A DNA stretch of 64,000 nt, from assembly GCA_021773075.1 (NCBI GenBank), contig JAJFKT010000015.1, positions 109,022 to 173,021 of the forward strand. The letters run 5' to 3'. The notes beneath the pieces were generated by a model. That model saw only the letters and a program-made list of their open reading frames with translations, had not been told where the DNA came from and did no database searches. Of this stretch, positions 1 to 64,000 are shown piece after piece (position 1 is the stretch's first letter; each line of letters opens with the position of its first letter). Source of the stretch: Woeseiaceae bacterium. GTDB lineage: Bacteria; Pseudomonadota; Gammaproteobacteria; Steroidobacterales; Woeseiaceae. A program made the translations under genes and the position numbers.

Positions 1-1761
1 ATCGGCAAGTCGCCTTTCGAGGCCAGCCATCGTTCTTCGCCCGGCTTCAAGTTTCATTTCAACGTCTCTGACGGCGTCATAAAGTGGCTTCAGGCGCTTG
101 CGCTGTTCCGCCTGCTCTTGTCGTTGTTGTTTTTTATTGAGCGATTTAGCGGGTTTCTCCTGCCATTTCTCCTCGATCTTGCCGGCCTGATCTTCCTGCT
201 CCTTTAACCAGGCCGGATACTCGTCCAGGCTGCGGTTGAAGCGATCAACGATGCCGTCGTGAACGATCAATAATTCGTCGCAAACACTTCTTAGCAGGTG
301 CCGGTCATGAGAAATAACGACGAGCGCGCCAGAGTATTCGATGAGAGCAATACTCAGCGCCTGCCGCATTTCGAGATCGAGATGATTGGTTGGTTCGTCA
401 AGCAACAGCAAATTCGGTCCCTGGCGAATCATGAGTGCCAGGACCAAGCGCGCCTTTTCACCACCCGAGAACGGCGCTACCGGTTCGAAAATGCGCTCGC
501 CACTAAATCCGAATCGACCGAGATAATTGCGGTGGTCCTGTTCCCGGTCTTCAGGCGCATAGTCGCGCAGGTGATCAATAGGACTATGTTCGGGCCGCAG
601 CAATTCCAGTTGATGCTGGGCGAAGTAACCGATCTTGGTGTCCTTGCTCATCACGCGCTCACCTTTGAGCACGGTACTCCCGGTCGACAGGGCTTTGACG
701 AGTGTCGACTTGCCCGCGCCATTGACGCCGAGCAGTCCAATTCGATCGCCCGCAGACAGGTTCAGGTTGATCTTCTCGAGCACTAGATCTTCGCCATACC
801 CCAAATCACCATCAGTGAGACCCAGCAAGTGCTGCGGTTGCTTTTTCGGTTCGATGAAATGAAATCGAAACGGCGAATCAACGTGTGCTGGCGCGATCTG
901 CTCCATGCGTTCGAGCATTTTGAGTCGACTTTGGGCCTGGCGTGCTTTCGACGCCTTGTAGCGGAATCGATCGACGTAGCTTTGAATGTGCTTAATCTCT
1001 TTTTGCTGTCGCGTAAACATCGCGTGCTGCTGAGCAAGCTGTTCGGCCCGTTTCGCTTCAAATTGACTGTAGTTGCCCGTAAATAAATGCACAGTCTCGT
1101 GTTCGATATGGGCAATCCGGGTGCATATCTGATCGAGGAAATCGCGATCGTGCGAGATCACCAGCAAGATGCCCTCGTAGCGTTTTAACCAGCGCTCCAG
1201 CCATAAAATCGCAGGCAGGTCGAGGTGATTGGTTGGCTCGTCAAGCAACAGGATGTCTGAGCGACACATCAAGGCACGAGCAAGATTGAGTCGCATGCGC
1301 CAGCCGCCAGAGAATTCTCTTACGGGCTTTCGAAACTCGTCCGGCGCGAAGCCCAGACCATGCAACAGCCGCGACGCTCGGGACTCAGCGGTGAATCCGT
1401 CTATCGACTCCATACGCTCGTAAAGGAGATGCAGGTCCGGCTTGTCGTCATCCGCTTCACCGGTGGCAATTGCAGCTTCAACCTCGCGTAGCTCCGTATC
1501 GCCATCCATAACGTAGTCGACTGCGGAACCGCTACCGTGTGGGCTCTCTTGTGCGACGTGGGCAATTTCATTTTTGGGGTCGAGCCCGAGCTCACCGTCA
1601 TCGGGCTCGAGTTCTCCGAGGATCATTGCGAACAGCGAAGACTTGCCACAGCCATTAGCGCCGATCACGCCCATTCGCTGCCCCGAATGAATCTGGACGC
1701 TGGCGTTTTCAATAAGTACTTTGCGCCCGCGGCGCAAAGCGATGTTTGTGAGGGCAAGCAT
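1..1761 (-). CDS. ABC-F family ATPase, YheS-like (3' end cut by window edge)
   Basis: This is a cytosolic, non-transporter ABC protein of the ABC-F family, whose members act on the ribosome. I translated it by hand because it runs off the left edge without a stop and so is missing from the ORF track. It starts MLALTNIALRRGRK and has two ATPase cassettes, each with a Walker A (GANGCGKSS; GVNGAGKST), an ABC signature (FSGGW; FSGGEKARL) and LLLDEPTNHLD plus a SHDR switch. Between them lies the charged linker typical of ABC-F proteins. The visible 587 codons end in a Lys/Glu/Gln-rich coiled coil (KPAKSLNKKQQRQEQ), as in YheS and Uup, so only the last few dozen residues should be missing. The YheS-type assignment is by overall layout; other ABC-F subfamilies cannot be excluded. 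Confidence 0.93.
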   Translation of the reverse strand, partial: MLALTNIALRRGRKVLIENASVQIHSGQRMGVIGANGCGKSSLFAMILGELEPDDGELGLDPKNEIAHVAQESPHGSGSAVDYVMDGDTELREVEAAIATGEADDDKPDLHLLYERMESIDGFTAESRASRLLHGLGFAPDEFRKPVREFSGGWRMRLNLARALMCRSDILLLDEPTNHLDLPAILWLERWLKRYEGILLVISHDRDFLDQICTRIAHIEHETVHLFTGNYSQFEAKRAEQLAQQHAMFTRQQKEIKHIQSYVDRFRYKASKARQAQSRLKMLERMEQIAPAHVDSPFRFHFIEPKKQPQHLLGLTDGDLGYGEDLVLEKINLNLSAGDRIGLLGVNGAGKSTLVKALSTGSTVLKGERVMSKDTKIGYFAQHQLELLRPEHSPIDHLRDYAPEDREQDHRNYLGRFGFSGERIFEPVAPFSGGEKARLVLALMIRQGPNLLLLDEPTNHLDLEMRQALSIALIEYSGALVVISHDRHLLRSVCDELLIVHDGIVDRFNRSLDEYPAWLKEQEDQAGKIEEKWQEKPAKSLNKKQQRQEQAEQRKRLKPLYDAVRDVEMKLEAGRRTMAGLERRLAD

Positions 1762-1853
1762 GACCGGCGCGATTATAGGTCACGCCGGGTTACGGTGACA
1801 GGAGTTAAGATGCAGCCGTAATAGTTGCGGCCGGTCCGAGGTCTATATGCAGC

Positions 1854-2180
1854 ATGAGTAAAAAAAATATCCGAATTCGACTGCGAAGCAGCGGTACCGT
1901 TATCGCTGAGGGCCCGCTTGGCTGGGGTATCACGCCATTTGAGGGTAATTTCTACATTTCTCCGAAATTCCTGAAAACAGCCGGGTTTCGCGCTAACTAC
2001 ATCCCGGGTCTGTGTATCTACAAATTCTTGTATGTCTGGATGGATTACGAAGTCGATTCCGAAACTACGATTCACAATCTGGGTTGGAAATACTGGCTGC
2101 CGAATCCACTGCTGCCTTTCATCTGGTTTCGGGTAGCGGTCGCGCGGCGGCATCCTGAAATTTCTTACGAGGAATATTGA
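1854..2180 (+). CDS. Small conserved protein, possibly DUF427-like
   Basis: A 108-residue cytoplasmic protein without signal peptide or clear membrane segment. Its order of motifs (GTVIAEGP, then YIPGLCIYKF, then LGWKYWLPNP) loosely recalls the compact beta-barrel fold of DUF427 proteins, but I could not confirm this and no catalytic residues are evident. It is aromatic-rich. It reads away from the divergent ABC-F gene, about 90 bp upstream, and ends 77 bp before the yceH-like gene. The ATG follows a second ATG-free leader without a strong ribosome binding site. The function is unknown. Confidence 0.6.
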   Translation: MSKKNIRIRLRSSGTVIAEGPLGWGITPFEGNFYISPKFLKTAGFRANYIPGLCIYKFLYVWMDYEVDSETTIHNLGWKYWLPNPLLPFIWFRVAVARRHPEISYEEY

Positions 2181-2257
2181 ACGTGGCCGCCGCGACTCGC
2201 GTCATACGCGATATACTCACGATCCGTATCTAACGTTGATCCACCAGGGCGCTGTTC

Positions 2258-2908
2258 GTGTTGACAGAGTTAAATGAAATCGAGACTCGGGTAATTGCTT
2301 GCCTGGTTGAAAAATCAATAGTCACTCCCGACCAATACCCGATGACATTGAATGCATTGACCAATGCGTGTAATCAAAAATCCTCTCGTTACCCGGTCAT
2401 GTCTTTGACCCCGGGTGAAGTGCAGCATGCGATCCGCGACCTGGAAACGAAGCACCTCACGCGAACCGAGGAAAACTTCAAGAGTCGAGCAGAAAAGTAC
2501 TCACAGCGGTTTTGCAGCACACGCTACAGCGACTTTCAGTTTGATTCCGCGCAAGTGGCCATCGTTTGTTTGCTGATGCTTCGTGGTCCACAGACACCCG
2601 GCGAGCTCAAGAATCGCAGTGGCCGATTGCACAATTTTGCGGATAATAGTGAAGTTGTTGTGGCATTGGACAGCCTGATTAATCGTGACGGCGAGAGCTT
2701 AATCGTGAAATTGTCGCGTACCCCGGGCAGAAAAGACGCCGAATACATGCACCTGTTCTCCGGGCCGGTTGATGTCGAGGCTCACGCGGAGCAGGCACTC
2801 GCCGCCAAGCCCGTTGCGGGTTCCGCTGCTAGTAACATCGCCGAACTTAGCGAGCGCGTTGAAAAACTCGAAGCCGAAGTGGCCGAACTCAAGTCTTTAT
2901 TACGTTAA
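2258..2908 (+). CDS. yceH: YceH family protein (UPF0502, DUF480)
   Basis: A 216-residue cytoplasmic protein of the YceH/DUF480 family, which has paired winged-helix domains. The N-terminal half carries the hallmark region ETRVIACLVEKSIVTPDQYP followed by LNALTNACNQKSSR. The C-terminus is a short coiled coil (AELSERVEKLEAEVAELKSLL), normal for the family. Length matches E. coli YceH. The biochemical role of the family is unsettled. The start is a GTG directly followed by TTG; this gives the conserved N-terminus MLTELNEIE. The AAA-FHA gene follows after about 115 bp. Confidence 0.92.
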   Translation: MLTELNEIETRVIACLVEKSIVTPDQYPMTLNALTNACNQKSSRYPVMSLTPGEVQHAIRDLETKHLTRTEENFKSRAEKYSQRFCSTRYSDFQFDSAQVAIVCLLMLRGPQTPGELKNRSGRLHNFADNSEVVVALDSLINRDGESLIVKLSRTPGRKDAEYMHLFSGPVDVEAHAEQALAAKPVAGSAASNIAELSERVEKLEAEVAELKSLLR

Positions 2909-3022
2909 ATAGACAGATTCCAAAGCTACACTGTTGCCGTTTGGAGACATCTGGACGAATTCCCGAATTTGCGAGAAAGTAAATATTCGGAATCTGGCGG
3001 GGGTCGGATCAGAGCGACGGAA

Positions 3023-4213
3023 ATGCAGGTAGATGGAGTTGGGCTGCGCGAACAAAGGGCAATCGTCCGTTACAAATCGCAGCAACAAGCACTAAGATTT
3101 GTTGGAAAAATTTTGACCGATAAGCGAGGTATTGCCTTGCTACATGGTCCGAAAGCATCCGGTAAGTCTGTAGTAGCCAATCAATTTGTGCGCGAAGTTC
3201 AAGCGGATCTTGCGATCGCGGTTGTTGATGGCGCGCGCATGAAAACCGCAGAACTACTATCGGCGATACTCGAACAATTCGGCTATCACATCGTGCTCGA
3301 CTCTACGGATGAAATGCTGAATATGATCAGCGTGTTTGTTGTCCAGCAATCTCGAACACGGCAAGCACCCGTGTTGATAATCGAGAACATCAACGACATG
3401 TTTCCAAGCGCTTTGGGCGCGCTTTGTCGACTTGCGGAACTTAACGTGAACCAGCGTTACGCAATGCGGATGATCCTGATTAGCAATCGCAATATTGAAC
3501 GCATCATAAAATCGCCGAGCATGACGGTGATTGCAAATCGGGTGATCGGAAATTTCGAGTTGGGCCCGATGACATCCAAGGAGGCGCTGCTTTACCTGTA
3601 CGCGAAGCTGCGTGCGCGTGGCGTAGAACGGCCCGACGATATTTTTTCAGTCGATGTATGCGAGAGGCTACATTCACTTTCTGGCGGGTGGCCCGGTGAG
3701 TTAGAGACGATTGCGTTGTCGATCATAGAGCAGGCCAAAGAATTCCCAGTTCGAGTGGACGACATCGTCGATCCGGACGCGCCTGTCAAAGACACCACGC
3801 CGAAACTCATAATCACCTTAACCGGCGGGTCACCAAAGGAAGTTCGGCTAACGGAAAAGCGCGCGTTAGTCGGGCGCTCGGATTTGAGCGATATTGTCAT
3901 TCTCGATCAATTCGTGAGTAGCCAGCATGCTTTGTTGATTCGGAATGAAAGCGCCGTCGTATTGGTCGATCTCAAAAGTCGAAATGGCACGTTCGTGAAC
4001 TCACGGCGAGTGCAAAGCAAAGTTCTTTTGCACGATGACATTGTTTCTATTGGCGACCATCGAATGAAGATGGTTTACGCGGATGGTCATTCGACAATCG
4101 AAATAGAAGATCCGGAATTGGCCGACACAGCCAAGATGAAGAATATTGCCGATGCGCGCCGCAATCGCGAAGAGAAAATTCCAACGCTGGTCGTCGTCAG
4201 AGACGAAAAGTAA
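3023..4213 (+). CDS. AAA ATPase (ExeA/GspA-like) with C-terminal FHA domain, paralogue 1
   Basis: Predicted cytosolic regulator or assembly protein joining a P-loop ATPase to a phosphothreonine-binding FHA domain. The ATPase part (about residues 1-250) has Walker A GPKASGKS and a Walker B strand VLIIENIND in which the usual Asp-Glu pair is Glu-Asn, which suggests weak or no hydrolysis. The FHA part (about residues 265-365) keeps the core GRSDLSDIVI, SSQH and SRNGTFVNSRRV residues. The track starts at a TTG (2969), but the ATG at 3023 aligns with the start of the second copy at 14601. Both copies share the tail pattern L-DT--M-N--D-RR-R. No type II secretion genes are nearby, so a GspA role is not supported. 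Substrate and partner kinase are unknown. Confidence 0.85.
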   Translation: MQVDGVGLREQRAIVRYKSQQQALRFVGKILTDKRGIALLHGPKASGKSVVANQFVREVQADLAIAVVDGARMKTAELLSAILEQFGYHIVLDSTDEMLNMISVFVVQQSRTRQAPVLIIENINDMFPSALGALCRLAELNVNQRYAMRMILISNRNIERIIKSPSMTVIANRVIGNFELGPMTSKEALLYLYAKLRARGVERPDDIFSVDVCERLHSLSGGWPGELETIALSIIEQAKEFPVRVDDIVDPDAPVKDTTPKLIITLTGGSPKEVRLTEKRALVGRSDLSDIVILDQFVSSQHALLIRNESAVVLVDLKSRNGTFVNSRRVQSKVLLHDDIVSIGDHRMKMVYADGHSTIEIEDPELADTAKMKNIADARRNREEKIPTLVVVRDEK

Positions 4214-4412
4214 TTCACCGCAGCTGGCTGTCTTTGCTGCCGCGGCGATTGTACCCGGCCGCCTTTTTATTTGCCTTATCCACAGTATAAATCGCGCTTA
4301 AGCGGACAACCAACAATTTGGCTATGTAGGTAGAATTCACGACCCTCTGGCGGCCTGATCGTGAGCTGGAGTGAGCTATACTTTTTGTGTTGAACCGAAC
4401 CGGAATACGCGC

Positions 4413-5021
4413 GTGAGATACCTGACATTCTTTCTTTTGTCGATTTTTCTCTTGTTTGGCTGCGTAAGTGACGGGCCAGGCAACGGCTCTGCTAATTACG
4501 AAGAACTCGATACGGCGACGATGATTGATGCGCCAGATCCTGTATCCGGTACCTTTCATCCCGGTGACCGCGACAAAGTAGAGCGTGGCGCATACCTTAT
4601 CGAGCTGCTGGGTTGTGGATCCTGCCATACGAATGGTGCGTTTGATGGTGCTCCCGAGCTAGATAAAGCGCTGGCCGGATCAAACACGGGCATCGCCTTT
4701 TCCAATCCGGTCGGGGACAGGTATCCCGGTGTTATTTACCCGTCCAATATTACTCCCGATCCGAAAACCGGAATTGGCGATTGGTCGGATCGGCAGATAG
4801 CAAACGCCATTCGCGCGGGCATCGGTCGCCACGGCGGTCGTCGCATCGTATCGATGCCCTGGCAGGGCTACTCGAAGCTCACGGACGATGATGTCGATGC
4901 CATGGTCTCGTATTTACGTAGCATCAAGCCGATCCGGAATACCGTACCTGCGGAAGTTTCGCCCGGACGACGCGCGACTGCGCCGTATGTCTACTTCGGC
5001 GTTTACCGGAGCAAGCAATAG
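4413..5021 (+). CDS. Cytochrome c lipoprotein, single CxxCH
   Basis: Exported class I c-type cytochrome. The protein starts with a hydrophobic segment ending in a lipobox (FLLFGC), so it should be membrane-anchored by lipid in the periplasm. A single haem motif, CGSCH, lies about 70 residues in, and a likely axial Met sits in VSMPWQGYSKL near the C-terminus. The arrangement (ERGAYLIELLGCGSCHTNG ... LTDDDVDAMVSYLRS) is typical of cytochromes attached to periplasmic dehydrogenases, but no dehydrogenase partner is adjacent. The ORF track begins at 4371; I prefer the in-frame GTG at 4413 because it places the signal peptide at the N-terminus. The M28 peptidase gene follows in the same direction. 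Confidence 0.88.
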   Translation: MRYLTFFLLSIFLLFGCVSDGPGNGSANYEELDTATMIDAPDPVSGTFHPGDRDKVERGAYLIELLGCGSCHTNGAFDGAPELDKALAGSNTGIAFSNPVGDRYPGVIYPSNITPDPKTGIGDWSDRQIANAIRAGIGRHGGRRIVSMPWQGYSKLTDDDVDAMVSYLRSIKPIRNTVPAEVSPGRRATAPYVYFGVYRSKQ

Positions 5022-5086
5022 CTTCGTTTTTGGCGAGCTGCCCGTCTGCTAGACTGCCTTACGAACAACAATAAGAGCAACCTGTA

Positions 5087-7126
5087 ATGAATCGAATTCG
5101 ACTCGCGGCCGTCATGCTGTCGCTACTATCGCCAGCAGCCCACGCAGACATTCGCGAACTTATCCCTGAGGATGTCCTGCTGCAAATCGCCGAGGAAACA
5201 TCCGGCGAAGCGGCCAAACGCAATCTCGATACGATTACGCTGCAGCATCGTATGCGAGCAAGTAGCCAATTCGAAGTCGCGACAAATCACATTGTTGATC
5301 AACTCAAACAGTACGGGCTCGATGAAGTTGAAGTGCTTGAGTACGCTGCGGACGGCAAGACAATGTACGGCACACAAAAATCGCGTCCGGTTTGGGATGT
5401 TCGGTTCGCGCAACTTTGGGAAGTGGCCGAAAACGACGGAGATATCACCCGCGTTCGTAAGCTTGGCGATTGGGACTCCGTGCCGCTAACACTTGCGCAG
5501 GATAGCCAGTCCGGCGATGTCACGACATCGCTGGTTGATATTGGGGCTGGAATGCAAGACGCCGACTACGCGGGAAAAGATGTTCGCGGCAAGCTGGTGC
5601 TGACATCGTCCCAACCCGGTGCGGTTGTTGAACGAGCGGTCGGCGAGTTAGGTGCTGCGGGCATCATCTCGTACGCACCGAATCAGAAGTCGGCCTGGTG
5701 GAAAGAAGATGACCGTCTCGTGCGTTGGGGACACCTCAGTGCTTTTCCGAAAACGAAATCCTTCGGATTCATGGTTTCGCTGGGCGAGGCGCGGGCCTTG
5801 CAAGCGCGGTTGGCCGCGGACGAGAGCATTTTGTTTCACGCCAAAGTTGATGCTGGTCACAAACGCGGTAAGTATCGCTTCGCGACCGCCGCGATCAAGG
5901 GTAGTTATAAATCCGGGGAGGACATTAATTTCACCTGTCATCTCGACCATCCGCGACCGGGCGCCAACGACAATGCGTCCGGCTGTGTTTCAATTCTTGA
6001 AGTTGCACGCACGTTGAATTCTCTCATCAAGGACGGCATATTGCCGCGCCCGTCGCGAACGATTCGCTTTCTCTGGCCGGCAGAGATCGAAGGCAGCATC
6101 ATGTATCTGGCTGGACATGACGACCCGTCAAGCATCAAAGCCAATATCCATATGGATATGGTCGGTGGTGGTCCGGTTACAAAATCGGTGTTCCGAATTT
6201 CCGGTGGGCCCTACAGCGTGCCGTCATTCATCAGCGATCTCGGTCACGAGGTCGGTCACTTCGTCAACGATCAAACCAGGCGTTTCGCCGACGGCGAGGA
6301 AGTGGCGTTTCCATTGAATGCGCCCGAGGGCGGCAAGGAGCCACAGCTTGCGTTGATGGAAGGCCTGGACATGGGTAGTGACCACGACGTTTTCTTCGAA
6401 GGTAGCTGGCGTATCCCGGGCTTGTATCTGCATGACTGGCCAGACCGCTATATCCATACCAATTATGACCTGGCGGCCAATATCGATCCGACCAAACTCA
6501 AGCGAGCGGCGTTTATTGGCGCGGTGAGTGCCTGGTATCTGGCGAATCTTTCAGACGCCGATGTGCCGGCAGTCATGGCAATGCTGAAGCGAAATGCGCT
6601 GCAAAGGAGTGCCGCGTTAGCCGAAAGACGTGCGGGCATGGCCGCAATCGATGCCGTCGCAGCCACTCGGGTTCACTTCACGCTGGAGCGTCGCAAAGTC
6701 CACAGCGTAGAGCCGTTCGCTACTTTAGTCGAAAGCGATCACGAACATATGGTCGACTGGCTTGCAGATCTGGAGCGCTTGCTTGCAACGCCCGAACCCC
6801 GAATTCCGTCGCAGCGCGATGAAAAAATTTATGCGCGAAATCCTGATATTCAGGGACCGATGCGCGCATTTGGATACTCCTACCTCGAAGACAAATTCGG
6901 TGTCGATAATGTATCAGCACTTGCTCTTATGAATCACAGCACACTCTGGGGTAGCAGCGGCATGTTCACGTATGAGGCGCTGAATCTCGTCGATGGCAAG
7001 CGCACCGTCAGCGATATCCGGGACTGGTTACTCGCTGAAATGGGAGCGGTGTCAGTTGAGCATGTTGCGGCGTACCTGAAGGCGCTCGAGTCAATCGACG
7101 TTATCAGAACGGTCAAGAAAGAATAG
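5087..7126 (+). CDS. Secreted M28 family metallopeptidase with PA-like insert
   Basis: Zinc aminopeptidase-type hydrolase exported by a cleavable signal peptide (MNRIRLAAVMLSLLSPAAHA). The M28 core is clear: metal ligands in HLDHPRPGANDNASG, a catalytic Glu in AEIEGS, a ligand Asp in HMDMVGGG and a final ligand His in RYIHTNYD. Residues around 130-230 (DIGAGMQDADYAGKDVRGKLVL) look like a protease-associated domain inserted before the catalytic part. The C-terminal 180 residues form an extra helical region ending in a winged-helix-like LVDGKRTVSDIRDWLLAEM. At 679 residues it is longer than simple aminopeptidases. Its 3' end overlaps the convergent MFS gene by 36 bp. It probably trims peptides for nutrition. 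Confidence 0.9.
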   Translation: MNRIRLAAVMLSLLSPAAHADIRELIPEDVLLQIAEETSGEAAKRNLDTITLQHRMRASSQFEVATNHIVDQLKQYGLDEVEVLEYAADGKTMYGTQKSRPVWDVRFAQLWEVAENDGDITRVRKLGDWDSVPLTLAQDSQSGDVTTSLVDIGAGMQDADYAGKDVRGKLVLTSSQPGAVVERAVGELGAAGIISYAPNQKSAWWKEDDRLVRWGHLSAFPKTKSFGFMVSLGEARALQARLAADESILFHAKVDAGHKRGKYRFATAAIKGSYKSGEDINFTCHLDHPRPGANDNASGCVSILEVARTLNSLIKDGILPRPSRTIRFLWPAEIEGSIMYLAGHDDPSSIKANIHMDMVGGGPVTKSVFRISGGPYSVPSFISDLGHEVGHFVNDQTRRFADGEEVAFPLNAPEGGKEPQLALMEGLDMGSDHDVFFEGSWRIPGLYLHDWPDRYIHTNYDLAANIDPTKLKRAAFIGAVSAWYLANLSDADVPAVMAMLKRNALQRSAALAERRAGMAAIDAVAATRVHFTLERRKVHSVEPFATLVESDHEHMVDWLADLERLLATPEPRIPSQRDEKIYARNPDIQGPMRAFGYSYLEDKFGVDNVSALALMNHSTLWGSSGMFTYEALNLVDGKRTVSDIRDWLLAEMGAVSVEHVAAYLKALESIDVIRTVKKE

Positions 7127-8284
7127 CGGCACCGCCGCGCACAATACGCCCGTGACCATAACGGTAGCCTGCAAGCCGAATGCCGCAGCCGCTGAGCCGA
7201 CAATCAGGCTGCCAAAAGCGGTGCCGCCGAAGGCGATCATGCCCCACAGGCTGCTAACGCGGCCGCGAACTTCTTCTTCGACCAGTGTTTGTATGAGAAT
7301 CTGTGAGCCGACACCGCACAAAGACAGGAGCACGCCGAGTGACACAACCAGCGGAATCGCAATCCAGAATTCTGTATTCGCGCCGAAGAGGACGATGAGA
7401 ACTCCGGCTGTGATAACCGAGAATCTCACCACGCTGCTATTCAACCAGGCGGTACTTCGTGACAGCACCAACCCCGACATAATCGCGCCGATGCCGATGG
7501 AGGCTGTCAACGTTGCAAGACCGGATGCACCGCGTTCGTAAATAGCATCTGCGAACGCGGGCATCATCTCAAGTGCACCACGACCAAAGATCGAGGCAAC
7601 CGCGACGGTGATCAGTAGTGCACGAATGGTTTTGTGAGTAAGGGTGTAGCGTACGCCTTCGAGTAACTCCGCCCACACATCGCCAGATTTTTCTGATCGA
7701 AGTGCCGTTGGTCGCAGTTCGACTATTGCAACCGCCGCAATAATCGCAAGATAGGAAATCCCGTTGATTGCGAATGCAGCACTTACGCCCCATGTCGCGA
7801 TGACAATGCCGGCAACAGCCGGTCCGATAAATCGCGAGATGTTGAAAGATATCGAAGCGCTTGCGATGGCGCTTTGCAGTTGCCCCTTTTCCACGAGGTT
7901 CGGCAATAGCGTCATTCTCACGGGTGAATGCGCACCATCAAGTGCACCCTGAATAAAGGATTGCGTGGTCAGCACAAAAATATCAACGTGGCCGAACCAG
8001 GCGAGAATTCCCAACAACGTCATATTGATGACGCTACCGGAGTTAATAAGGATTGAGGCCCTGCGGCGGTCAAATCGATCCGCAAGCACACCAAATATTG
8101 GCCCGAAAACCACTGCCGGTGCGAATTGACTGAATGCGACAATGCCGACCCAAAACTCGGAGCCCGTCAGTTCCCACGTGAACCAGCCAAGGGCTACGCG
8201 GTACACCCACAGGCCATGCAAGGATACGGTGCTGCCGACGAGGTAAATAAGAAAGTTGCGACTGGAAAGCGCGGAAGTGCTCAT
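7091..8284 (-). CDS. MFS transporter (MFS_3/EntS-like family)
   Basis: Inner-membrane secondary transporter of the major facilitator superfamily, about 12 membrane helices. The loop 2-3 motif is present (GVLADRFDRRRA), and the order of helices and the segment GALDGAHSPVRMTLLPNLV are typical of the EntS-like efflux branch. The track ORF begins at 8347, but that would overlap the upstream patatin gene; the ATG at 8284 (MSTSALSSRNFLIYL) lies 7 bp after its stop and fits a two-gene operon. The C-terminal coding region overlaps the convergent M28 gene. Substrate unknown. Confidence 0.88.
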   Translation of the reverse strand: MSTSALSSRNFLIYLVGSTVSLHGLWVYRVALGWFTWELTGSEFWVGIVAFSQFAPAVVFGPIFGVLADRFDRRRASILINSGSVINMTLLGILAWFGHVDIFVLTTQSFIQGALDGAHSPVRMTLLPNLVEKGQLQSAIASASISFNISRFIGPAVAGIVIATWGVSAAFAINGISYLAIIAAVAIVELRPTALRSEKSGDVWAELLEGVRYTLTHKTIRALLITVAVASIFGRGALEMMPAFADAIYERGASGLATLTASIGIGAIMSGLVLSRSTAWLNSSVVRFSVITAGVLIVLFGANTEFWIAIPLVVSLGVLLSLCGVGSQILIQTLVEEEVRGRVSSLWGMIAFGGTAFGSLIVGSAAAAFGLQATVMVTGVLCAAVPLFFLDRSDNVD

Positions 8285-8291
8285 CGCGTAG

Positions 8292-9467
8292 TTATACGCC
8301 CTCGTCGGGGTAGGGGAAGTCCTTGGGTGCTGGAAGGCCGTCTTCAACCCATGAGCGAATGCCTGCGTCGCATATTGCGTAACCCCAGTTTATGAGCCGC
8401 CGTTGAGTATTGACGTCTTTGGCCGCCAGGTCTGTCGGGATGTCGGCGAGTTCGCGTGCACGTTCAGGCGAGCAAGGCAGTTTGTCTTCGGCCGGGTAGC
8501 CCTCGATTTCGCTGCGAATGCTGAAATAGACGCCGGTTCTTTGCAATGACTCCAATGAAGAGATGAGCACGCGCTTGCGCAAAGATCGCACCTGGTTATC
8601 GATCGTGCTCATGACGCGATAACTCTGTAGTGCCCAGTCACCAATAATCTTTTTCTTTGGTTTGTATTTTCCGCCGGCGTTGCTGACGATGACTGTCTGA
8701 AAATTCTTGAATACGGTCTCTAATCCCAGGTTGTCATAGACGCCACCGTCCGAGAGTGTCGGGCGAGTAGTGTAGGGCGGCCTTTGTAGGTCGCTACCGC
8801 TGTTGGGTGTGTACTGTGATTCGTCATACTTGAATCGTGACGGTGAGAGGAACGGCGGAAACGCGGATGATGCGGCGACCACAGATGCGATGGAATCAGT
8901 CGGGTTCTTTATCTCGCCCACACGCCAGTCGCGCGTAAACGGTTTCGAAAATCGCCACAATGCACCGGACTGCAGGTTGGTTGCGTTGATAACGAAGCGC
9001 GGCGAGTCCGGCAAGTCCTGCAACGTTTTTTTGTCGAACAATCGGCGCCGATAAACCCGTTTGACGCTCTTGTTTACGGTGCTGACAATTGCCGACCAGG
9101 TTGCGGTCCAAATAGACACGGTTGTCTGACTCGCAAAACTCTCTATAGGCGCAACAACCAATTCCCGAAAGCGATCGAGCAAGTCCTCGTCGTCAACTTT
9201 CAGATCATCCCAGGCGAGTCCCAGGACGCCCGCGATAATGGAGCCGCCAGAAACAGAGGACACGCGCTGCAGAGAACCGATAGGCCCGTGCATGCCAACC
9301 CGATCGTTTGAGCTCAGGTAGCCCAATTCGGCGAGTCGCCACAAGACGCCAAGATGAAACAACATGGCACGATAGCCACCACCACTGAGGCATAGCCCAA
9401 TGCCCACGGCAGGTGAGTTGCCTCCGGGTGCATCCAAACTAACGGGTGAGAGTTGTTCCTTTGACAT
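8292..9467 (-). CDS. Patatin-like phospholipase
   Basis: Lipid acyl hydrolase of the patatin family. The oxyanion-hole glycine motif is LCLSGGGYRAMLFHLG near residue 30, the nucleophile serine lies in SVSGGS near residue 75 (the family GxSxG with the first Gly replaced by Ser), and the catalytic Asp is in LSDGGVYDN. No signal peptide or membrane segment is seen, so it is probably cytosolic or peripheral on the inner membrane. It is 391 residues long and sits 7 bp upstream of the MFS gene, so the two are likely co-transcribed. That coupling of a lipase to an exporter suggests, but does not show, a role in lipid or siderophore-type traffic. Confidence 0.9.
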   Translation of the reverse strand: MSKEQLSPVSLDAPGGNSPAVGIGLCLSGGGYRAMLFHLGVLWRLAELGYLSSNDRVGMHGPIGSLQRVSSVSGGSIIAGVLGLAWDDLKVDDEDLLDRFRELVVAPIESFASQTTVSIWTATWSAIVSTVNKSVKRVYRRRLFDKKTLQDLPDSPRFVINATNLQSGALWRFSKPFTRDWRVGEIKNPTDSIASVVAASSAFPPFLSPSRFKYDESQYTPNSGSDLQRPPYTTRPTLSDGGVYDNLGLETVFKNFQTVIVSNAGGKYKPKKKIIGDWALQSYRVMSTIDNQVRSLRKRVLISSLESLQRTGVYFSIRSEIEGYPAEDKLPCSPERARELADIPTDLAAKDVNTQRRLINWGYAICDAGIRSWVEDGLPAPKDFPYPDEGV

Positions 9468-9511
9468 TGTGGGACGGTAATACCATATTTCGGTCGGTCG
9501 TGCGGGTGCTG

Positions 9512-10705
9512 TCAGCCGCTACCGTACTTCTTGAAGTGCAGTTCCTTTGCCTGACCAATCCAGTCGTCCTGTTCCATACGACCTTTGAACTCTTTAAGTT
9601 CTGCATTCACTCGCGCGATATCGGAAACGCCGAATGTAGCAATCTGTCGAAAATTGAAGATTCCGAGCTCATGCAATGTGTGTTCGAACACTTTGCCGAT
9701 GCCAATGATTTCCTGAAGATCATCTTTCACTTCTTCAGCTGAGGAAGAATCGTTCGCCGCCTCAGTTGCTGACGACTCGCGCGCGGTTTTCAGTGCCTTG
9801 CTTTGCTGTTCCTCGATTTCCTGGAAGTTTTTCTCAACTTCGTCCAAACGGACGCGCAGAGTTTCTGACTTCTTTTCTGTCTTATCGGCATGTTCACGGT
9901 AGCGATTGGCGTCGTTCTCGTACTGATTGCGACTGTTTTCCATGGACTTCAGAACTTGCGCCAGCTCTTTGTTCTGAATCTTTAGCTCTTCATTTTCTGC
10001 GATGTCGCGATTCAGAGCGTCGATCTCCTGACGAACCAGGGCATTGTCGTGTTTGAGCTGTGCGTTCTCAGCCTCAAGCTTGATAACGTCCTGTTCGAGT
10101 TTGTCGAGATTCGCGAGACGCGCCTTGGCTGCAGCCAGCATTTTGTTGACGGATTCATGTTCTGCTCGCGATGACTGCAGCAGATTGCTAAAAGACTCGT
10201 ACTCGTGTTTCGAGTTATCCAGTTTTTCCTCCAGCAAGGAGCGTTTCTCGAATGCTTTTTTGAGTTCGCCGACGTAGAAGTCACGCGACTTGAGGAACTC
10301 GTTTTGTAATTCGGACGATTGTTGCTGCAGAGCAACCATTCGATCCTGAAAGCTTGCCATCTTCGATTTTGTGTCCTCACGTTCGGCACGCAGTGTGAAG
10401 ATGTCCTTCGTCAGGTGTTTTTGTCTTTCCAGCGCAGAGTCAAGTTCTGTACGCGCCTTGGTTATGGCCATATCGCGTCGATGCACGACCGCTTCCTGTG
10501 CCTCGATAGAGGTCCGTAGCGTTTCCGCTTCTGACATCAGTCGGTCTCGGACCCGAACAACGGTATCGAGCCGATCCTGCCAGCTGTCATTCAAGATATT
10601 GATTCGACTGTTACTGACGGCATTTCGAATCAGCCAGCCGACAGCAATTCCGCCCGCAGCAGCAGCGAGCAATAAAAGCCAAAGATCCGAAGAGAGACCG
10701 TCCAT
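9512..10705 (-). CDS. Membrane-anchored coiled-coil protein with C-terminal helix-hairpin domain
   Basis: Starts with one membrane helix (LWLLLLAAAAGGIAVGWLI), followed by about 290 residues of nearly continuous coiled coil, then a compact C-terminal domain (DDLQEIIGIGKVFEHTLHELGIFNFRQIATF). That last part resembles the helix-hairpin-helix fold found at the end of ribosomal-protein-L21-like or NuoE-associated bacterial proteins and may bind DNA or protein. The track start (10786) adds 27 residues before the membrane helix; the ATG at 10705 gives the expected short N-terminus. Layout recalls RmuC- or DUF4332-type proteins, but the RmuC nuclease domain is absent. Precise role unknown. Confidence 0.75.
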   Translation of the reverse strand: MDGLSSDLWLLLLAAAAGGIAVGWLIRNAVSNSRINILNDSWQDRLDTVVRVRDRLMSEAETLRTSIEAQEAVVHRRDMAITKARTELDSALERQKHLTKDIFTLRAEREDTKSKMASFQDRMVALQQQSSELQNEFLKSRDFYVGELKKAFEKRSLLEEKLDNSKHEYESFSNLLQSSRAEHESVNKMLAAAKARLANLDKLEQDVIKLEAENAQLKHDNALVRQEIDALNRDIAENEELKIQNKELAQVLKSMENSRNQYENDANRYREHADKTEKKSETLRVRLDEVEKNFQEIEEQQSKALKTARESSATEAANDSSSAEEVKDDLQEIIGIGKVFEHTLHELGIFNFRQIATFGVSDIARVNAELKEFKGRMEQDDWIGQAKELHFKKYGSG

Positions 10706-10837
10706 CGGGGGATTATGGCGGAGGAGAATATTATGGAATATGACCTGTCGCACATTTTCGGGCGGTACTAGGCCGATTATCAGCAAAAGTCGTGTGTTTT
10801 CCTATACTCAGGTGATACTCATCTGAGGAGAACAGGA

Positions 10838-11620
10838 ATGAGAAAAGTATCTGTAGTTTTGAGTTTGGTCGGAATGGCCACATTGACACTGCCGTCTTTC
10901 CTTTGGGCTGAGCACCATGAGGAGGCGCCGCCGACATTGAGCGATGTCTGGCTGATGGAACCGAAGGCAGGAATGGAGGATGAATTCTTCGCCGCCGTTG
11001 CTGCGGACAAGAAGTTCCGTGACGACGCTGGCGATTCGCGGCAATGGGATGTATACACCGTTGAAATGGGTGATCATATGGGCGTGGTTCAGTTTCGCGC
11101 CTGCTGTTTTGATTGGGCGGGTCAGGATGCTTATGACGTTGAAACCAAGGAAAAGGGTTTTTCAGACCATTGGAACGAAAATGTGCATCAGTTCGTCGAT
11201 CATTATCACCACCATCTCCAGCAGATGGATTTCGAAAACAGTCATTGGCCAGAGGGCCAGGAAGAGGGACCACTTTTCGGTGTGACGACATGGAAGGTGA
11301 AAGGCGGATCGGGACCAGCCAGTTCGGACGCACGCAAAAAACTAAGCCAATTGGCGATTGAAGGTGGCTGGGGGAGCGATAGCAACAATTGGTTGTGGCA
11401 CTGGTCTCTCTCGGGAGCGCCCGATCTAATGCTTGTCTCGTCGTATGAGAACTTCGCGGCCATGGCCGATCCAGAGCAGAGCTTCATGGATTTTCTGAGC
11501 GAGGAAATCGGCGCCGAGGAGGCCGCAGAATTGTTCAAAGCGTTCAATTCCGGACTGGGGGAATCCGACTACACAGTTTGGCGACATCAACCCGAGTTAT
11601 CTTCGGCCCGTGCCGATTAA
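10838..11620 (+). CDS. Secreted protein of unknown function
   Basis: A 260-residue protein with a cleavable signal peptide (LPSFLWAEHHEE cleavage region), so periplasmic or released. Two similar halves can be seen: each has a stretch like WLMEPKAGMEDEFFAAV or ARKKLSQLAIEGGWG followed by a beta strand, as in dimeric alpha/beta-barrel proteins that bind small hydrophobic ligands. This fold suggestion is an inference from pattern only. It is rich in His, Asp and Glu (HQFVDHYHHHLQQ) and might bind metal. A strong terminator follows directly. Good Shine-Dalgarno GAGGAGA upstream of the ATG. Confidence 0.72.
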   Translation: MRKVSVVLSLVGMATLTLPSFLWAEHHEEAPPTLSDVWLMEPKAGMEDEFFAAVAADKKFRDDAGDSRQWDVYTVEMGDHMGVVQFRACCFDWAGQDAYDVETKEKGFSDHWNENVHQFVDHYHHHLQQMDFENSHWPEGQEEGPLFGVTTWKVKGGSGPASSDARKKLSQLAIEGGWGSDSNNWLWHWSLSGAPDLMLVSSYENFAAMADPEQSFMDFLSEEIGAEEAAELFKAFNSGLGESDYTVWRHQPELSSARAD

Positions 11621-11648
11621 AAGAGCGCATCACAGCGGCTAAGCCCAG

Positions 11649-11675
11649 AAAGCCCGCGAAAGCGGGCTTTTTTTA
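11649..11675 (+). terminator. Rho-independent terminator
   Basis: A GC-rich stem AGCCCGC-GAAA-GCGGGCT with a stable GAAA tetraloop is followed by a run of T residues. It lies about 30 bp past the stop codon of the secreted-protein gene and should end its transcript. Confidence 0.92.
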
Positions 11676-11682
11676 TACTTTA

Positions 11683-11714
11683 CCTAGAACTGCATAGTAT
11701 TATATAGTTCTAGG
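11683..11714. promoter_or_regulatory. Inverted repeat, candidate operator upstream of TPR gene
   Basis: Perfect 9-bp arms, CCTAGAACT and AGTTCTAGG, separated by 14 bp of AT-rich sequence that contains -10-like elements (TAGTATTAT). It lies just after the terminator and about 55 bp before the TPR gene start. Position and symmetry suggest a binding site of a dimeric regulator; which one is unknown. No T-run follows, so it is not a second terminator. Confidence 0.5.
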
Positions 11715-11769
11715 CATATATCGACAGCGAACATTCGAAAGTGCGGGAAGCTACCGAGAATGTATCGAC

Positions 11770-13116
11770 ATGAAGATTCAACAATTCACAGCCGCGGGCG
11801 CACTGGCGCTGGTTCTGGCGCTAAGCTCAAATCCGGCATTCGCACAACGGGCCAACCAGCCGGAAGAAGACCCGCAAACGACTCGACAGGCACAGGCGGT
11901 TAGTCGCGCTCTTTATGAAGTCATCGAGAAGGCTCAGGTATTCGTGGAGGCGGAGGATTTCGCTGCTGCTGTTTCGCTGCTGACAGCGCGCATCGAAAAG
12001 GGCGGCCTCACTGAATACGAACTTGCGAATCTGTATCAGTATCTGGGATTCAGTTTGCACAACATGGGTGACACCAAAGCGGCGATCGCCGCGTTCAGCA
12101 ATATATTGGCTATCGAATCCCTGGAAGAGCAGATGCGAAAGTCGACGCTGTATACGATTTCACAGTTGTACACCGTCGAAGAACGCTACGACGAGGCATT
12201 GCAAAGTACAGAGGCCTGGTTTGAGCTGGAGCCGAACCCGGCACCCGGCGCATTAATCCTGTATGCACAAATTTTGTACCAGCTCGGTCGCTATGGCGAC
12301 ATGATCGCGCCAATTGAGGAAGCGCTATCCGTCGCTGAAACGCGGGGCAGGCAAGCCAAAGAACAGTGGTACACGCTATTGAGCTTTGCCTATTTTCAAC
12401 AAGAAAATTTCGTGAAAATTCGCGATATCAACAAGATCCTGATCGCCAACTGGCCAAAGAAACAGTACTGGCTTTATCTGGCCAACGCCTATAGAGAGCT
12501 GGATAAAGAAGATGAGCTCTTGGCGGCCTACGATTCTGCGCACCTGCAGGGGATGCTCGAGTCCGAAGCCGAGCTCGTTACCCTGGCACAACTCTATCTG
12601 CAGGCAGAGCTTCCATTCAAAGCGGCCAAACTGCTGGAAACCGAAATGGAAAGCGGCAGGATCGAGAAAACGACCAAGAACTATCGCCTACTGTCTCAAG
12701 CGTGGTCTCTGGCGAGGGAGGACGAGAAGGCGGTCGGGCCACTAAAGATTGCCGCCGAGCGGCATGATAATGGCGATTTGTATATTCGGCTCGCCAATGT
12801 CTACACGAATCTCGAGCAGAATCAGAATTGCGTCGATGCGGCGGAGGCGGGGATCAACAAGGGCGGACTCAAGAGCCCCGATTACGCACAAATGTCGCTC
12901 GGCATGTGTTTGTACAACCTGCACGAGTACGTAGCGGCCATCCGGGTATTCCGGCGCGCGGAAAAAACAGCGCGTTCTGCATCGACGGCCAAACAGTGGA
13001 TTCGGATCGCGAATATCGACATCCGGCGCGATCAGGAAATCGAAAAAGCCGAAGCTCAGGCTACCAGGCGATTTCAGGACCTGGCGGCACGGCGTGCTGC
13101 CAGTGATCGGAGCTAG
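11770..13116 (+). CDS. Periplasmic tetratricopeptide repeat protein
   Basis: A 448-residue exported protein with signal peptide (ALSSNPAFAQ cleavage region) followed by about ten helical repeats of TPR type (for example YQYLGFSLHNMGDTKAAIAAF and AQMSLGMCLYNLHEYVAAI). Proteins of this size and layout occur beside TonB-ExbB-ExbD systems and in envelope assembly, but no such genes are adjacent here. The C-terminus is basic and predicted to be helical (EIEKAEAQATRRFQDLAARR). It probably acts as a protein-protein scaffold in the periplasm. An inverted repeat upstream may control it. Confidence 0.82.
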   Translation: MKIQQFTAAGALALVLALSSNPAFAQRANQPEEDPQTTRQAQAVSRALYEVIEKAQVFVEAEDFAAAVSLLTARIEKGGLTEYELANLYQYLGFSLHNMGDTKAAIAAFSNILAIESLEEQMRKSTLYTISQLYTVEERYDEALQSTEAWFELEPNPAPGALILYAQILYQLGRYGDMIAPIEEALSVAETRGRQAKEQWYTLLSFAYFQQENFVKIRDINKILIANWPKKQYWLYLANAYRELDKEDELLAAYDSAHLQGMLESEAELVTLAQLYLQAELPFKAAKLLETEMESGRIEKTTKNYRLLSQAWSLAREDEKAVGPLKIAAERHDNGDLYIRLANVYTNLEQNQNCVDAAEAGINKGGLKSPDYAQMSLGMCLYNLHEYVAAIRVFRRAEKTARSASTAKQWIRIANIDIRRDQEIEKAEAQATRRFQDLAARRAASDRS

Positions 13117-13180
13117 CTGCCCGCCAGTCCAGTCAAAGATCCGCGTACCTGATTATTGCTTGTAATTACTGTTCGCCAGT

Positions 13181-13204
13181 TGTACCATTACCGCACATGG
13201 TGCA
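13181..13204. promoter_or_regulatory. Candidate operator of the GntR regulator
   Basis: TGTACCAT and ATGGTGCA form an 8-bp inverted repeat with one mismatch and an 8-bp spacer, ending 18 bp before the GntR start codon. The exact reverse complement of the left arm, ATGGTACA, also lies at about 14570 upstream of the second AAA-FHA gene. YtrA-type GntR regulators commonly repress their own operons from such symmetrical sites; this assignment is inferred. Confidence 0.4.
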
Positions 13205-13222
13205 TATGGGACGGTAGAAGCA

Positions 13223-13612
13223 ATGGAAATCACTACAGACATTGACGATCCGCAACCGCTGTTTGCCCAATTGATCGCACAGGTCAAACAGGCGGTGCTC
13301 ACCGGACAGGTAAGTCCGGGGGATCCTCTGCCGTCAATTCGACAGCTCGCTAATGATCTGGAGCTAAATAGTAAGACGGTTGCGAAGGCATACCGTTTGT
13401 TGGAGCGAGATTCGGTCGTGCAGACGCGAGGCTATCGAGGGACGTTTGTTCATGCGGACGCATTGGCGAACAGCACAGTCGATTTGACCGAGTGGGTGGT
13501 CGGCAAGTTAAGCGAGATAATAGCGGCATTCAGGGAATCGGGCGTCACAGACTCCGAGATTCGAATTGCTTTTGGCAATGTAATGAATGACCGCAGCAAA
13601 TTAGGAGCCTGA
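13223..13612 (+). CDS. GntR family transcriptional regulator, YtrA subfamily
   Basis: A 129-residue repressor-type protein. The winged-helix domain is complete (QPLFAQLIAQVKQAVLTGQV, then PSIRQLANDLELNSKTVAKAYRLLE) and is followed by only about 50 residues of helix, the short dimerisation tail that defines the YtrA subgroup. It lacks the ligand-binding domains of FadR or HutC types. The membrane protein gene starts 3 bp after its stop, so both are expected to be on one transcript, which is usual for YtrA regulators that control membrane transport or envelope genes. Confidence 0.9.
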   Translation: MEITTDIDDPQPLFAQLIAQVKQAVLTGQVSPGDPLPSIRQLANDLELNSKTVAKAYRLLERDSVVQTRGYRGTFVHADALANSTVDLTEWVVGKLSEIIAAFRESGVTDSEIRIAFGNVMNDRSKLGA

Positions 13613-13615
13613 ATA

Positions 13616-14497
13616 ATGTCGACCTGGACAAATACACTTTTCTACATCACTTTCCTGAGCCAGATATTTCTGATCTCATACTATTTCCCAAACAAACTAA
13701 TTGCTCGTATGAAATGGGTGCTTGAGACGTATCCCCCTTCGGAGTATCCGAAGCTTTATCCGAAGCCGCTTGAGTATTATAAAATTGGCCGACTGGGGTT
13801 CAAGCTCGCAACGCGAGGTGTCCTGGTACTCGGCTTCCTGATTCTGTTCGCAGTCATATTTGTCGTTGACCACAGTAGCTTTGCCGATGACGGGTATATC
13901 TCGGAGTTCTGGCCTGCACTCTACGGGATGATCCAGTTTGCGCCACTCATGGTTTTAGAATTCACCGAGTTCAGCCAGTTCAAGCTCATGCGCAAAGCAA
14001 ACACGGCTACGAAACGGACGGCAGCTCTACGCCCGCGCCGCCTTTTCGATTTCGTCTCGCCCAGGCTCGTTGCTATTGCGATTCTCCTGTACATCACGGT
14101 CATCATTTTCGATCTCTATGTGCACGACTTTGTTATCGCTTGGGACCACGATACGTTCCAGAGAGCGGCTGTTATTACAGTGACTAATCTGTTCCTCGGC
14201 GGCTTCGGCGTCTGGAACCTGTACGGTCGAAAACAAAATCCGCACCAGACCCCCGAGGATCGAAACAAACTAATTGGGGCAGCCTTGAGCTCGCTGGTCT
14301 TTGTCAGCATGGCGATGAGTGTCTTTTTCATAACGCAAATTGCAGACGATGTTATCGAAATGAGTTTTCTCGACGCCACACTGATGAGCTTCTACTTTCA
14401 GGCCATAACCTACTTGTCAGTCGGACACACCTTGCGAAGTGTCAGGCTTGATGACATTGATTTCGATGTCTACAGGAATGCTACGGCCACTACCTAG
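13616..14497 (+). CDS. Polytopic membrane protein, GntR partner
   Basis: A 293-residue inner-membrane protein with about seven or eight hydrophobic segments, including LFYITFLSQIFLISYYF at the N-terminus, VLVLGFLILFAVIFVV, LVAIAILLYITVIIFDLYV and LSSLVFVSMAMSVFFIT. No transporter signature is recognised. It is coupled to the YtrA-type regulator, 3 bp upstream. This regulator-membrane protein pairing is common in marine gammaproteobacteria; what signal or compound it handles is unknown. Confidence 0.75.
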   Translation: MSTWTNTLFYITFLSQIFLISYYFPNKLIARMKWVLETYPPSEYPKLYPKPLEYYKIGRLGFKLATRGVLVLGFLILFAVIFVVDHSSFADDGYISEFWPALYGMIQFAPLMVLEFTEFSQFKLMRKANTATKRTAALRPRRLFDFVSPRLVAIAILLYITVIIFDLYVHDFVIAWDHDTFQRAAVITVTNLFLGGFGVWNLYGRKQNPHQTPEDRNKLIGAALSSLVFVSMAMSVFFITQIADDVIEMSFLDATLMSFYFQAITYLSVGHTLRSVRLDDIDFDVYRNATATT

Positions 14498-14600
14498 CCG
14501 CTCGCTTTTGGCCAGGGATTCGCCGTATTATGGAATCTCCGCTACGTTCCTGAGCGGAATAGAGCAATAATGGTACAAACGACAAAAACAAGACAATTTC

Positions 14601-15770
14601 ATGCAAGAACACAGTTCTTCAATTGGCAGCCAGGCGTTCGGGGAGCACGCTGACACCGGGCTGATCGTTGCCTACCATTCGCACCAGGATGCTTTGCGGT
14701 TCCTGGCGTCTTCGCTGGGTCAGACGAATGGCGTAGCGCTTTTGCAAGGTCCCGCTGGGTCCGGCAAGAGCACCATTATCAAGGAGCAACAAAGCTGGTC
14801 TCTTCGCGAATCGGCGGTCGCGCTGATGGACGGCATTCACCTTAGCCCCCGGCAGCTACTAAGCGAAATGCTGTCGCAGTTCGATATCAACTTTACGACA
14901 GAACACGACGAGCACCTGTTGCAGTTATTAAATGGCTTTCTGACACAGCAGACCAGTAGCGGACGGACCCCGGTGCTGATCATCGATAACGCGGATCGGG
15001 CGACACCCAGTGCGCTCAGACTGTTGAACTGGCTCGCGGCTCTGGATGCGCGCGGCAATTACGCGCTGCGTATTGTACTAACGGGTAAAGAGCGACTTAG
15101 AGCACTGCTGAAAAGCGACAGCATGCGTAGTTTCGTACGTCGCCATCCCGCAATTTATTCCCTGAATCCAATGACGCCGCAGGAATCGACTATCTATTTG
15201 CGAACGCGTCACATCGCCGCAGGTGGCAAACGCAGTGACGAAGCGTTCACGGTAAAGGTCTGCGAAAAGCTGCATGAGTTATCGGGCGGATGGCCTGGCC
15301 TGTTGAACCGGTGTGCCTTGAAAGCAATGCAACGGCTGGACGAGTTGGAGTCGGCGAAGCCAGTGCCGCGCATAATAGTCTCGCGCGATGGCGAGCAAAT
15401 GGCCGAGTATGAATTAACCGAGCGACAATATCTGATCGGGCGCAACGAGCTTTCGGATATTGTTATCGAAGACACCTATGTCAGCAAGATGCACGCGATG
15501 TTACAGATTTACTCAAACGCGATTGTTCTGCTCGACTTAAACAGCACCAACGGCACAACAGTAAATTCCAGAATCGTGCAAAAAACGATTCTGCGTAGCA
15601 ATGACATCATATCGCTGGGTCATTATCGCTTGAAGATCGAAAATGCCCCGGCAATTGATGCCGATATGGACGATCGTTTGAAGCTGTCAGACACGCTAAC
15701 CATGCAAAATCTCGTGGATATGCGTCGATCGCGCGCGCGCCGGACAATCAAGGCTCTCAAGCACAAATAG
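14601..15770 (+). CDS. AAA ATPase (ExeA/GspA-like) with C-terminal FHA domain, paralogue 2
   Basis: Second copy of the AAA-FHA architecture seen at 3023. Walker A is GPAGSGKS; the Walker B strand reads VLIIDNAD, so the first Asp is kept while the catalytic Glu is Asn. The FHA domain keeps GRNELSDIVI, SKMH and STNGTTVNSRIV. The ATPase regions of the two copies share runs such as ALRF, QQ--S-R-PVLII-N and LSGGWPG. No good Shine-Dalgarno precedes the ATG. A candidate GntR half-site lies just upstream. The gene ends 19 bp from the convergent porin-like gene. FHA suggests response to a Ser/Thr kinase, none of which is encoded in this window. Confidence 0.87.
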   Translation: MQEHSSSIGSQAFGEHADTGLIVAYHSHQDALRFLASSLGQTNGVALLQGPAGSGKSTIIKEQQSWSLRESAVALMDGIHLSPRQLLSEMLSQFDINFTTEHDEHLLQLLNGFLTQQTSSGRTPVLIIDNADRATPSALRLLNWLAALDARGNYALRIVLTGKERLRALLKSDSMRSFVRRHPAIYSLNPMTPQESTIYLRTRHIAAGGKRSDEAFTVKVCEKLHELSGGWPGLLNRCALKAMQRLDELESAKPVPRIIVSRDGEQMAEYELTERQYLIGRNELSDIVIEDTYVSKMHAMLQIYSNAIVLLDLNSTNGTTVNSRIVQKTILRSNDIISLGHYRLKIENAPAIDADMDDRLKLSDTLTMQNLVDMRRSRARRTIKALKHK

Positions 15771-15789
15771 CCTGCGTCGGTCTTGCATC

Positions 15790-16989
15790 TCAGTAGAACC
15801 AACTGAGCCGCAGCTGCACGTAGTCGTCCTCTGATACTGAGTGCAGCGAGTCGCCGGAGTCGGAGTTCAGGAAGCTTCGTAGTTGCAGTTCGACGGTCAA
15901 CTTGTCGCCAAAGCGACGTTCCGCTTCCACGTTCAGAAACAATTCCTGCGTATCAAGATCCACAGCGATACCAGCCAGAACGCTACTGTCGTCAGCGTCA
16001 TTGAAGGCGAGTCGCGTACCCATGAACAGGTCGTTATCAGATGCGGTTGGCGCTGAACGATCATTGCGCTCATCGTACAGGTACTCGACCAACACACCGA
16101 TATCGGCTGCGGATTCGCGTACGCCATAAAACGTGTATTCAAGTCCGGCGACCGTGGCGAAAAAAGTATCGACTCGCGTTTCCCTCGAGATCGCCTCCAG
16201 TTTCCACAGCCAGGACTCGGAGGTGTACTGGAGGTCAACGCCGACTTGCGTCATTTGGTCGTAGACCGGTACGAGCTCGTCGCCACCGCTTGCTATGACA
16301 AAGCGTGGTTCACGCGATGTTCCTTCAAATACGTGTGCGCCGATGTCGATATCGCCAATGTAATGGCTGTAGCGCAGTGCATAATCGACGTGTTTTTGCT
16401 GGTCGCCGGACTCGTATATCGGGTTGTCGGTATCCACAACCAACGGCGCGCGAAAGCGTCCCTCGATGCCGGGAAAAGTCCGCTCACGGAAGTAGGGCAT
16501 CACGTACAGTCCGAATCGACCGTAGTCCCGTTGCAGATTAATATTGATGAGCGGCTGGCCGAGTTTACTTTCCTCATCGAGGTTTTCGACGAGGTCAGTT
16601 TGATTGATGACATCGACCAAATGCCGTGATTCTGCTACTCCCCAGTAGACTTTACTGACACCTGCCGTAATATCCCAGCCATTGCCTTCGAAGCCCCAAT
16701 ACGCTTCACGCAAGTCAGCGTGAGAGCGTTCATCGTCGGTAGCGTCGATGCGCGCAAATCCCACGAAGCTTAGACGTTGCTGACCGTCGTCGCTGCGCCA
16801 GTAAAATTCGGGCTGCAACAATAAAGAGGGGCTTAGACGCTTGTCCTGCCCCTGGTACTGTCCGTCGAGCCAAAATGCCTGGGTATCGATGCCAACAAAT
16901 CCGGTGATGTCCCAGTCCTCGGCGCTCGCACCGCTAACCGCGAAAGTCGCGGCCAGCAGCGCTGCAAATTGTCGGATCCTGAGTTTCAT
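15790..16989 (-). CDS. Outer-membrane beta-barrel protein of the export operon
   Basis: A 399-residue protein with signal peptide (AVSGASA cleavage region) and alternating amphipathic strands ending in a terminal aromatic (LRLSWFY), the outer-membrane barrel signature. Its repeated pattern (DLREAYWGFEGNGWDITAGVSKVYWGVAESRHLVDV) resembles DUF1302 and related porin-like proteins that accompany RND/LolA pairs. The ATG overlaps the stop of the RND-LolA gene (ATGA), so translation is probably coupled. It likely forms the outer-membrane part of a lipid or hydrophobic-compound export route driven by the pump. Confidence 0.82.
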   Translation of the reverse strand: MKLRIRQFAALLAATFAVSGASAEDWDITGFVGIDTQAFWLDGQYQGQDKRLSPSLLLQPEFYWRSDDGQQRLSFVGFARIDATDDERSHADLREAYWGFEGNGWDITAGVSKVYWGVAESRHLVDVINQTDLVENLDEESKLGQPLININLQRDYGRFGLYVMPYFRERTFPGIEGRFRAPLVVDTDNPIYESGDQQKHVDYALRYSHYIGDIDIGAHVFEGTSREPRFVIASGGDELVPVYDQMTQVGVDLQYTSESWLWKLEAISRETRVDTFFATVAGLEYTFYGVRESAADIGVLVEYLYDERNDRSAPTASDNDLFMGTRLAFNDADDSSVLAGIAVDLDTQELFLNVEAERRFGDKLTVELQLRSFLNSDSGDSLHSVSEDDYVQLRLSWFY

Positions 16990-19900
16990 CGAAGTCTCGC
17001 GAGGCGACCCTTCACGAAGTCGTTGTCTTCGAGGCCAATACCAAACTGATAGTCACCGTAGAGAAAGTCAGTACTCTTGCCAGTCTGATGATTCACCATT
17101 GCCATGCGGTGGCTGCGCCACACGCCGTTGTAATCACGGTAGTCATCCAGCGTTAGCGTTTTCAGCAGGTCGCCGCGACGGTCATAGAACTCCACTTTTC
17201 GAACCTGGAATATTTCCTGGTCAACCCAGCTCACCTGACGTGAGTAACCCGAGTTGTCGTAGCGCGGGCTGCGTTCGATAACATCCGTTTGTATCCCGGC
17301 GAGACTCTCTTCCCGCAAGTACGTGTAGTCGTACTTATTCAGTTCCAGCGCGGTGAAATCCTCGAATGCGAATTCCGATCCGACAAATGGCCCCGATTTG
17401 TTCGCTGACGAGATGCGTTTGACACGTTTTAGCGCAGGAAGGAACAGCCATTGGTCATCCGGGTCCAGAATATTGGCATGCGAAAGCAGGGCGGTTCCTT
17501 TGATGTCGTTGGGATTGTCAAAGACAACCAGCGACTTGTCGCCAACACTCTCGTCCTGAATTTCCAGTGTGGTGATTTTCAGGGTTCGAGTGGACTCCCG
17601 ACCTGCGGCGTTGCGCAGAATCATTTGCAGTTCGACCTTGCTGTCATTAAAGCCGCGATCACTGCGATCAGCTCGGGCGGCGATTTCGAAACCGCTACGT
17701 TCAGCATCGGTATCGCCGCGAACGGCTGTCTCGCCAGTCGTCGCATTGCTGTCGAACGGCATCAATGTCATTGCCAGACCTGCGAGCAGTACCAGTCCGG
17801 CAACGCTGGTCGCCGGACGGGGAAGGGCGCTTGGGTTGTTCATAATATTTACTCCTTGTGATTCTGTTTTGCGGCTAACACGGTCGAGTAACAACAACAG
17901 TGCTGGCAGGAAGAGGAAGTCGAGAATCAATGCAAAGACAATAGCGAGTGCCGTAAGAAGGCCCATGTCCGCATTCACCTTGAAGCTCGATGTCAGCAAC
18001 ACGAGGAAGCCGACAGATAAAATGATGGTGTTGACGACAATCGCGACGCCGACGCTCTTGAATGCATAACGAATCGCATCAGCCGCGCTACCGTTTTGCT
18101 CGCGTCGCGCGCGAACATATTTGGACAGTAGATGCACTGTGTCATCAACGATAATGCCAAGCGAGATAGACGCAACTGTAGCGACCGAAAAACCAACTTC
18201 GCCAACAATCAACGCCCACGCCCCGAAGGTTGCGAGAATGGGCAGACCGTTCGGAATCAAGCTCAATAAGCCGAGCCTGAAACTCTGCAAAGCGATCATC
18301 AGAATGACAGCAATTGCCAGAATGGCGACGATCGTTCCGCTGACCATGTTTTCAACATTGCGATCTGCGATGTAGGTAAACATTACTTGCGCGCTGGTGG
18401 GCTTGGCGATCATGTATTCAGGCAGGTTCCCCTGCATCCAGATCTCTGTCGCATTCAAAAGGCGCTTGGTCTCGATTGAGTCCACGTCGCCAAGGGTCGC
18501 GGTGATACGCGTTGCGGACTTGTCGATATTCACGCGATCGTTGAGATCCAGGCCGTAGGGCAGCGATAGCTCATAGAGCAGCAGAAACTGAGCTGCTTCA
18601 TCCCGGTTCTTTGGTGTCTGGTAAAAGGCCGGATCATCCGCGTGCAGATTTTTGTTAAGTCGTTTCATGATGTCCGAGAATGAATACACATGAACCACTT
18701 CAGGTTGCGCGCGCAGGAATTCCGCGAGGTTTTCGAGGCTCGCCAGGTATTCGGGGTCACTGATACCACCGCTGTTTTGGGCAGGCACTGAATACTCGAT
18801 CGGGTACATACCCAGATGCTCAAGCGCCTTGTCGCTGTCGCGCCTGAATTCAACGCGCTCGTCAAAATATTCGACCCACTGATCATTGAGGTTGATGCTG
18901 GGGATCAGCGTTATCAACAACACCGACGCGGCGCCCAGCGTTAACAGAATTCGACGCGGTTTGCTGATGACGAACTCGGCTACCCGCTCCATAGCGCGTT
19001 CGCCGCGACCGGCACTGTCAGTCTGTTTAACGCGATAGGGAAGAACGCTTATCAACGCGGGCAGCAGTGTTATTGAGAACAACCATGCAGCACCGATGCC
19101 GACGGCGGTGATGTTGCCCAAATGCCAGAACGGCGGTGAGTCGGAAAAGTTAAGCGCGAGAAAACCGACGACCGTTGTAATCGAGGTTACGCCGACGGGC
19201 AGAAAGTTGAGTCGAATGGCGTCCACAATCGCGGCGCTCTTTCGCATTCCTGCACGCATCGCGCTTCGTAGTGCGATGAGAATATGAATCGAATCAGCAA
19301 TAGCCAGTGTAAGGATGATGATCGGTGCTGAGCCGGATATGGGTGTGAGCTTGATACCCGCGAAACCGGCCCAGCCCATTCCCACCATCGATGAAAGCAT
19401 GATGACAGCCAGGGTCGCGATGGTTGCCGTAACGGACCGAATAATAAGCGCGGTCAAAATCAGGATGGCCCCGAACATCATCGGCACAAGCGTGCCAAGG
19501 TCGGACACGCCGGTTTCCGCGAATGCGTTGTTGAGCATCGATACGCCGGTCAGCGAGACGTCGATGTCCGGGTGCTGTGTCTCGATTTGTGCACGAAGAT
19601 CGCGTGCGAACTCGACCGCCTCAGGAACCTCAGTGAGGCTCTTTTCAGGGTATTGGAGTACAACATTAACGGCGGTAACCGCGCCATCGGCTGTAACCAG
19701 CTGATTTCGCAGCAGCGGCTCGGCTAATGCGACATTGCCGCGACGAGCACGTTCTTCTGCCGACATCAGCGATGGGTCTTCGTACAAATCCTCAACAATC
19801 AGGTCGTCGTCAATACCGTAGGTATGTTGGAAGTTGCTGATTGAGTCGACGCGGATGGCGAAAGGTATTTGCCACGCTGCCTCGGTTAGCGATTCGACGG

Positions 19901-20186
19901 CGGTTAGCGTATCGACGGAAAAAGCATCGCCGTTTGCCGGCTCAAGAACGAACAGGAAGTTGTCGTTCTTCGTGTAGGTCGCCTGCAGATCTTCAAAGGC
20001 GGTTAGCTCCGGGTTCTCATCGGAGAAAAAGACTCGGTAGTTATTTGCGAATTCGAGATTTTGAGCGCCGGAGCCGATGGCCACAGCGCCGACAATCGCA
20101 GCGAGAATGACCAGCCAGCGAAAACGCAGGACGGCTTTCGTGAACGTTGCCGCGAAGCGGTCAATTGGGTTGGTGGATTTAGACAT
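16986..20186 (-). CDS. RND (MMPL) exporter fused to LolA-like periplasmic protein
   Basis: One uninterrupted 1066-codon frame that covers what is normally two genes. Residues 1 to about 775 are an RND-superfamily MMPL exporter: two repeats, each with one helix, a periplasmic loop and a five-helix bundle (GAILILTALIIRSVTATIAT; IVAILAIAVILMIALQSF). Residues 782 to 1066 match a LolA_like outer-membrane lipoprotein-sorting protein (FDNPNDIKGTALLSHANILD, DDQWLFLPALKRVKRIS) and begin with their own hydrophobic leader (VAGLVLLAGLAMTLMPF). An AAGGAG ribosome binding site lies 8 bp before the internal ATG (17843), so a separate LolA-like product may also be made. The downstream barrel and upstream TetR complete a regulated envelope export unit. 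Confidence 0.88.
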   Translation of the reverse strand: MSKSTNPIDRFAATFTKAVLRFRWLVILAAIVGAVAIGSGAQNLEFANNYRVFFSDENPELTAFEDLQATYTKNDNFLFVLEPANGDAFSVDTLTAVESLTEAAWQIPFAIRVDSISNFQHTYGIDDDLIVEDLYEDPSLMSAEERARRGNVALAEPLLRNQLVTADGAVTAVNVVLQYPEKSLTEVPEAVEFARDLRAQIETQHPDIDVSLTGVSMLNNAFAETGVSDLGTLVPMMFGAILILTALIIRSVTATIATLAVIMLSSMVGMGWAGFAGIKLTPISGSAPIIILTLAIADSIHILIALRSAMRAGMRKSAAIVDAIRLNFLPVGVTSITTVVGFLALNFSDSPPFWHLGNITAVGIGAAWLFSITLLPALISVLPYRVKQTDSAGRGERAMERVAEFVISKPRRILLTLGAASVLLITLIPSINLNDQWVEYFDERVEFRRDSDKALEHLGMYPIEYSVPAQNSGGISDPEYLASLENLAEFLRAQPEVVHVYSFSDIMKRLNKNLHADDPAFYQTPKNRDEAAQFLLLYELSLPYGLDLNDRVNIDKSATRITATLGDVDSIETKRLLNATEIWMQGNLPEYMIAKPTSAQVMFTYIADRNVENMVSGTIVAILAIAVILMIALQSFRLGLLSLIPNGLPILATFGAWALIVGEVGFSVATVASISLGIIVDDTVHLLSKYVRARREQNGSAADAIRYAFKSVGVAIVVNTIILSVGFLVLLTSSFKVNADMGLLTALAIVFALILDFLFLPALLLLLDRVSRKTESQGVNIMNNPSALPRPATSVAGLVLLAGLAMTLMPFDSNATTGETAVRGDTDAERSGFEIAARADRSDRGFNDSKVELQMILRNAAGRESTRTLKITTLEIQDESVGDKSLVVFDNPNDIKGTALLSHANILDPDDQWLFLPALKRVKRISSANKSGPFVGSEFAFEDFTALELNKYDYTYLREESLAGIQTDVIERSPRYDNSGYSRQVSWVDQEIFQVRKVEFYDRRGDLLKTLTLDDYRDYNGVWRSHRMAMVNHQTGKSTDFLYGDYQFGIGLEDNDFVKGRLARLR
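17841..17857 (-). promoter_or_regulatory. Internal ribosome binding site and ATG inside the RND-LolA fusion
   Basis: On the minus strand AAGGAG is followed after 8 bases by ATG, exactly where the LolA-like part begins with a leader peptide. The reading frame passes through the site as ESQGVNIMNN without a stop. It appears to be the start signal of an originally independent gene whose upstream neighbour lost its stop codon. Confidence 0.75.
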
Positions 20187-20257
20187 TTCAAATTTCCTTG
20201 TGAATCTAATTTATTACCGTTTGGTCATAAATAGCTTGAAAAAAAGAGATCAAAACA

Positions 20258-20271
20258 TGACTGATCGGTCA
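20258..20271. promoter_or_regulatory. Probable TetR operator in the RND operon promoter
   Basis: TGACTGATCGGTCA, a near-perfect palindrome, lies 72 bp upstream of the RND start. It differs by one base from the perfect palindrome before the tetR-type gene. A further half-site (TTGGTCA) sits closer to the start. Occurrence of the same sequence at both promoters indicates that the regulator encoded between them represses the pump and itself. Confidence 0.75.
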
Positions 20272-20316
20272 AGAATGAAGGCAAAAAAAAGGCTTTAATT
20301 TCATGTGCTTGATGTG

Positions 20317-20904
20317 TCATAGCAGGGCGTCCAACTGGCCATCGAGAAGCGCGTGTCCTTCTTCGCAGGAGGCCCCTGAGTTTGCCCAGGTTGCCAGCCC
20401 GTCCATGAAGATCATGAGCAGATGCGTGATCATTTCGGGCGACTTGTCGGCATCCAACTCGCCGATTTTTTGAGCCGCCTCGAGCTGTGTGATCATCGAT
20501 TTCTTCATGTTGGCTTTGTGGCTGTCCATGATGTCTTGCACCTCAACATCATCAGGCGCCATCTCGACCAGCGTCTTCACGGCGAGGCAACCTTTTGGGC
20601 AACCAACATTGGTCTCGGATTTGTCAATAAAGCCGTGCAAAACATCGCGAATCCCGGACAAGGGCGATTTCGCGTTAGCTAAAGCCTCATTCTTGTGCAG
20701 GCGAACATCCGCAAGATATCGATTCAGTGATTGCACGAACAGAGAATGCTTGTCACCAAAAGCCTGGTACAAGCTGCCCTTGTGCAGCCCGGTTGCTGAG
20801 ACCAGATCCGCCAGCGACGTCGACTCAAAGCCGTTCGCCCAGAAAGCGCGCATTGCGGCTTCCAATACCTGTTCGGTGTCAAATTCTCGGGGTCGTCCTA
20901 CCAT
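20317..20904 (-). CDS. TetR family transcriptional repressor
   Basis: A TetR/AcrR regulator of about 195 residues. The helix-turn-helix reads ANGFESTSLADLVSATGLHKGSLYQAFGDKHSLF, and the C-terminal part has Cys residues (VGCPKGCLAVKTLVE) like the TetR_C_6 subgroup. Two in-frame ATGs exist; the one at 20904 (MVGRPREF) has AGGA eight bases upstream, so I prefer it to 20913. It is encoded on the same strand just upstream of the RND-LolA-barrel operon, and matching palindromes lie before both. It should be released by a ligand related to the exported compound. Confidence 0.93.
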   Translation of the reverse strand: MVGRPREFDTEQVLEAAMRAFWANGFESTSLADLVSATGLHKGSLYQAFGDKHSLFVQSLNRYLADVRLHKNEALANAKSPLSGIRDVLHGFIDKSETNVGCPKGCLAVKTLVEMAPDDVEVQDIMDSHKANMKKSMITQLEAAQKIGELDADKSPEMITHLLMIFMDGLATWANSGASCEEGHALLDGQLDALL

Positions 20905-20925
20905 GCGGTGCATCCTAGTCGTTTA

Positions 20926-20939
20926 TGACTGATCAGTCA
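20926..20939. promoter_or_regulatory. Perfect palindrome, probable TetR auto-operator
   Basis: TGACTGATCAGTCA is a perfect 14-bp palindrome that ends about 22 bp upstream of the TetR ATG at 20904. It shares 13 of 14 bases with the site at 20258 before the RND gene. This fits autorepression. Confidence 0.78.
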
Positions 20940-20956
20940 AGAACTAATTTCCCGGA

Positions 20957-22201
20957 CTATTCAAGGTCTTCCTGCAGACTTTCCTCTTCGTAGATTGGTG
21001 ATGCCGTTTGTGTCGACGCCAATGCATCGCTGAATGTGATTGGCGTATCAATAGCGGTCTGTTCGGGCCGTAAGGTTCTGAAGATGATGTAGATGGCGAG
21101 CAAGCCATGCGTAGTTGCTGCGTACGTAAAGAGGTATCCAGCATCCAGGTAGGTCATCAGCGCCGAAGCGATAAACGGTCCGATAACGGCGCCGGCGCCA
21201 TACATAAGCAGCAAGCCGCTTGAAACCGTAACGTACTCGTGTGGGTCTGCATGGTCATTCGCATAGGCTACTGCGACCGGATAAAGCGTAAATGCAAACG
21301 CTCCCCACACCGCGCCGAGAAGGTTGATCATCAAGAAGGATGATTCCGGTCCGGACAGGCCGAGACCAATGCTAACAACGCAGCCTGCGATACTCGTCGC
21401 TGCCAGGGTGCCGCGGCGACTGAACTTGTCGGATAAAAGTCCGATGGGCCATTGCCCAATCGCACCGCCGATAACGGCGGAGGTCATGAACCACGCCGCC
21501 AGCGATGTGCCACCCGAAATACTCAGTGTGTAAACAGGGGCCAGCGCCCAAAACGCGCCGTTCGCAAAACCTGAGACAAGACAACCTAGCGCACCGGACG
21601 GGGACACCTCGAACAGTCGTGGAATATCGATTGCAACGGATTGCGGTTTGTCGGGTGACGGCGAGGTCGAAAGCGCAATCGGCACAGCACCAATAGAGAC
21701 GAGTACTGAGGCGATAACGAAAAGCTCGAAGTTCGCGGGGTCATAAACGAGCGTCAGCATTTGACCAAGGGCCATCACGGTCAATGTAATCATCGCGTAA
21801 GTCGAGAATACGATGCCTCGTGTTTCGTTAGTGGAGCGCTCGTTAAGCCAACTCTCGATGACGACGTACAAAGCGGCGAAGCAAAACCCGGTTGCCATAC
21901 GCAGTATTGCCCAGGAAACGGGCTCCACAAGCAGGGAATGTATGAGCGGTGTTGCCGAGGCAATTGCCGTCATCGCCAAAAAGACCCTTACATGTCCGAC
22001 GCGCTGAACCAGCTCTCCGCCTTTGAGGCAGCCAAGAGTGAAGCCGATGAAATAGGCCGCACCCATCGCGCCGATTGCAAGCGTCGGAAAGCTCTCAAGC
22101 GTTGCCCGCACTGGCAGCAGCGTGCTTTGCAGACCCTGACCGGTCAGCAAGATGGAAACGCTGATCAGCAGTGCGGCTACGGGTGCGAAGGTCTTTTTCA
22201 T
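20957..22201 (-). CDS. MFS transporter, YcaD-like
   Basis: A 414-residue inner-membrane transporter with about 12 helices. The segment FCFAALYVVIESWLNERSTNETRG is characteristic of the YcaD branch of MFS proteins, as are GLQSTLLPVRA in helix 1 and GYSYGAGAV-like later motifs (LLLMYGAGAVIGPF). The C-terminal 50 residues are acidic and cytosolic. It reads toward the TetR gene with only a short gap. Substrate unknown; YcaD-type proteins are largely uncharacterised. Confidence 0.88.
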   Translation of the reverse strand: MKKTFAPVAALLISVSILLTGQGLQSTLLPVRATLESFPTLAIGAMGAAYFIGFTLGCLKGGELVQRVGHVRVFLAMTAIASATPLIHSLLVEPVSWAILRMATGFCFAALYVVIESWLNERSTNETRGIVFSTYAMITLTVMALGQMLTLVYDPANFELFVIASVLVSIGAVPIALSTSPSPDKPQSVAIDIPRLFEVSPSGALGCLVSGFANGAFWALAPVYTLSISGGTSLAAWFMTSAVIGGAIGQWPIGLLSDKFSRRGTLAATSIAGCVVSIGLGLSGPESSFLMINLLGAVWGAFAFTLYPVAVAYANDHADPHEYVTVSSGLLLMYGAGAVIGPFIASALMTYLDAGYLFTYAATTHGLLAIYIIFRTLRPEQTAIDTPITFSDALASTQTASPIYEEESLQEDLE

Positions 22202-22317
22202 GGGCGGGATTCTACTCCCGAAGTTCTGGCGAGATATACTCTTTACATGCCTCGTATAGCAAAATCAGACAGCCCGTTTGCCGACTTCGAGACACGCCAC
22301 TTCAGTTCCTGTTTCAA

Positions 22318-23037
22318 ATGCGCGTAGTGGACCTTCGAGGCGAGCGATTGAGTGTCGCCAAAGCAGCATTGCGAAGCCTTCTGTTGATAGGCGCAGTTTT
22401 GGCGGCGATGACGCTATTCAAGAGTCCTGAATATCCGATGTTCGCGTTGCTGGCAATTCCGGTAATCGCCTTGTTATTCATCGCCACGCTAACGCCAAAC
22501 CGGCAGGCCGCACACGATTATCTGGTGCGTTCGATTGTCGTAACCAAAAGCGCGCTTAAATCGCCAGAGGACCGGGATCGACTTCGCGCCGACGTTGCAG
22601 GCGAAGGGTCAAAAACGAAGAGACGGCCATCGTTCCTGCGAATAGCAAGCGCACTGCTCGTGATCGGAATTCCGATCTTCGTTTTGTACAACGTCGCGTT
22701 AATTCAGCTCGATAGAGAACTCCGCCACCGTATCAGCTACGCGCTTGGCGGAACTGCCGGGCTGAGAATTGCGTTGCAGGAGCTATATCTTCTCGATGAT
22801 CGTTGGGGGACGTCCGCCAAGGAGCTTGATCATCCAACCCGAGATGACTACCCCGACGGCGGTTACTACGAACTCGAAAAAGACGGCGTTATTCGAATTC
22901 GATTCACCGTAATTCCGAAACTCAAGAAAGTTTCGATCACGATGACCCCGACGAAAACGGAAGAGGGCTTCGATTGGGAATGCCGCGCAGAGGGCGACAT
23001 TGTCCAGGCTATTCTTCCGTCGGTTTGTCGAGACTAG
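22318..23037 (+). CDS. Truncated RDD domain joined to pilin-like C-terminal domain
   Basis: The protein begins with what is normally the second half of an RDD membrane domain (RVVDLRGERLSVAKAALRSL, then two helices and the end motif TPNRQAAHDYLVRSIVV). A third hydrophobic segment (ASALLVIGIPIFVLYNVALI) leads into a type IV pilin-like globular domain: an amphipathic helix, beta strands (GVIRIRFTVIPKLKKVSITMTP) and a final Cys pair (WECRAEG---LPSVC) like the pilin disulfide loop. The prepilin motif GFTLIE is absent. The ORF extends upstream to 22171, but that part overlaps the divergent MFS gene and looks noncoding. The start at 22318 has no clear ribosome binding site. The 3' end overlaps greB by 29 bp. 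Confidence 0.62.
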   Translation: MRVVDLRGERLSVAKAALRSLLLIGAVLAAMTLFKSPEYPMFALLAIPVIALLFIATLTPNRQAAHDYLVRSIVVTKSALKSPEDRDRLRADVAGEGSKTKRRPSFLRIASALLVIGIPIFVLYNVALIQLDRELRHRISYALGGTAGLRIALQELYLLDDRWGTSAKELDHPTRDDYPDGGYYELEKDGVIRIRFTVIPKLKKVSITMTPTKTEEGFDWECRAEGDIVQAILPSVCRD

Positions 23038-23530
23038 CGGCTTCGTAACGAATTGATAGCACTTCCAGAGTGGCGGTCTTTTCACCAATCTTGACGACGA
23101 CCTCGTCGTTCACGCGTTTTGACAACAGTGCCCGCGCGATAGGCGAGTCCATGCTGATCAAAGATGTCTTCGCGTCTGTTTCGTCAGGGCCGACGATTCG
23201 ATAACTGCGAGTCTCGCCGGACTCGTCAGAAACTTCGACCGTCGCACCGAAATATACTCCATCGACTTTTGGCGTTTCTCGAACGACATTCAATTCCGGC
23301 AGGCGCTTCTGCAGATAGCGAATTCGATAGTCGATGCTGCCAAGCTCTTTCTTGCGATAGATATACTCAGCATTTTCGGAGCGATCACCTTCCGCCGCCG
23401 CAGCGGCCAGTGCTTTGACCACATCACGGCGATGAACCCAAATGTCCTTGAGTTCCTGCTGCAACACGGCGAAACCAGCAGGCGTGATATACGCGGAGGA
23501 CTTTGGAGCAGGTGGACGCCAGCGACCCAC
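23009..23530 (-). CDS. greB: Transcription elongation factor GreB
   Basis: Cytosolic factor that enters the RNA polymerase secondary channel and rescues backtracked complexes by stimulating transcript cleavage. The N-terminal coiled coil carries the acidic tip (AAAEGDRSENAEYIYRKKE) and is followed by the FKBP-like domain (YRIVGPDETDAKTSLISMDSPIARALL). The basic coil region matches GreB more than GreA. The track ORF is extended to 23710, but that part runs into the upstream bicupin gene. A GTG at 23530 with AGAGGA upstream gives a normal-length 173-residue protein. It sits 7 bp downstream of the bicupin gene. Confidence 0.9.
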   Translation of the reverse strand: MGRWRPPAPKSSAYITPAGFAVLQQELKDIWVHRRDVVKALAAAAAEGDRSENAEYIYRKKELGSIDYRIRYLQKRLPELNVVRETPKVDGVYFGATVEVSDESGETRSYRIVGPDETDAKTSLISMDSPIARALLSKRVNDEVVVKIGEKTATLEVLSIRYEAASLDKPTEE

Positions 23531-23537
23531 TGGGCAC

Positions 23538-24209
23538 TTATCCTCTGGCCGCTGGCAAATGCCCGGCCTTCGCGAGTAGTAGCGCTCCTTCCTCATGCGT
23601 GAAGGCTGAGTGGCTGCTTTGGTCGGGACTGCGGATCCAGGTACCGGCCGGGTAGTCGCCGTGTTCGTCGCTAAACGATCCTTCGATGACAAATATTTCT
23701 TCTCCGCCATGGTGTGTGTGTTGCTGATACGGCGTATTCGGCGCCCAGCGAATCAGGGCTACGCGCTCGTTCTGAAACTCGTGCAATAACATCGCTTCCA
23801 GACCGGGCGCAACAGGTTCTGGCCACTCGGCCTTGAGCGTGTCCGTCACAACGGGCGTGTCATCTTCTTTATCAAACTGATGCAGTTTGACGATAACAAT
23901 GCAGCCATCAGCACCAACACGCGGCGAATGACTCGTGCCAATCGGATTGCGAACGTAAGTGCCTGCGGGGTAGCTCTGATGCTCGTCGCCGAATTCACCT
24001 TCGAGTACGAAAAACTCCTCGCCACCGCCATGTACGTGTGGTGAGAAGCTACTATTGGGTGCGTAACGTACAAGAGAGGTAGCACGCGCTACCTCGTCGC
24101 CAATGCGATCGAGCATCATGCGTTCGACACCCGGCATCGGCGAATCAACCCACCGATAATCTTCGGGACGAATGACGACTTTTTGTGAAAAATCGGAGTT
24201 TAAGTGCAT
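23538..24209 (-). CDS. Bicupin protein related to ChrR
   Basis: A 223-residue soluble protein made of two ChrR-type cupin domains in tandem. Each has the motif pattern H-H---EE-FVLEG-F-DE---YPAG (HVHGGGEEFFVLEG; HTHHGGEEIFVIEG), which holds the metal ligands His, His and Glu. The anti-sigma N-terminal zinc domain of true ChrR is missing, so it is likely an enzyme or a sensor-like cupin and not an anti-sigma factor; no sigma factor gene is adjacent. It is the first gene of a two-gene unit with greB. Confidence 0.88.
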   Translation of the reverse strand: MHLNSDFSQKVVIRPEDYRWVDSPMPGVERMMLDRIGDEVARATSLVRYAPNSSFSPHVHGGGEEFFVLEGEFGDEHQSYPAGTYVRNPIGTSHSPRVGADGCIVIVKLHQFDKEDDTPVVTDTLKAEWPEPVAPGLEAMLLHEFQNERVALIRWAPNTPYQQHTHHGGEEIFVIEGSFSDEHGDYPAGTWIRSPDQSSHSAFTHEEGALLLAKAGHLPAARG

Positions 24210-24280
24210 ACCCGGATACTCTCACGGACGGGCTAGCGATGTCCCCGGTAATCGACTCGCGTATGCGTGGAAAACCACGC

Positions 24281-24318
24281 AAAAAAAACAGGGCAATCCA
24301 GTCGCCTGAATTGCCCTG
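24281..24318 (-). terminator. Rho-independent terminator
   Basis: Read on the minus strand, CAGGGCAAT and ATTGCCCTG form a 9-bp stem with a 12-base loop and are followed by eight T residues. It lies 12 bp after the stop of the small secreted-protein gene and should end that transcript. A second hairpin (GCGTGG/CCACGC) borders the T-run on the other side. Confidence 0.88.
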
Positions 24319-24330
24319 CCGGACATGCTT

Positions 24331-24780
24331 TTACTTCAGTTTAATTTCGCGCACGAGGTATTCGCCCGTGATGGTGCGAATATCCGGGTAGGTCGGCACG
24401 ATTTCGTCACTGACTGCCTGGTTCGCATCGGACCATTCCTTCATGAACGCGTCGTATAAATCTTTGGACGGTTGCAAAGCGCTTGCGTCTTTGAAGTTGG
24501 TGACCAAAACAACGTTGAAGTCACCACTAGCCGGTAACTGACTCACGTAGATTGAGTAGCTTTCCATCTGACCAAGCTTAATGGCGACCTCATTGCCTGT
24601 TGCCCAGGTCTTGCTCAAACCTTCGAGATACTTGTCGATCATGTTTGAGTCGACTTTGACGGTCGTGACGTTCGAGACACCTTCGCTGATATCGTAATCC
24701 TTCCAGGCTTCAAGATCGGCTACTGCGACGTGTGCCATGGTGGCAAGTACAAGTCCGGCAATTAATTGACGTAATTTCAT
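24331..24780 (-). CDS. Small secreted protein of unknown function
   Basis: A 149-residue protein with a cleavable signal peptide (ATMAHVAVADLE cleavage region). The mature part has the alternating strand-helix layout of dimeric alpha/beta-barrel proteins (NVTTVKVDSNMIDKYLEGLSKTW, then NVVLVTNFKDASAL). It recalls the larger secreted protein at 10838 in style but not clearly in sequence. It is monocistronic, with its own terminator. Function unknown. Confidence 0.75.
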   Translation of the reverse strand: MKLRQLIAGLVLATMAHVAVADLEAWKDYDISEGVSNVTTVKVDSNMIDKYLEGLSKTWATGNEVAIKLGQMESYSIYVSQLPASGDFNVVLVTNFKDASALQPSKDLYDAFMKEWSDANQAVSDEIVPTYPDIRTITGEYLVREIKLK

Positions 24781-24991
24781 TCTTTTTTGTCCCCAGTTCT
24801 ATTAAGTTTATTGTTATTTCTAACGGTCGCCGCCGTACTATGTGGCGATCGAGTGCGTCGACCCTACGTCACGCAAAGGAGTAACACAAACCAGCGACGA
24901 CGATTTCCAAGCGTCAGGGAACTGAAGTATTATCGCCGGAGTCAAAAAAATACCTAATCCTAAGACGAGAATCACTAATTCAGGATGTCCT

Positions 24992-26095
24992 ATGAAAACA
25001 TCACGACGCAGCTTTATCCGCTCAGCATCTACGCTTGCTGCGCTCGCGGCATTCCCGGGATTGGCCTGCACCCAGGAACCCGCTCGAAAGTCACTAAACC
25101 TGTTAGTCCTGGGTGGGACAGGATTCATCGGACCACATGAGATTAATTACGCGTTGTCTCGCGGCCATAAGGTGTCCATGTTTAATCGTGGCAAGACGGC
25201 ACCGGGCATGTTTCCTCAGGTAGAAAATTTGATCGGTGACCGGAATGGTCAGCTTGATTCCCTGAAAGGTCGCGAGTGGGACGCGGTAATTGATAACTCC
25301 GGCTTCTTTGCGTCACACGCACGCCAATCCGCCGAGTTGTTGTATGGGCATGTCGATCAATACATGTTTGTGTCCAGCATCTCTGCGTATGCCGAATCTC
25401 TGACGCTCGAAGACGACGAGTTTTCTGCAGAATACGCTGTCATGGATGACCCAAGCGACGAGTCCGGTTCAATCTACGATCAGCACTACGGCCCGCGTAA
25501 AGCACTTTGTGAGCAGGAAGTCGCGAGAGTGTTTGGCGACAAGGCGATCAATGTTCGACCGGGCATTATCACTGGTACAGGTGACCCGACAGAACGACTG
25601 CGTCATTGGTTAAGACGTATGGTTGCTGGCAACGAGATCATGGTTCCGGGGCAGGATGACTTGCCGGTGCAATACATCGACGCGGCGGACATGTGTGGCT
25701 GGATGATTCGCATGCTGGAGGACGGAAGCGGAAGCGGTCCGTATAACGCGTGCGGTGCTAAAGACCCCTACGTCGCCAGACCGCTGCTCGAGGGCCTCGT
25801 TGAGGCAACCGGATCGACCTCGGAACTGACATGGATCGACTGGGAATGGATTCGGGCACAAACATCGGCCAATCCAAACTACGGTCCCTGGTATGGAGAA
25901 GGACCGTTAGCTTTCATGCAGGTCAACAATGACCGAGCAATGGCAGCGGGTCTTAGCTTCCGACCTATCGCCGATACCGTAAAGGACATGATCGCGAAGC
26001 TTGACGAGGTACCCGTTCGAGAAGGCCGGCGTGGTGGATTTAGCGCGGAACTTGAAGCCGAGCTATTACAGAAGTGGCATGCGAAACAGGTCTAA
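24992..26095 (+). CDS. Tat-exported NAD-dependent epimerase/dehydratase-like protein
   Basis: Extended short-chain dehydrogenase fold with N-terminal nucleotide-binding motif GGTGFIG and conserved SISAYAES and YGPRKALCE (Tyr-x3-Lys variant YGPRK) regions. The N-terminus holds a twin-arginine signal (SRRSFIR) followed by a hydrophobic stretch, with a Cys near its end (GLACTQ) that could be lipidated. Tat export would carry a folded, cofactor-loaded protein to the periplasm. The closest style is isoflavone-reductase-like or mRNA-binding-protein-like epimerases (CSP41 type). Substrate unknown. Confidence 0.85.
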   Translation: MKTSRRSFIRSASTLAALAAFPGLACTQEPARKSLNLLVLGGTGFIGPHEINYALSRGHKVSMFNRGKTAPGMFPQVENLIGDRNGQLDSLKGREWDAVIDNSGFFASHARQSAELLYGHVDQYMFVSSISAYAESLTLEDDEFSAEYAVMDDPSDESGSIYDQHYGPRKALCEQEVARVFGDKAINVRPGIITGTGDPTERLRHWLRRMVAGNEIMVPGQDDLPVQYIDAADMCGWMIRMLEDGSGSGPYNACGAKDPYVARPLLEGLVEATGSTSELTWIDWEWIRAQTSANPNYGPWYGEGPLAFMQVNNDRAMAAGLSFRPIADTVKDMIAKLDEVPVREGRRGGFSAELEAELLQKWHAKQV

Positions 26096-26103
26096 GAGTT
26101 TCT

Positions 26104-26859
26104 TTATTCGTTAGTCAGCGTCTCGGCCAAAAACTCAAGCACGACTTGCCAGGTCGCTTCGGTCGACGCGCCAACGCGTTCAGCGCTGAGCATTGACGAA
26201 CCATGAACGCCCGGATCGGCGACGTAAGTTTGCACACCGAAGTGCTCGAACTCTTTCATCTGAGCTTGCACCGACTCAATCTCAAATTCCCCTTGTGGGC
26301 GCAACGCCAGCGCGGGTATCGATAGATTGGCGAGGTATTGTTGCGGTGCGCATCCGGCAAGCGGGCCACCCGAGGCAGGTGAAAAACCCAGTATCGCCGC
26401 AACCTCGTCCTCGTGCTTAGCGCCCAACTGGAATACGAGCGCAGCAGAGTAACTGCTGCCCCAGACCGCAAGCGGACCCGAGAAGCCGGACTCCCGTGCA
26501 TAAGCCAGCGCAGCTTCGAGGTCCGGATAGACCTCGCAATAAGCGTATTCGGTTTTGTCCAAGCCCGCGATCGTACGATTCACGCCACCGAAACGGTCGC
26601 CGCCCGAGCGTTGATCAATGGCAAGAATGTTATAGCCGGTCTTCAGTAAACGATTTGCAATACCGCTGTACTCACCACGCGCGTCGCCGCCAGCCTGGTG
26701 AAACAGGAGTATGACGGGCGCTGATTTTCCAGCAGCGCTTGTGTACAGATCGCCGAATACCGTGATGCCGTCGCTGCTGCGGAACTCAACTTCGACTGTT
26801 GCCGCATTGGCGGTGATGGAAAAGAGCAGCGCGGAGGAAATTATTATGAGTCGTAGCAT
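26104..26859 (-). CDS. Exported alpha/beta hydrolase (dienelactone hydrolase-like)
   Basis: A roughly 251-residue hydrolase with a signal peptide (SALLFSITANAA). The nucleophile elbow is WGSSYSA, and the catalytic His lies in PGVHGSSML; an early FHQAGGDARGEY gives the oxyanion-hole strand. The track ORF starts at 26952, which places 31 polar residues before the signal peptide, so I use the ATG at 26859. It converges on the epimerase gene with an 8-bp gap. Likely an esterase or peptidase of the dienelactone hydrolase family. Confidence 0.82.
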   Translation of the reverse strand: MLRLIIISSALLFSITANAATVEVEFRSSDGITVFGDLYTSAAGKSAPVILLFHQAGGDARGEYSGIANRLLKTGYNILAIDQRSGGDRFGGVNRTIAGLDKTEYAYCEVYPDLEAALAYARESGFSGPLAVWGSSYSAALVFQLGAKHEDEVAAILGFSPASGGPLAGCAPQQYLANLSIPALALRPQGEFEIESVQAQMKEFEHFGVQTYVADPGVHGSSMLSAERVGASTEATWQVVLEFLAETLTNE

Positions 26860-26964
26860 GCGAGGCTGAACCTTGTTTTGTCGATTTGGGGCATTATAGC
26901 GACTCGATGCGTTGCTACAAAACTGAGCCAGATATTGCTCATTAACGACCATCGGAATATTTAG

Positions 26965-26982
26965 TGAGCCATATAAGGCTCA
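26965..26982. promoter_or_regulatory. Inverted repeat upstream of hipBA
   Basis: TGAGCC and GGCTCA form a perfect 6-bp inverted repeat around the AT-rich core ATATAA. It sits about 80 bp upstream of the antitoxin start and between the divergent hydrolase and hipBA. It may be a second antitoxin binding site or an upstream promoter element. Confidence 0.45.
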
Positions 26983-27011
26983 AAAATAACTAATAATTGA
27001 CAAATAGATTA

Positions 27012-27029
27012 TGCGCAGTATACTGCGCA
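27012..27029. promoter_or_regulatory. Perfect 18-bp palindrome, probable HipB operator
   Basis: TGCGCAGTATACTGCGCA is fully symmetrical and lies 33 bp upstream of the hipB-like ATG. Its centre, AGTATACT, overlaps a -10-like hexamer. HipB-type antitoxins bind palindromes over their own promoter, so this is the prime candidate for autoregulation. Confidence 0.75.
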
Positions 27030-27062
27030 AAAAAGGATATATACCTACTTAATGAGCAGAAT

Positions 27063-27425
27063 ATGACGCAAAATATAGACTACCACGTGGCATCCCCGGA
27101 GGCCGTCGAGTCGGAGCTTGGGCAAAAGCTGGAGCGACTCCGCCTCAGCAAAAACATCAACCAGACGACGCTTGCGAGAGAGGCTGGCGTATCTCGCCGA
27201 ACCATTACGCGGCTGGAGAACGGCGAGGGGATTTCGCTCGACACCCTTATCCGTGTGATGCGAGCACTCGGTGTCGTCGATCGCTTTGCAACGCTCTTGC
27301 CGGACCCGACGACGCGCCCCGTTGAACGCATCAAACTCGGCGGACGTGAGCGCAAGCGTGCACGTAGCAAGAAGACGGCAGACGCAGGCGCGTGGACGTG
27401 GGAGCCAGAGTCCGGCGAACAATGA
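27063..27425 (+). CDS. hipB: HipB-like antitoxin (XRE family helix-turn-helix)
   Basis: DNA-binding antitoxin of about 120 residues. The XRE helix-turn-helix is clear (GQKLERLRLSKNINQTTLAREAGVSRRTITRLENGEG). A basic tail rich in Arg and Lys (GGRERKRARSKK) extends beyond the domain and probably contacts the toxin or DNA. The track ORF starts at a TTG (26997), which would lie across the operator palindrome; the ATG at 27063 is more likely. The last four bases overlap the hipA start (ATGA). It should neutralise the kinase and repress the operon. Confidence 0.9.
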   Translation: MTQNIDYHVASPEAVESELGQKLERLRLSKNINQTTLAREAGVSRRTITRLENGEGISLDTLIRVMRALGVVDRFATLLPDPTTRPVERIKLGGRERKRARSKKTADAGAWTWEPESGEQ

Positions 27426-28720
27426 CAGACGCGCGCGTAATTCTCTGGGGCCGCGATATCGGCGCCGTATCCTGGTTGGATGATCGGGAAGTCGCCGTAT
27501 TTCAGTATGTGCCGGAATTTGTCGACAGCGGTATTGAAGTCGCGCCATTGATGATGCCACTGCAGGAGGCGCCCTATGAGTTTCCGGCTTTGCCGCGAGA
27601 CGCATTCAAGGGACTGCCAGGACTGCTGGCAGACTCGCTCCCCGACAACTATGGGAACGCGTTAATTGATGCCTGGCTTGTACGCCAGGGTCGAACTCCG
27701 GAGAGTTTCAATCCTGTTGAACGTCTTTGCTATACCGGTGCGCGCGGGATGGGCGCCCTCGAGTTCAAACCCACCTTATTCGGCAGGTCGAATCAAGCGA
27801 ATCCGCTCGAGGTTGCGGAACTTGTCGAACTCGCCAACAAAATTCTTGCTGAGCGAGCGACGCTTGGCGGCAGCTTGTCCGGCGTCGACGACACGCAGAC
27901 GATCGAAGATATTCTCAAGGTAGGAACATCCGCCGGTGGCGCGCGAGCGAAAGCCATCCTGGCGTGGAACGAGGAGACCGGGGAGTTTCGGTCCGGGCAG
28001 GTTGCCAATGATGATGGGTTCACTTACTGGTTGATGAAGTTCGATGGCATCGATGACAACCGGGACAAGGAAATTGCGGACCCGCAGGGCTATGGACTCA
28101 TTGAATACGCGTACTTCCAGATGGCAGTCGCGGCCGGGGTCGAAATGTCAGAGTGCCGCTTGCATAGGGAAGGCGGCCGTGCGCATTTCATGACGAAGCG
28201 ATTCGACCGGACAATGCAAGGCAGCAAGCTGCACATGCAATCGCTGTGCGCCATGATGCATTTCGACTTCAACCAGCCGGACGCGTACTCCTACGAACAG
28301 GCGCTGCAAACCATACGCCGCATCGACATGCCAGTGGCCGATGTCGAACAGCAATTTCGGCGTGCAGTGTTCAATGTCATTGCTCGCAATCATGACGATC
28401 ACGTCAAGAACATTGCATACCTGATGAACAGATCCGGCGAATGGCGCCTGTCCCCGGCCTTCGACATAGCCTATTCGTACAATCCCAGTGGCGCCTGGAC
28501 GAGCCGTCACCAAATGAGCATCAACGGCAAACGCGATGAGTTCGTAATCGACGACCTTCTGGCCCTCGGAAAATCGGCCGCCATCAAGCCGGCGCGAGCT
28601 CGGGAAATTATCGATGCGGTTGTCGAGTCAGTTCAAAATTGGAAGGAGTTTGCCGATAGCGCTGGTGTTGAAAATCAGACAGCAACAAGAATTGCGAAGG
28701 CGCACAGGGTACTGACTTAG
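27422..28720 (+). CDS. hipA: HipA-like serine/threonine kinase toxin
   Basis: Toxin component of a HipBA-type module; the E. coli enzyme phosphorylates glutamyl-tRNA synthetase and induces persistence. The 432-residue protein has the N-subdomain (VAVFQYVPEFVDSGIEVAPL, then LPDNYGNALIDAWL), a glycine-rich ATP loop (TSAGGARAKAI), the catalytic loop NHDDHVKN and the metal-binding Asp in SPAFDIAYSY. All key kinase residues look intact, so it is probably active. I start it at the ATG overlapping the hipB stop and not at 27392. Confidence 0.93.
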   Translation: MTDARVILWGRDIGAVSWLDDREVAVFQYVPEFVDSGIEVAPLMMPLQEAPYEFPALPRDAFKGLPGLLADSLPDNYGNALIDAWLVRQGRTPESFNPVERLCYTGARGMGALEFKPTLFGRSNQANPLEVAELVELANKILAERATLGGSLSGVDDTQTIEDILKVGTSAGGARAKAILAWNEETGEFRSGQVANDDGFTYWLMKFDGIDDNRDKEIADPQGYGLIEYAYFQMAVAAGVEMSECRLHREGGRAHFMTKRFDRTMQGSKLHMQSLCAMMHFDFNQPDAYSYEQALQTIRRIDMPVADVEQQFRRAVFNVIARNHDDHVKNIAYLMNRSGEWRLSPAFDIAYSYNPSGAWTSRHQMSINGKRDEFVIDDLLALGKSAAIKPARAREIIDAVVESVQNWKEFADSAGVENQTATRIAKAHRVLT

Positions 28721-28731
28721 CCTCGTACGCA

Positions 28732-30861
<2,130 letters not shown>

Positions 30862-30965
30862 TTATATTCATGTTGGGCGGGTGGTCAGACTGGCTCATGA
30901 TTCTCGCCCCCGGCCGTGCCGTTATTACCTGGCAGCGCGAGAGCCAACATAAATGGGGACACAAC

Positions 30966-31700
30966 GTGAATTATCGAATAATAATAATGGCGGCGCTGGT
31001 CGTCTTCACCACATCGGCCTGTACAACCACCAAACAGTTTACAGACACTGGCTACAAGCCACCTTCCGGTGACTACAAGTTGATCATCATGCAGCCAGAT
31101 ATATCGGTAGGCATGCTGACGGCGGGTGGTTTGGTCGAACCGAGGGAAGACTGGACGGACCAGTGTAAGGAGCACATTCTTAATGCGCTCGTTACTCAGC
31201 AGTCTGAACGAGGTGGTCAAACCACTGTTGCGGCAAGACTCGAAGACGCTGGTGACAATCTTGAAGAACTTAACGATCTGACCTCGCTTCACAATGCGGT
31301 CGGCGGCGCAATTATTCGGCACAAGTATTTTGGTGGTCCGAATTCCCTTCCAACGAAGAAAGATTCCTTTGACTGGACATTGGGCGACAGTGCTGTTGAG
31401 TACGGCCTTGGGGCAGACTATGACTACGCCTTGTTTCTTCATGTCGAAAACTCATTTTCGTCGGGTGGCCGCAAGACGCTGCAGGTCGCGGGCTGGCTAT
31501 CGTGTGCTGTCGGCGTTTGCGTTGGTGTCACGGGTGGACAACAAGTGGCCTTTGCATCTCTCGTTGACCTGAAGACAGGGCAAGTGACCTGGTTTAACAC
31601 GCTGGTGTCGGGCGTCGGCGATATTCGAGAAGCTGAAGGCGCCGATGACATGGTCGCGAGGTTACTCGGGCCTATGCTGGTGGAAGAAAAGCCGAAATAG
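30966..31700 (+). CDS. Lipoprotein of unknown function, upstream of M48 peptidase
   Basis: A 244-residue protein that begins at GTG with a short hydrophobic leader and a lipobox (TTSAC), so it is membrane-lipidated. The mature part has no recognised domain; it includes a Cys/Gly-rich hydrophobic segment (VAGWLSCAVGVCVGVTGGQQVAF) and a repeated aromatic pattern. The track ORF extends to 30747 and adds an implausible 73-residue tail. The M48 peptidase gene begins 15 bp downstream and a second lipoprotein follows, so the three form an envelope-maintenance type operon. Confidence 0.78.
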   Translation: MNYRIIIMAALVVFTTSACTTTKQFTDTGYKPPSGDYKLIIMQPDISVGMLTAGGLVEPREDWTDQCKEHILNALVTQQSERGGQTTVAARLEDAGDNLEELNDLTSLHNAVGGAIIRHKYFGGPNSLPTKKDSFDWTLGDSAVEYGLGADYDYALFLHVENSFSSGGRKTLQVAGWLSCAVGVCVGVTGGQQVAFASLVDLKTGQVTWFNTLVSGVGDIREAEGADDMVARLLGPMLVEEKPK

Positions 31701-31715
31701 CGAAGATACAAAACG

Positions 31716-32939
31716 ATGCCTCGTGTCTTAGTGAGTACGTTGCTTGTAACGGTGTTTCTGGCACCGTTTGCAAATGCTGGGCGTATTTCACCGATAGACA
31801 TGCAGCCACTTATCGCTCCGGGTTACGAAGCCGAGGACAGAGATGAACGCGGCATGTGGCAGCTCTTCGACCGTCTTGAGGAAGACATAGCAAACTCCAA
31901 TCTCGTGGTTCGGGATCCTGAATTGACGGCCTATGTAGGCGGCGTAATGGAGCAGCTGCTCGGCGAGATGGCAGCAGACTTCCGTGTTTATATTGTGCGC
32001 AATCCCGATTTCAATGCGTCAATGGCGCCGAACGGGATGATGCTCGTTCATACGGGTCTGTTAGCTCGTATCAAAAATGAAGCACAATTAGCGGCAGTAT
32101 TGGGCCATGAAGCCGGCCATTACTTTCGTCGCCACTCTGTTCAGCGATGGCGAAGCATGAAAACGAAGACGGCGATAATGTCAGTCATCGCGCTTGGCGC
32201 TGCCGCGGGTAGCGGAGCATCGGGCAACGCTAGTAACAACTGGTACGATCTGGCGAACGCGATCAATGCGGGCATTATGCTCAGCATTTTCAAATATAGC
32301 CGCAGTCATGAACAAGAAGCGGATGCTTACGGCTTGAGATTGCTGGCAGAATCCGGTTACGCGCCACACCAGGCCGCCGCCGTCTGGGGTCAGCTGATTT
32401 CTGAACGCAAGGCGAGTGCTGAAGCGCGCGATAAGCGTTACAAAGACCGATCTCGTTCGGCATTGTCCACGCACCCACCGACCGAGAGTCGAATGACTGA
32501 TCTCAGACTTTCTGCTGATGATCTCGTCGATACAATGCTTGACGGAAACGGTGGTAGCAACGGCGTGGGTACCTGGCGATCCGGAATTGCGTCGATTCGT
32601 TCGTCGCTCATTGAAGAACAGATTAAGCTTAATGATTCGGGTGCCAGTATTCATTTGATCAACAGCCTGGCCGATGGTGGCTGGAGCAGTGACCTACATT
32701 ACTTTCTCGGTGAGGCATACAGCCTTAGAGGCGGGGAAGGCGATACGGAGTTAGCCGCTGAAGCTTATGCCAGCGCAGTACAGTATGCGGATCCGATACC
32801 AGAGGCCTATCGCGCGCACGGCTATGCGGAGATTAAGGCGGGGTATAAGGAAGACGGATATGAGGCATTGGCCCGATACCTGGAGTTAAGGCCAGACGCT
32901 CCCGATGCCGCGATGACACGATTTACGATTGGCCAGTAA
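31716..32939 (+). CDS. M48 family zinc metallopeptidase
   Basis: Exported protease of the BepA/YfgC or HtpX-like M48 family. Zinc motif HEAGH is followed by the downstream ligand in EQEADAYG, and THPPTESRMTDL matches the family C-terminal hallmark. A signal peptide (VFLAPFANAG) puts it in the periplasm. The last 110 residues contain TPR-like helices (LHYFLGEAYSLRGG, then AYRAHGYAEIKAGYKEDGYEALARYLEL), as in BepA, which handles outer-membrane protein assembly. It lies between two lipoprotein genes. Confidence 0.9.
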   Translation: MPRVLVSTLLVTVFLAPFANAGRISPIDMQPLIAPGYEAEDRDERGMWQLFDRLEEDIANSNLVVRDPELTAYVGGVMEQLLGEMAADFRVYIVRNPDFNASMAPNGMMLVHTGLLARIKNEAQLAAVLGHEAGHYFRRHSVQRWRSMKTKTAIMSVIALGAAAGSGASGNASNNWYDLANAINAGIMLSIFKYSRSHEQEADAYGLRLLAESGYAPHQAAAVWGQLISERKASAEARDKRYKDRSRSALSTHPPTESRMTDLRLSADDLVDTMLDGNGGSNGVGTWRSGIASIRSSLIEEQIKLNDSGASIHLINSLADGGWSSDLHYFLGEAYSLRGGEGDTELAAEAYASAVQYADPIPEAYRAHGYAEIKAGYKEDGYEALARYLELRPDAPDAAMTRFTIGQ

Positions 32940-32964
32940 AGACCCGGAAATAAAGGTGATAAAA

Positions 32965-33549
32965 ATGCGAACAAAACTACTTTTCTTGGCGCTCTTCTTT
33001 TCTCTCGGTGGATGTATTCCAACCTACTCGCTGGTTGCACCAAGCACGCTTGGAGTATCGAACGGAGAGGTAAGCATTACCACCGCAATTGCGTGGAACA
33101 AAGTTCCGGGTAATGCTGATGGCCTTAAGCAAGGTGAGAGATGGACGCAAAACGGACCCGCTCTCGATTCCGTAACATTCCTCTCCGGTGTGAATGACGG
33201 CGAGAAGATCGTAAAGCAGGCAAAGAAAGCAGACCGACAAGTCCCTGCGTTCAGCGCAACGATGTCGCCGCCTGAACTGGTGTCCCTGATCGAGTCGTAT
33301 TACAGCATTGCAGGAGCGATCGACTACCAGACTACGAACGTAATGCCCGCGGATTTCCTGGGTAGTTCAGGCATGCAAATCGACTATCAGTTTACAGGCG
33401 CTGATGATGTCAAACGACGCGGGCGAACGATGCTGGTTGTCGTTGCTGACAAGTTGTACATGATGTCGGCTCTTGGAACGTCGCTGCATTATTACGACGC
33501 GATCCTGCCGGAGTTCGAGTCAATGGCACGTTCGGCAAGGATTAATTGA
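32965..33549 (+). CDS. Lipoprotein of unknown function, downstream of M48 peptidase
   Basis: A 194-residue protein with a lipobox leader (LFFSLGGCIP). The mature region has no domain that I recognise; it contains a conserved-looking DYQFTGADDVKRRGRTMLVVVADKLYMMSAL segment suggesting a beta-sheet core. The ATG at 32965 follows AAGGTGAT and is preferred over the 32929 track start, which overlaps the peptidase gene. It completes the lipoprotein-peptidase-lipoprotein operon. Confidence 0.78.
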   Translation: MRTKLLFLALFFSLGGCIPTYSLVAPSTLGVSNGEVSITTAIAWNKVPGNADGLKQGERWTQNGPALDSVTFLSGVNDGEKIVKQAKKADRQVPAFSATMSPPELVSLIESYYSIAGAIDYQTTNVMPADFLGSSGMQIDYQFTGADDVKRRGRTMLVVVADKLYMMSALGTSLHYYDAILPEFESMARSARIN

Positions 33550-33591
33550 TGTAGGGGACCGGGCAAGGAGTGCTACCATGCGCCGCCACTC

Positions 33592-34842
33592 ATGCCGGAT
33601 TTCCAGAACATGCTCGAACAACTTGGCGCTATTCATCCCCTCCTGCCGGTAGCCCTCGGCCTGACAGTTATTTTCGTGGCTGCCGTCGCTGCACACCTGA
33701 TCGTCAAGCGCATTGTCATTGGCGTCGTTCGGGCATTTGCCAAGCGCTCGCGCGCGACCTGGGACGATGCGCTGGTTGCGCACAACGTCTTCGGCCGGCT
33801 CGTGCAGATTTTGCCGGCACAGATCGTATTCATTCTTGTGCCGTGGGTCCCTGAGTTACCGGAAGCCGCTGTCTTGCTCATACGCAATGTCGCGATGGGC
33901 TACATGGTGTTGATGGCGACGATGGCGCTGACAGCGATTCTGAGCGCAGCAAACACGATCTACGAAGAATCCCCCGCGTCAAAACAACGCCCGGTGAAGG
34001 GCTTTGTGCAGATCGTGCAGATTATTGTGTGGGTGTTCGGCGGCGTGCTGATGATATCGGCTGTGCTCGATCGTTCACCGATATTGCTGCTTGGCGGTTT
34101 CGGCGCGATGACCGCGATCCTGCTACTGGTGTTCAAGGACACGATTCTGTCACTGGTTGCCAGCGTTCAGCTGACCGCTCAGGACATGGTCCGCGTCGGT
34201 GACTGGCTCGAGATGCCGCAGTTCGGTGCCGATGGCGACGTCGTCGATGTACAACTGCACACCGTCAAGGTGCAGAACTGGGACAAGACAATTACGACGA
34301 TCCCGACGCACCGCCTGATCACCGACTCGTTCAAGAACTGGCGTGGCATGTCGCAGGCGGGCGCGCGCCGGATCAAGCGCAGCATTTTTATCGATGTGTC
34401 GACGATTCGCTTGCAGACAGATGACGAGGTGGAGCATTTCACGCGCTTCGCATTGCTCAAAGACTACATCGGGACTAAAGAAAAAGAGCTGGCCGACTAC
34501 AACTCAGGACTTACGACCGAGGTGGACGAGACTGTCAACCGCCGACGTCTGACGAATGTCGGCACCTTTCGTGCGTACGCTTATAATTACCTCAAGAATC
34601 ACCCAAAGATTCATGACGGCATGACGCTCATCGTGCGGCAGCTCGGCCCCGGCCCCGAGGGCTTGCCGCTGGAGATTTACTGCTTCACAAACACCACCGA
34701 ATGGGGCGTGTACGAAGATATCCAGTCGGACATCTTCGATCACCTGATGGCCATCGTTCCGGAGTTTGGATTGCGCCTGTATCAGAAGCCTGCAGGTTCA
34801 GATTTGGCGGCTCTCAGTCCAGCAGGTCAAATATGTGGCTGA
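33592..34842 (+). CDS. MscS family mechanosensitive channel, YbdG-like
   Basis: Inner-membrane channel that opens under tension to release solutes in hypo-osmotic shock. The N-terminal helices (LPVALGLTVIFVAAVAAHLIV onward) are followed by the pore and beta domain (LLLGGFGAMTAILLLVFKDTILSLVASVQL, DMVRVGDWLEMPQFGADGDVV) and a C-terminal domain (TNTTEWGVYEDIQSDIFDHL). The insert VQNWDKTITTIPTHRLITDSFKNWRGMSQAGARRIKRS and total length of 416 residues match the YbdG subgroup. The 3' end overlaps the convergent DUF5916 gene by 29 bp. Confidence 0.92.
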   Translation: MPDFQNMLEQLGAIHPLLPVALGLTVIFVAAVAAHLIVKRIVIGVVRAFAKRSRATWDDALVAHNVFGRLVQILPAQIVFILVPWVPELPEAAVLLIRNVAMGYMVLMATMALTAILSAANTIYEESPASKQRPVKGFVQIVQIIVWVFGGVLMISAVLDRSPILLLGGFGAMTAILLLVFKDTILSLVASVQLTAQDMVRVGDWLEMPQFGADGDVVDVQLHTVKVQNWDKTITTIPTHRLITDSFKNWRGMSQAGARRIKRSIFIDVSTIRLQTDDEVEHFTRFALLKDYIGTKEKELADYNSGLTTEVDETVNRRRLTNVGTFRAYAYNYLKNHPKIHDGMTLIVRQLGPGPEGLPLEIYCFTNTTEWGVYEDIQSDIFDHLMAIVPEFGLRLYQKPAGSDLAALSPAGQICG

Positions 34843-35722
34843 ACTTGAGGATGAACTCACGGCCCGTTGCTGGCGCACCGGAAAAACGTTCGTCGACTTC
34901 GTTATAGACCAGGAATAGGCCGGAGTTGGCATTGCGCAGCCAGGAGAATCGAATATTGGTACCGATGGTATCGGCGTTGTCGTTGTACTGGACCAGCGCC
35001 TGTAGCTGAACGCTGGGCGTGAACGAGTAGGACAGACGCAGTCGGGCCAGGTTTGCGGTGAAGTCACCGTTCGGCACGGGCAGGTCAAATTCGTTGTAGA
35101 TAAACTCCAGCTCGGAACGAAACGTTTCGCCGATCCGATATCGGATCCTCGGTGCCAGCGATACACGGTCGCCGCCGAAGCGGCCTCCGACGGTGGTTCT
35201 TAGTCGAAAACTCAGTGGCTTTGATTGATTGGTAAAGTAAACGAGCTGTACTTCGGTATGGTCGTAAGTTCCGGGCTGTACGGTCACGCCATCGACAATC
35301 TCGAACGCGTCGATGACGCCGTCTTTCGTGAAATTGATGCCGGTGTGCAATTCAGTACCGCTGTGGAATTCAAAATGATTGTCGATGTGCAGGAAGCCGC
35401 TTTCCTGAAAGCCACCGGGTTTCCAAAAACCTGTGTAGGAGATGTGCGGTCGCATTTCCAGCAAGCCCCACAGATCATCGGGACGAACACGTCGAAACAG
35501 GCGGGCGCTGACTTTGCGGTAGTTGGTTCGGGACAGGAACCCGACTTCGGGATTGAAGTCCTCGCCGACTTCCGCGTAGCTAATAGCATTCGCCCATTTT
35601 GACGTGTCGTAATTGGCGCTCACAGCGTAGGCATTGTCGTCGCCATTGAGACCCGGTGTATCAGACTTCGCCGCCCAGCCTCTCAGCAACACGTGCTCGC
35701 CGATAGCCCAGGTGCCATCCAC
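34814..35722 (-). pseudogene. DUF5916 outer-membrane protein, C-terminal part after a frameshift
   Basis: The 300-residue frame continues the protein that starts at 37011. It is made of long amphipathic beta strands typical of an outer-membrane barrel (FSWLRNANSGLFLVYNEVDERF, FILKFSHIF). The natural junction is NRSYA followed by VDGTWAIGEHVLLRG; a two-base change in the run GCGCG near 35722-35728 separates the frames. Joined together, the two parts give about 730 residues, the usual DUF5916 length. Either the gene is disrupted or the sequence has an indel error. Confidence 0.8.
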
Positions 35723-37011
35723 CGCGCGTAGCTACGATTGTAGTCATCGCTCTCTGGTGTCAGGAATGATCCATCGCCGTCGCGACCAACGTAGATAGCG
35801 CCGATCGACGAACGCTTTCCTACTTCCTGGCTAATTCGCGCAACGCTAAACTGGTTGCCCGGTGCGATGCTTGCAACGGCTTCAGTACTCATGAACAGCA
35901 AACCGAGGTTGGTTCGCTCGCCGACTTTGCCGGATAGTCGGGCGCCACCTTCGACCGGGATGATCTCTCCTTCGTCGCCGATACCAATGCGGCGACTGAA
36001 AAAGAGTTCAACCTCGCCGCCATTGCCAACGCCGAACTGTCCCGCGTTCTCAAGGAAGAAGGGGCGCTTCTCGGGGAAGAACAGGGCGAATCGGTCGAGA
36101 TTTAGCTGCACATCATCGGCTTCAACTTGAGCGAAGTCGGTGTTGTAAGTGAGGTCCAGTGTCAGGCTCGGTGTAATCGAGTATTTGACGTCGACGCCGA
36201 CGTCGGAGTCCGTCTCAGTACCGATCACGCTGCCGCCGCGTCGCGCGCTACTCAGTACGTAAGGCGTCACCTGCAAATTGCGTTGTCCGGGTGTCTCGAT
36301 ACCTTTGAGCGTGCCGGCCTCGGAAACGCGTTGCAGGCTTCGGTTACGGTCCAGTGGTGCCCAATAGGCGATCTCATTGTTACGGCGAATATTGCGTTGG
36401 AAGTTGATGCCCCAGTCCTGCACGTCACCCGAGCCATAACGCAGGGTGCGAAATGGAATCTCAAACTCGGCGCTCCAGCCGTAATCGCCGATCTGCGATT
36501 TAACTGTCCACGAGCTGTCCCAGTTCAGGTTGAAGGCGCCGCCGCCGGATCCGAAATCGCCGCCGCCTTCCTTGGTGATTTGTGCGTCGTACTCGATACC
36601 GGCTGCGTTCGTACCAAATATAAAGCCGTTTTGCCGATCGAGGAGGCCGTCGATGATGACGCGAAATGAATCCGTGTCATTAAGGCTCGAATCTCGCCGG
36701 CTATCAGTGACGATAATGCCGGACGGATCATCGTCATGCGCGATAACACCGATGTACAAGGCCGTGTCCGAGTAGCCGATGAACACCTCGGTTTTCTGCG
36801 ACGACGGCTGCCCGTCATTCGGCTGCACTTGTTGTAAACCGGTAGCCGGTACTGCGCCAGCCCAGGCATCGTCACCAATGACATCGCCATCGATAACTGG
36901 CGTGCTCACAAGCGGCTGAGCCTTCATTTCGGGCGGTGCCGCGAAGCTCGCGTGCGCCAGGAATGGCAGACACACTGGTAATAGCAGCTTGAAACTTAAT
37001 GGCCGTGGCAT
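35683..37011 (-). CDS. DUF5916 protein with N-terminal CBM9-like domain, N-terminal part of frameshifted gene
   Basis: Secreted outer-membrane protein. A signal peptide (LPFLAHASFAAPP) leads to a carbohydrate-binding family 9-like domain (STPVIDGDVIGDDAWAGAVPA, LYIGVIAHDDDPSGIIVTDSRRD) and the start of the DUF5916 barrel (FFPEKRPFFLENAGQFGVG). The frame ends with nonsense residues ARWMAPGLSASTCC after the shift near 35725, and the rest continues in the ORF at 34814. Only one of the two starts at 37011 or 37056 keeps the signal peptide at the N-terminus, so I use 37011. DUF5916 proteins are common in marine polymer degraders; the substrate is unknown. Confidence 0.85.
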   Translation of the reverse strand: MPRPLSFKLLLPVCLPFLAHASFAAPPEMKAQPLVSTPVIDGDVIGDDAWAGAVPATGLQQVQPNDGQPSSQKTEVFIGYSDTALYIGVIAHDDDPSGIIVTDSRRDSSLNDTDSFRVIIDGLLDRQNGFIFGTNAAGIEYDAQITKEGGGDFGSGGGAFNLNWDSSWTVKSQIGDYGWSAEFEIPFRTLRYGSGDVQDWGINFQRNIRRNNEIAYWAPLDRNRSLQRVSEAGTLKGIETPGQRNLQVTPYVLSSARRGGSVIGTETDSDVGVDVKYSITPSLTLDLTYNTDFAQVEADDVQLNLDRFALFFPEKRPFFLENAGQFGVGNGGEVELFFSRRIGIGDEGEIIPVEGGARLSGKVGERTNLGLLFMSTEAVASIAPGNQFSVARISQEVGKRSSIGAIYVGRDGDGSFLTPESDDYNRSYARWMAPGLSASTCC

Positions 37012-37107
37012 GCCTGGCATTATAGAGACGCTGAGAGCCGTGTCCACAGCCATCACAGCGCTCTAAAATCCAGCAGAATTCGCCGCCTCAGTCGATTCCA
37101 GACGCTG

Positions 37108-37746
37108 CTATAACAGGCCGTCCAATCCATCGAGGTCGTTGATTACCCGCCATTGTCCGCCGGTTTTCTCAACCCGGCCCTGCCACTCTTGTAGCCGGCC
37201 AAGGTATTCGCGCGGGTCGATATTGTCCGAACGTAGCTTGGTAACATTGAGCGCAATAACATCAAATCCTTCAAGCGGCACATCGATATCACGTACATAG
37301 CCTTTCTCAAGGTCCTCTTTGAGGTCCGAAAAGATCAGGATCGTCTTGGTGCCGGTGTCTTTTTCGTTGAGAAATTCCACAGCCTGCAACAAGCCGCCGG
37401 TTATATCGGTGTACTGTGCCGGCCTCGCGCTCGCCACAAAATCACTCACTTGTTGTGCAAACAATCGCTTCTGGCGATTGATGGCGCTGGGTCGATCATC
37501 AAAGGATGTTTTGGCGATGATGTCCTTCTCGCTAAAACTCCCGGTATCGATCCGGGCCACAGCAAACGTGTCCGACGCGTCCAGCTTTGAAAGCGTAAAG
37601 CGAATGATCTGCTCGGCCTTGGTGAGTTCCTCGGCGTAAGTTCCGGACGTATCGAGCAGCATGTAAACGCCGTTGTTTCTCGGCGCTGTGTCGCTGCTGC
37701 ATGCTGCGAGGAGTATGAAGAGTGTAAAGAGGATGCCGTATTTCAT
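37108..37746 (-). CDS. VWA-like lipoprotein
   Basis: A 212-residue protein with a lipobox leader (FILLAACSS) and a von Willebrand A-type fold. A metal-site-like DTSGT near the mature N-terminus and a later IFSDLKED strand fit the VWA core; full MIDAS conservation is uncertain. The ATG overlaps the stop of the upstream membrane protein gene (ATGA), so the products are probably made in fixed proportion and act together at the inner membrane or periplasm. The track start at 37836 would lie deep in that upstream gene. Confidence 0.82.
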   Translation of the reverse strand: MKYGILFTLFILLAACSSDTAPRNNGVYMLLDTSGTYAEELTKAEQIIRFTLSKLDASDTFAVARIDTGSFSEKDIIAKTSFDDRPSAINRQKRLFAQQVSDFVASARPAQYTDITGGLLQAVEFLNEKDTGTKTILIFSDLKEDLEKGYVRDIDVPLEGFDVIALNVTKLRSDNIDPREYLGRLQEWQGRVEKTGGQWRVINDLDGLDGLL

Positions 37747-39191
37747 AGTCTCGCTCCCTTCAGGCGCTGGTCGCGTATTGGCTGCGTGCCCTCGGGATAG
37801 CGCGCTCCTGCTTTCGACATGCGTTCTTCGAGCCACAGAGGTACGAATAGCGGCAAGTCATAAATCTGCATCAGGAGCACACCGAGATAGCGAAAAATGT
37901 TGCCAAACAATCGCAGAGACAGGGATATCAAACGCAGCAACGATATCGCCAGTAGCCCGATCACCGTTCTGAGCGAGTGCACAAACGTCTCCAACGGAAT
38001 GGCCACAAACGTCAGCGCAAATGGCAGGATGAATCCCATACCCATCTGCGCAGCTGTCGTGATCCACATGTACTCGCCAGTTGCAGTTGCGCCCACATCG
38101 CCGCGCAGCAGTGCACTCGTCGCAAGTTCGTCGTGCAACAGAACCTCGCGCATGTAGGCGAGTCCCGCCTCGACGCCTGCCAGCAAGAACAGGATCGAGA
38201 ACGTGATGTAAATCATACGTACGCGCGTTTTGTCGGGCAGGGCACCGATCACCGGGAACAGGCGCGTAATGCGCAGCGACTCCATCAGGAACAGACCCAT
38301 CGATATCTCGACCAGAATGATAACGAGGGCGGCGATATCCGCGGTGCGAAAGTTTCCGATCAGGCTGGTGCCGCCGACCATTTCAGCCATCGGTCTTGCG
38401 ATCAGTGAGAAGTTAATGGTTGCACCACCGATCGCAATACACAGCACGAATGCCGAGACGAAGAAATTAACCAGTGATGACGAAGACAGCACGGATATGG
38501 CACGGTCGCGGCCGCCAACGATGTCCTCGTATTCCTGCATGTGCCGGTCGATGGTGACGGAACGACTCAGGAGACTGTCAACGTTTTTGCCGACAGCGGC
38601 CAGTGTCTGCTGGATCTGTCGCCAGTCCGGTCGCATGTGTCGCAGCAGTTTGTGACGCTTCGCGCTGGCCGCGTGATAGGCCGTCATCGCTTCCTTGTTC
38701 GCCTTGATCAGCGACTTGTGAATGTCGCTAAGGATACTGCCGACATGGGCGCGCCCTTCCTTGGCGTCCATTTCGGCCACAGCTTTGACCGCCCTGACCC
38801 AGCCGGGCGGGTCGGGTGGTACATCGACCGCTTCCTGATGGTCCTTCTCGATCCGCCCGATGGATTCACTCAGTGAGCGGTGCAGCGCCGAGTAGTTGGC
38901 AAGGTCTTTCCTCACGGTCTCGTTAATGCGTTCGAACTCACGCTCAATAATGCGTTCTTTCGCTTCCCGGCCAGCCGCAAGCAGGACGTCGCGATTGCGC
39001 ACCGCGAGATTGGCTTCCGACCGCGACACGGCCTTCGAGGCCACGCGGAAGCTGCGGTGCAATCCCTGCGCCGCGGCCTGAATAGTCTTATGTGCAGTAC
39101 TGCGTATGAGGTACAGCGCGGCGATGATCAGAATGATCCAAAGTAGTGCCGACGCAACGGGCCAGGGCGTAATGCTAAGCATGAAATTCAT
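37743..39191 (-). CDS. Large membrane protein with coiled-coil region, VWA partner
   Basis: A 482-residue protein with one N-terminal helix (ASALLWIILIIAALYLI), a long charged helical region of about 200 residues (AVSRSEANLAVRNRDVLL to VTIDRHMQEYEDIV), then about five further membrane segments (LVNFFVSAFVLCIAIGGATINF, IAALVIILVEISMGLFLM, FILPFALTFVAIPLETFV and others). The coiled coil is predicted on one side of the membrane. No family is recognised. It is followed with 4-bp overlap by a VWA lipoprotein, so the two form an unnamed pair. Confidence 0.78.
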   Translation of the reverse strand: MNFMLSITPWPVASALLWIILIIAALYLIRSTAHKTIQAAAQGLHRSFRVASKAVSRSEANLAVRNRDVLLAAGREAKERIIEREFERINETVRKDLANYSALHRSLSESIGRIEKDHQEAVDVPPDPPGWVRAVKAVAEMDAKEGRAHVGSILSDIHKSLIKANKEAMTAYHAASAKRHKLLRHMRPDWRQIQQTLAAVGKNVDSLLSRSVTIDRHMQEYEDIVGGRDRAISVLSSSSLVNFFVSAFVLCIAIGGATINFSLIARPMAEMVGGTSLIGNFRTADIAALVIILVEISMGLFLMESLRITRLFPVIGALPDKTRVRMIYITFSILFLLAGVEAGLAYMREVLLHDELATSALLRGDVGATATGEYMWITTAAQMGMGFILPFALTFVAIPLETFVHSLRTVIGLLAISLLRLISLSLRLFGNIFRYLGVLLMQIYDLPLFVPLWLEERMSKAGARYPEGTQPIRDQRLKGARL

Positions 39192-39398
39192 GATGGTAAC
39201 TCCGCTGTCTTAGTAAGAACCGTAGACCGGTGGTTTTGCGAAGCGCCCTTTCGGACGCCGTGCCTTTTTCATCTTCGAGCGCAGCGTTTCATATTAATGG
39301 GCGGAGTGCCATCGGTATGCGACATAACGGTCTCCCGTTCAGCATCGCTTCAGCATACGTATGGCCAGATAGGCGTTACGTATCAAAGGAGCACGATG

Positions 39399-39959
39399 AT
39401 GAAACGAACGACAATTACGCTTTCACTGGCGGCCGCGCTAGTGTTTACGACTGTATTACCAGTGGCTGCACATGCTGGCCCTGGCGCCTATGTTGGGGCA
39501 AGCATCGGCAACGCGCGTTTGGATGATAATTTCGATGGATTCGGAATTGATACCGACGCTGACGCCTATCGCTTTTTCGGTGGTATTCAAATCAGCGATA
39601 CCTTCGGCATTGAAGCGGGCTATCTGAATTTCGGAGACTTTACGGAATCGGTAGACCTGGGCGGTTTGCTGTCACGCACTGACATCAGCGGTGATGGCTG
39701 GACCCTGGGCGCAACACTCGCGCTGCCACTTTCAGAAAACCTGTCTCTTTTCGGCAAAGGTGGAGTGTTCTTTTGGGATGCTGATATTTCCGTCGATGGA
39801 TTCTCGATCGACACACCCGGAGACGACAATCCTTACTATGGCGGCGGATTGAAACTTGATCTTAGTGACAACTTCTCGCTGACGGGCGATTGGACAATCT
39901 ATGAGTTCGACGTCCTGGAGACCGACGTTATCTCACTCGGATTCAACTATCGATTTTGA
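39399..39959 (+). CDS. Small outer-membrane beta-barrel protein (OmpW/OmpA-like)
   Basis: A 186-residue barrel with signal peptide (LPVAAHAGPGAYVG). About eight amphipathic strands can be traced, ending in a C-terminal Phe (ISLGFNYRF), the insertion signal for the outer membrane. The sequence AYVGASIGNARLDDNFDGF is typical of the porin family with eight-stranded barrels. AAAGGAG lies seven bases before the second of two tandem ATGs, so I start there. The 3' end overlaps the convergent CoA-transferase gene by 17 bp. Confidence 0.88.
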   Translation: MKRTTITLSLAAALVFTTVLPVAAHAGPGAYVGASIGNARLDDNFDGFGIDTDADAYRFFGGIQISDTFGIEAGYLNFGDFTESVDLGGLLSRTDISGDGWTLGATLALPLSENLSLFGKGGVFFWDADISVDGFSIDTPGDDNPYYGGGLKLDLSDNFSLTGDWTIYEFDVLETDVISLGFNYRF

Positions 39960-41832
39960 CGCTCTGTTGTAGTGCATGGCAGAGCAGGCGTTGCATCAGG
40001 CGCTGCTTGAGGTTGGTTGGAAGTTCGAGGCCCATGCGAGCCAGCTCGTTCTCGAAGCCTGATTGCGTGCTGTTGAACACTGCGTGCAACATTGTGCGCA
40101 GTCGTTTTCCCGTAGTAGCGGTATTGTTTTGCAACCATCCGAGCGCTTCGACCAGCGCCTGTTCGTCACGGGTCAATTCCGTGCCGAGCGGATAGGCAGG
40201 AAAATGCTCGCGATGCTGATTGAAGACAGATGCGATGACGTCGGGACGGTTCTTAGTAGCATCACCTGCCATCCGGTAGTCGCGCTCGACCTTGCCGGCG
40301 CGGCGCGGTGCTTTAATGAGACTGCCGTGAAATTCGGCACCCGCTACGTGCAGTAGTCGATCGATCGCATCGCGGTCGCTGCAGCCACGCGTTGCAGCAA
40401 TGCCGTACTCGGTCACGAACACGTCGCGGTGATGCCGCGGCACGGTATTGTGGCCGTAATTCCAGCGAATGTTCGACGACACCTTGCCGCCACTCTCGCG
40501 ACGCGCACGACACATTAATATCGACATCGCTCCATCGAGCGACTGCGCCATCGAGACAAAGTCGAACTGACCGCCAACGCCGCTAACAACACGTCCGTCT
40601 TCAAGTGCATCGGAAACCGCCGCGCCGAGCAACGTAACCATCATGGTTTCGTTGATAAAGCGCGCATCGCGGCGCTGCGCTCGCTTCTCGGTTTCCTCGC
40701 CAAACAAAGTGTTTACTTTCGAGATGCGGGTCATGTCGATTAGACGGCGTCGCTCTTCGGGCAGTGCCCGCAATCCGTCGTACAAAGCGTTGGAACCAAT
40801 GAAGAAGCCAGCGTGCATGACGGCTTCCGTTGCATGATCGGCCGGCCGTTTGATGAGGCCTGCTTCAAACAACGTGAACAATGCATCACTGAGCAACTCG
40901 GTCGATGCGTAAAGTCCCTCCCGAAATGGCGTGAGCTCAATCGGCAGATGCCGGCGTCGTTCGGTTGCCGTTCCTCCGGGTAACTTCTCGAGCACCTCAG
41001 CAAACAGTTCCGGTGATGAGTGCCGAAGAAGCAGACAGTGAGCAACAGCATCGCTGAGTGAGCCGATACCGAGCTGCAACGTGCCGCCGTCGCGAACAAG
41101 ACTTGCAACATGCATAGCGGTCGCATAGTCGCCGTCAGACACGGCACGGTTGGGCAGAGTGAACAACGGATAGTCGAAGCGGCTGTCGTCAAGAACGATA
41201 TCGATATCTGCTGCATTGAGATCGGCGTCGCCCGGCATGAAAGGCATGTGGTGATTGACCTGCCCGACGAGCAAGGCCGACAGACCCTTATTGCGACGCT
41301 CATTGAAGTACGGAAGCAAGTCGAGCGTGACCTCCGGGTTGGAGCCGAGACTGTAATGCCCGGGCTGGTCCGGCGAGATGGCAACCAGTTGTGCCAGTAC
41401 ATTGACGCCGAGGTGCATTAGTTCGCCTGCTACCTCGCTGTAATTGATGCTTGAGTATGCTTGCTGCACATAGGTATTGCCGAGGTAGGCGCCGGGCCGC
41501 AAGTAGAATTCCTGTACACGCACGTTGGCTGGCATTGAACCGCTACGAATTGCGTCGGCGTAGCGGGGTACAGGCCAATCCGAATAGAGTCGTTCGACCA
41601 GCGGCTCGAGAAAGCGCTTCTCAAGCTCGCTCTTGGCTTGTGGTGGCTCCAGCGTCAGCCCGGTAAAAATCGTGAGCGATATCGATGAGTCCTGCGCCGC
41701 CAGCTCGAATAAGGCATCGACAACGTGCGTCGCCTTGCCGATACCGATCGGCAGACCGAGCACGACGTCAGACCCAACACGCTCGACGATAGTCCGAGCA
41801 GTTTCTTCAGCGGTTTTGTAGGTGGCAGTCAC
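39943..41832 (-). CDS. Acetyl-CoA hydrolase/transferase family protein
   Basis: A CoA-transferase-fold enzyme of about 630 residues. The N-terminal domain begins VGSDVVLGLPIGIGKATHVVDALFE, matching the family start, and the C-terminal half has VSGVGGQFDFVSMAQ, whose GVGGQ loop is the CoA-site motif, and VTEYGIAATRGCSDRDAIDRLL. The track start at 41898 adds a proline- and histidine-rich tail without family support; the GTG at 41832 fits better. Acts on acetate, propionate or related acyl-CoA in central carbon metabolism; the exact acyl group is not deducible. Confidence 0.88.
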   Translation of the reverse strand: MTATYKTAEETARTIVERVGSDVVLGLPIGIGKATHVVDALFELAAQDSSISLTIFTGLTLEPPQAKSELEKRFLEPLVERLYSDWPVPRYADAIRSGSMPANVRVQEFYLRPGAYLGNTYVQQAYSSINYSEVAGELMHLGVNVLAQLVAISPDQPGHYSLGSNPEVTLDLLPYFNERRNKGLSALLVGQVNHHMPFMPGDADLNAADIDIVLDDSRFDYPLFTLPNRAVSDGDYATAMHVASLVRDGGTLQLGIGSLSDAVAHCLLLRHSSPELFAEVLEKLPGGTATERRRHLPIELTPFREGLYASTELLSDALFTLFEAGLIKRPADHATEAVMHAGFFIGSNALYDGLRALPEERRRLIDMTRISKVNTLFGEETEKRAQRRDARFINETMMVTLLGAAVSDALEDGRVVSGVGGQFDFVSMAQSLDGAMSILMCRARRESGGKVSSNIRWNYGHNTVPRHHRDVFVTEYGIAATRGCSDRDAIDRLLHVAGAEFHGSLIKAPRRAGKVERDYRMAGDATKNRPDVIASVFNQHREHFPAYPLGTELTRDEQALVEALGWLQNNTATTGKRLRTMLHAVFNSTQSGFENELARMGLELPTNLKQRLMQRLLCHALQQSVKIDS

Positions 41833-41937
41833 GCCGCGAGTATAACGATTAAACACGTGAATGGGGTGGTGAGCGCTCGGTGCTGCGGGACCTGCCAAAT
41901 TGTCAGTAATTATAGAAATATCAGTGGTATAGACGTA

Positions 41938-41957
41938 TACTGTATATATTCACAGTA
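41938..41957. promoter_or_regulatory. LexA (SOS) box before DUF222-HNH gene
   Basis: TACTGTATATATTCACAGTA fits the gammaproteobacterial LexA consensus (TACTG-(TA)5-CAGTA, core CTGT-N8-ACAG). It begins 44 bp before the GTG start and overlaps a -10-like hexamer TATACT. A matching site precedes the second DUF222-HNH gene at 63120, which supports function. Confidence 0.85.
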
Positions 41958-41981
41958 CACCACTATTGAGCGGAGGGAACC

Positions 41982-43295
41982 GTGTCCACAGCCATCGCAA
42001 TTGTCCAAACTCCAGCAGAATCCATCGCCTCAGCTGCCGAGCAACTCGGCGCTGAGATCACCGAACTTTGCAGCTACATCTACGCTGCCGAAGCTCGTCT
42101 ACTGTCCTTGATTCGCCAGTTTGACCAGAACGAATACTGGGCTGGTCAGGGCCTGTGTTCCTGCGCGCATTGGCTGAATTTCAAATGCGGCATCGGTATG
42201 AACGCGGCCAGAGAGAAAGTGCGTGTCGCACATGCATTGGCCGGTCTGCCCAAGATCAACGAAGCAATGGCCAGTGGCAAGATGAGCTATTCCAAGGTCC
42301 GCGCGATAACGCGTATCGCCGACGAGACAAACGAGGACTACCTCCTGATGATCGCTGAACATGGCACAGCTCATCACGTCGAAAAACTCGTGTCGAAATT
42401 CCGTACGGCGAAGGGCTTGCAGGACGTCGAAATTGCTAACGAGCAATACAACAATCGCGAAGTAACACACTTTTATGATCACGATGGTTGCCTGGTCATA
42501 AGAGCGCGGCTGCCAGCGGAGCAGGGCGCATTGATCGTTAAGGCACTGGAAATGGCGATGGACAATGATTTCGCTGAGACAGAAGTTCTCACAGAGAATG
42601 ACGAGCCAACTCCAATCGCAGCCCGCCGCGCCGATGCTCTGGCAGAAGTTGCAGAAACCTACATGAACAACAACGAATCGTCAGGCTCGACGGCGGACCG
42701 TTATCAGGTCGTAGTTCATGTAGGAGTAGATTCCGAGGCTGAACGTGAATGCGTCAGCCACATTGAAGATGGCCCCGGCGTTACCGCGGTAACGTCGAGA
42801 AGAATTGCCTGCGACTGCACAGTCGTAGCGATAAAAGAAGACGAAAACGGCGAGCCACTCTCAATCGGCCGCCGATCACGGACAATTCCACCCCCAATGC
42901 GCCGTGCATTACGCGCGAGAGACAAAGGTTGCCGCTTTCCGGGCTGTACCAACACCCGATTTGTCGATGGACACCATATAGAGCACTGGGCCGACGGCGG
43001 TGAAACGAGTTTGGACAATCTTGTGCTGCTCTGCCGGCATCACCACCACCTGGTTCACGAGGGAGGCTTTGTTTGCGAGAAGTCTGCGGATGGAAATATC
43101 CAGTTCAGAGACCAGCGAGAGCAGCATTTGGAGCTGTCGCCACAAATGCCGGGCGTTGCTGCGAATGACGACGTGCAGCAATGGCTGGATCGTGAGTTTT
43201 TCGAGGCGAACATCGACAGTGAATCCTGTGCCGCCCGATGCCAGGCCGGGGAACGCATGGATTGGCATGCGGCGGTCGGAAGTTTGTTTTACTGA
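41982..43295 (+). CDS. DUF222 / HNH endonuclease domain protein (copy 1)
   Basis: A 437-residue protein with an N-terminal DUF222 (13E12 repeat) domain (NAAREKVRVAHALAGLPKI, GKMSYSKVRAITRIA) and a C-terminal HNH nuclease domain (GCRFPGCTNTRF, then VDGHHIEHWADGGETSLDNL and LCRHHHHLVH), including the His-Asn-His residues. Start GTG with GGAGGG six bases upstream. A LexA box covers the promoter, so expression should rise on DNA damage. The role of these proteins is unproven; they may be mobile or phage-related nucleases. A paralogue begins at 63120. Confidence 0.92.
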   Translation: MSTAIAIVQTPAESIASAAEQLGAEITELCSYIYAAEARLLSLIRQFDQNEYWAGQGLCSCAHWLNFKCGIGMNAAREKVRVAHALAGLPKINEAMASGKMSYSKVRAITRIADETNEDYLLMIAEHGTAHHVEKLVSKFRTAKGLQDVEIANEQYNNREVTHFYDHDGCLVIRARLPAEQGALIVKALEMAMDNDFAETEVLTENDEPTPIAARRADALAEVAETYMNNNESSGSTADRYQVVVHVGVDSEAERECVSHIEDGPGVTAVTSRRIACDCTVVAIKEDENGEPLSIGRRSRTIPPPMRRALRARDKGCRFPGCTNTRFVDGHHIEHWADGGETSLDNLVLLCRHHHHLVHEGGFVCEKSADGNIQFRDQREQHLELSPQMPGVAANDDVQQWLDREFFEANIDSESCAARCQAGERMDWHAAVGSLFY

Positions 43296-43363
43296 TACCC
43301 AAATAAGTTGCCCGTATTGGCACGACTTATATACTGTAATTGCATCGATCTGCTGGAGACATG

Positions 43364-44035
43364 ATGCACACTCCAAAAATACAATGTGTGGCCATTCTGC
43401 TGATGGCAGTTATTTCTCACTCTTCATTCGCACAAACAGTGAAGAAAGACGGTTATGCCGCGATGGCGTCGGGCGATTTCGATCAGGCACTTGAGATCTT
43501 CGATCAGCTCGGAGAACAAGGTGACTCTGTTGCTGAAGGAATAGCTGACTACGTCCGTAGTCTGACCCCCAAACAACGCGAGCAAGCTATCGCTGAGATG
43601 GGCGCGGAAGCTCTAAAGGAGGGTGATTTTGACCGCTCGGAACGAATGTTTTCGCTCGCTCGCGAAAATGCGGTTTCACGAGGCGATGCGGACTCTGTAA
43701 GAGTCTTTGGCGAAGTATTAGGTGTGGTTGCCAAGGCACGTGCCGAAACGGCAGACCGGCAAGCATCCACGCAACAAGAATCATTCCAGGTCCAGGATTC
43801 GGAGCCTTCATGCCAGACCACGGTCACGATCGAAATAGTCGTCGACGAGGGTCTCGGGCGAGAGAACTGTTCAGACGGTGCACCCGAAGCATTGATTACC
43901 AAACATCGTCAAGAAGTTGCCGTCGCTTGGCAGAGGCTGGTCGATGCTGGTCCTGCAAACGGCAGTATTTTGGTGCTGACGAAAGAGCAAACGTCCCGAT
44001 CAATAGTTACTTATCAACAAGACGAGAATCCTTAG
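43364..44035 (+). CDS. Secreted repeat-like protein of unknown function
   Basis: A 223-residue exported protein with signal peptide (MAVISHSSFAQT). The mature N-terminal half has SEL1/TPR-like helical pairs (YAAMASGDFDQALEIFDQLGEQG, KEGDFDRSERMFSLAREN). The C-terminal half is acidic with two Cys residues. GGAG lies five bases before the second of two ATGs, which I use. It follows the DUF222-HNH gene by about 70 bp and may or may not share its promoter. Confidence 0.75.
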   Translation: MHTPKIQCVAILLMAVISHSSFAQTVKKDGYAAMASGDFDQALEIFDQLGEQGDSVAEGIADYVRSLTPKQREQAIAEMGAEALKEGDFDRSERMFSLARENAVSRGDADSVRVFGEVLGVVAKARAETADRQASTQQESFQVQDSEPSCQTTVTIEIVVDEGLGRENCSDGAPEALITKHRQEVAVAWQRLVDAGPANGSILVLTKEQTSRSIVTYQQDENP

Positions 44036-44078
44036 CCATCGCGTTTGTTTACTGATTGGTCACTTTACACTACTGAAT

Positions 44079-44270
44079 ATGCCCGAGATTTCCGAAACTT
44101 CTATCAGTTGCCCCTACTGCGGCGAATCAATATCCGTACTGGTGGATGACTCAATACCCGAGCAAAGCTACGTTGAGGATTGCCAGGTTTGTTGCAGACC
44201 GATCGTCCTGGACGTGATCGTCGATTTGGACGGTGACGTCATCGTTTCAGCACGCAGCGAGAACGAGTGA
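44079..44270 (+). CDS. CPXCG motif cysteine-rich protein
   Basis: A 63-residue zinc-ribbon-type protein with ISCPYCGESI and CQVCCRPI, the two Cys pairs that define the CPXCG family (PF14255). Acidic C-terminus (VIVSARSENE). Length and motif spacing are complete. Its role is unknown, though it occurs widely in gammaproteobacteria. Confidence 0.88.
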   Translation: MPEISETSISCPYCGESISVLVDDSIPEQSYVEDCQVCCRPIVLDVIVDLDGDVIVSARSENE

Positions 44271-44356
44271 GCTCAAGGTAGTTCCCCGTATTGCCCCCGC
44301 CACCAAAATGCCCTAAATCTAGAGCGTGACCATGAGTCGCACCGGAGGACAGGGCA

Positions 44357-45583
44357 CTGGATATCCTGCTAATAATCCTGATCCTGCTCGTCGTGACCCG
44401 CATGTTCGGGGAGTTCGCGGAGCGGGCAAAATTGCCGGCACTGGTCGGTGAACTGCTGGCAGGCATCTGCCTCGGTTACCTGCTACTGCGCTTCCAGCAC
44501 CGGGCGCCCTCGATCTGGTTTACGGCCAACAGCGATATCTTCACAGGGCTTGCCGACCTCGGCATGTTCTTCCTCATGCTGCTGGCTGGCATTCGCATGG
44601 AGCCACTGGAATTCGCGCGCTCGTCGAAGTCGGCGATCCTGATTGCGATCGGTGGCATGCTCGTGCCGGTCAGCGTGGGCTATGCGCTGGGCCTCGCGGT
44701 ATTGCCCGAGTCGGCCTACAAGATGGCGCAATGCCTATTCCTTGGTGTGGCGCTGAGCATCACGGCCGTTCCCGTTGCCGTACGCATGTTTATGGATCTC
44801 GGTGCCCTCGACTCCAGGGTGGGCAAGGCCGTAATCGCGGCCGCGCTCTGGGACGATCTCCTGAGCCTGTTCCTGATCGCGTTGCTGCTCGCAGCGATTG
44901 GTGGCCACGGAACCGGGGACTTCACATTGACCAACTTGCTGCCCGTGGTCGGCAAGGTCCTGTTGTTCTTCGCGATCACCATTCCTGTGGGGCTGTACGT
45001 CTTTCCGTGGCTCGGTAAATCGTTTCGCCATCTGAGCTTTCCCGAGGTCGACTTCAGCATGTTACTAATCGCTGCGCTCGCCTACGCGGTGCTGGCCGAG
45101 ATCCTTGAGCTGCACCCAATCATCGGCGCGTTCATAGCCGGCATGTTCTTCCACCCCAAGGTCGTCGACGAAGCCAGCTACGAGCGTGTCGAACAGCAGA
45201 TGTCGGGACTGACGCGCGGTTTCCTCGCACCGATCTTCTTCGTCTCAGTGGGCTTTCATCTCGATCTAAGCAGTGTCGGCCAGGTGCCGGGCTTTGTTGT
45301 CGTCCTTACATTGCTGGCACTGGCCAGCAAGCTGATCGGCTCAGGCGTTCCGGCCTACTGGGCCGGGTTCTCGAAACAGGAGTCCCTGTTGGTTGGTGTG
45401 GGCATGAGCGGAAGAGGGGCTGTGGAACTCATCATCGCCGGCGTTGCATTCGAAGCTGGGTTATTTCTGCAACCGGATCCGCCAGGATTGATCGTGCAGA
45501 GCCTGTTCTCAGCCATCGTCATCATGGCGATCGTAACGACGGTTGCTGCGCCGATTGCATTACGGGTTTTGTGGGGGCGGTGA
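44357..45583 (+). CDS. Cation:proton antiporter (CPA2 type), probable CTG start
   Basis: Inner-membrane antiporter with about 11-13 helices of the Na+/H+ exchanger family. Landmarks are LPALVGELLAGICLGYLL, GKAVIAAALWDDLLSLFLIALLL with the acidic pair of the transport site, and HPIIGAFIAGMFFHP. The TrkA regulatory domains of Kef systems are missing. The track starts at a GTG (44393) that cuts the first helix; reading frame and hydrophobic helix continue upstream (LDILLIILILLVVTRMF) to a CTG at 44357 preceded by GGAGG 8 bases away, with a stop at 44333 behind it. A CTG start is therefore the best choice. Confidence 0.82.
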   Translation: MDILLIILILLVVTRMFGEFAERAKLPALVGELLAGICLGYLLLRFQHRAPSIWFTANSDIFTGLADLGMFFLMLLAGIRMEPLEFARSSKSAILIAIGGMLVPVSVGYALGLAVLPESAYKMAQCLFLGVALSITAVPVAVRMFMDLGALDSRVGKAVIAAALWDDLLSLFLIALLLAAIGGHGTGDFTLTNLLPVVGKVLLFFAITIPVGLYVFPWLGKSFRHLSFPEVDFSMLLIAALAYAVLAEILELHPIIGAFIAGMFFHPKVVDEASYERVEQQMSGLTRGFLAPIFFVSVGFHLDLSSVGQVPGFVVVLTLLALASKLIGSGVPAYWAGFSKQESLLVGVGMSGRGAVELIIAGVAFEAGLFLQPDPPGLIVQSLFSAIVIMAIVTTVAAPIALRVLWGR

Positions 45584-45601
45584 GCGAAAGCGTACTCTGC
45601 G

Positions 45602-46045
45602 TCAGTCGCTCACTTGTTCCACGTTATTGACGAAGTTTCCAGCGGCAGCGTGACAGGCCTGGCACTGCTCAGTGATAAGTTTCGACGCAGCGCGTGCCGC
45701 GTCAAGATCGGGCGCAATTTCAACGCTGCGGGCTGCCGCGCGCATGCTAACCAGATATCGCTGCCAGTCTGCAGGGACACCGCTTAGCGTTTCGTGCCGC
45801 CACAACCAGCGGGCCGGTAATTTGCTGGCCTCGAGGTCGCCATCGGCGAGGGCGTTGTTGAGAACGTCAAGTCGATCCGCATGTGCGTGCATGTGCCTGA
45901 GAATCCCGGTGTATTGATAACTGTCTTTGTCGATCGTTGGGTTCTCGGTCGGCGTCGTTTCCGCAGCAGGTGCGGCTTGTGTTTTGCTCTCACAACCTGT
46001 CGCGATCAGAGCAAATCCGATGATCGCAAGTACGTGCAATCTCAT
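45602..46045 (-). CDS. Lipoprotein with C-terminal CxxCH haem motif
   Basis: A 147-residue protein with a lipobox leader (FALIATGCES) and a single haem-binding motif CQACH close to its C-terminus, the arrangement of cytochrome c' and cytochrome b562-like four-helix proteins. The rest is helical and rich in Ala and Leu. It could bind haem covalently and work as a periplasmic electron or NO carrier. The track start (46066) adds only seven residues; the ATG at 46045 puts the leader first. Confidence 0.8.
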   Translation of the reverse strand: MRLHVLAIIGFALIATGCESKTQAAPAAETTPTENPTIDKDSYQYTGILRHMHAHADRLDVLNNALADGDLEASKLPARWLWRHETLSGVPADWQRYLVSMRAAARSVEIAPDLDAARAASKLITEQCQACHAAAGNFVNNVEQVSD

Positions 46046-46240
46046 TACTACCTCCAAGCCAGCCATCGGCCAGCCCTAAAAACAAGAAGGATTTCAGCAC
46101 AAGTGTAGCAACGAAAAGGGGGAGTAAAGCAGCACAGCTAACTAGTAGATGCACTGATTGCGGAGGGTGCGTTACCTACTGTAGCCTCACGCTACAGCGC
46201 TCAGTGCTTGCTCCTGCGTTCGCGACCGACGTTTACACTC

Positions 46241-47845
46241 CTAGACGGATTTTTCCACTTTTTCACCGAACAATCGCTCTGCGTTCTGATAAAACAGTTT
46301 GTCCACGGTTTCGCGGGGCACTCCAGCCCGACTCAACGCCTGCTGGAACTTGATTGCGTATGACGACCATGTTCCCGTCTGCGCCAGCATGAACCAATCG
46401 GTTCCGAACATCAGTCGGTCTGCCACTGTATCGCCATGCATCAATTTCGTGTCCAACAAGTCGGTTAAGCGTTTCACGGCCTCTGGCTTATCTTCTATGA
46501 CGTCATCCCAGAAGCCGAGGTCACCGTACAGATGTTTCGCGTTCGGAGTATTCATCAGGTCCGTGAATTGCCGGGTCCAATTACCCGTTCCGCCATCCTT
46601 ATTCTTGCTGCCGCCAACATGCCCAAGGTTCACGCGAGAACCCGCACTTTCTTTCTCGCCGAAGAATGTTCCCCAACCCGATGGCCCGCCAAGGATGTCG
46701 TGCGAGGGCAACCGGCCCATGGATTCGTTGCTGTGCGACATGACCGGTACGTCCTTGTCTCGGCAATAGGTGAACAAGGCTTGCAGTTTTTTGTCGATCA
46801 AGCCGAGGTCCGGATGTTTGCCGTTTGTGGGATAGCTCGGATTTGTCGCATTACCGTGTGGGAAAAAGCCCATCGGCGGGTAGATCTTGACACCTGCAAA
46901 GCCACGCGCGCCGATAGCATCCTTGACGAGATTGATAGACTCGTCGCCGTCTTCAATATCGGTCCAGGGGTTGTAGGCGACTAACGGCCGCATGTGACCG
47001 CCGGATAATTCCGCCAGATTTTCCATGAGAATAATTTGATCGCGAAGCCGCGAGCGTGTGTGATCGCAATCACCGATCCAGTAGTCGAAATCGACCATCG
47101 ACGCGTAGCACCGATTGATTCCGAAGGCCCCGTCGCTGGTGGTGTAGCCGCGCTGATATTCGCGAAAGTTGTGCATTCGTGGCGATAGCAGGAACCCCGC
47201 GAAGGCTAAAATGCCGTCGATATTGACGCCACGTGCACGATAAATCTTTAGCGCATCCTCGGCGTCGTCAGCATTGCTGCCCGACTCAAAAGACCGCAGC
47301 AAAAATTCTTCATCAAATTTCGTCGATCCAGATTTATTGACGGCGTACTGGTTTTGAAGCTCCGCATCCATCTGCGTGGCATAGCCCGTTTTGTAAAGTC
47401 GGGTCATCAGCAGGTCGGCGACCTTCTCGCGGTGCTGCCGGATCTCGCCCGACAGGGCATTCAAGTCGCCCAGAGCGCCTTTTGCAGAAAGTGTGCGAAG
47501 GTTTTCCATCTCTTCGTGCGCCGAGATTGCAACCCTTTTCATGACCCATTCGATGGGCGATGCAAGACCGATCGCGATCCATCGCAATGATTTCGGTAGC
47601 TGATAGGCAATCGGGCCACGTAGGTATCCGGCGATCTGCAAGTCCGTCGCGTTGAATATATGGCAGTGAGGATCTATGACCTTGCTGCTAATACGATTCG
47701 CGTCATTGACGCGATACGGACTAAGGGGAGTACCCGCGGGTCTAAAACTCTCCGATTCACTGATGGGCCGTGCGGATGTGCAACAACCACTCGCGCTGAC
47801 AATGCTTGCGCCTATTGCACTCGACAAGAATTTACGACGATCCAT
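46241..47845 (-). CDS. Exported amidohydrolase-family protein
   Basis: A 534-residue TIM-barrel metal hydrolase of the amidohydrolase_2 type. Metal ligands appear in IDPHCHIFN, VMSHSNES and FGTDWF. The N-terminus is a twin-arginine-like signal (DRRKFLSSAIGAS) with a Cys pair (SGCCTS) suitable for lipidation. A 100-residue insertion between the first ligand and the barrel is unusually long. A small-molecule decarboxylase or amidase role in the periplasm is likely, substrate unknown. Confidence 0.85.
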   Translation of the reverse strand: MDRRKFLSSAIGASIVSASGCCTSARPISESESFRPAGTPLSPYRVNDANRISSKVIDPHCHIFNATDLQIAGYLRGPIAYQLPKSLRWIAIGLASPIEWVMKRVAISAHEEMENLRTLSAKGALGDLNALSGEIRQHREKVADLLMTRLYKTGYATQMDAELQNQYAVNKSGSTKFDEEFLLRSFESGSNADDAEDALKIYRARGVNIDGILAFAGFLLSPRMHNFREYQRGYTTSDGAFGINRCYASMVDFDYWIGDCDHTRSRLRDQIILMENLAELSGGHMRPLVAYNPWTDIEDGDESINLVKDAIGARGFAGVKIYPPMGFFPHGNATNPSYPTNGKHPDLGLIDKKLQALFTYCRDKDVPVMSHSNESMGRLPSHDILGGPSGWGTFFGEKESAGSRVNLGHVGGSKNKDGGTGNWTRQFTDLMNTPNAKHLYGDLGFWDDVIEDKPEAVKRLTDLLDTKLMHGDTVADRLMFGTDWFMLAQTGTWSSYAIKFQQALSRAGVPRETVDKLFYQNAERLFGEKVEKSV

Positions 47846-47969
47846 GATGAGGCTCCCTTCAAATAGCTTAAGTATAGGAAAGAATCCAGAGGACGCATTT
47901 TTTGGCTTGGAATAGCGGGGATATGGGCGCCAAATCAGATGTGACGGAAGGACTCAATGTTTCTATGAA

Positions 47970-48530
47970 TTACTCGAGATCCTTGAACTGTGCGACGCGA
48001 GTAACAAAAGAATGCACACGCGACGGTAAGTCCTCGGCGTCGAGGGCGCCAATCATGATGACCTTGGAGGTCTTGTCACCGTCACGAATCTCCACCAAGT
48101 CATCGGTACCGATTTCCGCCAAGAAGGCCTTTTGCCCAATGCCCGCCTTGCCGCCGCCAACGCTCCCACGATGTCCGACATGTAGTTTACCTTTGCTATT
48201 TCTCAGGAAAACGCCACCAACTCGCCGACTAATACCCTCCAATGGAAAGTTGGTTTCAACGACGATGGATTTTCCATCTCCATCAAACGGATTGCCAAGT
48301 CCAAATGCAGCCAGGAACTGCTTCTTTGCCGGCAAAAATGCTGCCCATAAATCGAGATCTGATCTCCCGTGCACTTTGGCCAGTGCCGCGCCACTTTGAA
48401 ATCCGAGTCGGATTTCCTCCGTACGATCGCTTCCGTCCGTCATTCTTTTTTCGAACAGCGAAATCGCTTTCGTAATCTCTGTTGGATCTGTAACAGTGGT
48501 CGGTCGAATAGGGTAGAACTTGCCAGCCAT
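47970..48530 (-). CDS. Hypothetical protein with glycine-rich loop
   Basis: A 186-residue soluble protein without signal peptide. I do not recognise the family. The middle holds a striking glycine- and basic-rich stretch (NSKGKLHVGHRGSVGGGKAGIGQK) with alternating beta strands on either side, and the early region WAAFLPAKKQFLAAFGLGNPF suggests a packed hydrophobic core. The pattern is reminiscent of DNA-recognition domains in restriction proteins, but nothing supports this beyond style. It stands alone on the minus strand between an amidohydrolase and an oxidoreductase gene. Confidence 0.68.
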   Translation of the reverse strand: MAGKFYPIRPTTVTDPTEITKAISLFEKRMTDGSDRTEEIRLGFQSGAALAKVHGRSDLDLWAAFLPAKKQFLAAFGLGNPFDGDGKSIVVETNFPLEGISRRVGGVFLRNSKGKLHVGHRGSVGGGKAGIGQKAFLAEIGTDDLVEIRDGDKTSKVIMIGALDAEDLPSRVHSFVTRVAQFKDLE

Positions 48531-48601
48531 GGAGATATCTCCGCATATTTTCGTTCAGTCTACCGACTATAGACCGTTCTTGCTCTCACTTTAGATACCT
48601 A

Positions 48602-49333
48602 TCAGTAAGCGACTGAGATCTGCTGCCTCAAATGCGTGGCCTGTTCCGCCTCGTCGATAAGCGCCACTGCGAAATCCGCACGTGAGACGCGAGTTCTGCC
48701 CCGGTCATCTTCAAGCGCCTGGCTGCCGCCAATGCGGAAAACGCCGGTTCGTGGCCCGTTGGTAAGGTTTTTTGGCGGCGTCACGTAGGTCCACTTAACG
48801 TCATCGACCTTGCCGTAAAACTCCAAGGCAAGAATCTGGCCCAGGATCTCAACTTCCAGACCCTTAGACAAAAGAATTGTCGGCAACTTGGCGGCGTACA
48901 GGACGCCCGGCTCAACCTCGAGCGCTCCCGAGCCGCCGACATGCAGCAGCCGCGGCGCTTCGTCCTGCAGGAACAGGACGTCGACGAGCATCTCCGCAGC
49001 CATGAATTGCAAGGCACTCTCGGGCCAACCTGAATCGCCGATCACTCCGCGCACGGATAAAATCACGACATCCTGGCCGGTCACTATTTCAGTCACGCTC
49101 GCCTTGTCGAGGAGGTCACCTTTGACGACCGAGAGCATGTCATGTCGTTTTTGGATCTGCTCGGGTTGCCGGGACACGGCCGTGACCCGGTGACCACGAT
49201 CCAGCGCCTCCTGCACAACGTGCGAGCCGACTTCTCCGGTTGCACCGTAGATAACGATATCGAGCGGCTCGTCGGCGCGTCCGACACTCGCCGCCAGTAG
49301 CAGTGCCACACATGCAAAGATTAGCTGTCGCAT
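48602..49333 (-). CDS. Exported NAD(P)-binding protein, NmrA/atypical SDR type
   Basis: Rossmann-fold protein of the NAD(P)H-binding (NmrA, biliverdin-reductase-B-like) family: IVIYGATGEVGSHVVQEALDRGHRVTAVSRQP carries the GxxGxxG motif. A cleavable signal peptide (LLAASVGRADEP) predicts export, which is unusual for a nucleotide-binding enzyme. The active-site region VGGSGALEVEPGV lacks the classical Tyr-x3-Lys. Function not deducible. Confidence 0.85.
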   Translation of the reverse strand: MRQLIFACVALLLAASVGRADEPLDIVIYGATGEVGSHVVQEALDRGHRVTAVSRQPEQIQKRHDMLSVVKGDLLDKASVTEIVTGQDVVILSVRGVIGDSGWPESALQFMAAEMLVDVLFLQDEAPRLLHVGGSGALEVEPGVLYAAKLPTILLSKGLEVEILGQILALEFYGKVDDVKWTYVTPPKNLTNGPRTGVFRIGGSQALEDDRGRTRVSRADFAVALIDEAEQATHLRQQISVAY

Positions 49334-49366
49334 TGACGTGCCCTGTCGCTGAGTCGCTCGGGCATA

Positions 49367-50776
49367 TTACTTGCAGAGCTCGTAGCGATCACAGACGAAG
49401 CCGCGAGTCTTCGGCGTGGGGCCCAGTTTCTCGATACCGCGGCTCTGCATCTGGCGCTCGAAGCGATGAATGCGCTCGTTGTACTCGCGTAGCAATCGTT
49501 CTTTGCTCTCTTTGGAAACGAACGCGTGCTTGAGTGAGTTGCGCCCAAGCGTCTTGATCTCCTCCCACGACAAGCTGAACTCCGTCGCGGCCACGTAGAA
49601 CTCATCGGTCATCGTCGATTCCCACATGCCGCGATCGTCACTCGACAACGCGACCGGTATCCCGGTGCGCAGGTACTCGGGAAACGGGTGTTCGGAATAG
49701 TCATTCACATACTCGAGCAACAGGTTGCTGATGAGATTGATTTCGACGAGATAAGGCCCGTGTCGCAAAAGGAGCATGGTGTCGTCATCTGAAATCAGGT
49801 TGAGCCCGTGGCCGATGCGATCGGCGCCGAGCAATAATGTGTCCCGCACGTGCGCGTTGGGCTCATCCACCTCACCGGCGTGGATCGAGAGTCGAACGCC
49901 ACTGTACTCGCGGCGCAGCTCACGCAAGGTTGGCAGGAAACGGGCCGGATAGCCCTTATCGTTGTCCTCGCGGCCCACCATGTTGACGCCGACGAGCAGG
50001 TCGGGGTTTTCGTGCACGAGCTTGTACACATGCCGTAACTGATCCTCGGCGTTGGGCAGGAAGCGAAGGATGACGAGCTGGAAACGCACGGTGACGCCAA
50101 GATCCCGTACGTCCTTTCGCGCCAGCGCCTCGCGCAGGATATCGAATGCCTCTGGCGCATCGATGCTCGCGCCGTCCGGATCCTCGTACGAGCCGCCGCC
50201 AATCTGGTATTCGACGTACGCCATACCTTCCTCAGCATAGGCCTGCATGTTCTTCACCATCGTTTCCGCCTGCAGCCAGGGATTGCGGGTGAGGGCGTTG
50301 AGTCGCTGCCAGTGTGTCTCAAAGAATTCGCCACGGCCCTCGTAGGGCTTGTCGAGTCGAATGCTGTTCATCCAGGCGGACTTCTCGCGATCGTCGAGGT
50401 CCGCGAGCCGCTTGTACTCGCCCTTCTCACACTCGTCGAGCGATGCATACTCGAGTGCCGAGATATTTCGGAATAGCAGGAAATAGTTGGCGGCTGCGTT
50501 AGCGCCGAAATCGCGGCAGTTGCTGATGCGAACTTTGGTGTAATACTCGTAACCGCGCTCCTGTTGGGCCAGTGCCAGCTCGTACCACCACTCGGCGAAT
50601 ACGGCGCCCGAAAGGTGATTATGCAGGTCGCCTCCTTTGGGCATGTAGTAGAGCGTGCGATAGAGTGCTTCTTCGTCGTCGCCGTCGCGGATCTTATCGA
50701 ACCAGTCGGCGTCGGCCACGAATGGCAGCAACAGCAGCGCCATGGCAGTGGTTAGTAGAGCAGTAATGCGTTTCAA
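49367..50776 (-). CDS. Exported adenosine deaminase-like hydrolase (ADGF type)
   Basis: Zinc-dependent deaminase-fold protein. Metal ligands are in GGDLHNHLSG, the catalytic region in LSIHAGEV, and further ligands in DRIGHGLNL and ALSSDDRG. The length of about 469 residues and the secretion signal (LLLLPFVADADW) match growth-factor-like adenosine deaminases and not the short cytosolic enzyme. The TTG at 50776 (translated as MKRITALLTTAMALLLLPF) gives a complete signal peptide; the track start at 50845 does not. It is divergent from the M17 peptidase and shares its 94-bp promoter region. Likely a purine-scavenging enzyme. Confidence 0.87.
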   Translation of the reverse strand: MKRITALLTTAMALLLLPFVADADWFDKIRDGDDEEALYRTLYYMPKGGDLHNHLSGAVFAEWWYELALAQQERGYEYYTKVRISNCRDFGANAAANYFLLFRNISALEYASLDECEKGEYKRLADLDDREKSAWMNSIRLDKPYEGRGEFFETHWQRLNALTRNPWLQAETMVKNMQAYAEEGMAYVEYQIGGGSYEDPDGASIDAPEAFDILREALARKDVRDLGVTVRFQLVILRFLPNAEDQLRHVYKLVHENPDLLVGVNMVGREDNDKGYPARFLPTLRELRREYSGVRLSIHAGEVDEPNAHVRDTLLLGADRIGHGLNLISDDDTMLLLRHGPYLVEINLISNLLLEYVNDYSEHPFPEYLRTGIPVALSSDDRGMWESTMTDEFYVAATEFSLSWEEIKTLGRNSLKHAFVSKESKERLLREYNERIHRFERQMQSRGIEKLGPTPKTRGFVCDRYELCK

Positions 50777-50870
50777 TGGAGCTCTCGCTTCGTTACACGA
50801 TTCGTTCTGCAGTCTATGCAGCGTGTACAGTACTTGTCCATACAATCGCGGAACACTTGGAGAAATTAGA

Positions 50871-52400
50871 TTGAAAACTATTGCCGCACTACTTGCCTGT
50901 CTTACGCTAGCCCCTTCGGCTTACGCTGAGCAACAATTCGATTTTGCATCATTCGACATTCCCCCAGATGGGCGCATCGTCGTGCCTGTGGTCGAAGGCG
51001 AGACATTAAGCGGCATCGCCGCAACGATCGACCAGCGAACGAATGGCGCACTCACGGTTGCAGCGGCGGAAGCGTCATTTCTCGGCGAAGCGAACGCGAC
51101 GGTGACGCTCTTGGGTGTCGCGCCTTATTCGCGCATTGACCTGATCGGTCTGGGTGCAGAAACCGTCAGCCGCGCCACTGCTGAGGATTTTGGTGGTACA
51201 GCCGCATCGTTGCTGGCGGAAACAGAGGGCGGCAACGTGCAGATTCTCTGGGATGTCGATAACGCAGATCAAGAGGCGACCGCAGCGCGTGTTGCATTCG
51301 GCTATTTGCTGCGCAGTTATCGTTTCGACAAGTACCAGGCAGACAAGATTGATCCGGATACGCTCCCGGTCGTGCGCCTTTTAAGTGACGACAATTCTCA
51401 ACCGTCGTTCGAGAGTGACCTGGTGCATCTTGCCGCCGGTGTGTACTTCGCGCGGAACATGCCCTCGGAGCCTGCTAACCATATTTATCCTCAGGCTTTC
51501 GTCGACAGAGCCGAAGAGCTGTTCGAAGGGCTCGACAACGTCAAGATCAAAGTGCTGGACGAGGAAGATCTGCAGCGGCTTGGCATGGGCGCGCATTGGG
51601 GCGTTGGCAAGGGCTCGTCACGCCCTCCCAGGCTCTTGATCATTGAGTACATGGCCGGTGGTAACAGCTCGCCTGTCGTGCTCGCCGGCAAAGGGATTAC
51701 TTTCGACACGGGTGGTATCTCGCTTAAGGACAATGACGGCATGTGGGCGATGAAAGGTGACCTCGGCGGTGCAGGCGTTGTGACAGGTACTGTGTTGGCC
51801 GCCGCGCGTCGTGGTGCAGCGGTCAATGTTGTCGCATTGGCTGCACTTGCAGAAAACATGCCCTCGGGCACAGCGATCCGTCCCGGTGATGTACTGACCT
51901 CGATGTCCGGCATTACGATCGAGATCATGTCCACCGATGCCGAAGGGCGACTCGTACTTTCCGACGCCGTGCACTACGCTCAGGTCACTTATGAGCCCAG
52001 CGTGTTGATCGATGTCGCAACCTTGACCGGGTCAGCAGGCCGTGCACTGGGTGATGACTATGCCGCAGTTTTCGGTCGTCACGATGAACTGATAGAACAA
52101 CTTACCGAAGCGTCCAACGCTGCGAACGAGGCGATTTGGCGATTGCCGCTGGACGACACGCACTTCAAGCAAATCGAATCCGAAGTTGCCGATATCAAGA
52201 ACAGCGACGCGGGTAATCCCGGCGCCAGTGCCGGGGCGGCATTTATAGGATCGTTTGTTGACGAGGATCAGGTCTGGGCTCACTTCGATATCGCGGGCGT
52301 GGACCTGCTGGAGGAGGACCGACCGACCATACCCAAGGGTTATTCAGGCTGGAGTGTGCGAACACTTGATGAATATTTGCGTCGGCATCACGAACAATAA
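50871..52400 (+). CDS. Exported leucyl aminopeptidase-like protein (M17)
   Basis: M17 metallopeptidase of about 509 residues with signal peptide (LTLAPSAYAEQQ). Two-zinc ligands and catalytic residues lie in GKGITFDTGGISLK, MKGDLGGAG and the signature TDAEGRL (here STDAEGRL, where the usual first residue is Asn). The N-terminal macro-type domain is present. Start is TTG at 50871, eight bases after GGAG; the track start 50742 would fall in the divergent gene. The export signal is unusual for the family and suggests extracytoplasmic peptide use. Confidence 0.9.
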   Translation: MKTIAALLACLTLAPSAYAEQQFDFASFDIPPDGRIVVPVVEGETLSGIAATIDQRTNGALTVAAAEASFLGEANATVTLLGVAPYSRIDLIGLGAETVSRATAEDFGGTAASLLAETEGGNVQILWDVDNADQEATAARVAFGYLLRSYRFDKYQADKIDPDTLPVVRLLSDDNSQPSFESDLVHLAAGVYFARNMPSEPANHIYPQAFVDRAEELFEGLDNVKIKVLDEEDLQRLGMGAHWGVGKGSSRPPRLLIIEYMAGGNSSPVVLAGKGITFDTGGISLKDNDGMWAMKGDLGGAGVVTGTVLAAARRGAAVNVVALAALAENMPSGTAIRPGDVLTSMSGITIEIMSTDAEGRLVLSDAVHYAQVTYEPSVLIDVATLTGSAGRALGDDYAAVFGRHDELIEQLTEASNAANEAIWRLPLDDTHFKQIESEVADIKNSDAGNPGASAGAAFIGSFVDEDQVWAHFDIAGVDLLEEDRPTIPKGYSGWSVRTLDEYLRRHHEQ

Positions 52401-52404
52401 GCAT

Positions 52405-53298
52405 TTAAACCCGACGATGTGCGATAACGGTTCCGGCAAGAACAAGCCCTGCTAAGAACATGAGCCGCAGCGTGAAGATCTCGTCAAGAATGAGTACGGC
52501 ACCGACTACTGTAATCACCGGCATCAATAATTGTAGTGAGCCTATTCTCTCTATGCCTCCGCGACCGAGCGCAAAGAACCAGAGCACATAACCCAGCAAG
52601 GACGACAGCAAGGTCAGCCAGGCAATGGCCCACCACGCGGAAGCGGGCAACGTCGTCCAGTCAGTGCCCTGCTGATAGAAAACCAATGTCGGAACGGTGA
52701 TCAAAAGCGCGACCGACAATCCCCAGAACGTCGTCGCAAATGCACCAATTTTCGGCGAGAGCTTTCCGCCGGCAACATAGCCCGCAGCGCAAAGTACGCA
52801 GCCGGCCAGTACTATCAAGTCGCCGATGGCTGCCGAGCGCGGATCTGAAACAACCAGTAAGCCTTCACGATTCGTTATCAGAAAAAGCGCGCCGGCCAAT
52901 GCCATGCCGCCGCCGATCCACCAACTGCGTTCTGGAATGGTTCGGTTAACCAAGCTGGCGAGCAACACCGTGATGACCGGCAGCGTCGCCATGATCAGGG
53001 CGGCGTGGCTGGCCGTGGTTCGCGCGAGTCCAAGACTCAGAAAGATTGGCCAGGCGGCAAAGCTGCACAGACCCGAAACTAACAACAACAGTTGGTCGTG
53101 GCGAGCGGCAGGCCATCTAAGCCGCAGCGCCAATGCGATCATGAGCGCCACGATACCGGCCAACATGGATCGAAGTGTTGCCACGACGATAGGGTCCGCG
53201 AACCCAACCGCATAACGGTTTGCTATGGCGGTGCCTCCCCAGAAAACGAGGGTCAGGAGCGCGGCGAGTATGGCTATGGGTGGGGGCTTGGTGGACAT
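52405..53298 (-). CDS. EamA family (drug/metabolite transporter) permease
   Basis: A 297-residue inner-membrane protein with two repeats of five helices, the DMT superfamily layout. The first repeat begins ILAALLTLVFWGGTAIANRYAVGF and the second LIVLAGCVLCAAGYVAGGKLSPKIG. Substrate is usually an amino acid, nucleoside or similar metabolite, unknown here. The gene converges on the M17 gene with a 4-bp gap. Confidence 0.9.
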   Translation of the reverse strand: MSTKPPPIAILAALLTLVFWGGTAIANRYAVGFADPIVVATLRSMLAGIVALMIALALRLRWPAARHDQLLLLVSGLCSFAAWPIFLSLGLARTTASHAALIMATLPVITVLLASLVNRTIPERSWWIGGGMALAGALFLITNREGLLVVSDPRSAAIGDLIVLAGCVLCAAGYVAGGKLSPKIGAFATTFWGLSVALLITVPTLVFYQQGTDWTTLPASAWWAIAWLTLLSSLLGYVLWFFALGRGGIERIGSLQLLMPVITVVGAVLILDEIFTLRLMFLAGLVLAGTVIAHRRV

Positions 53299-53420
53299 AG
53301 CGATCCACTGTATTTAAGTAATACGGCTTTGGCTATCGGCTAGCGTGAAGGCACTTCTGATGATATGGCGGGTCAGATACCGGTACTATAAAAAAACAAC
53401 ACGCAATACCGGAGCCGAAC

Positions 53421-54236
53421 ATGAAAAAAATAATCACTGTACTGACCCTGGCGTTTGTAGTCGCCGGTTGCGACCGGCAGGCGAGCGAACCCGAAGCCGC
53501 CACAACTGCGCCTGAGCCCGCGGCAGCAGCCGTTGTCGAAGCGGAAGTGTCCATTTACGCGGCAGCCGTTGCCAGCGAGACACGTCCCGAAGCTGATCGC
53601 GAGAGCGATGCCGGCCGTCAACCCGAAGCCGTACTCGAATTTTTCGGCATCCAGCCCGGCGACGTCGTTCTCGAGATGTGGGCCGGCGGTGGTTACTACA
53701 CTGAAATGCTCGCGCACGTGGTGGGTGAGAGCGGCAAGGTCATCGTGCACGCCAACACACCGATGCTCAATTTCGCCGGTGAAGCGCACACGATGCGGCA
53801 TGCAGACAATCGCCTGCCCAACACCGAAATCCTGATGGCCGAGAACAATACGCTGGCACTCGAGGCTGATAGCTTCGATGCAGCGACAATCGTTCTCAAT
53901 TATCACGACCTTTATTGGTCGTCGGAAGAATACGGCTGGGATCAGATCGATGTACCTGTCTTCCTCGCCGAGGTGTGCAAGGGCATTAAGCCTGGCGGTA
54001 CCTTAGGCATTATCGATCATCAGGCCGCTAGCGGTTCGCCATCAGAGACGGGCAGCACACTGCATCGTATCGATTCGGCGATCGTGATCGCTGAGCTTGA
54101 GGCCGTCGGTTTTGTCCTCGACGGTGAAAGCAATGCGCTGGCCAATCCCGAAGACGATCATACGAAGGGCGTCTTCGACCCGGAGATACGCGGCAAGACA
54201 GATCGATACGTGCTGCGCTTTAAGAAGCCGGAGTAA
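53421..54236 (+). CDS. Lipoprotein with class I methyltransferase-like fold
   Basis: A 271-residue protein with a lipobox leader (AFVVAGCDRQ) and an Ala/Pro/Glu-rich linker, followed by a Rossmann-like methyltransferase domain. Motif I reads VVLEMWAGGGYYTEML and the later IVLNYHDLYW, with GGTLGIIDHQA, matches the motif IV-VI region. Genes of this type are annotated as methyltransferases, but S-adenosylmethionine is not expected outside the cytoplasm, so its true activity is open. Confidence 0.85.
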   Translation: MKKIITVLTLAFVVAGCDRQASEPEAATTAPEPAAAAVVEAEVSIYAAAVASETRPEADRESDAGRQPEAVLEFFGIQPGDVVLEMWAGGGYYTEMLAHVVGESGKVIVHANTPMLNFAGEAHTMRHADNRLPNTEILMAENNTLALEADSFDAATIVLNYHDLYWSSEEYGWDQIDVPVFLAEVCKGIKPGGTLGIIDHQAASGSPSETGSTLHRIDSAIVIAELEAVGFVLDGESNALANPEDDHTKGVFDPEIRGKTDRYVLRFKKPE

Positions 54237-54251
54237 CGGCCGCAAGTTCTA

Positions 54252-54971
54252 CTACTGTTTAGGTTTGCGCCGCAGCCCGATGAGCGCTGCGTCCAGAAGG
54301 TCCAGCGGGGCGCCTAAGCGGAGCTTTCGAACCAACGTTTTGCGAATTCTGCGCTTCGACTCGGTGTGCGCTCGCGGATCCAGTTTGGTTGCGTCATTTG
54401 CGAGAGCCTCGGCGCGGGCCATTAGCGCATCCGGGTCGGCTAGTTCATCGAAGAAACCGGCCCTGAGCGCAGACTCCGGGTCGAAGTATTGCGAGAGCGT
54501 CACCGCACGCTGGAATGCGGCCGGCACGAGCCGGTGGCGCAGCATTGCTGCCGCAACTCGTGGCATAGTCATGCCGATCGCCACTTCATTGGCAGCGATC
54601 TTGAAATCGCCGCGACTGCCGATCACGTAATCGGCCGACAGCATCATAAAGACACCCATCGCGAGCACGTGACCGTTGCACGCTACGATGACAGGGTACG
54701 GGTAGCGCAGGATGCGAGCCGGCAGGGAATATCCCAGGCGAAGCATATTGAGTGCTTCGAAACCGCCGCGCTTCATTGTTTTGAGATCGAACCCTGCAGA
54801 GAGGACGGATTCTCGTCCGGTGAGGATGATGGCCGCGTGGTCGGATTCGGCTTGGTCTAGTGCTTGGTAGAGCTCGTGGAGAACTGCAGGCGACAGTGCG
54901 TTGCGTTTGCCGTCGTCTATGCGGATGGTGGCGAAGTTGTTTTGGAGGGTGTAGTGGACGAGGTTGGTCAT
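54252..54971 (-). CDS. Enoyl-CoA hydratase/isomerase (crotonase) family protein
   Basis: A 239-residue crotonase-fold enzyme. The oxyanion hole is in SAGFDLKTM and CNGHVLAMGVFM; the order NGKRNALSPAVL-like start (DDGKRNALSPAV) and DYVIGSRGDFKIAANEVAIGM are family hallmarks. The usual catalytic Glu of hydratases in the second oxyanion region is not obvious, so an isomerase or dehydrogenase-less role is possible. The track ORF starts at 55319, but the 116 residues before MTNLV have no family counterpart and cross a tRNA remnant. Confidence 0.88.
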   Translation of the reverse strand: MTNLVHYTLQNNFATIRIDDGKRNALSPAVLHELYQALDQAESDHAAIILTGRESVLSAGFDLKTMKRGGFEALNMLRLGYSLPARILRYPYPVIVACNGHVLAMGVFMMLSADYVIGSRGDFKIAANEVAIGMTMPRVAAAMLRHRLVPAAFQRAVTLSQYFDPESALRAGFFDELADPDALMARAEALANDATKLDPRAHTESKRRIRKTLVRKLRLGAPLDLLDAALIGLRRKPKQ

Positions 54972-55339
54972 TGGGTAAGGATACTCGTCTACGCTTTCCG
55001 CTGTCGTCGTTTGGCAAATCGACTGCAGCCGTAGATTCGGTGTATCGCTGGCCGCCGCATTAACTTCGTAGCCCGGTTCGCACTTTGGCTCTTGCCAGTG
55101 TTCGATCGGTGCATGCAGCCCGAGTGTATTAAGGCGGGTAAGAGGGCGGACCGAAAATCTGCGTGTCGGTGGTTCGATATCGCCCCTGGCCACCATTATT
55201 ATCAATGACTTGCAGTAGTTGAGTCGTCTCAGGTCAGCCAATCTATTCGTTGAGTGCCCATTTGGCGCCCATAACGAAGAAAAGATTCCCAATGGCCTAC
55301 CTGCAATTCCGTGACCCAACCAAGAGTAGGGCAGTGAGC
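54972..55339. other. Gene-free stretch containing a tRNA remnant
   Basis: No credible coding region lies here. The minus-strand ORF extension encodes the kind of spurious peptide (MVARGDIEPPTRRF) that appears antisense to tRNA genes. The 3' half of a decayed tRNA-Phe lies at 55131-55195. The sequence to the right turns noticeably AT-rich, marking entry into the accessory island. Confidence 0.7.
55131..55195 (+). pseudogene. tRNA-Phe remnant (3' half intact, 5' half lost)
   Basis: From 55146 onward a tRNA can be folded: anticodon stem GCGGA/TCTGC with loop CCGAAAA (anticodon GAA for Phe), variable region GTGTC, T stem and loop GGTGG-TTCGATA-TCGCC, acceptor strand CCTGGCC, discriminator A and encoded CCA. 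U33 is replaced by C. The matching acceptor strand GGCCAGG and the D-arm stem are absent or decayed upstream, so it is not functional. It looks like an att-type scar left by integration at a tRNA-Phe gene. Confidence 0.78.
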
Positions 55340-56482
55340 CTACTTCAAGCCAATCTCTGTGTTGCTGCGAATTTGATCCAGAAGCTGCGTTTCGCCGGAC
55401 GTGCCGGGAAGAAATTCATCTGTGTTGAATCCGCCGGGCTGAATGTCGACCAATGCGAGAATCTCGCGAAATTTTCCGCGCTTAAAGGACTCAGCTGAAG
55501 ACGATTCTCGGAGATGCAAATACAAGTCTGGCAAGAATCTCATGAATGCTCGGAATCCGTTTGTTCGCGGCAGGATGTTGCCTTTGTCTCTACTAATCCA
55601 ATCGTCATGCCATAGACTGTCAATAGCGTGGAAGTACTCCGATACATTTTTGGCGATCGCCGAGTCCTTCTCGCCGACAAATAAATGCCGAAAGGGCATT
55701 TTTCTTCGTTCATCATCATTTGGAGGTGCTAGCTTCTTGCCGCGAAGTAATCGATCGCGGTCCGTTACTTCGTCACTGGTTATTGTTGGCATGAGGGACA
55801 TGACAAACGCTGCTTGAGTGATGGTCTCGCCAGTCACGCCGGGTGTGGCGCTTCCTAATCTCTTAATCATCCCTTTGAACGGACTCTCTGCCGATCTATT
55901 CAGCGCAACGGCAATATTGTGACATGTTTTCTGAGGACTTCGAGATTTGGAGTAATCAAGAAGGTCGAAAACCAAACTTCGGTTGACCTTAGTTTGCGCG
56001 AGATTGACCGTAGCAAACATGTACGCTTGATCAGCGATATCGGCATCCACGACAATCGTTACCGGTACCTGAAATACTTTCTCCTCGAACGATCGCAATC
56101 CCTCGATTCTATGCTGACCATCCAGCACTTTTGCGATGTCAATAAATGCTATTTCGCGCCGCCCTTTCTTCTTGGCAACACTCGTTAACGTTAACAGCTT
56201 AGATTTTTCGTCGAATGAAGCGCACTCTCCCTCTACCGAAAGGACTATTGAGGTGGGGAACGCGGCATCGATCGTGTTCACAAATTTTCCGATATCCGCA
56301 ACGCGAGTCGGACTAAGTTTTCTTTGAATCCCAATATAGTTGTCAAGCTCTGTTTCGATTCTGCGCATGTCGACAAAAGAAATCTGACATAGGTCACTGT
56401 GATTCATAACGCCGACATAAAAATCGCCAATCGGTTGGGTCATTTTTATCGCATCAATAGTTATCTCGCCATGTTCCATCAC
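55340..56482 (-). CDS. DGQHR domain protein (DndB-like)
   Basis: A 380-residue cytosolic protein with the family motif VLDGQHRIEGL near residue 120 and the surrounding pattern (PVTIVVDADIADQAYMFATVNLAQTKVNRSLVFDLLD) seen in DGQHR proteins and in DndB, a regulator of DNA phosphorothioate modification genes. DndC, DndD and DndE are absent, so it is not a standard Dnd locus. Its start overlaps the stop of the upstream membrane protein gene by 4 bp. It is the last gene of the five-gene minus-strand island operon. Confidence 0.88.
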   Translation of the reverse strand: MMEHGEITIDAIKMTQPIGDFYVGVMNHSDLCQISFVDMRRIETELDNYIGIQRKLSPTRVADIGKFVNTIDAAFPTSIVLSVEGECASFDEKSKLLTLTSVAKKKGRREIAFIDIAKVLDGQHRIEGLRSFEEKVFQVPVTIVVDADIADQAYMFATVNLAQTKVNRSLVFDLLDYSKSRSPQKTCHNIAVALNRSAESPFKGMIKRLGSATPGVTGETITQAAFVMSLMPTITSDEVTDRDRLLRGKKLAPPNDDERRKMPFRHLFVGEKDSAIAKNVSEYFHAIDSLWHDDWISRDKGNILPRTNGFRAFMRFLPDLYLHLRESSSAESFKRGKFREILALVDIQPGGFNTDEFLPGTSGETQLLDQIRSNTEIGLK

Positions 56483-56991
56483 TGACCTCCTTCATCGCTA
56501 AGGTCTATCGACGATCCACTTTCGGCACGAGGTTGTTCGAGCATACGATCCATACGATATTGAAAGACTTGCGTTATGTACCAGGTGAGAATGGCGACGA
56601 TGTACGCGGCAATTGCAAAATAGAATACGTATTCCTTATCTACATCTGGATTCGTCTTCGACACTGCGTAGACGATGGCGGTGGAAAGGAGTAAACCCCA
56701 GATTGTCCACTCCAAAGCAAAGAAAGCGCTGCTATGTCGTCGAGCTCGCCAATGAAAAACCATGTATGTAATCGAAGGAGCAATGATTGCCGTAACATAT
56801 AGAAAGACTTCTGTCGGAATGAAGAATTCTGACCATGATTTTCCCAGGCCGGACAATGACTTGTAGCCATCATAACCATTTACTCCGCCGACAAGCCATA
56901 TCGATAAAATCGGAATTAGCGAAGATATGGACCAAATTGCAACGGTTTCCTTTGCCGCTTTGTAATAAGGTGTTTCGCGAAAATTGCGCAT
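56479..56991 (-). CDS. Four-helix membrane protein next to DGQHR gene
   Basis: A 170-residue protein with four hydrophobic segments (TVAIWSISSLIPILSIWLV, VFLYVTAIIAPSITYMVF, WTIWGLLLSTAIVYAV, YFAIAAYIVAILTWYI) and a short acidic cytosolic tail. No family is recognised. Translation is coupled by a 4-bp overlap to the DGQHR gene. In defence operons such small membrane proteins often act as effectors that disturb the membrane; here that is only inference. Confidence 0.72.
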   Translation of the reverse strand: MRNFRETPYYKAAKETVAIWSISSLIPILSIWLVGGVNGYDGYKSLSGLGKSWSEFFIPTEVFLYVTAIIAPSITYMVFHWRARRHSSAFFALEWTIWGLLLSTAIVYAVSKTNPDVDKEYVFYFAIAAYIVAILTWYITQVFQYRMDRMLEQPRAESGSSIDLSDEGGQ

Positions 56992-57026
56992 CAGATCCTC
57001 ATATAATAATTTTGGAGTGATTCAGT

Positions 57027-57839
57027 TCACCGCCAACACTGAATAACCAATTCGGATTGGAGTCCTCGGTACTCGCTTGATGCCGCAATTACACTCGACC
57101 GACTCACCCGCTCCTTAGAAAATCCACGGTAGAGTTTTCGAACGGTCGAATGGTCCGCGTTCGTAATCAAGACTTTGGCGCCTCTTATCGTAGCGTTTTC
57201 CACAGAATCGCGAAGGCGCAATTGATCTTGCCATGAAAAAATCTTCTCATTGTATTTTAGGAATCCGTTCAGATTGTGATTTACCGTGTACGGTGGATCA
57301 ACGAAGACAAAGTCTCCCTTCCCCGCGGCGCCGATGGTTACATCGAAATCGCAAACGCGTAGATCCGCATTTTGGAGCACCTCAGCAGTTTGGCGAAAAT
57401 CATCGGATGGCAGTAGAGCAGATTTCTTGCTGCCGATTGGAACATTGAAGTCCCCATTCCTGTTTACGCGGTAAAGTGCATTCCAGCATGTTCTATTCAA
57501 ATAGATCGTACGAGAAGCTCTCGCGAATTCTGACCTAGGGACTGTTGCTCGAACGTCGTAGAAATAGGATTTCGAGTGATTCTGGTCGTGCACTCGAAGA
57601 TACCGCCATACTAAATCGGGTCTTTTCCTTAGCGCGGTATATGCGTTAATTAGTTCACCGTTGATGTCTGAAAGAACGGCGCGTTTCGGAGCCAAGAAAA
57701 AATAGACAGCAGCGGAGCCAAGAAAAGGCTCGTAATAGCTTCGAAACCTTTTCGGAAAGAGATGAAAATGATCTTGGACAAACCAACGCTTGCCACCCGC
57801 CCACTTTAGAAATGGTGCAATTTCTTTCGCTTGATTCAT
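57027..57839 (-). CDS. Dam-type DNA adenine methyltransferase (D12 class)
   Basis: N6-adenine methyltransferase of the M.DpnII/Dam alpha class, about 270 residues. S-adenosylmethionine binding is indicated by FLKWAGGKRW and YYEPFLGSAAV; the catalytic motif IV is DPPYTVNHN. The family usually methylates GATC, but target specificity cannot be read here. Two possible ATGs (57851 or 57839) differ by four residues. It sits 35 bp upstream of the four-helix membrane protein gene and has no obvious cognate endonuclease on this strand. Confidence 0.93.
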   Translation of the reverse strand: MNQAKEIAPFLKWAGGKRWFVQDHFHLFPKRFRSYYEPFLGSAAVYFFLAPKRAVLSDINGELINAYTALRKRPDLVWRYLRVHDQNHSKSYFYDVRATVPRSEFARASRTIYLNRTCWNALYRVNRNGDFNVPIGSKKSALLPSDDFRQTAEVLQNADLRVCDFDVTIGAAGKGDFVFVDPPYTVNHNLNGFLKYNEKIFSWQDQLRLRDSVENATIRGAKVLITNADHSTVRKLYRGFSKERVSRSSVIAASSEYRGLQSELVIQCWR

Positions 57840-57960
57840 ATAGCACCCCATCCCCTATTCGGGCATTGTAGCCCACATATATCAACGATGCTTGAGATGT
57901 AGTTCTCGTAACGAGAGACTGTTGGTTTGACCATGAGTCGCCCACGTTGGTAGGGTGGCC

Positions 57961-58635
57961 CTACTGCTCCGGCAATTGATCGCTATTCGCTGCCTCGGCA
58001 TCCTCAGGCTCGTCTTGGCTCTCTGGAGCTTGAATGGGCAGTTCGATATCCGGCGCATCGCTAGCACTAATACTAGTTTCATCTGGTTGTTGAACTTGAG
58101 TAGTGCTGAACTCTTGGGTCTCCTTATTCTTTGCTTCCTCGGTCATAGGCGTAGGCGTGGTTACGATTAGCAGCAGTGCGAACAGTACAATTAACGCACC
58201 GCCGACTCCGTAGAAAGAATCCATTTTATCCTTCGAATGAAACGTTTTGCCAAAGAGATCGAAAGGACTTTCTTTGCCAATAGATTTGGTGAGTGAAAGT
58301 TCCGGCAACACATCCTCGTATTTTTCTTCGATTGCCTGGCCATGATATATAGAGCCCATTAATAGACGGTGATACCAAAACCGATCCATGAAGTACAACG
58401 CAAGCCAGAACACAAGTGCTGCCACAAGCACGTAGACACTAATTGGAATGACAATACTTCCAATTGATGCAGTAAGACCCTCTCTATATGACAAAGCAGC
58501 TGCGCCGAGAAGAGCACCCAAACCACCAACGGCGATGCTGCGAATTTTCATTTCGATGTCGTTAAAGTGTTTTTGAACATCAATCGTCGCTTTCCAGATT
58601 TCTACTATTGCGCCAAGTTCAGTCTTTTCGCTCAT
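57961..58635 (-). CDS. Membrane protein with two to three helices, SLATT-like in layout
   Basis: A 224-residue protein. An N-terminal helix (LGAIVEIWKATIDVQKHFND) leads to two adjacent membrane segments (IRSIAVGGLGALLGAAALSY, VYVLVAALVFWLALYFMDRFWYH), a cytosolic middle part, a third segment (GGALIVLFALLLIVT) and a long acidic, Glu/Pro/Gln-rich tail. The order of a helical stretch plus a double helix resembles SLATT-type 2TM effectors of antiphage systems; this is a layout comparison only. The ATG at 58635 overlaps the HAD gene end by 17 bp. Confidence 0.72.
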   Translation of the reverse strand: MSEKTELGAIVEIWKATIDVQKHFNDIEMKIRSIAVGGLGALLGAAALSYREGLTASIGSIVIPISVYVLVAALVFWLALYFMDRFWYHRLLMGSIYHGQAIEEKYEDVLPELSLTKSIGKESPFDLFGKTFHSKDKMDSFYGVGGALIVLFALLLIVTTPTPMTEEAKNKETQEFSTTQVQQPDETSISASDAPDIELPIQAPESQDEPEDAEAANSDQLPEQ

Positions 58636-59515
58636 CTTTTTTTCCTGTCGCGAATACGAAGTGGCCGAGCAATTCTGAGAATCCGTTTTCAAGCACAATG
58701 CTGGGCGTGACTTCGTCACGAGTCAATTTACGCTCAGTCGCTACTTGCTCGTCCGTCCAATGTGTCACTTCCCGTAATAGTTCATAGCTCTCTCGCGTGT
58801 GAGCTTCGCCGTATGCGGCGAGCACGTCATCAACGCCGGCATGCTGTGCCATCGCGACATCCTTAAATAGGCTATCGCCGACATAGACAGCATCGCTTTG
58901 GCTGACGCCCATGTCAGACACAATGTCTTGCAAGATCTGCGGATTCGGTTTGACTTCGCCGGCAGGAGTGTTCCTATGAACCGTCCTTTCCAGACTCTTG
59001 TATTCGGACTGAAATAGCTCTTCCCTATCGCGATTCAGGTTAGCCGGAATATCGTGGTCGGCGGGCGAGTAAATATAGTGGAGTAATCCATCAAGACCCA
59101 ATCGCGAGATTCGGTAGCTAGTATAGTAAGCCATCGATTCGGTATAACCGACTATTGTTCCTCCCGCCGCGGCAATCCCGGTTAGCGTATCAACAACTCC
59201 CGGGTACACCTCCAAAGTCTGTTCGCGTGCATCTCGGAACGCCTGGACGGCCTTTTGATAAGTTCGACGCGTACCTTCTGGGTCACTATGGTTCTGCAGG
59301 CTCGGGAGTTCCTCAATCAGAAATGCATATTCCGACGTGCCGTGGAGTTGATGAACAGACTTTATCTCCTTTACCAACTGAGAGCGGGGCATCTTACTCG
59401 TGGCCACGAGCGTATCCAGCATGGCTGAAAAGGACTGATACCAAATCTCAACCCAGTCAAACAGCGTATTGTCTAGGTCTGTAATTAGTAGCGTCTTTGG
59501 AATTGGTGTACTCAT
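58619..59515 (-). CDS. HAD superfamily hydrolase, first gene of island operon
   Basis: A 298-residue haloacid-dehalogenase-type phosphohydrolase. The nucleophile motif is ITDLDNTLFDW, the second motif TGIAAAGGTIVGYTES, the Lys motif AGEVKPNPQILQ and the acidic pair VGDSLFKDVAMA. All four catalytic motifs appear intact. It is soluble, with no signal peptide. Gene order makes it the promoter-proximal member of a five-gene unit with two membrane proteins, a Dam-type methylase and a DGQHR protein. Its substrate, a phosphate ester or nucleotide, is unknown. Confidence 0.9.
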   Translation of the reverse strand: MSTPIPKTLLITDLDNTLFDWVEIWYQSFSAMLDTLVATSKMPRSQLVKEIKSVHQLHGTSEYAFLIEELPSLQNHSDPEGTRRTYQKAVQAFRDAREQTLEVYPGVVDTLTGIAAAGGTIVGYTESMAYYTSYRISRLGLDGLLHYIYSPADHDIPANLNRDREELFQSEYKSLERTVHRNTPAGEVKPNPQILQDIVSDMGVSQSDAVYVGDSLFKDVAMAQHAGVDDVLAAYGEAHTRESYELLREVTHWTDEQVATERKLTRDEVTPSIVLENGFSELLGHFVFATGKKDERKD

Positions 59516-59591
59516 CCGAGCGTGCTGTCCTTGCGGGCTATATTCTTGGTGAGAGACTTACGTCTGCCAGAGAATTTGTAACAATTGGCCG

Positions 59592-59606
59592 CTGGTAGTC
59601 TACCAG
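59592..59606. promoter_or_regulatory. Perfect 15-bp palindrome between the divergent island operons
   Basis: CTGGTAG-T-CTACCAG has 7-bp perfect arms around one central base. It lies about 77 bp upstream of the HAD gene start and 300 bp upstream of the methyltransferase. No T-run follows, so an operator is more likely than a terminator. Confidence 0.5.
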
Positions 59607-59872
59607 TAGCTCGTAGTTATCTGCCGGCCTATATCAGTCGCCCTGTCAGATGTTATTCAGATGAACTGGATCGGTCTTAGTTACTAGATACCCCTTAGCC
59701 GTATTGTTGGCGGTATTGCCGTCGGAAGCTGACCGATTCAGGAACGAATCTACTACCTAGAATCATCGCTTAACCAAGGACGAGGATTGACCGATGATCT
59801 AGTTGCGATGAGACGTGCTCGTGATCAAGGACCTCTATGGAGTCGGCCGCTATGGCTCGCGCTGGGAATAAA

Positions 59873-59888
59873 TGATATCGTGATATCA
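59873..59888. promoter_or_regulatory. 16-bp palindrome just upstream of the C5 methyltransferase
   Basis: TGATATC-GT-GATATCA is a perfect inverted repeat 21 bp before the methyltransferase ATG. C5 methyltransferases of the SsoII type bind such operators through an N-terminal extension to repress their own gene; this enzyme also has an N-terminal extension, so the site is a good candidate. Confidence 0.55.
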
Positions 59889-59909
59889 ACTCGTCCCAGA
59901 GATCGCAAA

Positions 59910-61190
59910 ATGACAAAAGATGTCCTGATTCGTGACTTAACAACTGAAGATCAAAACTGGCTAAATGACGCGAAGCCCGCTGGCATTTCCCAAGTGGAAT
60001 TCCTCCGCTCGGTATTGCGGGAAGCGAGGGATAATTCATTGCAGCCGAGTCTCTTTGATTTCGCGATTGAGCCTAAGACCGTTTACGGAAACGTGCCGTT
60101 CAAATTTATCGATCTGTTCGCCGGCGTTGGCGGATTTCGTTCGGGGCTTACTGCCTTGGGAGGCAAGTGCGTATTCACCAGTGAGTGGGATAAATTCAGT
60201 AACAAGACATACCAATCCTGGTTCGGGGATGAAGATGTTCATACTGGCGATATTCGTGAATTGGACATCCGCACTGAGATCCCGGACCACGATGTCCTCT
60301 GCGCAGGTTTTCCTTGTCAGCCGTTCTCATTGGCAGGCGTGTCGAAAAAGAACTCTCTCGGTCGCAGCCATGGATTCGAGGATGAAACTCAGGGAAACCT
60401 TTTTTTCAAAATCATGGATATTGTCGATAAAAAACGGCCACCGGTTCTGTTCCTTGAGAATGTTAAGAACCTTAGATCTCATGACAAGGGAAATACGTGG
60501 AAAGTAATTCAGGATTCTTTGATCGAACGTGACTACTCGGTATTTAGTCGCGTTATCGATGCTCGTGGCTGGGTTCCTCAACATCGAGAGCGCATCTTCA
60601 TTGTTTGTTTTGATAAACAAATCTTTGGACGAGAAGACGAGACTAATTTCCAGTTTCCAGAACCGCCGGAAGGGGAACCGCTTACGTTGAGCTCTATTCT
60701 GGAGACCACGGCGCCGGATAAGAAATACATGCTTTCCGACAAACTGTGGAGCTACTTACAAGCCTACGCGGAGAAACATAGAAAGAAAGGTAATGGATTC
60801 GGATATAGCCTGTTCACAGGTAAGGATGTGGCCCGCACACTGAGCGCGAGGTATCACAAAGACGGCTCGGAAATCCTGATCAAACAGAAGGGCTGGAGGA
60901 ACCCAAGAAGATTGACGCCTCTCGAGGCGAAACGGCTAATGGGTTTTGTCGACAAATATGCTGAAATGTATGGGCATGAGGATGGTTTTCCTCAGGTTGT
61001 GTCAGACACACAGGCGTATAGACAGTTCGGCAATGCAGTCGTACCACTGGTAGTAGAGGCTATCGCGCGTGAAATAGTACACACTATGTCGCAGGCGATA
61101 ACTACAGCGGAAAACAGCTGCCTGCTCAAAGGGCGAGTTTTTGCATCCGATAAGAATGGACGTACACGACAAGGAAACGCGCAGCCGTAA
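59910..61190 (+). CDS. Type II DNA cytosine-5 methyltransferase
   Basis: Modification enzyme of the restriction-modification system, about 427 residues. Ordered C5 motifs: I (FIDLFAGVGGFRSGL), IV with catalytic Cys (AGFPCQPFSLAG), VI (FLENVKN), VIII (QHRERIFIV), X (YRQFGNAVVP). A roughly 55-residue N-terminal extension (LTTEDQNWLNDAKPAGISQVEFLRSVLREA) precedes motif I and could bind DNA for autoregulation. ATG at 59910 is preferred over the track start at 59787. The 3' end overlaps vsr by 35 bp. With a Vsr enzyme and an MvaI-type nuclease, the target is probably a CCNGG-type site, which is inference. Confidence 0.95.
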   Translation: MTKDVLIRDLTTEDQNWLNDAKPAGISQVEFLRSVLREARDNSLQPSLFDFAIEPKTVYGNVPFKFIDLFAGVGGFRSGLTALGGKCVFTSEWDKFSNKTYQSWFGDEDVHTGDIRELDIRTEIPDHDVLCAGFPCQPFSLAGVSKKNSLGRSHGFEDETQGNLFFKIMDIVDKKRPPVLFLENVKNLRSHDKGNTWKVIQDSLIERDYSVFSRVIDARGWVPQHRERIFIVCFDKQIFGREDETNFQFPEPPEGEPLTLSSILETTAPDKKYMLSDKLWSYLQAYAEKHRKKGNGFGYSLFTGKDVARTLSARYHKDGSEILIKQKGWRNPRRLTPLEAKRLMGFVDKYAEMYGHEDGFPQVVSDTQAYRQFGNAVVPLVVEAIAREIVHTMSQAITTAENSCLLKGRVFASDKNGRTRQGNAQP

Positions 61191-61617
61191 TATGTCCCGC
61201 ATTCGCGGGACGAATACAAGACCAGAGCTTCAGGTAAGAAGAGTTTGCCATGGGCTGGGATTCCGATACCGGCTTCATCGAAAAGATCTCCCAGGAAAAC
61301 CGGACCTTGTCTTTCCCAAATATGGGGCCGTTGTATTTGTGAACGGTTGTTTCTGGCATGGCCACGATTGCCATCTGTTTAAAACGCCAGGCACTCGTAC
61401 GGAGTTCTGGACGGAAAAAATTGCCGGAACCAGGGCGCGAGATGAGTATCAGATCGCGCAGCTCGTTGACCTCGGATGGAGAGTGATGACCATTTGGGAG
61501 TGTGCGTTGAAAGGGAAGGGTAGACTGGATACTGACGAGACTGGTAGCCGAATCTCGGAGTGGTTGCTTTCGGGGACCGTGGTCTCAGAGGTTCGGGGGA
61601 GGATGAATGGGGCCTGA
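61156..61617 (+). CDS. vsr: Very short patch repair endonuclease (Vsr)
   Basis: Nicks DNA at T:G mismatches that arise when methylated cytosine deaminates, so that they are repaired to C:G. The 153-residue protein has the family start TRSRNMSRIRGTNTRPEL, the nuclease region KPDLVFPKYGAVVFVNGCFWHGHDCH with the catalytic and zinc residues, and the later LGWRVMTIWECAL. It overlaps the methyltransferase gene by 35 bp and the endonuclease gene by 11 bp, so all three are translated together. Confidence 0.95.
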   Translation: MDVHDKETRSRNMSRIRGTNTRPELQVRRVCHGLGFRYRLHRKDLPGKPDLVFPKYGAVVFVNGCFWHGHDCHLFKTPGTRTEFWTEKIAGTRARDEYQIAQLVDLGWRVMTIWECALKGKGRLDTDETGSRISEWLLSGTVVSEVRGRMNGA

Positions 61618-62953
61618 TCTTGCAACCTTGAAGAAGATGATGTCAGACCACGGCGTCCAAAGACTTCTGTTCAAGCGGCTATCACCCAATGACAACAGCA
61701 AGAATCAGCCTTATTTCGGGCCTGATCTTACGTCTCTCGGTTTTATTCCTACTGGGGAAATAAGAGGGACACCGACCACTTCGGATAAGCCGAAGAAGTC
61801 GCAGGTGAAGTTCCTGGCATCTTTGGATTTTTATTGGTTGGGTGACGAAGGAGAACTCGCGTCGGCGCCGAATGCCAAGCTCATTTTCTATCCTCAATAT
61901 CCTGAAGTGCGGTTTTCTGGTTTTCTTCTTGGATGCGCTTCAGGACCAAACGAGCTGATGGACCCTAAAAAACGTGGCAGGGAAGAAGGGCGGATATTAT
62001 TTCTCGGGATTAGTCAGGATGGAAGAATTATCGGGTATCTGGCCCCTGCAGATTCTGAAATAGCGCGGTACCTGACCGGCACATGGGATTTTGCATCAAT
62101 TGGAGTGTTTGAAGAAGTACCGACAGTCTATGCGGCGGCACCGTCTGACTCGAGATCGGAGCTACTTCGGGAACTGCGGCGTATCAGTGCGAAGGGCTGG
62201 ATAGATTCAAAGCGATTGAAGGCGGACGGTTCGACAATCGCATACAGTGCGCCGAATGGGGGCGGCTTCACTCTCGAAGCCGAATTTGGGATTACCCCGA
62301 ACGGTTATTCGGAGCCGGACTTTCTTGGCTGGGAGCTCAAACAATACGCCGTGCGTAATCTGGATAAACCGTCGGGAGGGCGAGTTACGCTGATGACGCC
62401 AGAGCCGAACGGCGGCTTCTATAAGGATCGAGGAGTCGAAGAATTCCTTCTCAAGTTTGGATACGCGGATACAAAAGGGCGAGATCGCCTTAATTTCTGT
62501 GGGACGCATAAGGCTGGCGTGAAGCACCAAAGAACGGGACTTACTTTATCCATGCCGGGGTTTGATGAAGAAAATACCAAGTTGATCGACCCGTCTTCGG
62601 GCCTGTTTCTTGTTAACGACGATGGCGAACCCGCAGCGACATGGAGTTATGCCTCGATTCTCGACCACTGGAAAAGGAAGCATGCTCAAGCAGCGTATGT
62701 TCCATCTACTCGGCGTCGGGATCCGAAGTTGCAGTACCGATTCTCGAGTAACGTCGATCTTGGCACAGGCACAGGCATGTCACGATTGCTTGGTGCCATA
62801 TCAAGCGGGACAGTATTCTACGATCCAGGAATAATCATGAAGGATGCGTCTGGCTCACGACGCCCGATCAAACGTCGAAGCCAATTTCGAGTAACTGCGC
62901 CGAATTTGCATACCCTCTATGAATTGTTTGAGCGAGTAGTCCTCGACGAATAA
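61607..62953 (+). CDS. Type II restriction endonuclease, MvaI/BcnI family, with N-terminal extension
   Basis: Restriction enzyme of the system. The C-terminal part holds the MvaI/BcnI signature GGGFTLEAEFGITPNGYSEPDFLGWELKQY, which includes the catalytic Glu, Asp and Lys of a PD-(D/E)xK-like nuclease, followed by a catalytic-domain tail. At 448 residues it is nearly twice as long as MvaI or BcnI; the first 190 residues (LLFKRLSPNDNSKNQPYFGPD onward) form an extra beta-rich domain that may add DNA recognition. The ATG follows GGGAGGA. Expected target family CCNGG-like, not readable from sequence. Confidence 0.92.
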   Translation: MGPDLATLKKMMSDHGVQRLLFKRLSPNDNSKNQPYFGPDLTSLGFIPTGEIRGTPTTSDKPKKSQVKFLASLDFYWLGDEGELASAPNAKLIFYPQYPEVRFSGFLLGCASGPNELMDPKKRGREEGRILFLGISQDGRIIGYLAPADSEIARYLTGTWDFASIGVFEEVPTVYAAAPSDSRSELLRELRRISAKGWIDSKRLKADGSTIAYSAPNGGGFTLEAEFGITPNGYSEPDFLGWELKQYAVRNLDKPSGGRVTLMTPEPNGGFYKDRGVEEFLLKFGYADTKGRDRLNFCGTHKAGVKHQRTGLTLSMPGFDEENTKLIDPSSGLFLVNDDGEPAATWSYASILDHWKRKHAQAAYVPSTRRRDPKLQYRFSSNVDLGTGTGMSRLLGAISSGTVFYDPGIIMKDASGSRRPIKRRSQFRVTAPNLHTLYELFERVVLDE

Positions 62954-63058
62954 CAGGCTCTCCGGCGATTGTGATCTACCTCGGCCGATAACTCCTGAGT
63001 ACACATGAATCAGTACCAATCACGCGAAATGGATTCAATATAACCCATTGATTATAAA

Positions 63059-63094
63059 TTGATTTACAACAAACTACTGGTTATAATAACAGTA
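63059..63094 (+). promoter_or_regulatory. Promoter with LexA (SOS) box before DUF222-HNH copy 2
   Basis: TTGATT is followed after 17 bp by a consensus -10 TATAAT. The -10 lies inside TACTGGTTATAATAACAGTA (63075-63094), a 20-bp LexA-type site (core CTGG-N8-ACAG, TACTG/CAGTA ends). It ends 25 bp before the ATG. The same kind of site covers the promoter of copy 1 at 41982. Confidence 0.82.
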
Positions 63095-63119
63095 CTTATT
63101 CACACCACAAGGACGTGTC

Positions 63120-64000
63120 ATGAAGCCAACAAAATCACCCGAAAATCGTCTTCTCTCTATTGACGAACTCGATCGCGACATCGTCAATCTCGCCGCCCGA
63201 ATCAACGCGGCTACCTACGAGTTACTCGTGCTCATTCGCCAATTCGACGAGCGTGCCGGCTGGCTGAAATGGGGCCTTGGGAACTGTGCCGAGTGGCTGC
63301 ATTATCGCTGCGACCTCTCCATGAATGCCGCGCGTGAAAAAGTCCGTGTGGCACACGCGCTCAAGACTTTGCCCGACATCGCAGCCGCATTTGCAACGGG
63401 CGACCTGTCGTATTCCAAAGTTCGAGCGATGACACGTGTTGTTGTTAATAATTCGGAACTCTTGTCGTTTGCCTTAAAGACAACGACAGCACGTGTCGAG
63501 GAACGCTGCCGGGAGTTGCGTTGCGGCACGGTGGATTCCCTCGATGGCGCGCAGCGTGCGTTTGCCAATCGATCACTGCGCGTCAGCCGCAATGCCGAAC
63601 GGGGAACGATGACCATCACCATCGAACTCCCGATAGAGACCGGCGAGCTGGTGGCCAAAGCGCTCGACAAGGCACGCGATGATTCGACGTCACAATTGGA
63701 GTTTGTCGATGACTCCTTCTCAGCCCGACAGGCTGATGCGATGGTATCAATGGCGAGTGGGTATCTGTCGGGTAATGCAGAGCGATCGTGCAATTCCTCG
63801 CGTAACACGTCGGACGACTACCTGGTGACAGTCCACGTCGATCAATCGGCACTCGCTACCGGCAACGGTCGCTCAAACCTCCCCATCGAAAGTGTCAAAC
63901 GACTGTGTTGTAATGGTCATGCGGTGGTTCTCGGTGAAGATGAGAATGGCGAGCCATTGAATATCGGTCGCAAGACCCGAACCGTGCCAACGGCCATCAA
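63120..64000 (+). CDS. DUF222 / HNH domain protein (copy 2, cut by window edge)
   Basis: Paralogue of the protein at 41982, not listed in the ORF track because it runs off the window. Starts ATG (MKPTKSPENRLLSIDELDRD) after an AAGGA site. The DUF222 region matches copy 1 closely (YELLVLIRQFDE, NAAREKVRVAHALKTLP, LSYSKVRAMTRV), and the pre-HNH segment VVLGEDENGEPLNIGRKTRTVP parallels VVAIKEDENGEPLSIGRRSRTIP. The HNH domain itself should lie beyond the edge. LexA box in the promoter. It lies about 166 bp after the endonuclease gene and borders the island. Confidence 0.9.
   Translation, partial: MKPTKSPENRLLSIDELDRDIVNLAARINAATYELLVLIRQFDERAGWLKWGLGNCAEWLHYRCDLSMNAAREKVRVAHALKTLPDIAAAFATGDLSYSKVRAMTRVVVNNSELLSFALKTTTARVEERCRELRCGTVDSLDGAQRAFANRSLRVSRNAERGTMTITIELPIETGELVAKALDKARDDSTSQLEFVDDSFSARQADAMVSMASGYLSGNAERSCNSSRNTSDDYLVTVHVDQSALATGNGRSNLPIESVKRLCCNGHAVVLGEDENGEPLNIGRKTRTVPTAI

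Follow-up and report, generated by a model that had tools for sequence, protein, structure and literature searches.

Which regulator controls the DUF222-HNH nuclease gene that starts at position 41982 of the window (the whole 64,000-nucleotide stretch analysed, from a Woeseiaceae genome), and what does this control say about the role of its product? DUF222-HNH genes are widespread and often multi-copy, and control by LexA would be a concrete handle on the function of a large family. The initial annotation had proposed that a LexA box drives this gene, here called copy 1. Judging from the site itself, the lexA gene of the host, the boxes shared with other genes, the conservation in relatives and the phylum-specific operators, we believe that LexA control of copy 1 is very probable.

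The LexA consensus of E. coli is TACTGTATATATATACAGTA. The LexA (SOS) box that forms the operator of copy 1, TACTGTATATATTCACAGTA at 41938-41957, differs from it at 2 of 20 positions, which agrees with the nearly exact fit claimed earlier, and it is the sole site of this kind in the 64 kb window even when 3 mismatches are allowed (shuffle expectation 0.00). Between the box and the GTG start of the intact gene (41982-43295, + strand, 437 aa) lie 24 nt, in which a Shine-Dalgarno-like GGAGG can be read from the sequence (41972-41976, + strand). The box had also been said to overlap the promoter, and the -10 hexamer of a putative sigma-70-like promoter, TAGAAA-17-TATACT (41913-41941, + strand), does overlap its left part. 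This promoter matches the consensus weakly, and three such sites were found in the upstream stretch of copy 1 against 1.2 expected, so that it is weak as sole evidence. Copy 2 (63120-64000, + strand, extending past the end of the window and of the contig) likewise has a box before it, at 63075-63094, whose sequence TACTGGTTATAATAACAGTA departs from the core at one position. In the source genome (G000), the start of contig C33 (L290) repeats the last 141 bases of contig C7 without a difference in its own first 141, and copy 2 therefore probably continues into C33. One more copy, 5'-truncated and 93% identical, was observed at C33:3726.

A genome without LexA would have spoken against this control. 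The source genome (4.09 Mb in 37 contigs, completeness 95.8, contamination 6.96) has lexA once (TIGR00498, 242 bits against a cut-off of 111), and two boxes of the same kind, TACTGTATATAATCCCAGCA and TACTGTGAATACATACAGGA, lie directly upstream of it. Over the 16 bases of core and spacer, TACTGTGAATACATACAGGA, read on the opposite strand, differs from the copy 1 box at one. Such boxes were also found upstream of recA, of a UvrD/PcrA-like helicase gene (two boxes) and of a PA0069-type radical SAM gene. By computation, copy 1 thus has what marks a member of the LexA regulon, namely a host-type operator over its promoter in a genome whose lexA and recA carry like boxes. The box type and the position over the promoter are those of E. 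coli-type SOS genes such as recA, lexA and uvrD; unlike these, DUF222-HNH does not belong to the core repair genes and codes for a multi-copy nuclease of patchy distribution. Across the genome, the 8-base core CTGT-N8-ACAG by itself shows no enrichment, with 38 sites compared with 42 for the control, in which the pattern is reversed. A match to the core therefore counts for little by itself, and the case has to be decided by conservation. When the A+T-rich extended form CTGTATATATATACAG was searched with up to 3 mismatches allowed, 9 sites were found, against 1 for the control, and the copy 1 site stands out by this extended form, by its position and by its conservation in relatives.

Two paralogues of the source genome show other upstream states. 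In L004 (G000:C19:473275-474042), the HNH catalytic core has been removed by an in-frame deletion, and no recognisable box lies upstream, where a -10-like TATAAT and one half-site persist. Upstream of L002 (G000:C23) there is an inverted repeat, CTGTTTT-N7-AAAACAG, which consists of LexA-like half-sites at the wrong spacing.

DUF222 was found in 24 of the 61 family genomes sampled. Of 64 listed places, 49 were counted, the other 15, which were left out, being 5'-truncated genes, genes at the edge of a contig or second pieces of one gene. The stretch from -200 to -60 relative to the domain start was scanned for boxes and compared with 200 dinucleotide shuffles and five control stretches of the same loci. 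The exact core CTGT-N8-ACAG was found upstream of 17/49 genes (shuffle mean 0.05, maximum 1), and the box at no more than one mismatch upstream of 28/49 (shuffle mean 1.76, maximum 6), while the control stretches gave 0 exact matches and 1-5 at up to one mismatch. The initial annotation had named a consistent lack of the box in relatives as a ground for refuting it, and the box was found in the same place at these 28 homologues. The family rows are related and represent few lineages (8 clusters at 70% identity), and an exact box was present in 5/8 of these clusters and, counted by genome, upstream of at least one DUF222 gene in 13/22. Between the end of an exact box and the first in-frame ATG or GTG lie 18-31 nt, a narrow range. 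When the scan was extended to -250, TA preceded the core in 24 and followed it in 12 of the 29 boxes at up to one mismatch; these flanking bases are outside the searched core, yet they are as in the E. coli consensus. The putative LexA box is common at family DUF222 genes and not universal, because about two in five homologues (21/49) had no match in the scan even at one mismatch.

The lexA genes of the family carry the same type of box. In 28 of the 30 family genomes searched lexA was found, and 28/30 lexA upstream stretches contained an exact box of this type, often in tandem. CTGG variants, which are common upstream of DUF222, are also present at lexA of some family genomes, and in some copies of one genome (G013) the box spacer is 7 rather than 8. 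Six copies of another genome, G041 (L037, L064, L065, L068, L069 and L070), retain the palindrome TACTG[GA]ATATTCANTCAGTA, which departs from CTGT-N8-ACAG and is unlike the canonical boxes of the G041 lexA; it may be a LexA site that has drifted, or else another protein may bind it.

The initial annotation had suggested a search of other genomes for LexA boxes upstream of DUF222-HNH genes, and host-type operators were found in two further phyla. We scanned 80 DUF222 loci of named genomes from Actinomycetota, Proteobacteria, Acidobacteria, Gemmatimonadota, Rokubacteria and Myxococcota, of which 77 had at least 120 nt upstream and several are genes also in the family survey. CTGT-N8-ACAG was found at gamma- and betaproteobacterial loci and GAAC-N4-GTTC at actinobacterial loci, at similar positions. 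The lexA promoters of Gemmatimonadota (L199-L208, L211, L214 and L317) contain TTCGG direct repeats, many of them 6-spaced, which are a candidate LexA operator of this phylum; the motif was seen at lexA first and next noticed in three DUF222 promoters there. One locus, L152, titled Gammaproteobacteria bacterium SB0662_bin_11 and counted under Gamma/Beta in the named-genome set, belongs to G568 of the Gemmatimonadota sample, whose lexA has Gemmatimonadota-type repeats.

The larger phylum samples are not those in which the motifs were seen, with a few genomes recurring. For Actinomycetota, 28 of 30 loci from a longer list were used (2 were dropped as 5'-truncated), and for Gemmatimonadota 46 places from a longer list (26 of 30 loci and 20 more), of which one with 88 nt upstream was dropped, leaving 45. 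Exact cores of CTGT-N8-ACAG, GAAC-N4-GTTC and TTCGG-N6-TTCGG were found at 17/49, 1/49 and 0/49 family genes, at 0/28, 13/28 and 0/28 actinobacterial genes, and at 0/45, 0/45 and 13/45 Gemmatimonadota genes, respectively. The Fisher p values for phylum-specific operators were 3e-8, 4e-9 and 7e-7, to be read with the rows not being independent; by clusters at 70% identity, an exact host-type operator was present in 13/27 actinobacterial and 6/13 Gemmatimonadota clusters. The control stretches of the phylum samples gave 0 exact matches, except for the Gemmatimonadota motif at -700 to -400 (2/43). The matching operator was also found in the lexA promoters of many of the actinobacterial and Gemmatimonadota host genomes. 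In Tomitella, Pseudonocardia, Geodermatophilus and Microlunatus, no GAAC-N4-GTTC site was found within 250 nt of the lexA match, and the true lexA start of these hosts may be further upstream.

The host-type operator is far from general in these phyla: 11/28 Actinomycetota and 30/45 Gemmatimonadota DUF222 genes had no host-type match even at one mismatch, and no host-type box was found at the DUF222 promoters of Rokubacteria, most Acidobacteria and Deltaproteobacteria. For example, the Rokubacteria lexA promoters (L210, L212, L213 and L218) have TCAAC-N4-GTTGA-like palindromes, and this motif was found in 0/4 DUF222 promoters of the same genomes. Among Acidobacteria, 1/8 loci had an operator like that of its own lexA promoter. 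Two single cases stand outside the counts: TTACGC-N6-TTACGC at the Holophagales locus L172, which resembles the lexA promoter there, and CTGAAC-N4-GTTTAG at the Myxococcota locus L155.

On a quick protein tree, with long branches among the actinobacterial rows, the proteins largely group by phylum, the group label changing 16 times where 9 is the minimum possible, and the operator state needs at least 35 changes on the same tree. By these counts, losses and gains of the predicted operator are frequent within phyla, and its kind differs between phyla, which suggests that, when the specificity of LexA changes, SOS control is kept or acquired anew. LexA control of DUF222-HNH looks selected and re-wired across phyla. 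Because the host's own type of LexA operator is found in three phyla and in three architectures, damage control appears to be under selection rather than an accident of one lineage. As DUF222 promoters repeat LexA motifs, they could also be used to infer such motifs where these are unknown.

Two other readings of the box itself have to be weighed against LexA control. An A+T-rich promoter might resemble a LexA box by chance; the core overlaps a -10-like sequence, and in the genome the 8-base core alone turns up as often as its control. We reject this for the whole family, because the shuffles never gave more than one exact match against the 17 observed, the control stretches gave none, and the operator switches with the phylum, so that a chance match is hardly credible. 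Alternatively, the DUF222 protein might regulate its own gene, with its ParB-like domain (described below) binding the palindrome as an operator. A ParB-type helix-turn-helix usually binds palindromes, and the six G041 copies that keep their own palindrome are in line with this. Against it, the operator of each phylum is the motif found at the lexA of that phylum, including the direct repeat of Gemmatimonadota, and a protein family with a site of its own would not be expected to change that site along with LexA. We rejected autoregulation as a general explanation on this ground and regard it as improbable for the box of copy 1 as well.

The protein of copy 1 matches DUF222 (PF02720, E 6.7e-20, 72.1 bits against a gathering cut-off of 24.4) and HNH (PF01844, E 2.3e-6, 28.1 bits against 21.4). 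In the HNH nuclease core (residues 313-359, 42918-43058, + strand), C317, C322, H331, H332, N346, C351, H355 and H359 are present, and all core columns that are invariant in two alignments of relatives are retained. The HNH part structurally matches IscB, McrA, TagI and Cap5. For the N-terminal half of DUF222, a whole-protein predicted model (mean pLDDT 82.6) and a separate model of residues 14-158 (mean pLDDT 95.7) were compared with known structures by VIA-align, and both matched the DNA-binding domains of ParB, Noc, Spo0J and KorB. With the N-terminal model, the top 13 structural rows were all ParB, Noc, Spo0J or KorB (Z 10.1-6.1 over 94-117 residues), and the next, unrelated row had Z 4.6. 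The ParB/Noc/KorB-like part of the predicted fold covers residues 35-143 (about 32-146), encoded at 42084-42410 on the + strand. Foldseek gave no match at E <= 0.001 with either model, and a PDB sequence search with the N-terminal profile gave nothing useful. The Pfam family HTH_ParB (PF17762) was matched by 10/42 members (best E 0.0016) and was the sole family besides DUF222 matched by more than one. The window protein scores 13.4 bits, below the gathering cut-off of 22.6, and the DUF222 N-terminus is therefore said to resemble this domain rather than to be a member of it. Like ParB, Noc and KorB proteins, DUF222 would have this fold, with a weak profile match; unlike them, it has more DUF222 sequence and an HNH nuclease after the ParB-like region. 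On the predicted models, the product of copy 1 is probably a DNA-binding nuclease, and the ParB-like region suggests the kind of DNA recognition to expect in DUF222-HNH proteins.

The initial annotation had also linked these genes to mobile elements. One homologue in the same genus (G051) has the identical 20-mer at a different place and has lost its middle part, and the unit shared with copy 1 starts 46 nt before the box and ends with the stop codon (41892-43295, + strand). Paralogues in G010, G013, G033 and one group of G540 mostly share only the operator, promoter and ORF, the common sequence beginning about 30-80 nt before the box and ending near the stop codon, and the flanks being unrelated. 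In some G041 pairs the common sequence reaches as far as about 375 nt upstream of the domain, and much longer upstream stretches are shared within a second group of G540, which has no operator. The shared unit contains no transposase, and no obvious terminal repeats were seen in the boundary alignments. The left neighbour of copy 1, an acetyl-CoA hydrolase gene, scored well in 9 of 61 genus genomes, its own included, and gave weak partial matches in 2 further ones. Beside this gene, nothing in the regions of G051, G047, G651 and G043 matches the window to the right of 41859, and therefore copy 1 is not at that place in these genomes; none of them presents a clean empty site, because the right flank differs too. 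The link to mobile-element induction is thus partly supported, the copies behaving as dispersed single-gene units, while movement itself was not observed in these comparisons.

The distribution is patchy. Phylum-wide, 4/398 genomes match the DUF222 family, 2 of them above the cut-off. In Actinomycetota, DUF222 was found in 27 of the 60 genomes sampled, the highest number in a single genome being 24 places. Relatives of the window protein occur in 1 of 50,697 annotated phage records and in 2 of 72,556 plasmid records; a prophage or plasmid origin of copy 1 is unsupported, its relatives being nearly absent from both.

The closest known systems are mycobacterial. According to published reports, the 13E12/HNH genes of M. 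tuberculosis belong to the LexA regulon and form a repeat family with mobile-element character (PMC4181829, PMC5005354), the mycobacterial LexA box is MKWMTCGAAMRYWTGTTCGA, and a role in mismatch repair has been proposed for these genes (both PMC4181829). REP13E12, HNH endonuclease and DUF222 are listed together in another report (PMC10589994). In a further study, mitomycin C induced five putative HNH endonucleases, and this induction depended on RecA (PMC8151990). Copy 1 is like the 13E12 family, by these descriptions, in being an HNH nuclease of a repeat family with LexA regulation and mobile-element character. It differs in its proteobacterial host and in its CTGT-N8-ACAG operator rather than MKWMTCGAAMRYWTGTTCGA, and the same control logic extends beyond 13E12 to Gemmatimonadota with a direct-repeat operator. 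In a full-text literature search, which most subscription papers were outside the reach of, neither LexA boxes at DUF222 genes beyond mycobacteria nor a relation between DUF222 and ParB was reported.

With good confidence, we propose that copy 1 encodes a LexA-repressed, damage-induced, DNA-binding HNH nuclease whose operator, promoter and ORF travel as one unit. In the undamaged cell, a LexA dimer on the box would block RNA polymerase. DNA damage would activate RecA, on which LexA would cleave itself, and the nuclease would then be produced along with RecA, LexA and the UvrD/PcrA-like helicase, whose genes have the same box. Within the N-terminal half of DUF222, the ParB/KorB-like helix-turn-helix may serve to grip DNA, which the C-terminal HNH domain may cut. 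The operator, the promoter and the single ORF would travel together to new chromosomal places. We infer repression, induction, binding, cutting and movement from the comparisons above, and the LexA operators indicate when to seek DUF222-HNH activity, namely after DNA damage.

If LexA control is real, the nuclease could still serve other ends. It might be an SOS suicide effector that shreds its own chromosome at high damage, which we consider unlikely. A harmful product would be suited by a tight SOS promoter, and the paralogue L004, which is without the HNH core, is also without a recognisable box. In one report, over-expression of the Mycobacterium smegmatis HNH nuclease MSMEG_1275 (compared here as an HNH nuclease and not as a DUF222 protein) is lethal and DNA is cleaved at multiple sites, and its knockout eases death; only one of the five over-expressed HNH proteins was lethal, however (PMC9416677). 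The presence of up to 24 copies in one genome would also be odd for a suicide gene. A function in DNA repair, for instance in mismatch or recombination repair, is somewhat less likely still. Such a role is the one proposed for the 13E12 genes (PMC4181829), and the box is common to recA and the helicase gene here, but the patchy occurrence (24/61 family genomes, and the few matches phylum-wide), the variable copy number, the truncated copies and the dispersal better suit an accessory element.

The proposed LexA-repressed nuclease is possibly a homing-like single-gene element. It is like HNH homing endonucleases in having HNH, a DNA-binding part and dispersed single-gene units; no intron, intein or cognate empty target was seen, and on present evidence it is not a member of that group. 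As a more general speculation, which we hold tentatively and think rather doubtful, DUF222-HNH genes would be SOS-timed homing-like mobile elements with their own LexA operator. They would cut DNA at sites chosen by a ParB-type domain during RecA-driven recombination and be copied into the break, and the operator would re-evolve in each new phylum to suit the LexA of that host.

Two other features of the window were observed. A c-di-GMP-I riboswitch (39192-39274, - strand, 62 bits against a gathering cut-off of 35) lies directly upstream of a 482-codon membrane-protein ORF (37743-39191, - strand). A restriction-modification cluster (55340-62953) adjoins DUF222-HNH copy 2 and comprises a DndB/DpdB-like gene (55340-56482), a D12 adenine methylase (57027-57851), a C5 cytosine methylase (59787-61190), Vsr (61141-61617) and an MvaI/BcnI-type endonuclease (61607-62953).

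Follow-up and report, generated by a model that had tools for sequence, protein, structure and literature searches.

The question raised by this locus is why two DUF222-HNH genes should each carry a LexA box on their promoter, and what a nuclease placed under such control would be made for. The window, i.e., the whole stretch of 64,000 nucleotides analyzed here, is the terminal part of contig C7 from a 4.09 Mb gammaproteobacterial genome (family Woeseiaceae) in 37 contigs; its two DUF222-HNH genes are called copy 1 and copy 2 in order of position. Judging from sequence comparisons and predicted structures, DUF222-HNH is probably a LexA-repressed, stand-alone DNA endonuclease, joining a predicted ParB/Noc-like domain to an HNH domain, which is made during the SOS response, with the host chromosome as its likely target. 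The features on which the argument is built are as follows.

41913–41941, + strand: copy 1 promoter TAGAAA-N17-TATACT, with its −10 hexamer at 41936–41941 overlapping the box (hexamer scan).
41938–41957, + strand: copy 1 LexA box TACTGTATATATTCACAGTA (site read in the window; clade conservation).
41982–43295, + strand: DUF222-HNH copy 1, 437 aa, GTG start (DUF222 and HNH model matches).
42084–42410, + strand: predicted ParB/Noc-like DNA-binding domain of copy 1, residues 35–143 (AlphaFold model, structural alignment, profile comparison).
42873–43133, + strand: HNH nuclease domain of copy 1, residues 298–384 (domain match, invariant residues, structural alignment).
61607–62953, + strand: MvaI/BcnI-type restriction endonuclease adjoining copy 2, judged incidental (domain match; flanks of copy-2 orthologues).
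63059–63064, + strand: copy 2 −35-like hexamer TTGATT (a TTGATT-like stretch is kept across the copy-2 clade).
63075–63094, + strand: copy 2 LexA box TACTGGTTATAATAACAGTA (site read in the window; conservation in the copy-2 clade).
63082–63087, + strand: copy 2 −10 hexamer TATAAT, within the LexA box (promoter hexamer scan).
63120–64000, + strand: DUF222-HNH copy 2, which runs off the contig end (DUF222 model match in the window).

Membership was defined as a match above the curated cut-off to both the DUF222 (PF02720) and HNH (PF01844) models. Copy 1 exceeds both cut-offs; for copy 2, DUF222 was matched in the window and the HNH motif was found on contig C33. The first 141 bases of C33 are the same as the end of copy 2, and C33 supplies the remainder of the gene and its stop codon; read through from C7 to C33, copy 2 gives a product of roughly 420 residues that has both DUF222 and HNH, the HNH motif being intact. 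Further downstream on C33 lie a 56-base DUF222 remnant (L205:1459-1514) and a truncated, frame-broken DUF222 copy about 93% identical to copy 2 (L205:3726-4714), which represent local turnover of the family.

In both copies, the LexA box overlaps the −10 hexamer, placing a host-type operator on the promoter. A sequence-only reading of the window had described the copy 2 box as lying over a near-consensus promoter, and this description holds: the box is found exactly as given, and TTGATT-N17-TATAAT, whose −10 it covers, is the top-scoring of all hexamer pairs scanned upstream of the gene. The same reading had seen in the two genes diverged paralogues, both boxed, about 21 kb apart; the boxes are, in fact, separated by 21,137 bp, and the proteins are 38% identical across 293 aa.

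As for the regulator, the genome has recA and a lexA-imuA gene pair, LexA and RecA being confirmed by family models. The recA promoter carries TACTGTTGATATACACAGTA, an operator of the same type as those of the DUF222-HNH copies, and TACTGTGAATACATACAGGA lies upstream of lexA together with an overlapping weaker site; because recA and lexA carry such sites, the host LexA most likely reads an E. coli-type operator. The exact pattern TACTG-N10-CAGTA occurs at four sites in the 4.09 Mb genome (recA, a PA0069-family radical-SAM gene, copy 1, and copy 2), with about 3.2 sites expected from base composition, and a reversed control pattern has more genomic matches. As the count equals the expectation, the genomic rarity of this ten-base pattern was dropped as proof of LexA sites. 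A pattern no commoner than expected would also suit the boxes being chance matches in AT-rich promoters, an explanation that is practically without credit, being refuted by the controls given below. What departs from chance, as far as the sequences tell, is the position of the sites, the operator type shared with recA and lexA, and the conservation across relatives.

We, therefore, turn to the family at large, for which DUF222 genes were gathered from the host family, named genomes, and actinobacteria, plus further copies; several of these hosts are MAGs and could be mislabeled. DUF222 is found in 55 of the 107 genomes of the host family, with 1–10 copies each, and in 98 of the 296 actinobacterial genomes sampled (a third). 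The E. coli-type box was scored as a fixed 12-base core with at most two mismatches, untrained on these data. In the proteobacterial set, 92/133 DUF222 genes have such a box (these genes are related and not phylogenetically independent), against a mean of 0.5 and a maximum of 3 among 133 in dinucleotide shuffles, 0/134 with the reversed motif, and 4/378 for neighbor genes at the same loci. Scoring actinobacterial genes for TCGAAC-N4-GTTCGA, again with at most two mismatches, gave 39/60 boxed DUF222 genes (likewise not phylogenetically independent), a mean of 1.9 and a maximum of 5 among 60 in shuffles, and 4/61 for neighbor genes; none of these 60 DUF222 genes has an E. coli-type box. Kinship makes the Fisher P values for this enrichment overstate its significance, yet the effect is large. 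About 30% of the proteobacterial copies and 35% of the actinobacterial ones are without a good box. Within the copy-1 clade, the box TACTG...CAG is retained in all 21 of 21 genes and is the strongest conserved upstream element; the copy-2 clade has the form TACTGnnTATAATnACAG, with the −10 inside it and a left half-site that is decayed in several members.

Selection for SOS control, as the sequence-only reading had suggested from two genes, is strongly supported by these family-wide boxes and by the presence of the host-appropriate LexA motif in two phyla. Its statement that the second paralogue carries its box independently has to be modified: the boxes of proteobacterial paralogues may be a common inheritance, and the actinobacterial motif is the better evidence of independence. 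The boxes could also belong to a different repressor that recognizes a similar site, given that further LexA-like repressors exist and that acidobacterial copies have a different conserved upstream stretch; we find this highly improbable, as host recA and lexA bear the same box type and the motif becomes that of actinobacterial LexA in actinobacteria. The placement of one gene bears on the same point. This gene, L145, comes from an Actinomycetota MAG but falls within a clade whose remaining members are proteobacterial, apart from a few from other non-actinobacterial hosts (support 99/98), and its box, TCGAACGTATGTTCGA, is of the actinobacterial type; two further DUF222 copies in this genome have the box TCGAACACATGTACGA. 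As L145 is nested in a proteobacterial clade with an actinobacterial box, the operator appears to follow the host LexA, and the comparison suggests, for this one genome with unchecked binning, that the operator was re-matched to the host LexA after transfer.

Two side observations touch upon operators elsewhere. In DUF222 genes of an Acidobacteriota MAG (L141, L153), a common stretch, TTACACCTAA[AG]ATnCACCTCATG, unlike a LexA box, lies just upstream, and one of these genes has a 7-base inverted repeat (TTTAGGT/ACCTAAA) upstream; the common stretch may serve as operator for a repressor particular to this phylum. In the present genome, a perfect LexA box, TACTGTGCATTCATACAGTA, at L002:1501-1520 belongs to the PA0069-family radical-SAM gene (L002:1545-2597), located on contig C4 near 276.3 kb. 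The PA0069 family is kin to Rv2578c, and the RecA-dependent genes of M. tuberculosis are reported to include a DNA repair photolyase; the radical-SAM gene may be a further SOS gene common to different phyla.

What would be produced under this control was addressed with the AlphaFold model of copy 1, which has a mean pLDDT of 82.5 for the whole protein and of 94.1 for the N-domain folded alone. For residues 35–143, the ten best structural matches are all ParB/Noc/Spo0J proteins (Z 7.7–10.2), the next unrelated one having a Z of 6.2. Profile comparison to ParB gave a score of 24.2 (P 0.015), versus at most 19.3 in 30 shuffles, and aligned DUF222 “LPxIxAAFxxGxLSYSKVRAxTRVA” to ParB “GxLxxGHARALL” in the same register as the structures. 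Foldseek with the whole model returned no significant match, and the ParB-like match was moderate (E above 0.1). A ParB/Noc-like DNA-binding domain at residues 35–143 is, on these models, supported, not proven; the match could reflect a shared helical arrangement, as helical folds readily give middling Z scores. About 34 mostly helical residues precede the helix-turn-helix region in the model. Toward its C-terminus, the model resembles the HNH domains of McrA-type enzymes and of IscB (Z 6–8). Of the seven positions that do not vary across 78 proteins, five are Cys or His residues in the HNH domain; searching solved structures by sequence yielded only weak matches, for the most part to the HNH stretch. 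The idea of a “damage-triggered nuclease family” put forward by the sequence-only reading stands at the level of domains and operators, the activity itself being only predicted.

The mechanism that we propose is the following. LexA would directly repress each stand-alone DUF222-HNH unit through an operator placed over the −10 of a sigma-70 promoter; upon DNA damage, RecA filaments would lead to LexA self-cleavage, and DUF222-HNH would be turned on together with recA and lexA. The ParB/Noc-like helix-turn-helix domain would carry the endonuclease to DNA and the C-terminal McrA/IscB-type HNH domain would nick or cut it, the target most likely being the cell's own chromosome during active RecA recombination. 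The purpose would be to process DNA in connection with recombination, and gene conversion between copies would be the visible by-product.

In the genome as a whole, DUF222 has seven matches, four of them with a readable promoter: copies 1 and 2 are boxed, the C23 copy has no box (best candidate with five mismatches), and in the C19 copy, the box is decayed to its right half-site and the first half of the HNH motif is lost. The C4 and C5 copies are interrupted by contig ends, and the C33 copy is 5′-truncated and frame-broken. The expectation that boxes would recur at paralogue promoters genome-wide is, hence, borne out at copies 1 and 2 and not at the C23 and C19 copies. Upstream of the C23 copy (L006), a perfect inverted repeat CTGTTTT-N7-AAAACAG was seen, the spacing of which is wrong for LexA. 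A link between loss of the box and loss of HNH was considered and rejected, as the table behind it is unreliable (motif filter too strict, many genes cut by contig ends). The C4, C5, and C23 copies have long identical stretches in common, and the gene-sized repeats show patchy identity of 67–100% that stops at or just past the gene; by analogy, this patchiness resembles the gene conversion of REP13E12 in M. tuberculosis (PMC13061034).

Such repeats raise another possibility, that of a selfish, homing-like nuclease. With RecA plentiful, it would cut chromosomal sites from which it is missing or whose sequence departs from its own, and the copies would thereby spread and replace one another's sequence by gene conversion; SOS control would then time the cut for repair by recombination. 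The patchy presence and variable copy number in the host family, the boundaries of the repeats, the pseudo-copy and remnant downstream of copy 2, and the ranking of REP13E12 among the strongest gene-conversion hotspots of M. tuberculosis, with 87 events (PMC13061034), all suit this idea, but repeats alone also yield gene conversion, no conserved insertion site was seen, and relatives are nearly absent from plasmids and phages. Only 3 of about 123,000 records in plasmid and phage collections hold one, and viral contigs hold none, which also leaves the suggestion that the family might mobilize accessory DNA unsupported. We hold the homing-like explanation to be possible, although rather less likely than not to apply here.

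A third purpose is suggested by the surroundings of copy 2. The island at 55340–62953 comprises a DGQHR/DpdB-like protein (55340–56482), a D12 adenine methylase (57027–57851), a C5 methylase (59787–61190), and the MvaI/BcnI-type restriction enzyme (61607–62953). DUF222-HNH could, accordingly, be imagined as a damage-triggered suicide or defense nuclease that degrades the chromosome once a cell is badly damaged or infected, all the more as overexpression of the DNA-cutting HNH nuclease MSMEG_1275 is lethal to M. smegmatis (PMC9416677) and Ref, an HNH enzyme of P1, breaks down the genome in the SOS response (PMC4713147). However, MSMEG_1275 is not an established DUF222 protein and was the only lethal one among five overexpressed HNH genes; the neighbors include neither an immunity gene nor a partner gene, defense genes are few there, and neither copy 1 nor copy 2 matches a PADLOC model. 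The restriction-island link drawn by the sequence-only reading is not supported by comparison either: copy-2 orthologues (80–93% identical) have no MvaI/BcnI-type gene within the flanks examined, and none of the families among 812 neighboring frames is found at more than four DUF222-HNH loci. The defense-island link is incidental, DUF222-HNH genes stand alone, and we regard a suicide or defense role as unlikely. The commonest neighbor family is an integrase-like gene, near DUF222-HNH at four loci (L109, L122, L141, L275).

Weighing the three purposes, we place recombination-linked processing of the chromosome first, homing-like spread second, and suicide or defense third. A combined scenario, which we offer tentatively and on balance doubt, would be that of an ancient chromosomal family cutting only in the SOS window, with RecA recombination spreading and homogenizing its copies and the operator being re-matched, upon transfer, to the LexA of the new host. 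DUF222 has had no function assigned to it so far, and LexA control with unrelated motifs in two phyla would make damage timing part of its role; a predicted ParB-like DNA reader, an HNH cutter, and SOS wiring make the function of DUF222-HNH directly testable, and SOS-timed cutting may account for the gene-conversion hotspots at these genes in M. tuberculosis.

SOS control of 13E12/HNH genes is already known in that species: after mitomycin C treatment, RecA dependence is seen for five HNH endonuclease genes (PMC8151990), moxifloxacin induces Rv3074 and Rv3776, both of which have LexA boxes (PMC7911356), and the LexA regulon was described as including ten 13E12 HNH genes, with a speculative role in mismatch repair (PMC4181829); REP13E12, HNH endonuclease, and DUF222 have been handled as one repeat class (PMC10589994). 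No literature on DUF222 with LexA, or on such regulation in gammaproteobacteria, was found in a search of mainly open-access papers. Within the literature searched, the proteobacterial occurrence, the cross-phylum pattern, and the ParB-like domain appear to be new.

Among known systems, P1 Ref is an HNH nuclease acting during SOS (PMC4713147), as proposed for DUF222-HNH, but it is phage-encoded and cuts only RecA-bound DNA, a need for RecA that we do not claim here. ParB/Noc/Spo0J proteins resemble residues 35–143 in predicted fold and in register; they differ by the CTPase domain ahead of their helix-turn-helix, which is absent from DUF222-HNH, a protein ending instead in an HNH nuclease domain. 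That HNH fold is held in common with the McrA/TagI/ScoMcrA type IV restriction enzymes and with IscB, whose N-terminal domains are different, no guide RNA or modified-base domain being detected in DUF222-HNH. As for the REP13E12/13E12 genes of M. tuberculosis, an actinobacterial LexA box is expected there, whereas the genome studied here has the E. coli-type box. They are otherwise similar to DUF222-HNH, being chromosomal, multicopy, part of the LexA regulon (PMC4181829), and prone to gene conversion (PMC13061034).
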